DNA of 22,658 bases from Calditrichota bacterium (GTDB lineage: Bacteria; CLD3), in the NCBI GenBank assembly GCA_008501735.1, contig QQUF01000020.1:1-22658 (forward strand), written 5' to 3'. The notes below the pieces were generated by a model. It had not been told where the DNA came from. It was given only the letters and a program-made list of their open reading frames with translations, and ran no database searches. Both the position numbers and the translations under genes were made by a program. How positions within the stretch are numbered: position 1 is the stretch's first letter; each line of letters starts with the position of its first letter. This document shows, one piece after another, positions 1 through 22,658 of this stretch.

Positions 1-281
1 TTGTGAGTAAAAAAGATACAAATCCAATATCGTATGAAGACCTTTTACAATTCTTACAACAGAAGTTAAAAGAAGAAAAAAGAGCTACTCAAACAGTAAA
101 AAAAGAGATTACAGTTTTTGCAGGTGAAACATATGCTGAGAAGTTGGAGAACTTTGAGCGAAAAGTATTAGAGAATGCTTTGGAATCCAATAATTGGAAC
201 AAATCCACAACAGCTAAATCTTTACAACTTACCCGAAACAAACTCTACAATCTTCTTACAAAACACAATCTTTTGAAATAG
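1..281 (+). CDS. C-terminal end of a sigma-54-dependent activator (partial, 5' end outside window)
   Basis: The open frame enters from the left edge without a stop. A GTG at base 3 could in principle start a 92-residue protein, but the content looks like the tail of a longer one. The last ~45 residues (FERKVLENALESNNWNKSTTAKSL, split here as FERKVLENALE then SNNWNKSTTAKSL, then LTRNKLYNLLTKHNLLK) have the layout of a Fis-type helix-turn-helix that closes NtrC-family activators: an N-rich turn (NNW), AAKSL-like second helix and a recognition helix RNKLYNLL. The C-terminus of the kinase-activator at 16846-21840 has the same layout (KNDWKKAKTANELGISRVKLDRIL). Residues 1-45 are Lys/Glu rich and probably a linker after the AAA+ domain. 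It lies directly upstream of the first TGTAC operators, so it is the best candidate for the protein that binds them. That assignment is inference from position. Confidence 0.72.
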   Translation, partial: VSKKDTNPISYEDLLQFLQQKLKEEKRATQTVKKEITVFAGETYAEKLENFERKVLENALESNNWNKSTTAKSLQLTRNKLYNLLTKHNLLK

Positions 282-292
282 AATTTAGGCTT

Positions 293-385
293 GTGCGTTT
301 TGCCCACTAAAGCCGTTCAACTCGCTGTAATAGACGTTTACCTCATCAGTTTTAGCGGGTCGAATGCGAATGCAGGCGAAACGCA
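293..385. repeat. Imperfect long inverted repeat / bulged stem-loop element
   Basis: Bases 294-302 pair with 377-385 (TGCGTTTTG against CGAAACGCA, one G.U pair). Inside this, 303-311 pairs with 351-359 (CCCACTAAA against TTTAGCGGG, one mismatch). A 17-base bulge lies on the 3' side and the loop is about 39 bases. The segment is visibly richer in G+C than its surroundings and has no convincing protein-coding content. It could be a transcription terminator variant for the activator gene, a REP/MITE-like remnant, or a structured RNA. No T-run follows, which argues against a simple intrinsic terminator. Confidence 0.45.
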
Positions 386-405
386 AAAACACATCTATTT
401 TTCAC

Positions 406-531
406 TGTACCAAAATCTGTACAAATCTAAAACTGTACTAAAACCAGTACAAGACCACAAAAAATTAGCCTCAACACCTTAAAACCTCGATTGTCATCAA
501 ACTCCTCCAAAAGTGTTTAGCTTTTGGTACA
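406..531 (+). promoter_or_regulatory. Operator cluster 1: paired UAS plus proximal site (TGTAC type)
   Basis: Three 18-bp sites: TGTACCAAAATCTGTACA (406-423), TGTACTAAAACCAGTACA (434-451) and TGTTTAGCTTTTGGTACA (514-531). The first two are near-perfect inverted repeats with start-to-start spacing of 28 bp. The third keeps a good right half (GGTACA) and a weaker left half (TGTTT). The cluster sits upstream of a -24/-12 promoter, where enhancer sites of NtrC-family activators are expected. The bound protein is probably the activator whose tail ends at 281 (inference). These are the least perfect distal sites of the five clusters. Confidence 0.8.
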
Positions 532-610
532 CTTCTAAAGCAAATCTTAAATATTACTAAAATCATTCATTTTACCACTCTTACTATACTTATTGAGCGA
601 TTACTGATTT

Positions 611-626
611 TGGCACAGCATTTGGA
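611..626 (+). promoter_or_regulatory. Sigma-54 promoter of the 14-repeat FG-GAP gene
   Basis: TGGCACAGCATTTGGA matches the sigma-54 -24 box (TGGCAC) with the right 10-base gap after GG to the -12 region. The -12 dinucleotide is GG rather than the canonical GC. It begins 80 bp after the end of the proximal operator. Predicted start of transcription is near 637, giving a leader of roughly 47 bases directly to the FG-GAP gene, with no micropeptide gene in between, unlike the other four units. Confidence 0.75.
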
Positions 627-683
627 AAGTTCTTTTTTGAAAAATTTAAAAACAAATTATTTAACAAAATAAGGATTTAGAAA

Positions 684-3600
684 ATGAATACATTTTCAAA
701 AACACTTCTTTCTTCTTTAGCTTTTAGCTTAGTAATTAGTACAAATGTATTTGCAGATGCTGAAACAAAATTAGGCTCTTTAGAAGGTGCGACCCAAACA
801 AAAATTACAGCAAGTGATGGTGCTGCATATGATAGTTTTGGTCGTTCAGTATCTATCAGTGGAAATTTTGCTATTTCCGGTGCAAACCAAGATGATGATG
901 ATGGAAGTGCTTCAGGTTCTGCAATTATTTATGAGCTAAGTGGAGGAACTTTGAGTGAACACACAAAGTTGACTGCAAATGATGCAGCTTCTAGCGATAA
1001 ATTTGGAATAGCTGTTGCGATAGATGGTAATTATGCAATTGTTGGTTCATACGATGATGATGACAATGGAGATTCTTCAGGCTCAGCTTATATTTATTTT
1101 TATGACGGCAGTTCTTGGAGTCAACAAGATAAACTTACTGCTAATGATGGAGCAGAATATGATAGATTTGGTTGGTCAGTATCAATCAGTGGAGATTATG
1201 CTATTGTTGGTGTGGTGCCAATTGATTTTATAAATGATACTCCCGGTTTTGCTTATATTTTTAAAAGAAGTGGAACCTCTTGGAGTCAAGAAGCAAAACT
1301 AACAGCAAGTGACGGAGCAGCATATGATTATTTTGGACGTTCAGTAGCAATTAGTGGAGATTATGCTATTGTTGGAGCTTATGGTGATGATGATAATGGA
1401 GATTTATCTGGTTCTGCTTATATCTTTAACAGAAGTGTAAGTTCTTGGAGCCAACAAGATAAACTAACTGCGAGTGACGGATTTTCAGGTGATTTATTTG
1501 GATATTCAGTATCAATCAGTGGAGATTATGCTATTGTTGGAGCTGAGAACGATGATGATAATGGAACAGATTCAGGTTCAGCATATCTCTTTGAAAGAAG
1601 TGGAAGTTCTTGGAGTCAACAAGATAAACTAACAGCAAGTGATGGAGCTTCAAGTGATTCCTTTGGAGAATCAGTTTCTATCAGTGGTGATTATGCAATT
1701 ATTGGTGCTAGTGCTGATGATGATAATGGAAGTGCTTCAGGTTCTGCTTATATCTTTAGCAGAAGTGTAAGTTCTTGGAGCCAACAAGATAAATTAACTG
1801 CGAGTGACGGAGTTTCAAGTGATTTATTTGGGGTTTCTGTATCAATCAGTGGTGATTATGCAATTGTTGGAGCTGATGGCGATGATGACAATGGAGATTT
1901 ATCTGGTTCTGCTTATGTGTTTAATAGAAACGAAAATTTTTGGGATTTTAAACTTGGAATTTCAGCAGGCGATAAATTTGGAATAGCTGTTGCGATAGAT
2001 GGTAATTATGCAATTGTTGGTTCATACGATGATGATGACAATGGAGATTCTTCAGGCTCAGCTTATATTTATTTTTATGACGGCAGTTCTTGGAGTCAAC
2101 AAGATAAACTTACTGCTAATGATGGAGCAGAATATGATAGATTTGGTTGGTCAGTATCAATCAGTGGAGATTATGCTATTGTTGGTGTGGTGCCAATTGA
2201 TTTTATAAATGATACTCCCGGTTTTGCTTATATTTTTAAAAGAAGTGGAACCTCTTGGAGTCAAGAAGCAAAACTAACAGCAAGTGACGGAGCAGCATAT
2301 GATTATTTTGGACGTTCAGTAGCAATTAGTGGAGATTATGCTATTGTTGGAGCTTATGGTGATGATGATAATGGAGATTTATCTGGTTCTGCTTATATCT
2401 TTAACAGAAGTGTAAGTTCTTGGAGCCAACAAGATAAACTAACTGCGAGTGACGGATTTTCAGGTGATTTATTTGGATATTCAGTATCAATCAGTGGAGA
2501 TTATGCTATTGTTGGAGCTGAGAACGATGATGATAATGGAACAGATTCAGGTTCAGCATATCTCTTTGAAAGAAGTGGAAGTTCTTGGAGTCAACAAGAT
2601 AAACTAACAGCAAGTGATGGAGCTTCAAGTGATTCCTTTGGAGAATCAGTTTCTATCAGTGGTGATTATGCAATTATTGGTGCTAGTGCTGATGATGATA
2701 ATGGAAGTGCTTCAGGTTCTGCTTATATCTTTAGCAGAAGTGTAAGTTCTTGGAGCCAACAAGATAAATTAACTGCGAGTGACGGAGTTTCAAGTGATTT
2801 ATTTGGGGTTTCTGTATCAATCAGTGGTGATTATGCAATTGTTGGAGCTGATGGCGATGATGACAATGGAGATTTATCTGGTTCTGCTTATGTGTTTAAA
2901 ACAACAGATGGAGGAAGTTCTTGGAGTCAACAAACAAAGCTAAGTGCAAGTGACGGAGCAGCATATGATTATTTTGGACGTTCAGTAGCAATTAGTGGTA
3001 ATTATTCGATTTGTGGTGCTTATGGCAATGATTCGTTTGGAAGTAATTCTGGTACTGCTTACATCAAAACTTATCATCCTTTTGATGACGGAAATGTAAC
3101 ACAAACTGTTTCTGGAGATGGAACTCAAAGTTTTAATGATGGAACTGGCGAAGACACTGGCTTGGACATTGACTTCACTGGTGTTTCAAATTCTGCTGAC
3201 ATTCAATGCCAATCTTTCTCTGAAACTCCTGCTACAACAGATGGAATTTCTGGGACAGTTCAACCAATTCGTTGGGAAATTACTGACGGAGGTTTAGCTT
3301 TCACAAATGCTGAAATCAGAATCGATATGACTACACTTCCTATTACAATTTCAAATCCAGGAGATGCGGTAATTTATCACCGTTCAACTCCCGGAAGTGG
3401 AAGTTTTACAGCTCTTGCAACAACTGTTGATGGAAACGAATTAGTTGGAAACACAGGTAGTTTTTCTGAATTTGCAATTGGTGGCGGAGATGCTCCTCTT
3501 TCAGTTGAACTTGATTTTTTCACAGCTCGTCAAATTAAAAACACAATTCAACTTACTTGGTCAACTGCTTCTGAAACTGACAACGAAGGTTTTAATGTTT

Positions 3601-4115
3601 ATAGAAAAACAGGTGAAAGTGACTTCATTCAAATCGCTTCTTACAAAACACACGAAGAACTTCTTGGACAAGGAAACACAACTGCAAACACAAACTACAC
3701 TTTTGTTGATGACTCTGAACTAATTGTAAATGAAACTTACACTTACTTTGTTTCTGATGTAGAATTTTACGGACTCGAAACCAAGCACGAAGAATTAGAA
3801 CAAAGTGTAGTTTTTGGTGTGGAATCAGAAGTTGTAAGAAAATTCGAATTAGCACAAAACTTCCCTAATCCTTTTAACCCAACAACAACTCTTCAATTTC
3901 AAGTTGCTAAAGATTCAAGAGTTTCTTTGAAGATTTACAACATTCTTGGAAAAGAAGTGAAAACTTTAGTTAATAAATTAAAAGTTGCCGGAAGTTACAG
4001 TGTAGAATGGGACGGATTAAACAACCAAAATATCCCTGTTAGTACAGGCGTTTATTTTGCAAAAATCCAAGCAGGTTCATTTTCTAAAATTGTGAAAATG
4101 TCACTTTTGAAATAA
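684..4115 (+). CDS. Secreted 14-repeat FG-GAP beta-propeller protein with T9SS sorting domain
   Basis: The 1143-residue product should be exported: residues 1-24 are a signal peptide ending NVFA before DAETK. Residues ~30-790 hold 14 FG-GAP_2-type repeats of ~54 residues with the core [DN][17 protein letters not shown], an Asp-rich loop (DDDDNG) and GSAYIF, followed by SWSQQ. Residues ~803-935 form a domain ending [10 protein letters not shown], shared with the protein at 4629. Residues ~938-1050 resemble a fibronectin-III-like module ([16 protein letters not shown]). The last ~90 residues are a T9SS type A sorting domain ([11 protein letters not shown] ... GVYFAKI). An internal 931-bp duplication doubled six repeats. 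AAGGA precedes the ATG at good spacing. It is expected to be outer-membrane-anchored or released. Its ligand is unknown; adhesion or binding is only a guess. Confidence 0.9.
994..1924 (+). repeat. Internal direct repeat, copy 1 (931 bp)
   Basis: Bases 994-1924 recur at 1969-2899, offset 975 bp. The encoded residues are identical and the bases agree everywhere I compared. The copy covers FG-GAP repeats 2-7 of the protein. The reading frame is kept because 975 is a multiple of three. Confidence 0.95.
1969..2899 (+). repeat. Internal direct repeat, copy 2 (931 bp)
   Basis: Second copy of 994-1924, separated from it by a unique 44-base joint (1925-1968). The joint encodes a shortened, atypical inter-repeat segment ([16 protein letters not shown]), as would be left by an unequal exchange. 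Copy 2 encodes FG-GAP repeats 8-13. Confidence 0.95.
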
Positions 4116-4138
4116 AATTTTCTCTTTTTTTACTAAAG

Positions 4139-4172
4139 AAAAGCCTGATAATTAATTTTATCAGGCTTTTTT
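4139..4172 (+). terminator. Intrinsic terminator after the 14-repeat gene
   Basis: A perfect 13-bp stem AAAAGCCTGATAA / TTATCAGGCTTTT with a short TTAAT-type loop, followed by T-rich sequence, 23 bases after the stop codon. The same terminator type recurs after most genes of this array. The A-run on the left also allows it to work on the other strand. Confidence 0.9.
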
Positions 4173-4176
4173 GTTT

Positions 4177-4303
4177 TGTACCGAAATCAGTACAAATTTG
4201 AAACTGTACTACAATTGGTACAACTATTCAAAATCTTACATTGAAGTCTCTGAAAGTTAGTTTTGTTGTAAGTTGCAATAAAAAATGTTTTGGTTTTGGT
4301 ACA
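4177..4303 (+). promoter_or_regulatory. Operator cluster 2: paired UAS plus proximal site (TGTAC type)
   Basis: TGTACCGAAATCAGTACA (4177-4194), TGTACTACAATTGGTACA (4205-4222) and TGTTTTGGTTTTGGTACA (4286-4303). Start-to-start spacing is 28 bp for the distal pair and 81 bp from the second to the third site. The first site begins only five bases after the preceding terminator. Confidence 0.85.
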
Positions 4304-4382
4304 CTTTAGTTATTCGGACCAAAATAGCTAAAATCTTCTCATTCTGTCCGTTCTAACTACTTATTGGCTGGTTTTTTTGACT

Positions 4383-4398
4383 TGGCACGTTACTTGAC
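4383..4398 (+). promoter_or_regulatory. Sigma-54 promoter of micropeptide 1 / FG-GAP gene 2
   Basis: TGGCACGTTACTTGAC: full -24 box TGGCACG, N4, then TTGA in place of TTGC. It starts 80 bp after the end of the proximal operator. Predicted start of transcription is near 4408. Confidence 0.82.
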
Positions 4399-4428
4399 TG
4401 TATCAAGGTAAATAGTCAAACTTAAACT

Positions 4429-4458
4429 CTAAAAATGATTTAACAGAATCACTTTTAG
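4429..4458 (+). promoter_or_regulatory. Leader RNA hairpin directly before the ribosome binding site
   Basis: CTAAAAATGATT (4429-4440) pairs with AATCACTTTTAG (4447-4458) with 11 of 12 pairs and a loop TAACAG. The Shine-Dalgarno AAGGAG follows at 4460. The same hairpin lies at the same place in three other leaders (7551, 10037, 12536). A stabilising or translation-modulating role is inferred from its conservation and position. Confidence 0.6.
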
Positions 4459-4472
4459 AAAGGAGATTACAA

Positions 4473-4604
4473 ATGTCATACAAAAATAACTCAAAACTTG
4501 AACTTACGAAAAGAGAAATTATGGAAAAGTATTCAATCGGGTTACTAATCTGTTTTGCACTTGTTGTCTTTATACTAAGCAATGTTGAAATCAATATTTA
4601 TTAA
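4473..4604 (+). CDS. MPYK-family single-pass membrane micropeptide 1 (43 aa)
   Basis: A strong Shine-Dalgarno (AAGGAG, 8 bases before ATG) precedes a 43-codon gene. The product starts MSYKNNSKLELTKREIMEK, a basic cytoplasmic segment. One hydrophobic helix follows (residues ~21-37, IGLLICFALVVFILS), then a short polar tail NVEINIY. Positive charges before the helix predict N-in topology. Three homologues occupy the same slot in the next units, with conserved KRE, MEK, and NxEINI[FY]. That conservation across diverging copies, with synonymous differences, supports real translation. It lies 24 bases before the FG-GAP gene and must share its transcript. I recognise no known family. Export or anchoring helper, or membrane regulator of the kinase circuit, are possible but unproven. 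Confidence 0.8.
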   Translation: MSYKNNSKLELTKREIMEKYSIGLLICFALVVFILSNVEINIY

Positions 4605-4628
4605 ACATTTAAAATTTTGGACAACAAA

Positions 4629-6857
4629 ATGAAAACTTTCACAAAAACTCTCGCACCTGCCTTAGCTCTTAGCTTTGGAATCGTTACAAACTGCTTTGCT
4701 GAATATGAAGTTAAACTATCTCCATCTGATGGTGCAGGAAATGACTACTTTGGACAAACTGTTGATATTGATGAAAACTATGCAATTTCAGGAGCTTATG
4801 CAGATGATGACAATGGTACTTCATCGGGTTCTGCTTACATTCACAAAAGAGATGGAACTTTGTGGACTCAAGAAGCAAAATTGTTACCAAGTACAAGTTC
4901 TGCAGGTGATGAGTTTGGATTCTCTGTTTCTATTGATGGAGATTATGCAGTTGTTGGTGCAAGAAAAGATTTAAGTAATGGAAGAGCATTTGTATTTAAA
5001 AGAAATGGAACTTCGTGGACAGAAGAAGCAATCCTAAGTGCAAGCGACGGAGCAAGTGGTGATCAATTTGGTTATGCAGTTTCAATTGATGGAGATTACA
5101 TCGTGGTTGGTGCATTATTGGATAATAGTGATAAAGGCTCGGCTTATATTTTTAAGAGAGATGGAACTTCGTGGACTCAAGAAGCAAAGATAACAGCTAG
5201 TGATGCTGCAAATAATGATAGATTTGGAAGAGCAGTTTGTATTAGTGGAGATTATGTTGTTTCAGGAGCTTATAAAGAAAACAGTGCAAGAGGTTCTGCA
5301 TACGTTTTCAAAAGAGATGGAACTTCGTGGAGTGAAGAAGCCAAGATAACTGCAAGTGATGCTGCAAATAGTGATGAATTTGGTAGAACAGTATGGATCG
5401 ATGGAGATTATGTCATCTCAGGAGCTTATCAAAATGATGATAATGGTAGTCAATCCGGTTCGGCTTACATTTATAAAAGAGATGGAACTTCGTGGACTCA
5501 AGAAGCTAAATTGACAGCAAGCGATGCAGCTACAAATGATAATTTTGGGGTAGCAGTTTCAATAAAAGACGATTATGCTTTGGTTGGTGCTTATGATGAA
5601 AATGGAGCTGCTGGTTCGGCATATCTTTTTAAACGAAGTGGTACTTCGTGGACTCAGGAGTCAAAGTTAATAGCTGATGACGCTTCATCAAATGCTAGAT
5701 TTGGAATTTATGTTGCTCTTGATGTTAATTATGCTATTGTCGGAGCTTACAAAGCTAATTCTTCAGGTACATCTTACGTTTATTCAGTAAATCCATTTGG
5801 TAATGGAGACGTAACCGAAACCGTTTCAAGCAATACAACAGTTAGTTTTGATGAAGGTTCAGGAAGTAACACTTCTTCTAACGAAGACACAGGAATGGAC
5901 ATTGCATTCACAGGTGTTACAAATTCTGCAGACATTCAATGTGAATCTTTCCCTGAAACTCCAACTGGAACTGACGGAATGAGCGGAACTATTCAAGAAG
6001 TTCGTTGGGAAATCACTGACGCAGGTTTAACATTTGGAAATGCAGAAATTAGAATTGATATGACAACACTTCCTGTAACAATTGACTTTCCAGATGCAGC
6101 TGTAATTTATCACCGTTCAACTCCTGGAACAGGATCTTTCACAGCCTTAGCAACCTCAGTTGACGGAGACGAATTAGTTGCAAACACAGGAAGTTTTAGT
6201 GAATTTGCAATTGGTGGTGGAGATGTTCCTCTTGCAATTGAGCTTGATTCTTTCACGGCTCGTCAAATCGGAAACTCAATTCAACTCAATTGGACAACTG
6301 CTTCTGAAAAAGACAATGAAGGTTTTAATGTTTACAGAAAAACTGGAAACGGAACTTTTGTTCAAATCGCTTCTTACAAAGGAAACTCTGAACTTCTTGG
6401 AGCTTTAAATTCAACGACTTCAAATAATTACACTTTTGTTGACAACTCTGAATTAAGAAACGGTGAAACTTACACTTACTACATTTCTGACGTTGAAACT
6501 AACGGGCTTGAAACTAAACACGAAAAGTCAGCAGAAACTGTAAGATTCGTTTTGAATGAAGAAATTGCTCAAACAAAACTCGACTACGTTTTAGCACAAA
6601 ACTTTCCTAATCCTTTTAATCCAAGCACTCAAATCAATTTCCAAATCGCAAAAACTCAAGATGTAAGACTTCAAATTTTCAATCTCAAAGGCGAGCTTGT
6701 AAAAGAACTTGTAAATGAAAAAATGAATGAAGGTTCACACTCTGCAAAATGGGACGGAACTGATAGTTTTGGAAACCAAGTTTCAAGTGGAACTTACTTC
6801 TACAAACTTTCAGCAGGAATCTTTTCTAAAACTAACAAAATGGTTTTACTAAAATAA
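4629..6857 (+). CDS. Secreted 7-repeat FG-GAP beta-propeller protein with T9SS sorting domain
   Basis: 742 residues. I choose the ATG at 4629 over an in-frame TTG at 4617 because GGA at 4618-4620 then serves as Shine-Dalgarno and the signal peptide (MKTFTKTL ... TNCFA, residues 1-24) has normal length. The Cys at position 22 is not in a proper lipobox (VTNC). Residues ~28-385 hold seven FG-GAP repeats, enough for one seven-bladed propeller. Residues ~394-530 are the SEFAIGGG-ending domain shared only with the 684 gene. Residues ~535-650 are the Fn3-like module. The last ~85 residues are the T9SS sorting domain with [10 protein letters not shown] and C-terminal SKTNKMVLLK. Exported through Sec, then probably through the type IX system; function unknown, surface binding plausible. 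Confidence 0.9.
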   Translation: MKTFTKTLAPALALSFGIVTNCFAEYEVKLSPSDGAGNDYFGQTVDIDENYAISGAYADDDNGTSSGSAYIHKRDGTLWTQEAKLLPSTSSAGDEFGFSVSIDGDYAVVGARKDLSNGRAFVFKRNGTSWTEEAILSASDGASGDQFGYAVSIDGDYIVVGALLDNSDKGSAYIFKRDGTSWTQEAKITASDAANNDRFGRAVCISGDYVVSGAYKENSARGSAYVFKRDGTSWSEEAKITASDAANSDEFGRTVWIDGDYVISGAYQNDDNGSQSGSAYIYKRDGTSWTQEAKLTASDAATNDNFGVAVSIKDDYALVGAYDENGAAGSAYLFKRSGTSWTQESKLIADDASSNARFGIYVALDVNYAIVGAYKANSSGTSYVYSVNPFGNGDVTETVSSNTTVSFDEGSGSNTSSNEDTGMDIAFTGVTNSADIQCESFPETPTGTDGMSGTIQEVRWEITDAGLTFGNAEIRIDMTTLPVTIDFPDAAVIYHRSTPGTGSFTALATSVDGDELVANTGSFSEFAIGGGDVPLAIELDSFTARQIGNSIQLNWTTASEKDNEGFNVYRKTGNGTFVQIASYKGNSELLGALNSTTSNNYTFVDNSELRNGETYTYYISDVETNGLETKHEKSAETVRFVLNEEIAQTKLDYVLAQNFPNPFNPSTQINFQIAKTQDVRLQIFNLKGELVKELVNEKMNEGSHSAKWDGTDSFGNQVSSGTYFYKLSAGIFSKTNKMVLLK

Positions 6858-6870
6858 ATTTTACTAATCT

Positions 6871-6908
6871 AACCAACTAAAGTTGACTTTAGTTGGTTTC
6901 CATTTTTA
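6871..6908 (+). terminator. Perfect 12-bp hairpin, likely terminator or attenuator
   Basis: AACCAACTAAAG (6871-6882) and CTTTAGTTGGTT (6887-6898) form a perfect stem with loop TTGA, followed by TTCCATTTTT. It is followed after only 15 bases by the start of the small gene at 6924, with SD AAAGGA. A related hairpin precedes the YWTD gene (14711-14738). So it either ends most transcripts with some read-through or works as a processing or attenuation element. Confidence 0.75.
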
Positions 6909-6923
6909 ACAAAGGACAAAAAA

Positions 6924-7064
6924 ATGCCATACAAAATAAACCCTAAATGCAAAAATGACAATTTGAAAAAACGTCAGGAGCTTCTAAGGACGATTCTTTT
7001 TTCTCTTACGGGATGTACATTTACGATTTTAGTTTTAAACTTTATAGAGGAAGTGATTCTTTAA
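6924..7064 (+). CDS. Divergent MPYK-type membrane micropeptide (46 aa)
   Basis: A good Shine-Dalgarno (AAAGGA, 6911-6916) precedes an ATG with 46 codons. The product begins MPYKINPKCKNDNLKKRQEL, a basic segment. A hydrophobic stretch at about residues 23-41 (TILFSLTGCTFTILVLNFI) follows, and it ends EEVIL. It shares the MPYK start, the KKR or KR basic cluster and the asparagine just before the end of the helix with the other small proteins, but little else. It has no sigma-54 promoter of its own, so transcription must read through the hairpin at 6871. Function unknown. Confidence 0.62.
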   Translation: MPYKINPKCKNDNLKKRQELLRTILFSLTGCTFTILVLNFIEEVIL

Positions 7065-7087
7065 AATGTTTCTTCAAAATTTTTGCT

Positions 7088-7125
7088 AAAAAGCCAACCA
7101 ATAATAATTGTGTTGGCTTTTTTTT
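7088..7125 (+). terminator. Intrinsic terminator after the 6924 micropeptide
   Basis: AAAAAGCCAAC pairs with GTTGGCTTTTT around a loop of about 13 bases (CAATAATAATTGT), and the right arm runs into eight or more T. It closes the unit that includes the FG-GAP gene at 4629 and the small gene at 6924. Confidence 0.82.
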
Positions 7126-7288
7126 AAAAGTAAGCCATATAACACCATTGTCATTTCTGAGAATGAAGAAATCCATTATTCACAAAATAGATTTTTCTCC
7201 AAATGCAAAATGACTATTTAATTTTCAAATACTTAGTTTCCTAATTTTATCGTATTAGAGTTCCTTCTAAAATTTACATAAAAACCAT

Positions 7289-7414
7289 TGTACTGATTCC
7301 AGTACAACTCAAACTTTGTACTGATTTTAGTACACTTTTACAAAATCTACATTTCAAAGAGATTAAACTTCTATTATCAACAAGTAAGCGAAAAAGTGTT
7401 TTGGTTTTGGTACA
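7289..7414 (+). promoter_or_regulatory. Operator cluster 3: paired UAS plus proximal site (TGTAC type)
   Basis: TGTACTGATTCCAGTACA (7289-7306), TGTACTGATTTTAGTACA (7317-7334) and TGTTTTGGTTTTGGTACA (7397-7414). Distal spacing is 28 bp; second to third is 80 bp. The rest of the gap between 7126 and 7595 shows no gene; short open frames there lack a ribosome binding site. Confidence 0.86.
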
Positions 7415-7493
7415 CTTTTTATAATTCTGAAAGCTCTTTTGTTTTATACTCATTATCGAGCTTGCAGGTATATTATTAGGTATGTTTAGCTTT

Positions 7494-7509
7494 TGGCACG
7501 CTGCTTGAA
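7494..7509 (+). promoter_or_regulatory. Sigma-54 promoter of micropeptide 2 / FG-GAP gene 3
   Basis: TGGCACGCTGCTTGAA, with TTGA at -12. It starts 80 bp after the end of the proximal operator. Predicted start of transcription is near 7519. Confidence 0.82.
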
Positions 7510-7550
7510 AGGAATTAAAGCGAAGAAGTTAAAAACTTTAAACCTTTAAT

Positions 7551-7581
7551 CTAAAAATGCTTCTAACAGAATCAATTTTAG
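7551..7581 (+). promoter_or_regulatory. Leader RNA hairpin before micropeptide 2
   Basis: CTAAAAATGCTT pairs with AATCAATTTTAG with 10 of 12 pairs and a seven-base loop CTAACAG. AAAGG of the ribosome binding site follows at once. Weaker than the other three copies. Confidence 0.5.
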
Positions 7582-7595
7582 AAAGGCAAAAACAA

Positions 7596-7724
7596 ATGCC
7601 ATACAAAACCTCAAACTTTGAACAAACAAAAAGAGAAGTAATGGAAAAGTATTCAATTTGGATACTAATCGGTTTGGCACTGACAATCTTCTTAACAAGC
7701 AATTTAGAAATCAATATTTTTTAA
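7596..7724 (+). CDS. MPYK-family single-pass membrane micropeptide 2 (42 aa)
   Basis: AAAGG lies 11-15 bases before the ATG. The product starts MPYKTSNFEQTKREVMEKY, then a hydrophobic helix at residues ~20-36 (SIWILIGLALTIFLTS) and the tail NLEINIF. Compared with the 4473 protein the N-terminal region lacks one residue and differs at many positions. TKRE, MEKYSI and the NxEINI end are kept. The stop is 23 bases before the FG-GAP start codon, so the two are co-transcribed. No recognised family. Confidence 0.82.
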   Translation: MPYKTSNFEQTKREVMEKYSIWILIGLALTIFLTSNLEINIF

Positions 7725-7747
7725 ACATTTAAATTTTGGACAACAAA

Positions 7748-9592
7748 ATGAAAATTTTCACAAAAACACTCGTTCCTGTATTAGCTCTTAGCTTTGGGAT
7801 TTTTACAAACTGCTTTGCTGAATATGAAGAGAAAATAACTCCAAATGATATTGCAGCTGGACATCGTTACGGATTTGGTATTGATATTGATGGAGATTAT
7901 GCAATTTCAGGTGCTTATGAAGATGGAAATGGTTCAGCATATATTTTTAAAAGAAGCGGAACAACTTGGACTCAAGAGGCAAAAATAGTAGCAAGTGATG
8001 GTAGTTCTGGTGATGAATTTGGACGGTCAGTTTCTATTGATGGCGATTTTGCAATAGTTGGTTCTAGATATGATGACGATGGAGGTTCTGATTCAGGTTC
8101 AGCATATATTTTTAAAAGAAGTGGTACTTCTTGGACGGAAGAAACAAAACTTACTGCCAATGATCCTGATGCTGGAGATAGATTTGGGCAAGTAGTCGCA
8201 ATAGAGGGGAACTATGCAATCATTTCTTCTCATCTAGATGATGACGGAGGTAGTTCATCAGGTTCTGCCTATATTTTCTTTAATAATGGTACTACTTGGA
8301 CTCAACAAGCAAAACTTACAGCAAGTGATGCTAATTCAAATGATTATTTTGGAACTTATGTTTCAATTTCCGGAGATTATGTATTAATTGGTGCAAATGG
8401 TGATGATGATGGTGGTGGTTTATCCGGTTCAGCTTATATTTTTAAAAGAGATGGAATCTCGTGGAGTGAACAGGCTAAACTAACAGCTAATGACGCTGCT
8501 TCAGGTGACTCATTTGGAGAAAGTGTAGCAATTAGCGGAGAATATTCTGTTATTGGTGCACCTGTAGATGATGATTCTTTTTCAAATTCAGGTTCAGTAT
8601 ATGTTTTTAAAAGAACAGGTACTTCTTGGAGCCAGCAATCAAAGTTAAATGCCAGTGATCCAGCAGAAAATGATCAATTTGGAAAATCAGTTTCAATTGA
8701 TGGGCTGAATATTGTAATTGGATCAAGCTTTGATGACGACAACGCCTTAGGCAGTTCAGGTTCTGCTTATATTTTTAGTGGTGATGGAAGTACTTGGACT
8801 CAGGGTGCAAAAATAACAGCAAATGATGCGACAGTAAATGCAAGATTTGGAAGATCTACTGCAATTAATGGTAATTACATTGTTGTTGGAGCTTACAATT
8901 CCAATGTTGATGGTAGTAGTTCAGGTTCTGCTTACATTTATGCATCTGACGGAGGTGATTTACCTCTTGCAATTGAACTTGACTCTTTTGAAGCACGACA
9001 AATCGAAAATACAATTCAGCTTAATTGGACAACAGCTTCCGAAACAGAAAATGAAGGTTTTAATGTTTACAGAAAAACAGGAAATGGAAATTTTGTTCAA
9101 ATCGCTTCTTACAAAGGAAACTCTGAACTTCTTGGAACTTTAAATTCAACGACTTCAAATAATTACACTTTTGTTGACAACTCTGAATTAAGAAACGGTG
9201 AAACTTACACTTACTACATTTCTGACGTTGAAACTAACGGGCTTGAAACTAAACACGAAAAATCTGCTAAAACTGTAAGATTTGTTTTGAATGAAGAAAC
9301 TGCTCAAACAAAACTCGACTACGTTTTAGCACAAAACTTTCCAAATCCTTTTAACCCAAGTACTCAAATTAATTTCCAAATTGCAAAAACTCAAGATGTT
9401 AGACTTCAAATTTTCAATCTCAAAGGCAAACTTGTAAAAGAACTCGTGAATGAAAAAATGAATGAAGGTTCACACTCTGCAAAATGGGACGGAACAGACA
9501 GTTTTGGAAACCAAGTTTCAAGTGGAACTTACTTCTACAAATTTTCAGCAGGAATCTTTTCTCAAACTAATAAAATGGTTTTACTAAAATAA
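7748..9592 (+). CDS. Secreted 7-repeat FG-GAP beta-propeller protein with T9SS sorting domain
   Basis: 614 residues from the ATG at 7748; the in-frame TTG at 7736 is rejected because GGA at 7737-7739 is the likely Shine-Dalgarno. Signal peptide MKIFTKTL ... TNCFA, residues 1-24. Seven FG-GAP repeats (~28-400), the first beginning with the variant RYGFGIDIDGDYAISGAY. Asp-rich DDDGG loops occur in repeats 2-4. The SEFAIGGG domain present in the two preceding paralogues is absent: the propeller joins directly to the Fn3-like module (DLPLAIELDSF, ~404). T9SS sorting domain from ~524 to the end, with [10 protein letters not shown] and NKMVLLK. The sorting region is nearly identical in DNA to that of its neighbours, while the propeller is not. 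Confidence 0.9.
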   Translation: MKIFTKTLVPVLALSFGIFTNCFAEYEEKITPNDIAAGHRYGFGIDIDGDYAISGAYEDGNGSAYIFKRSGTTWTQEAKIVASDGSSGDEFGRSVSIDGDFAIVGSRYDDDGGSDSGSAYIFKRSGTSWTEETKLTANDPDAGDRFGQVVAIEGNYAIISSHLDDDGGSSSGSAYIFFNNGTTWTQQAKLTASDANSNDYFGTYVSISGDYVLIGANGDDDGGGLSGSAYIFKRDGISWSEQAKLTANDAASGDSFGESVAISGEYSVIGAPVDDDSFSNSGSVYVFKRTGTSWSQQSKLNASDPAENDQFGKSVSIDGLNIVIGSSFDDDNALGSSGSAYIFSGDGSTWTQGAKITANDATVNARFGRSTAINGNYIVVGAYNSNVDGSSSGSAYIYASDGGDLPLAIELDSFEARQIENTIQLNWTTASETENEGFNVYRKTGNGNFVQIASYKGNSELLGTLNSTTSNNYTFVDNSELRNGETYTYYISDVETNGLETKHEKSAKTVRFVLNEETAQTKLDYVLAQNFPNPFNPSTQINFQIAKTQDVRLQIFNLKGKLVKELVNEKMNEGSHSAKWDGTDSFGNQVSSGTYFYKFSAGIFSQTNKMVLLK

Positions 9593-9616
9593 AATTTTAC
9601 TTCCTCTTGAAACTAC

Positions 9617-9648
9617 AAGCCTGATAATTAATTTTGTCGGGCTTTTTT
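9617..9648 (+). terminator. Intrinsic terminator after FG-GAP gene 3
   Basis: AAGCCTGATAA pairs with TTGTCGGGCTT with two G.U pairs around TTAATT, then six T. Same terminator type as at 4139. Confidence 0.88.
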
Positions 9649-9774
9649 GTTTTACACTATTTCAAAATATAAATTAAGCAACGCCTTGACCATTTCTCAC
9701 TAAATGCCAAATGACCAATTAATTTCCTAAAACTAAAGTATTTACTCTCCTTCAAAAATTTACTTAAAAGCTTA

Positions 9775-9899
9775 TGTACTGAAATCAGTACAACTCAAAT
9801 TATGTACTGATTTCAGTACATAATTATAAAAAGTGCATTTTAATATTTTAAACCTTGATTATTGCTAATTTCCTTCAAAAGTGTTTCGAATTTGGTACA
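9775..9899 (+). promoter_or_regulatory. Operator cluster 4: paired UAS plus proximal site (TGTAC type)
   Basis: TGTACTGAAATCAGTACA (9775-9792) and TGTACTGATTTCAGTACA (9803-9820) both have perfect 8-bp arms (TGTACTGA / TCAGTACA), and each is the reverse complement of the other. The proximal site is TGTTTCGAATTTGGTACA (9882-9899). Distal spacing 28 bp. These are the best sites in the window and define the consensus. Nothing else recognisable lies between 9649 and 9774. Confidence 0.9.
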
Positions 9900-9979
9900 C
9901 TTTATCGAATTCTACCAAATTCCAATAAATGCCCACATTATCGACGATTCAGATGGTTGACACATTGTTTCTGATTAGT

Positions 9980-9995
9980 TGGCACGTTAGTTGAA
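9980..9995 (+). promoter_or_regulatory. Sigma-54 promoter of micropeptide 3 / FG-GAP gene 4
   Basis: TGGCACGTTAGTTGAA with TTGA at -12. It begins 81 bp after the end of the proximal operator, one base more than in the first three units. Predicted start of transcription is near 10005. Confidence 0.82.
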
Positions 9996-10036
9996 ATAAC
10001 TGAAAATTAAGAAGTTACGACTTTTAAACTTTAAAT

Positions 10037-10067
10037 CTAAAAATGATTCAAACAGAATCAATTTTAG
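10037..10067 (+). promoter_or_regulatory. Leader RNA hairpin before micropeptide 3
   Basis: CTAAAAATGATT (10037-10048) pairs with AATCAATTTTAG (10056-10067), 11 of 12 pairs, loop CAAACAG. AAAGGA of the ribosome binding site begins immediately after it. Confidence 0.6.
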
Positions 10068-10081
10068 AAAGGAAAAAACAA

Positions 10082-10210
10082 ATGCCATACAAAACCTCAA
10101 ACTTTGAACAAACAAAAAGAGAAGTAATGGAAAAGAATTCTATTTGGATACTAATCGGTTTGGCACTGGCAATCTTCTTAACAAGCAATTTAGAAATCAA
10201 TATTTTTTAA
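10082..10210 (+). CDS. MPYK-family single-pass membrane micropeptide 3 (42 aa)
   Basis: SD AAAGGA about 9 bases before the ATG. The product differs from the 7596 protein only at residue 19 (N for Y) and residue 30 (A for T): MPYKTSNFEQTKREVMEKN, then the helix and the NLEINIF tail. Same slot between sigma-54 promoter and FG-GAP gene. An identical copy lies at 12581. Confidence 0.82.
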   Translation: MPYKTSNFEQTKREVMEKNSIWILIGLALAIFLTSNLEINIF

Positions 10211-10234
10211 ACATTTAAATTTTTGGACAACAAA

Positions 10235-12091
10235 ATGAAAACTTACACAAAAACACTCGTACCTGCATTAGCTCTTAGCTTTGGGATTTTTACAAACTGC
10301 TTAGCTGAAACCGAACAAAAAATAGTTGCATCTGATGCAGCTGAAGGTGACAAATTTGGAAGTGAAAATGCAATTTCAATAAGTGGTGATTATGCTATAG
10401 TTGGAGCTAGTTTAAATGATGCCTCTGGAGATAATACTGGTGCAGCATATATTTATTTTAGAAGTGGCTCTTCTTGGACAGAACAAGCAAAGCTCACTGC
10501 AAGTGATGCAGCAACAGGTGATCTTTTTGGACGTGCAGTTTCAATAGATGGAGATTACGCTATTGTTTCGTCTACGGCTGATGATGACGTAGCATCTAGT
10601 TCAGGTTCAGCTTACATTTTTCATAGAAGTGGAACAACGTGGACGGAACAAGATAAAATAACTGCAAGTGATGCAGCGACAAGTGATCAGTTTGGCAACT
10701 CTGTTTCTATCAGCGGAGATTATGCAATTATTGGAACAGTAAATGATGATGATGCAGGAAGTACTTCAGGCTCTGCATATATTTTTAATAGAAGTGGAGC
10801 AACGTGGACGGAACAACAAAAAATAACTGCAAGTGATGCGGCAGCAGGTGATAGATTTGGCGGAAAAGTTTCCATAGATGGAGATTATGCTATTGTCGGT
10901 GCAAGAGGTAATTCGGATGCAGGAAGTAATTCAGGTTCTGCATATATTTTTAATAGAAGTGGAGCAACGTGGACGGAACAACAAAAAATAACTGCAAGTG
11001 ATGCAGCGGCAAGTGACTTATTTGGTCATGCTGTTTCAATAAGTGGTGATTATGTCGCAGTTGGAGCTTTTGGTAATGATGATAATGGAACTGAGTCAGG
11101 TTCAGTATATATTTTTAACAGAAGTGGAGCAACTTGGATAGAGCAACAAAAATTTACTTCTAGTGATGCTGCAGCAAATGATAACTTCGGTTTGTCAGTT
11201 TCAATAGATGATAATAATGTAGTTGTTGGAGCTCCAAGAGGTGAAGAGGGAGTAAGCAATTCAGGTTCAAGTTATTTATTTAGTAGAAGTGGAGCAATTT
11301 GGACACAACAAGCGGAACTTACAGCAGATGATGCAGCAACTGATGATAGATTCGGTATTGAAGTTGGTATTAATGGAAATTATGCAATTGTTGGAGCAAC
11401 TTGGGACGATGACGCAGGAAGTTTGTCAGGGTCAGCTTACATTTATACTGGTAGTGATATTGGCTTAGCTGTAGAACTTGATTCTTTCACAGCTAGTCAA
11501 ATCGAAAACACAATTCAACTTAACTGGACAACTGCTTCTGAAAAAGACAATGAAGGTTTTAATGTTTACAGAAAAGTAGGGAACGGTACTTTTGTTCAAA
11601 TCGCTTCCTACAAAGGAAACTCTGAACTTCTTGGAGCTTTAAATTCTACAACTTCAAACGATTATTCTTTCATCGACAATTCAGAACTTCGTAACGGTAA
11701 AACTTACACTTATTACATTTCTGATGTTGAAACTAACGGAATTGAAACTAAACACGAAAAATCTGCTGAAACTGTAAGGTTTATTTTGAATGAGGAAATT
11801 GCACAAACTAAACTTGATTATATTTTAGCACAAAACTTCCCTAATCCTTTTAACCCTAGCACACAAATCAATTTCCAAATCGCAAAAACTCAAGACGTAA
11901 GACTCCAAGTTTACAACCTCAAAGGTGAACTTGTAAAAGAGCTTATGAATGAAAAAATGAATAAAGGTTCACACTCTGCAAAATGGGACGGAACAGACAG
12001 TTTTGGAAACCAAGTTTCAAGTGGAACTTACTTCTACAAATTTTCAGCAGGAATCTTTTCTCAAACTAATAAAATGGTTTTACTAAAATAA
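10235..12091 (+). CDS. Secreted 7-repeat FG-GAP beta-propeller protein with T9SS sorting domain
   Basis: 618 residues from the ATG at 10235 (SD GGA at 10224-10226). Signal peptide MKTYTKTL ... TNCLA, residues 1-24. Seven FG-GAP repeats from ~28 to ~400. The first has a two-residue insertion ([18 protein letters not shown]) shared with the next paralogue. Linkers are typically RSGATWTEQQKITASDAA, and two neighbouring repeats share this segment almost exactly at DNA level. Fn3-like module from ~408 (GLAVELDSF), T9SS sorting domain from ~527. Like the 7748 gene it lacks the SEFAIGGG domain. Closest relative in the window is the 12734 gene. Role beyond surface display is unknown. Confidence 0.9.
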   Translation: MKTYTKTLVPALALSFGIFTNCLAETEQKIVASDAAEGDKFGSENAISISGDYAIVGASLNDASGDNTGAAYIYFRSGSSWTEQAKLTASDAATGDLFGRAVSIDGDYAIVSSTADDDVASSSGSAYIFHRSGTTWTEQDKITASDAATSDQFGNSVSISGDYAIIGTVNDDDAGSTSGSAYIFNRSGATWTEQQKITASDAAAGDRFGGKVSIDGDYAIVGARGNSDAGSNSGSAYIFNRSGATWTEQQKITASDAAASDLFGHAVSISGDYVAVGAFGNDDNGTESGSVYIFNRSGATWIEQQKFTSSDAAANDNFGLSVSIDDNNVVVGAPRGEEGVSNSGSSYLFSRSGAIWTQQAELTADDAATDDRFGIEVGINGNYAIVGATWDDDAGSLSGSAYIYTGSDIGLAVELDSFTASQIENTIQLNWTTASEKDNEGFNVYRKVGNGTFVQIASYKGNSELLGALNSTTSNDYSFIDNSELRNGKTYTYYISDVETNGIETKHEKSAETVRFILNEEIAQTKLDYILAQNFPNPFNPSTQINFQIAKTQDVRLQVYNLKGELVKELMNEKMNKGSHSAKWDGTDSFGNQVSSGTYFYKFSAGIFSQTNKMVLLK

Positions 12092-12115
12092 AATTTTACT
12101 TCCTCTTGAAACTAC

Positions 12116-12147
12116 AAGCCTGATAATTAATTTTGTCGGGCTTTTTT
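12116..12147 (+). terminator. Intrinsic terminator after FG-GAP gene 4
   Basis: Identical to the terminator at 9617-9648, being inside the 820-bp repeat. Confidence 0.88.
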
Positions 12148-12273
12148 GTTTTACACTATTTCAAAATATAAATTAAGCAACGCCTTGACCATTTCTCACT
12201 AAATGCCAAATGACCAATTAATTTCCTAAAACTAAAGTATTTACTCTCCTTCAAAAATTTACTTAAAAGCTTA

Positions 12274-12398
12274 TGTACTGAAATCAGTACAACTCAAATT
12301 ATGTACTGATTTCAGTACATAATTATAAAAAGTGCATTTTAATATTTTAAACCTTGATTATTGCTAATTTCCTTCAAAAGTGTTTCGAATTTGGTACA
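12274..12398 (+). promoter_or_regulatory. Operator cluster 5: paired UAS plus proximal site (TGTAC type)
   Basis: Sites at 12274-12291, 12302-12319 and 12381-12398, identical to cluster 4. The gap from 12148 to 12273 is the same featureless stretch as 9649-9774. Confidence 0.9.
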
Positions 12399-12478
12399 CT
12401 TTATCGAATTCTACCAAATTCCAATAAATGCCCACATTATCGACGATTCAGATGGTTGACACATTGTTTCTGATTAGT

Positions 12479-12494
12479 TGGCACGTTAGTTGAA
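12479..12494 (+). promoter_or_regulatory. Sigma-54 promoter of micropeptide 4 / FG-GAP gene 5
   Basis: TGGCACGTTAGTTGAA, identical to 9980-9995. Predicted start of transcription is near 12504. Confidence 0.82.
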
Positions 12495-12535
12495 ATAACT
12501 GAAAATTAAGAAGTTACGACTTTTAAACTTTAAAT

Positions 12536-12566
12536 CTAAAAATGATTCAAACAGAATCAATTTTAG
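12536..12566 (+). promoter_or_regulatory. Leader RNA hairpin before micropeptide 4
   Basis: Identical to the hairpin at 10037-10067, immediately before AAAGGA. Confidence 0.6.
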
Positions 12567-12580
12567 AAAGGAAAAAACAA

Positions 12581-12709
12581 ATGCCATACAAAACCTCAAA
12601 CTTTGAACAAACAAAAAGAGAAGTAATGGAAAAGAATTCTATTTGGATACTAATCGGTTTGGCACTGGCAATCTTCTTAACAAGCAATTTAGAAATCAAT
12701 ATTTTTTAA
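12581..12709 (+). CDS. MPYK-family single-pass membrane micropeptide 4 (42 aa)
   Basis: Exact duplicate of the gene at 10082-10210, inside the 820-bp repeat. It ends 24 bases before the next start codon. Basic N-terminus, one transmembrane helix, NLEINIF tail. Confidence 0.82.
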   Translation: MPYKTSNFEQTKREVMEKNSIWILIGLALAIFLTSNLEINIF

Positions 12710-12733
12710 ACATTTAAATTTTTGGACAACAAA

Positions 12734-14590
12734 ATGAAAACTTACACAAAAACACTCGTACCTGCATTAGCTCTTAGCTTTGGAATCTTTACAAACTGCT
12801 TAGCTGAAACCGAAGTAAAAATTGTTGCCTCTGACGCAGCAGCTTTAGACAATTTGGGTGGTGAAAATGCAATTTCGATAAGTGGAGATTATGCTATAGT
12901 TGGAGCTTTAGGAAATGATTCTGGTGGAGATAATAAGGGCGCAGCTTATATTTATTTTAGGAGTGGTTCTTCTTGGACACAACAAGCAAAACTAAATGCA
13001 AGTGATGCAGTTGATTTTGATCAATTCGGTATCGCAGTTGCAATAGATGGAGATTATGCAATTGTTTCATCTTCAAGTGATGATGACGGAGCAAGTAATT
13101 CAGGTTCAGCTTATATTTTTAAAAGAAGTGGAACTTCGTGGACAGAAGAAGATAAAATAACTGCAAGTGATCCAGCTGCTAATGACGGTTTTGGTAATTC
13201 AGTTGCAATTAGTGGAGATTATGCAATTGTTGGCACAGTTTTAAACGATGATGCTGGAACTTCTTCGGGCTCAGCATATATTTTTCATAGAAGTGGAACT
13301 TCTTGGACAGAGCAAGAAAAAATAACTGCAAGTGATGCAGATGCAGGTGATAGGTTTGGCGGACAAGTATCAATAAATGGAGATTATGTTATTGTCGGAG
13401 CAAGGCATAATTCAGATGCAGGAAGTAGTTCAGGTTCAGCATATATTTTTAGTAGAAGTGGAACAACGTGGACAGAACAACAAAAAATAACAGCTAATGA
13501 TGCAGCGACTGATGATTATTTCGGACAATCAGTATCAATAAATGGCGATTATGTTATTGTAGGAGCTTGGGGCGATGATGACGGAGCAAGTAATTCAGGT
13601 TCAGCTTATATTTTTAATAGAAGTGGAGCAACGTGGACACAACAAGCAAAATTTAATGCCAATGATGCAGAAGCTAATCATAGATTTGGGTATGCAGTTT
13701 CAATAGATGGAAATAATGCTATTATTGGAGCTTTTCTTGATGATGATGGAGTAAGTAATTCAGGTTCAGCATATATCTTTAGTAGAAGTGGAACTTCGTG
13801 GACACAACAAGGAAAAGTTAGAGCTAATGATGCAGCAGCTGATGACTATTTCGGGGTTTCAGTATCAATAAGTGGAGATTATTCAATAGCTGGAGCATTC
13901 CGTGATGATGATGGAGGAGATAGTTCAGGTTCAGCATATATTTTTACTGGTAGTGATATTGGCTTGGCAGTTGAACTTGATTCTTTCACAGCTCGTCAAA
14001 TCGAAAATTCAATTCAGCTTAATTGGAAAACTGCTTCTGAAAAAGACAATGAAGGTTTTAATGTTTACAGAAAAGTAGGGAACGGTACTTTTGTTCAAAT
14101 CGCTTCCTACAAAGGAAACTCTGAACTTCTTGGAGCTTTAAATTCTTCAACTGCAAATTATTACACTTTTGTTGATAACTCAGAACTCAGAAACGGTGAA
14201 ACTTACACTTACTACATTTCCGATGTTGAAACTAATGGAATTGAAACTAAACACGAAAAATCTGCTGAAACTGTAAGGTTTATTTTAAATGAAGAAATCG
14301 CACAAACTAAACTTGATTATGTTTTAGCTCAAAATTTCCCAAATCCTTTTAACCCTAGCACTCAAATAGATTTCCAAATTGCAAAAACTCAAGACGTTAG
14401 ACTTCAAATATTTAATCTCAAAGGTGAACTTGTGAAAGAACTTGTGAATGAAAAAATGAATGAAGGTTCACATTCAGCAAAATGGGACGGAACTGATAGT
14501 TTTGGAAACCAAGTTTCAAGTGGAACTTACTTCTACAAACTTTCAGCAGGAATCTTTTCTAAAACTAACAAAATGGTTTTACTAAAATAA
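12734..14590 (+). CDS. Secreted 7-repeat FG-GAP beta-propeller protein with T9SS sorting domain
   Basis: 618 residues from the ATG at 12734 (SD GGA). Signal peptide as in the 10235 gene. Seven repeats; the first ([21 protein letters not shown]) has lost the FG phenylalanine. Linkers are RSGTSWTEQ or RSGATWTQQ with ANDAA. Fn3-like module from ~408, T9SS sorting domain from ~527 ending SKTNKMVLLK, which is closer to the 4629 tail than to the 10235 tail (SQTNKMVLLK). That mosaic pattern suggests exchange among tails. Expressed from its own sigma-54 promoter with the upstream micropeptide. Confidence 0.9.
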   Translation: MKTYTKTLVPALALSFGIFTNCLAETEVKIVASDAAALDNLGGENAISISGDYAIVGALGNDSGGDNKGAAYIYFRSGSSWTQQAKLNASDAVDFDQFGIAVAIDGDYAIVSSSSDDDGASNSGSAYIFKRSGTSWTEEDKITASDPAANDGFGNSVAISGDYAIVGTVLNDDAGTSSGSAYIFHRSGTSWTEQEKITASDADAGDRFGGQVSINGDYVIVGARHNSDAGSSSGSAYIFSRSGTTWTEQQKITANDAATDDYFGQSVSINGDYVIVGAWGDDDGASNSGSAYIFNRSGATWTQQAKFNANDAEANHRFGYAVSIDGNNAIIGAFLDDDGVSNSGSAYIFSRSGTSWTQQGKVRANDAAADDYFGVSVSISGDYSIAGAFRDDDGGDSSGSAYIFTGSDIGLAVELDSFTARQIENSIQLNWKTASEKDNEGFNVYRKVGNGTFVQIASYKGNSELLGALNSSTANYYTFVDNSELRNGETYTYYISDVETNGIETKHEKSAETVRFILNEEIAQTKLDYVLAQNFPNPFNPSTQIDFQIAKTQDVRLQIFNLKGELVKELVNEKMNEGSHSAKWDGTDSFGNQVSSGTYFYKLSAGIFSKTNKMVLLK

Positions 14591-14611
14591 AAATTTACTT
14601 TCTCTTGAAAC

Positions 14612-14643
14612 AAAAGCCTAACAATTCACTTTGTTAGGCTTTT
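14612..14643 (+). terminator. Intrinsic terminator after FG-GAP gene 5
   Basis: A perfect 13-bp stem AAAAGCCTAACAA / TTGTTAGGCTTTT with loop TTCACT. It is symmetric enough to act in both directions. Confidence 0.88.
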
Positions 14644-14710
14644 GTGTTTTGTGAAACTGAATTTGTTGTTTAGCTTTTTGAACTACCGAAATCCATAAAT
14701 TTTTCAGCAA

Positions 14711-14738
14711 ACCAACGAAAGAAAATACTTTGGTTGGT
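14711..14738 (+). promoter_or_regulatory. Leader hairpin before the YWTD gene
   Basis: ACCAACGAAAG (14711-14721) pairs with CTTTGGTTGGT (14728-14738), one mismatch, loop AAAATA. It resembles the hairpin at 6871-6898 (ACCAACTAAAG / CTTTAGTTGGT). Both are followed by a T-rich stretch and TTAACAAAGGA then ATG. Attenuator, processing site or remnant terminator are all possible. No -24/-12 promoter or TGTAC operator is visible here. Confidence 0.55.
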
Positions 14739-14772
14739 ATTCATTCTTTTACAGTTAACAAAGGAAAACGAA

Positions 14773-16230
14773 ATGAAAAAACTTACCATTTCCATTCTCA
14801 CACTTGGCTTAGGATTAACTTTAGCTTCTAATTCTTTTGCAGAGAAAATCTATTGGACTGATTTTGGAACAGATAAAATTCAGCGTTCCGATTTAGACGG
14901 TTCTAATGTAACTGACCTTGTTACTACTGGATTGAGTTTTCCTGATGGAATCGCATTAGATTTAACAAGTTCCAAAATCTATTGGGCTGATTTTAATACA
15001 AACAAAATCCAGCGTTCCGATTTAGACGGTTCTAATGTTACTGACCTTGTTACTACAACTAATCCTTCTGGAATCGCATTAGATTTAACAAATTCACACA
15101 TCTATTGGACTGATGATGGAACACAAAAAATCCAGCGTTCTGATTTAGACGGTTCTAATGTTACTGACCTTGTTACTACAGGATTGAGTTTTCCTTATGG
15201 AATCGCATTAGATTTAACAAATTCAAAAATCTATTGGGCTGATGCTGGAACAGATAAAATCCAGCGTTCAGATTTAGATGGCTCTAATATTACTGACATT
15301 GTTACTGGATTGCCTGGTCCTTTTGGAATCGCATTAGATTTAACAAATTCAAAAATCTATTGGACTGATTTTGGAACAGATAAAATCCAGCGTTCCGATT
15401 TAGACGGTTCTAATGTTACTGACCTTGTTACTTCAGGATTGAGTAGTCCTTATGGAATCGCATTAGATTTAACAAATTCAAAAATCTATTGGACTGATGA
15501 TGGAACAGATAAAATCCAGCGTTCTGATTTAGATGGCTCTAATGTTACTGACATTGTTACTGGATTGAATCAGCCTTCCGGAATCGCATTAGATTTAACT
15601 CCTGATGCACCTCTTTCGGTTGAATTAAATTCTTTCCAAGCACGACAAATTGAGAATTCAATTTCACTTACTTGGTCAACTGCTTCCGAAACCGAAAACG
15701 AAGGTTTTAATGTTTACAGAAAAAATGGCGAAAACAACTTTGTTCAAATTGCTTCACACAAAAGCCACAAAGAACTTAAAGGGCAAGGAAACACTTCTGT
15801 TGAAACTTTCTACACTTTCGTTGACAACTCTAAATTAGAAAGCGGTGAACTTTACACTTACATAATTTCTGATGTGGAAACTAACGGTGCTGAAACAAAG
15901 CACGAAGAAATGGCTCAAAGTATTTTCTTTGAAGTAAAAACTCAAGAAGTCAAAAGGTTTGAATTAGCACAAAACTTCCCTAACCCTTTCAACCCAAGCA
16001 CAACAATTTCTTACACACTTGCAAATGATTCAAAGGTTAGTTTGAAAATCTACAATGAAAATGGTGGGTTTGTAAAAGAGCTCAAAAACGGTTTTACAAA
16101 TGAAGGTTCACATTCTGCACAATGGGACGGAACTGATAATTTTGGAAACCAAGTTTCAAGTGGAACTTACTTCTACAAACTTTCAGCAGGAATCTTTTCT
16201 CAAACTAACAAAATGGTTTTACTAAAATAA
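14773..16230 (+). CDS. Secreted six-repeat YWTD-type beta-propeller protein with T9SS sorting domain
   Basis: 485 residues. The ATG at 14773 is chosen over one at 14734 because AAAGGA lies at 14759-14764 and a clean signal peptide follows (MKKLTISILTLG ... SNSFA, residues 1-23). Residues 24-~278 are six repeats of 41-43 residues with IYW[TA]D, KIQRSDLDGSN[VI]TD and GIALDL, the pattern of LDL-receptor class B (YWTD) repeats, which fold as a six-bladed propeller. Residues ~279-392 are the same Fn3-like module as in the FG-GAP proteins, and from ~394 the T9SS sorting domain with [10 protein letters not shown]. It is a different propeller on the same export chassis. It lacks its own TGTAC/sigma-54 region, so it is transcribed by read-through from upstream or by a promoter I cannot see. 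The ligand is unknown. Confidence 0.9.
   Translation: MKKLTISILTLGLGLTLASNSFAEKIYWTDFGTDKIQRSDLDGSNVTDLVTTGLSFPDGIALDLTSSKIYWADFNTNKIQRSDLDGSNVTDLVTTTNPSGIALDLTNSHIYWTDDGTQKIQRSDLDGSNVTDLVTTGLSFPYGIALDLTNSKIYWADAGTDKIQRSDLDGSNITDIVTGLPGPFGIALDLTNSKIYWTDFGTDKIQRSDLDGSNVTDLVTSGLSSPYGIALDLTNSKIYWTDDGTDKIQRSDLDGSNVTDIVTGLNQPSGIALDLTPDAPLSVELNSFQARQIENSISLTWSTASETENEGFNVYRKNGENNFVQIASHKSHKELKGQGNTSVETFYTFVDNSKLESGELYTYIISDVETNGAETKHEEMAQSIFFEVKTQEVKRFELAQNFPNPFNPSTTISYTLANDSKVSLKIYNENGGFVKELKNGFTNEGSHSAQWDGTDNFGNQVSSGTYFYKLSAGIFSQTNKMVLLK
14845..15597 (+). repeat. Six tandem coding repeats of 123-129 bp (YWTD units)
   Basis: Nearly identical units, each encoding IYWxD, then QRSDLDGSN and GIALDLT. 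Differences among units are mostly single bases plus small in-frame changes in the short segment between TTGL and GIAL. The high DNA identity points to recent expansion or homogenisation. Confidence 0.9.
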
Positions 16231-16253
16231 ATTTTACTTTCTCTTGAAACTAC

Positions 16254-16287
16254 AAGCCTGACAATTAATTTTGTCGGGCTTTTTTTA
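16254..16287. terminator. Shared convergent terminator (YWTD gene / GNAT gene)
   Basis: AAGCCTGACAA pairs with TTGTCGGGCTT (one G.U pair in the + strand RNA) around TTAATT, then seven T. On the minus strand the GNAT stop codon (complement of TTA at 16265-16267) lies in the loop, so the hairpin also overlaps the end of that gene. Confidence 0.85.
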
Positions 16288-16741
16288 AAAGATTTAGTTC
16301 GTAAAAAATTCGTTCTGAACCCATTTCTCTAAATCCATTTTTTTTATAAAATGAAATAGCAATTCGATTGTCTGTTCTAATTATAGCTTGGATTTTTTTG
16401 TAGCCCAAATCTTTAGCTTCTCTTAGAGTTGCTTTCATTAGCCTTTCGCCAATTCCCTGTCTGTGATAATTCAAATTCACAAAGGTGCTGATTTCGCCAG
16501 TTCCATTGAAGTTTTTACTTTGAGGCAAAATATCTTGAATCCCAACAATTTCGAGATTTTCTAAATCAAAAGCTAAGTTGTAAATTGCATTTGAAGGTAG
16601 GTTTTGAATAAAATTTGTTTGGTCTGCTAAGGTATTTTCTTCTTTCATCGACGAAAAGTTTTGGGTTTTAATTATTGGATTCAACACATCTAAAATCCCT
16701 TGAGCATCTTTAATTTTGACTTTTCGGATTTCAATTTTCAT
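16265..16741 (-). CDS. GNAT-family N-acetyltransferase (158 aa)
   Basis: The protein has the GNAT fold signature. A central STFVNLNYHRQGIGERLM carries the acetyl-CoA loop (RQGIGERL, the Q/RxxGxG/A motif of motif A). The next helix is KATLREAKDLGYKKI, then IRTDNRIAISFYKKNGF, the motif B region with the usual Asn and the FYxKxGF end. Length is normal for a stand-alone GNAT enzyme. The substrate cannot be told; related enzymes acetylate small amines, antibiotics or protein N-termini. It is the only minus-strand gene, divergent from the kinase-activator (104 bases between starts) and convergent with the YWTD gene. The ribosome binding site is weak. It looks unrelated to the surface-protein circuit. 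Confidence 0.85.
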   Translation of the reverse strand: MKIEIRKVKIKDAQGILDVLNPIIKTQNFSSMKEENTLADQTNFIQNLPSNAIYNLAFDLENLEIVGIQDILPQSKNFNGTGEISTFVNLNYHRQGIGERLMKATLREAKDLGYKKIQAIIRTDNRIAISFYKKNGFREMGSERIFYELNLLKKARQN

Positions 16742-16845
16742 TTTTAGATTCTTTTAAATTTCATCAAAATAAATCAACTCGTTTTTTAGTTTAATATTTA
16801 CAGATTCTATTTTATTTTTTGACCTTACAAAAAATTAAGAACTTT

Positions 16846-19800
16846 ATGACATACGAAATTATCTCAAAAATTGCATCTGGAACTTACGGAACTGTTTACA
16901 AAGCTCAAAATTCAGATGACAAAAAATTTTATGCCTTAAAATTAATTCACGAACAATATAAAAACCCAACTGAGTTAAAAAGAATCAAAAGAGGTTTCGA
17001 CTCTGCTAAGAAAGTTACACACCAAAATTGTGTAAAAATGATTGAATGGTACGAAGACGAATTACAAACAGGTTTTGTGATGGAATATGTTGAAGGAGAA
17101 TCAATTTCTTTGGAAACGCAAGTCGGAGAATCTGTTCAGAGTAAAATTGCAAAAGTGATTCAAATTTGTAATGGGCTTGAAGCCTTGCATTCAGTCGGAA
17201 TTATCCACCGAGATTTAAAACCTGAAAATATTTTAGTAACAAAAGAGGGCAAACTAAAAATCACTGACTTTGATTTGGTAAAACTAAATGAAAGTCAAAC
17301 TCTAACAGCTTCAGGTGCATTTATTGGAACTATAAAATATTCATCACCAGAGCAATGCAAAGATGCGAGTAGAATTGACCTTAGAAGTGACCTTTACTCA
17401 CTTGGTGTAATTTTTTATGAAATGGTTACTGGTGAACTTCCGATTAAAGGCGATAACTTACCACAGATTGCATTGGGTCACGTAAGAGCTCCTGTTGTTT
17501 CTCCAAAAATTCTGAACCCAGCAATTCCAAACTCTGTTGATAAAATTCTTCTCAAACTTCTTGCGAAAAACCCTCAAGAAAGATTCCAAAATAGTAGAGA
17601 ATTGGCTTTGAGTCTTAACAAGGCTTTGGCGGAAAATTTTGAAGATTCTACGGAAGAAAAACAAGCATATTTATTACCTCCAAGTTTTGTCTCACGAGCA
17701 GTTGAACTAAATGTTTTGGAACAAGCATTTTCTGAAACAACTAAGAAAAAATGTCAAACTTTATTTCTTGTTGGTGAATCGGGAATTGGAAAAAGCAGAC
17801 TTTGGGAAGAGTTCAAACTTGGTTTAGATTTGCAAAATGCTCTCGTTCTTGAAGGGGCTTGTTCAACAAGTAAGAATATTTTTGAACCTTTACAAAATAT
17901 CATTTTAAAGGGAATCGAATCTTTAGACGAAATTTCTGACACAGAAAAATTAGAAGTTCTTGGAAAATTAGCTTGGGATTTGTCAAAGATTCAACCAAAT
18001 ATTTTGACTTTGCCAATTTTTACTAAAATTGATAAACTGCCAGAGTTGCAAGGTTCTTCAGGGCAACTACGTTTATTTGAGACTGTAACGACCTTTTTCC
18101 AAAATCTGTCCAAACTAAAATCAACTTTGGTTTTGTTCCTTGATGATTTTCATTGGGCAGATGAATTTACTGCTAAATGGATTTCTTACGCTTTGGGTAA
18201 ATTTCAAAATTATCCAATTATGATTGTTGGCACTTACCGTTCAACAGAAATGGCACAATCAAGTTTTAATGCGACAATTCAAGATTTTAAGCAAAAAGAA
18301 GTTGCAAAAATTATTGAACTTAAGCCTTTAACTCTTACACAAACCGTAACTTTATTGACTTCAATTTTAGGAAAATCTGACCCTGTTGAAACCGATTTTG
18401 CAAAAGTAATTTTCAATGCTACGAATGGAAATCCTCTTTTTATTCGTGAGTTAATTTATAATTTATTTGCTAAACACCAACTCAAACAAGATGATGGGAA
18501 ATGGGATTTAACAGCTGAATACTTTAAAAAAATTGAAATTCCCAACACAGTTCATTCAGTTGTTTTAGCAAGATTAAAATTGTTGTCAAAAAATGTATTT
18601 GAACTTTTACAAGTTGCGTCATTGGTGGGTAAATCATTCAAATTTGAAACTGTTCAAATTACTTTAGCTAAGTCGGAAGAAGCGATTGCTAGGCTTTTGG
18701 AAAATGCTACAAATGAAAATTTAATTTTTAGAGAAAAGAACCTTTCTTATAGATTTGTTCACGATGTTGTAAGAGAAAGTTTTCAGAATAGTCTTACTAA
18801 AAGAAGGAAAATTGAATTTCACAAAAAAATTGGTAATTTTTTAGAAAAGAAATTCGAGCATAAAGAAGAGGAGGTGATTGAAGAATTAGCAGATCATTTT
18901 TTTGAAGCAAAGGAAAACTCTAAGGCATTTGGCTATTGTCAAAAAGCAGGAAGAAAAGCAAATCAAAATTATGCTCATTTAAGAGCTTTAGAATATTTTG
19001 AAAAGAGTATTGAGGTCGTAGATAAAACTACTGAACCAAAAAAATACATTAACTCAATGTTAAATATTGCAAATAATTATTTTTTAATTGGTGATTGGTC
19101 AAGATTAGAATCAATCGTGAATGAAATATTAGAAATTTCAATAGAAATTAAAGACTTTCATTCTTATGCAAGAACTGTGAATTGGTATGGTGGAGTTTTT
19201 CTTTACAAAACAGATTATTACAAAGCTTTAGAACATTACGTTGTAGGTTACATCTTTTATAAAAAAATTGAAATGCCATTAGAGTCTGCTTCAGTTCTTG
19301 GAAATATTGCAACAACGCTTTCTTCTTTAGGGAAATATAAAGAAGCACAAAAGAAATATGATGAAGCACTTGTTGATTTGCGAAAATTAAAAAATGAAAG
19401 AGAAATCGCCCGAATCATTGGTCATTTAGGAATTACTTATGGACAACAAGGAAATTATGAAAAGGCAGTTGAGTGCTTTCAATATAAAATTTATGTTTCT
19501 AAAAATTTAAATGATTTAAACGAATTGGAATCTGCTTATGGGAATATGGGGTTGGCTTTGTTTCATCAAGGTAAATATGAAGAAGCGATAAAATACTTTG
19601 AAGCCGAAATTGAAATTTGCGAAAAAGCAGGTTATAAATACGGATTAGGAAATGCCACAAGAGGAATTGCAGATTCATTTAAAGCAATTGGTAAAATCGA
19701 AGACGCAATCCTTAATTTTGAAAAAAGCATTTCACTTTGTGAAGAAATCGGAATTCCTCACTTCAGTATCAAATCTCTAGATGGATTGGCACTCATTTTT

Positions 19801-21840
19801 ATTAATGAAGGAAATTTTGAAAATGCTATTGAAAGGTTAAATGAAAAAAAATCTTTGTGCGAAACTTTAAAGAATGAAGAAGAGTTAGTAAAATCTTCAA
19901 TTGAGTTGAGCAAAATTTATCTTGAATTAAACCAACCTGAGAAAGCCAAAGAAGAAATTAGCTTTGCATTGAAGTCTTCGGAAAATTTGAATGGCGAATT
20001 ATTAGAGGAAAAAATAAAATTAGTTGAAGCAAAGATTTTATTTAAAGAAAATGCTTTTAATGAATCGCTTGAACTACTTCAAAGCATTTCAAACAAAATT
20101 TTAGATTTTGATAAAAATATTTTAATTGGGAAAATTAATTTTGCATTAAAGAAAAATGATTTGGCAATAAAATCCTTTGAATCAATGTCAAAAAAATATT
20201 CTAAAGAAATTCAACAAGGTCAAATACTTCTTGAATTGGCGAAAGTTACAGAATCTGAAAAAATAAAACAAAACGCAATTACACTTTTTGAAAACTTACA
20301 AAAACGTGAAAATAAGTTTTACTATAAAAAATGTTTGGAAGAACTTTATTCACTAAAGTTTGAGGAATTTCGGCTTCACACTCCATTAATTACATCGCTC
20401 ATAAAATGGATGACTCCAGAAACTCTCTTTGACGAACTTCTTTCATTTTTACAGAAAGAAACTGATTCATATGGTTGCCAAATAATTTTAAACGATGCAA
20501 AGACTAAAAAACTTGAGACTTGTGCTGTTTCACCAAACTTAATTGAAGAAGATGTTGATTTCAGTAAATCTGTTATCGAGAAAGCGATTCTAGATAAAAA
20601 ACCAACTTTAATTCACAATGCTGTTGAGGTCCCTGAATATGAAGCTAACAAAAGTATTGTTGGCAAAATCTTTCTTTCTGTAATTGCTGTCCCTTTGCGA
20701 GTGAAAGAGGAAATTATAGGAGCACTTTACATTGACAGAAGAGATTTTGAAAAAGGTGCTTTAACAAATTCTGACTTGGAAAAAGTAGTGGAGATTTCAA
20801 AGATTCTTTCGCCTGTAATTTTGAGACAGAACGAAGCGATGAAAATGAAAATTGAGTCAGATGTTAAACAATTAGGTATTTTTATTGGCAACTCTTTGGA
20901 AATGCGAAAAGTTTATGAGGAGATTAAAGATGCAGCTTCAGTTAATTTTTCAGTTTACATTCACGGTGAAACAGGAACAGGAAAAGAATTAGTTGCAGAA
21001 GCTTTACATAAATTTTCTCCAAGACGTAACAATCCTTTCATTTTAATAAATTGTGCAACGATTCCAGAAAATCTTGCTGAAAGTGAACTCTTCGGACACG
21101 AAAAAGGAGCTTTCACAGGAGCAAGTTCAACACAAATTGGTAAATTCGAGTTAGCAAATGGAGGGACAATTTTCCTTGATGAAATCGGTGAATTGCCTTT
21201 AATCCTTCAGTCTAAGTTGCTTAGAGTTTTGCAAAACAAAGAAATTTGGAGAGTAGGTGGAACTTCAAGAATAAAAACTGATGTAAAAATAATTGTTGCA
21301 ACACACAAGGATTTGGAAGCAGAAGTTGCGAATGGAAATTTTAGGGAAGACCTTTTTCATAGGCTTAATGTTTTGAAAATCGAAGTTCCACCTTTGCGTA
21401 AACGTTCGGAGGACATTCCAGCACTGATTTACAATTTTATAGAAAAGTATTCTCAAGAGACTAACAAGGAGATTCACGGAATTTCCAATGATGCACTTGT
21501 TCTGCTTTGTGAACAGCAATGGAAAGGAAATGTTCGTGAGTTGGAAAATTTTATTGCAAAACTAGTAGTAAGGGACAAGGGGAATCAGATTTTAAGTTTA
21601 GACACATTGCAAACTATTGCTCCAAAATTGAAGAAAAAGCAAATTAGCACAACCCAAAGTAACAGTTTGTTTGATAGTTTGAATTTAGACGGAGAAAGTT
21701 TGGACGAGATTGTGAATCAGTTCAAAGGAGAGTTGGTTAAAATGAGATTAGATAAAAATGACTGGAAGAAAGCTAAAACCGCAAATGAACTTGGAATAAG
21801 CCGAGTTAAATTAGATAGAATTTTAAAATCAATTAATTAA
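16846..21840 (+). CDS. Ser/Thr protein kinase - AAA ATPase - TPR - GAF - sigma-54 activator fusion (1664 aa)
   Basis: I start at ATG 16846 (MTYEIISK) rather than TTG 16819 because the homologue at 22599 begins at the same point. Residues 1-~265: Hanks-type kinase with G-loop ASGTYGTV, Lys32, HRDLKPEN (Asp123) and SPE; the usual DFG is DFD at 141-143. ~280-660: AAA_16-like ATPase, Walker A GESGIGKS (310-317), Walker B LFLDD (433-434), then a helical part with FVHDVVRESF. ~680-1165: TPR-like repeats. ~1189-1335: GAF-like sensor. ~1343-1580: sigma-54 AAA+ domain with GETGTGKE (1374-1381), GAFTGA (1421-1426, the sigma-54 contact loop) and FLDEIGE (Asp1445). Last ~45 residues: Fis-type helix-turn-helix. 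It should bind enhancers and drive open-complex formation in response to kinase or ligand signals. It sits directly upstream of the CGTAAC operators. Confidence 0.93.
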   Translation: MTYEIISKIASGTYGTVYKAQNSDDKKFYALKLIHEQYKNPTELKRIKRGFDSAKKVTHQNCVKMIEWYEDELQTGFVMEYVEGESISLETQVGESVQSKIAKVIQICNGLEALHSVGIIHRDLKPENILVTKEGKLKITDFDLVKLNESQTLTASGAFIGTIKYSSPEQCKDASRIDLRSDLYSLGVIFYEMVTGELPIKGDNLPQIALGHVRAPVVSPKILNPAIPNSVDKILLKLLAKNPQERFQNSRELALSLNKALAENFEDSTEEKQAYLLPPSFVSRAVELNVLEQAFSETTKKKCQTLFLVGESGIGKSRLWEEFKLGLDLQNALVLEGACSTSKNIFEPLQNIILKGIESLDEISDTEKLEVLGKLAWDLSKIQPNILTLPIFTKIDKLPELQGSSGQLRLFETVTTFFQNLSKLKSTLVLFLDDFHWADEFTAKWISYALGKFQNYPIMIVGTYRSTEMAQSSFNATIQDFKQKEVAKIIELKPLTLTQTVTLLTSILGKSDPVETDFAKVIFNATNGNPLFIRELIYNLFAKHQLKQDDGKWDLTAEYFKKIEIPNTVHSVVLARLKLLSKNVFELLQVASLVGKSFKFETVQITLAKSEEAIARLLENATNENLIFREKNLSYRFVHDVVRESFQNSLTKRRKIEFHKKIGNFLEKKFEHKEEEVIEELADHFFEAKENSKAFGYCQKAGRKANQNYAHLRALEYFEKSIEVVDKTTEPKKYINSMLNIANNYFLIGDWSRLESIVNEILEISIEIKDFHSYARTVNWYGGVFLYKTDYYKALEHYVVGYIFYKKIEMPLESASVLGNIATTLSSLGKYKEAQKKYDEALVDLRKLKNEREIARIIGHLGITYGQQGNYEKAVECFQYKIYVSKNLNDLNELESAYGNMGLALFHQGKYEEAIKYFEAEIEICEKAGYKYGLGNATRGIADSFKAIGKIEDAILNFEKSISLCEEIGIPHFSIKSLDGLALIFINEGNFENAIERLNEKKSLCETLKNEEELVKSSIELSKIYLELNQPEKAKEEISFALKSSENLNGELLEEKIKLVEAKILFKENAFNESLELLQSISNKILDFDKNILIGKINFALKKNDLAIKSFESMSKKYSKEIQQGQILLELAKVTESEKIKQNAITLFENLQKRENKFYYKKCLEELYSLKFEEFRLHTPLITSLIKWMTPETLFDELLSFLQKETDSYGCQIILNDAKTKKLETCAVSPNLIEEDVDFSKSVIEKAILDKKPTLIHNAVEVPEYEANKSIVGKIFLSVIAVPLRVKEEIIGALYIDRRDFEKGALTNSDLEKVVEISKILSPVILRQNEAMKMKIESDVKQLGIFIGNSLEMRKVYEEIKDAASVNFSVYIHGETGTGKELVAEALHKFSPRRNNPFILINCATIPENLAESELFGHEKGAFTGASSTQIGKFELANGGTIFLDEIGELPLILQSKLLRVLQNKEIWRVGGTSRIKTDVKIIVATHKDLEAEVANGNFREDLFHRLNVLKIEVPPLRKRSEDIPALIYNFIEKYSQETNKEIHGISNDALVLLCEQQWKGNVRELENFIAKLVVRDKGNQILSLDTLQTIAPKLKKKQISTTQSNSLFDSLNLDGESLDEIVNQFKGELVKMRLDKNDWKKAKTANELGISRVKLDRILKSIN

Positions 21841-21849
21841 AACAATAAA

Positions 21850-21951
21850 AACGTAACGATTTTGAAACGTAACAAAAATGTTACGTTGTTGTTTTGCGTC
21901 ACAAAAACCATCAAAAGCCTATTTTTGTAATTATGTAACAAAATCGTTACG
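21850..21951 (+). promoter_or_regulatory. Operator cluster 6: CGTAAC-type sites
   Basis: Three 18-bp sites of form [CT]GTAAC-N6-G[TA][TA]ACG: CGTAACGATTTTGAAACG (21852-21869), CGTAACAAAAATGTTACG (21868-21885, with 8-bp perfect arms if extended to AACGTAAC / GTTACGTT) and TGTAACAAAATCGTTACG (21934-21951). The first two overlap by two bases. The third lies 77 bases before the -24 box, like the proximal TGTAC sites. Site length and N6 core match the TGTAC family, but the half-site differs. The middle site followed by GTTGTTTT could also act as terminator of the kinase gene. Confidence 0.78.
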
Positions 21952-22028
21952 TTTGTTCGAAACTACTTAATTAGACGTATTTCATCTAAGTTATTGATTT
22001 TACTCCTTTTCTGTGAAATTTTAAAGTT

Positions 22029-22044
22029 TGGCACGGCGATTGAA
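22029..22044 (+). promoter_or_regulatory. Sigma-54 promoter of the 22096-22481 unit
   Basis: TGGCACGGCGATTGAA-type box: TGGCACG, N4, TTGA, then AT. It starts 78 bp after the end of the third CGTAAC site. Predicted start of transcription is near 22055, about 40 bases before the first start codon. Confidence 0.8.
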
Positions 22045-22095
22045 TAAGAGAAAACCAACTGATTAACTATTAATTTTTTTTCGTAGGGGAATTAA

Positions 22096-22353
22096 ATGTT
22101 AAAATTAATGAAATCACCAGAACTTAATGGCTTTAAAGCTAAACTTGCTATTTTAGCAGTTTTGTTTATGGGGTTGTTTGTGATGGCGAGTGAAGAATCA
22201 CAAAATACAACTTATTTATCAATAATTCCTGATAATGCAGTTGAAGGCTTTGTCCAACAAGCAATAATTGAAAAAGCATCTCAAGTAAATAAAGATGATA
22301 AAAATATTGATAAATACGTTGAACAGTATAAAAAATACATTAGTAACAACTAA
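22096..22353 (+). CDS. Small exported or membrane-anchored protein (85 aa), unknown function
   Basis: AGGGGA five bases before the ATG supports this start. The product has a basic N-terminal segment (MLKLMKSPELNGFKAK), a hydrophobic helix at residues ~17-31 (LAILAVLFMGLFVMA) and a polar, charged C-terminal half rich in Lys, Asp and Gln (NKDDKNIDKYVEQYKKYI) that should lie outside the inner membrane. The helix could be an uncleaved anchor or a signal peptide cut after VMA. It is the first gene of a sigma-54 transcript controlled by CGTAAC operators, and it overlaps the next gene by one base (TAATG), implying translational coupling. I recognise no family. Its slot differs from the other circuit, where the micropeptide comes first. 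Confidence 0.78.
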   Translation: MLKLMKSPELNGFKAKLAILAVLFMGLFVMASEESQNTTYLSIIPDNAVEGFVQQAIIEKASQVNKDDKNIDKYVEQYKKYISNN

Positions 22354-22481
22354 TGCCTTACAAGTATGAAATTTCTTATAAAAAAGCTATTCTTAGGAAG
22401 AAAAGAAGGAACGCCTTAATTCTTTCTCTAGTTTCTGGTGTGCTAACCTTAGCTTTTTTGAATTTTATAATCCAAATTTAG
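22353..22481 (+). CDS. Divergent MPYK-type membrane micropeptide (42 aa)
   Basis: Starts at the ATG overlapping the previous stop (TAATG), so translation is probably coupled. The product begins MPYKYEISYKKAILRKKRRN, strongly basic, then one hydrophobic helix (residues ~21-38, ALILSLVSGVLTLAFLNF) and ends IIQI. Shared with the other small proteins are the MPYK start, size, basic cluster before the helix, and an Asn near the helix end. Its presence in a unit with different operators suggests such peptides are a standard part of these kinase/sigma-54 circuits. Confidence 0.68.
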   Translation: MPYKYEISYKKAILRKKRRNALILSLVSGVLTLAFLNFIIQI

Positions 22482-22502
22482 AATCCTACTAAAGACAAAC
22501 AT

Positions 22503-22537
22503 AAAAAGCCTGACAATTAATTTTGTTAGGCTTTTTT
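22503..22537. terminator. Intrinsic terminator after the 22353 micropeptide
   Basis: AAAAAGCCTGACAA pairs with TTGTTAGGCTTTTT around TTAATT with one G.U pair, then T-rich. Same dispersed terminator type as in the FG-GAP array. Confidence 0.88.
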
Positions 22538-22598
22538 GTTTTGTGAAAAAATATTTCTGTTTTAAGTTTTTACTTAAATGTAAAAAACAGAGAATTTT

Positions 22599-22658
22599 AT
22601 GCCTTACAAAACCATTTCTAAAATCGCATCTGGAACATTCGGAACAGTTTACAAAGTT
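22599..22658 (+). CDS. N-terminus of a second Ser/Thr kinase of the same family (partial, runs off the window)
   Basis: The 20 visible residues start MPYKTISKIASGTFGTV and align without gaps to MTYEIISKIASGTYGTV of the 16846 protein, including the kinase glycine-rich loop. The upstream sequence (GAGAATTTTATG) matches the weakly SD-like context of that gene (AAGAACTTTATG). A short palindrome TTTAAGTTTTTACTTAAA lies 20-40 bases upstream (22561-22578). By homology it is probably another kinase/sigma-54 activator fusion, but only the kinase start is visible. Confidence 0.85.
   Translation, partial: MPYKTISKIASGTFGTVYKV

Follow-up and report, generated by a model that had tools for sequence, protein, structure and literature searches.

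Sigma-54 activators bind operators, oligomerise on activation, loop to the polymerase, and hydrolyse ATP to open the promoter; the insulation of paralogous regulators after duplication is usually studied with gene pairs. Local, distinct operators for sigma-54 activators were already known from the EBP set of Desulfovibrio vulgaris, in which about half of the 33 EBP motifs resembled no other motif in the set and motif similarity, according to the authors, did not always equal DNA-binding-domain similarity (PMC4641369). Fis Arg85 contacts a conserved G at ±7 (PMC4784862), a recognition code was previously read from local operators for the LacI family (PMC2978694), and an association of sigma-54 with cell-exterior control has been described (PMC3162934).

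The stretch of DNA analyzed here (the window; 22,658 nucleotides) was the entire contig C38, one of the 59 contigs that make up a 4,144,650-base genome. Its activators and their paralogs resembled the NtrC-family EBPs of D. vulgaris in their sigma-54 AAA+ domain, Fis-type HTH, and sites upstream of -24/-12 elements, often near the regulator gene, but (i) they constituted one paralogous family with N-terminal Ser/Thr kinase, ATPase, and TPRs, (ii) an about three-site array lay behind each gene, in most cases predicted to drive T9SS surface proteins, and (iii) motif similarity largely did reflect DNA-binding-domain similarity. They shared with Fis the type of HTH, and the Arg85–G distance of ±7 recurred in their 17-bp operators; Fis recognizes mainly the shape of the DNA and makes a single critical base contact, while the activators here had specific half-sites of 5–7 bases. 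The LacI study likewise derived residue–base rules from regulator/operator pairs beside the regulator gene, but it dealt with another fold and family in many genomes, while most pairs here came from one genome and are expected to act via sigma-54. The literature searched, outside of which lay most subscription journals, yielded no description of a family of kinase-fused sigma-54 activators whose operators had diverged along with them.

Two activators and their operators in the window

The kinase-activator W (Table 1) gave a PF00158 (sigma-54 AAA+) match with E=6e-71 and contained the GAFTGA loop. Full-length NorR, NtrC, and NifA models matched it through residues 1651–1663, i.e., including the HTH, and no separate HTH Pfam match was among the 25 matches listed; the recognition helix in the C-terminal Fis-type HTH was GISRVKLDRILKSI. 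The AAA+ domain with GAFTGA, the Fis-type HTH, rpoN in the genome (one gene), and a -24/-12 element downstream of the sites assigned W to the NtrC-family sigma-54 EBPs; 37 strong sigma-54 activator domains were present in this genome.

Table 1. Features of the window (a dot marks features assigned to neither strand)
Feature	Positions	Strand	Remark
First activator W0, C-terminal end, helix QLTRNKLYNLLTKH	1..281	+	cut by contig start
W0 operators TGTACCAAAATCTGTACA and TGTACTAAAACCAGTACA	406..451	.	before -24 box at 610
W0 operators TGTACCGAAATCAGTACA and TGTACTACAATTGGTACA	4177..4222	.	before -24 box at 4382
W0 operator pair	7289..7334	.	before -24 box at 7493
W0 operator pair	9775..9820	.	before -24 box at 9979
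W0 operator pair	12274..12319	.	before -24 box at 12478
Kinase-activator W	16846..21840	+	Ser/Thr kinase, AAA_16 ATPase, TPR, GAF, sigma-54 AAA+ (GAFTGA), Fis-type HTH; from Pfam and C-terminus
W operator 1 CGTAACGATTTTGAAACG	21852..21869	.	2 mismatches
W operator 2 CGTAACAAAAATGTTACG	21868..21885	.	perfect
W operator 3 TGTAACAAAATCGTTACG	21934..21951	.	1 mismatch; centre 85.5 bp before -24 element
Sigma-54 -24/-12 promoter TTGGCACGGCGATTGAA	22028..22044	+	sequence scan; rpoN in genome
Predicted W target, 85 aa	22096..22353	+	N-terminal hydrophobic segment, no known family
Start of further kinase-activator (MPYKTISKIASGTFGTVYK)	22600..22658	+	cut by contig end

The initial annotation had placed three 18-bp CGTAAC-N6-GTTACG sites behind the kinase-activator, and all three were recovered: the first lay 14 bp beyond the W stop codon (21838) and overlapped the second by two bases, and between this stop and the -24/-12 element three matches (≤2 mismatches) were observed against 0.21 ± 0.46 expected, a number reached in 0/100 shuffles. 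The distance of 77 bases from the last site to the -24 box likewise stood, with 76 bases to the first T of TTGGCACGGCGATTGAA and 77 to TGG. Genome-wide, CGTAAC-N6-GTTACG (≤1 mismatch) had three matches, two of them W sites, and the control also had three, so it was the clustering, and not the count alone, that was significant.

The TGTACTGA circuit of W0 was larger than initially described: in place of a single promoter, five were found, W0 operators standing before five genes of the window. Three sites per promoter had been claimed; two were strong, while the third was degenerate (5–6/16 mismatches), although it occupied the matching place (centre 87.5–88.5 bp before the -24 element). The geometry said to be common to both circuits was partly so: site centres lay at 167.5/151.5/85.5 bp in W and 195.5/167.5/87.5 bp in W0, agreeing in a last site at about 86–88 bp and one at 167.5 bp, while the middle sites differed. 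The word TGTACTGA-N2-TCAGTACA (≤2 mismatches) had eight matches in 4.14 Mb, all within the window, against one for the reversed control.

Promoter regions 9775–9998 and 12274–12497 were identical over the compared stretch, and each preceded an FG-GAP gene encoding similar 622-aa proteins, thus pointing to a recent duplication. Within the 1143-aa FG-GAP protein at 684–4115, a long segment was repeated almost verbatim. Small MPYK-starting ORFs, like kinase-activator starts, followed the promoter at 22356–22481 of the window and near 4778 of L086; they may be left over from the duplication of an activator start.

Very probably, the kinase/ATPase/TPR/GAF sigma-54 EBP, its own operators, and the -24/-12 promoter make up one regulatory module, whose DNA binding, activation, signal, and in vivo orthogonality we infer from the sequence. 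In each module, the EBP gene would be followed by about three copies of its own palindromic operator and then by the -24/-12 promoter from which exported proteins would be expressed. The Fis-type HTH at the C-terminus of the W protein would bind CGTAAC-N6-GTTACG, its Arg85 contacting the G at ±7.5; once the sensor half of W was triggered (its kinase, ATPase, TPR, and GAF domains being presumably sensory), the protein would assemble as an AAA+ ring, which would loop to the sigma-54 polymerase at 22028, open the promoter by ATP hydrolysis, and drive the 22096 gene.

Operator words across the activator family

Seven other loci of the genome matched the W protein over nearly full length (38–43% identity), and further loci matched it partially, several being cut by contig ends. 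Nine genomes of the phylum were searched: a second searchable genus of the family contained two clear W-family members (L217 and L218), and none was found at the same threshold in the other seven genomes; a wider scan of genome contigs brought up generic sigma-54 activators in a broad range of phyla, none of the W subfamily. Tandem modules occurred on contigs C47, C24, and C38. Many contigs (C38, C47, C23, C12, C13, C10, C43, and C1) broke off within a kinase-activator gene, and the intact chromosome therefore probably holds more modules than were counted here, lying next to each other.

The DNA behind each activator was read as far as the first -24/-12 element. A repeated palindrome lay directly upstream of the sigma-54 promoter for 12 activators of this genome and for two activators of that class in the other genus, its word varying with the locus or with the HTH subclass (half-sites written from the outer to the inner end; N, spacer): (i) CGTAAC N6 in W, TGTACTGA N2 in W0, TGTAAC N5 in L078a, TGTTAC N5 in L079, TGGCTCT N5 in L086, GGGTCT/GGGTTC N5 in L078b, TGTACGA N4 in L088, TGAGCC N5 in L077a, TTTAGGC N5 in L082, AATAGTC N5 in L077b, TATGGC N5 in L080, and GTTTCC N6 in L081; and (ii) TGCCTT N5 in L217 and TTTAGGC N5 in L218. 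The survey of paralogs proposed in the initial annotation thus yielded many activators each with its own operator word beside the gene. Homologs without adjacent inverted repeats, which would have spoken against the proposal, were a minority: no palindrome was visible in L087 despite its -24/-12 element and standard HTH, and L076, L083, L091, and L092 had neither promoter nor operator downstream, other genes coming next in L076 and L083.

A protein-blind search for the top-scoring palindromic word present in three copies, set against 60 shuffles per locus, was composition-weighted because a count-only palindrome statistic was underpowered in AT-rich DNA. It recovered these operator words or close parts of them at the 14 promoter-bearing loci, all of which outscored 60/60 shuffles (z 4.1–14.3); clear operator copies numbered two in L080 and one in L218. 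Activators with no promoter behind them fell within the range of their own shuffles in 7/9 cases, while L069 and L093 nonetheless scored high, with hairpin-like repeats. A tandem AGTGAG/CTCACT repeat at L069 8547–8620 (on the minus strand, as read from the end of the locus) came after a further kinase sigma-54 activator that lacked a clear promoter, and in L078 17133–17197 one element may be both terminator and operator.

Whole-genome searches covered the words TGTACTGA, CGTAAC, TTTAGGC, and TGCCTT. The first two behaved as given above, and all three genome matches (≤1 mismatch) to the TTTAGGC operator lay at its own module (C1); blind prediction of TGCCTT sites for the L070 helix elsewhere in the genome stayed at chance level. 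When 13 operator models were scored against 13 regions, the own region ranked first in 13/13, a result that shows distinctness rather than discovery since the models were built from the same sites. The larger off-diagonal scores were mostly between relatives (L078a/L079, L086/L078b, and L082/L080).

The architecture, claimed to be kept, was conserved within subclasses and only loosely overall: the last-site centre lay 63–98 bp before the -24 element across the family, and upstream sites varied. It lay at 83–88 bp in W, W0, L078a, L079, L086, and L078b, with centres of 235/155/87 bp in L078a, 235/154/86 bp in L079, 119/84 bp in L086, and 118/83 bp in L078b; in both W0 and L088, about 80 bp came after a 28-bp pair. 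Exact helical phasing was weak at 10.5 bp (R=0.54, p=0.02), the best period within 10–11.5 bp being 11.5 bp (p=0.003), and a division of last-site centres into four groups (63–64, 71.5–74, 83–87.5, and 98 bp) is only suggestive.

Co-variation of recognition helix and operator

Recognition helix and operator had been suggested to co-vary, and they did so both at a single residue and, more broadly, by Mantel correlation. With Fis numbering, and with the anchor G taken at ±7 in 17-bp dyads or ±7.5 in 18-bp dyads (e.g., W), the nine Arg85 activators had the anchor G in 63/64 half-sites and the five without Arg85 (Asn, Asn, Asn, Phe, and an odd helix in L081) in 0/24. By activator, this was 9/9 vs 0/5 (Fisher p=0.0005, kinship ignored), in a test whose position came from the Fis literature and which was devised with the tabulated pairs already at hand. 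On a protein tree of the AAA+ and HTH region (W0 left out; several branches weakly supported), the Arg85/G trait changed three times, giving about three separate co-changes, and the non-Arg L080 and L081 adjoined Arg-bearing relatives (supports 81/96 and 91/80). The pairing of Arg85 with G at ±7/±7.5 is a correlation in sequence.

The closest activator pairs had both helix and word in common; L082 and L218, from two genera, shared the helix DNKRLDRLL and the word TTTAGGC-N5-GCCT. When first run, on 14 pairs and with BLOSUM distances over 14 residues, the Mantel test kept L077a (ending inside the recognition helix) and L081 (HTH not alignable) and gave r=0.07 and p=0.26. With these two left out, specificity residues correlated with operators at r=0.50 (p=0.0004, n=12), a correlation partly chosen post hoc, as the repeats came after the non-significant first result. 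It fell to r=0.44 without the cross-genus twin and to r=0.35 (p=0.007) with a single DN-subclass member, where p was 0.007–0.30 depending on the measure; other measures gave weaker correlation.

The palindromes might instead be RNA hairpins, i.e., terminators or attenuators ending the activator genes: W site 2 can fold as RNA (-13 kcal/mol, z -2.2), and two facing operator copies in L078b formed a long perfect hairpin followed by T's, terminator-like (L078 17133–17197). Such an origin is nevertheless extremely improbable: the word itself, not just pairing, recurred about three times per locus, the copies lay 63–250 bp before a sigma-54 promoter, the word followed the recognition helix and Arg85 the ±7 G, and the TGTACTGA word also preceded four further target genes not behind any activator gene. 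Another alternative is a different regulator, common to neighboring genes, that would bind the palindromes while the adjacent activator binds elsewhere. Operator assignment does rest on adjacency and correlation, but no other regulator family alternated with the words, and the anchor G, at the position known from Fis, followed Arg85 of the neighboring activator at three distinct points of its tree, which makes a second regulator very improbable.

A more serious alternative, though still an unlikely one, is that the activators do bind the adjacent operators but the correlation reflects shared ancestry of whole modules and no readable code. Operators were most alike among close relatives (L078a/L079, L086/L078b, and the DN subclass), the sample was 12–14, and the correlations dropped when the DN subclass was cut to one member; against this, the Arg85/G trait changed repeatedly, and L080 and L081 stood beside Arg-bearing relatives. 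By the preferred reading, duplication would have produced paralogs whose recognition helix and operator diverged together into parallel circuits with little cross-talk. We consider it rather likely that at least a dozen paralogous kinase-linked activators have co-diverged with their operators and are mutually insulated, mostly with their own sets of surface beta-propeller proteins, and that they embody a readable Fis-HTH code with an Arg85–G±7 anchor and several natural anchor losses.

Predicted targets and biological meaning

A T9SS sorting tail was present in 7/7 paralog targets tested and in 2/2 W0-cluster targets tested in the window, and the targets scanned with Pfam had LDL-receptor-class-B or FG-GAP beta-propeller repeats; the small predicted W target was unlike them. 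One genome offered about a dozen related activator/operator pairs of intermediate divergence, among them near-twin words about one base apart (TGTAAC/TGTTAC and GGCTCT/GGGTCT). These pairs make the recognition code of the Fis-type HTH directly testable, which would help to predict the targets of thousands of sigma-54 activators. For the organism itself, they point to a repertoire of surface proteins divided into sets, each served by a kinase-bearing sensor of its own.
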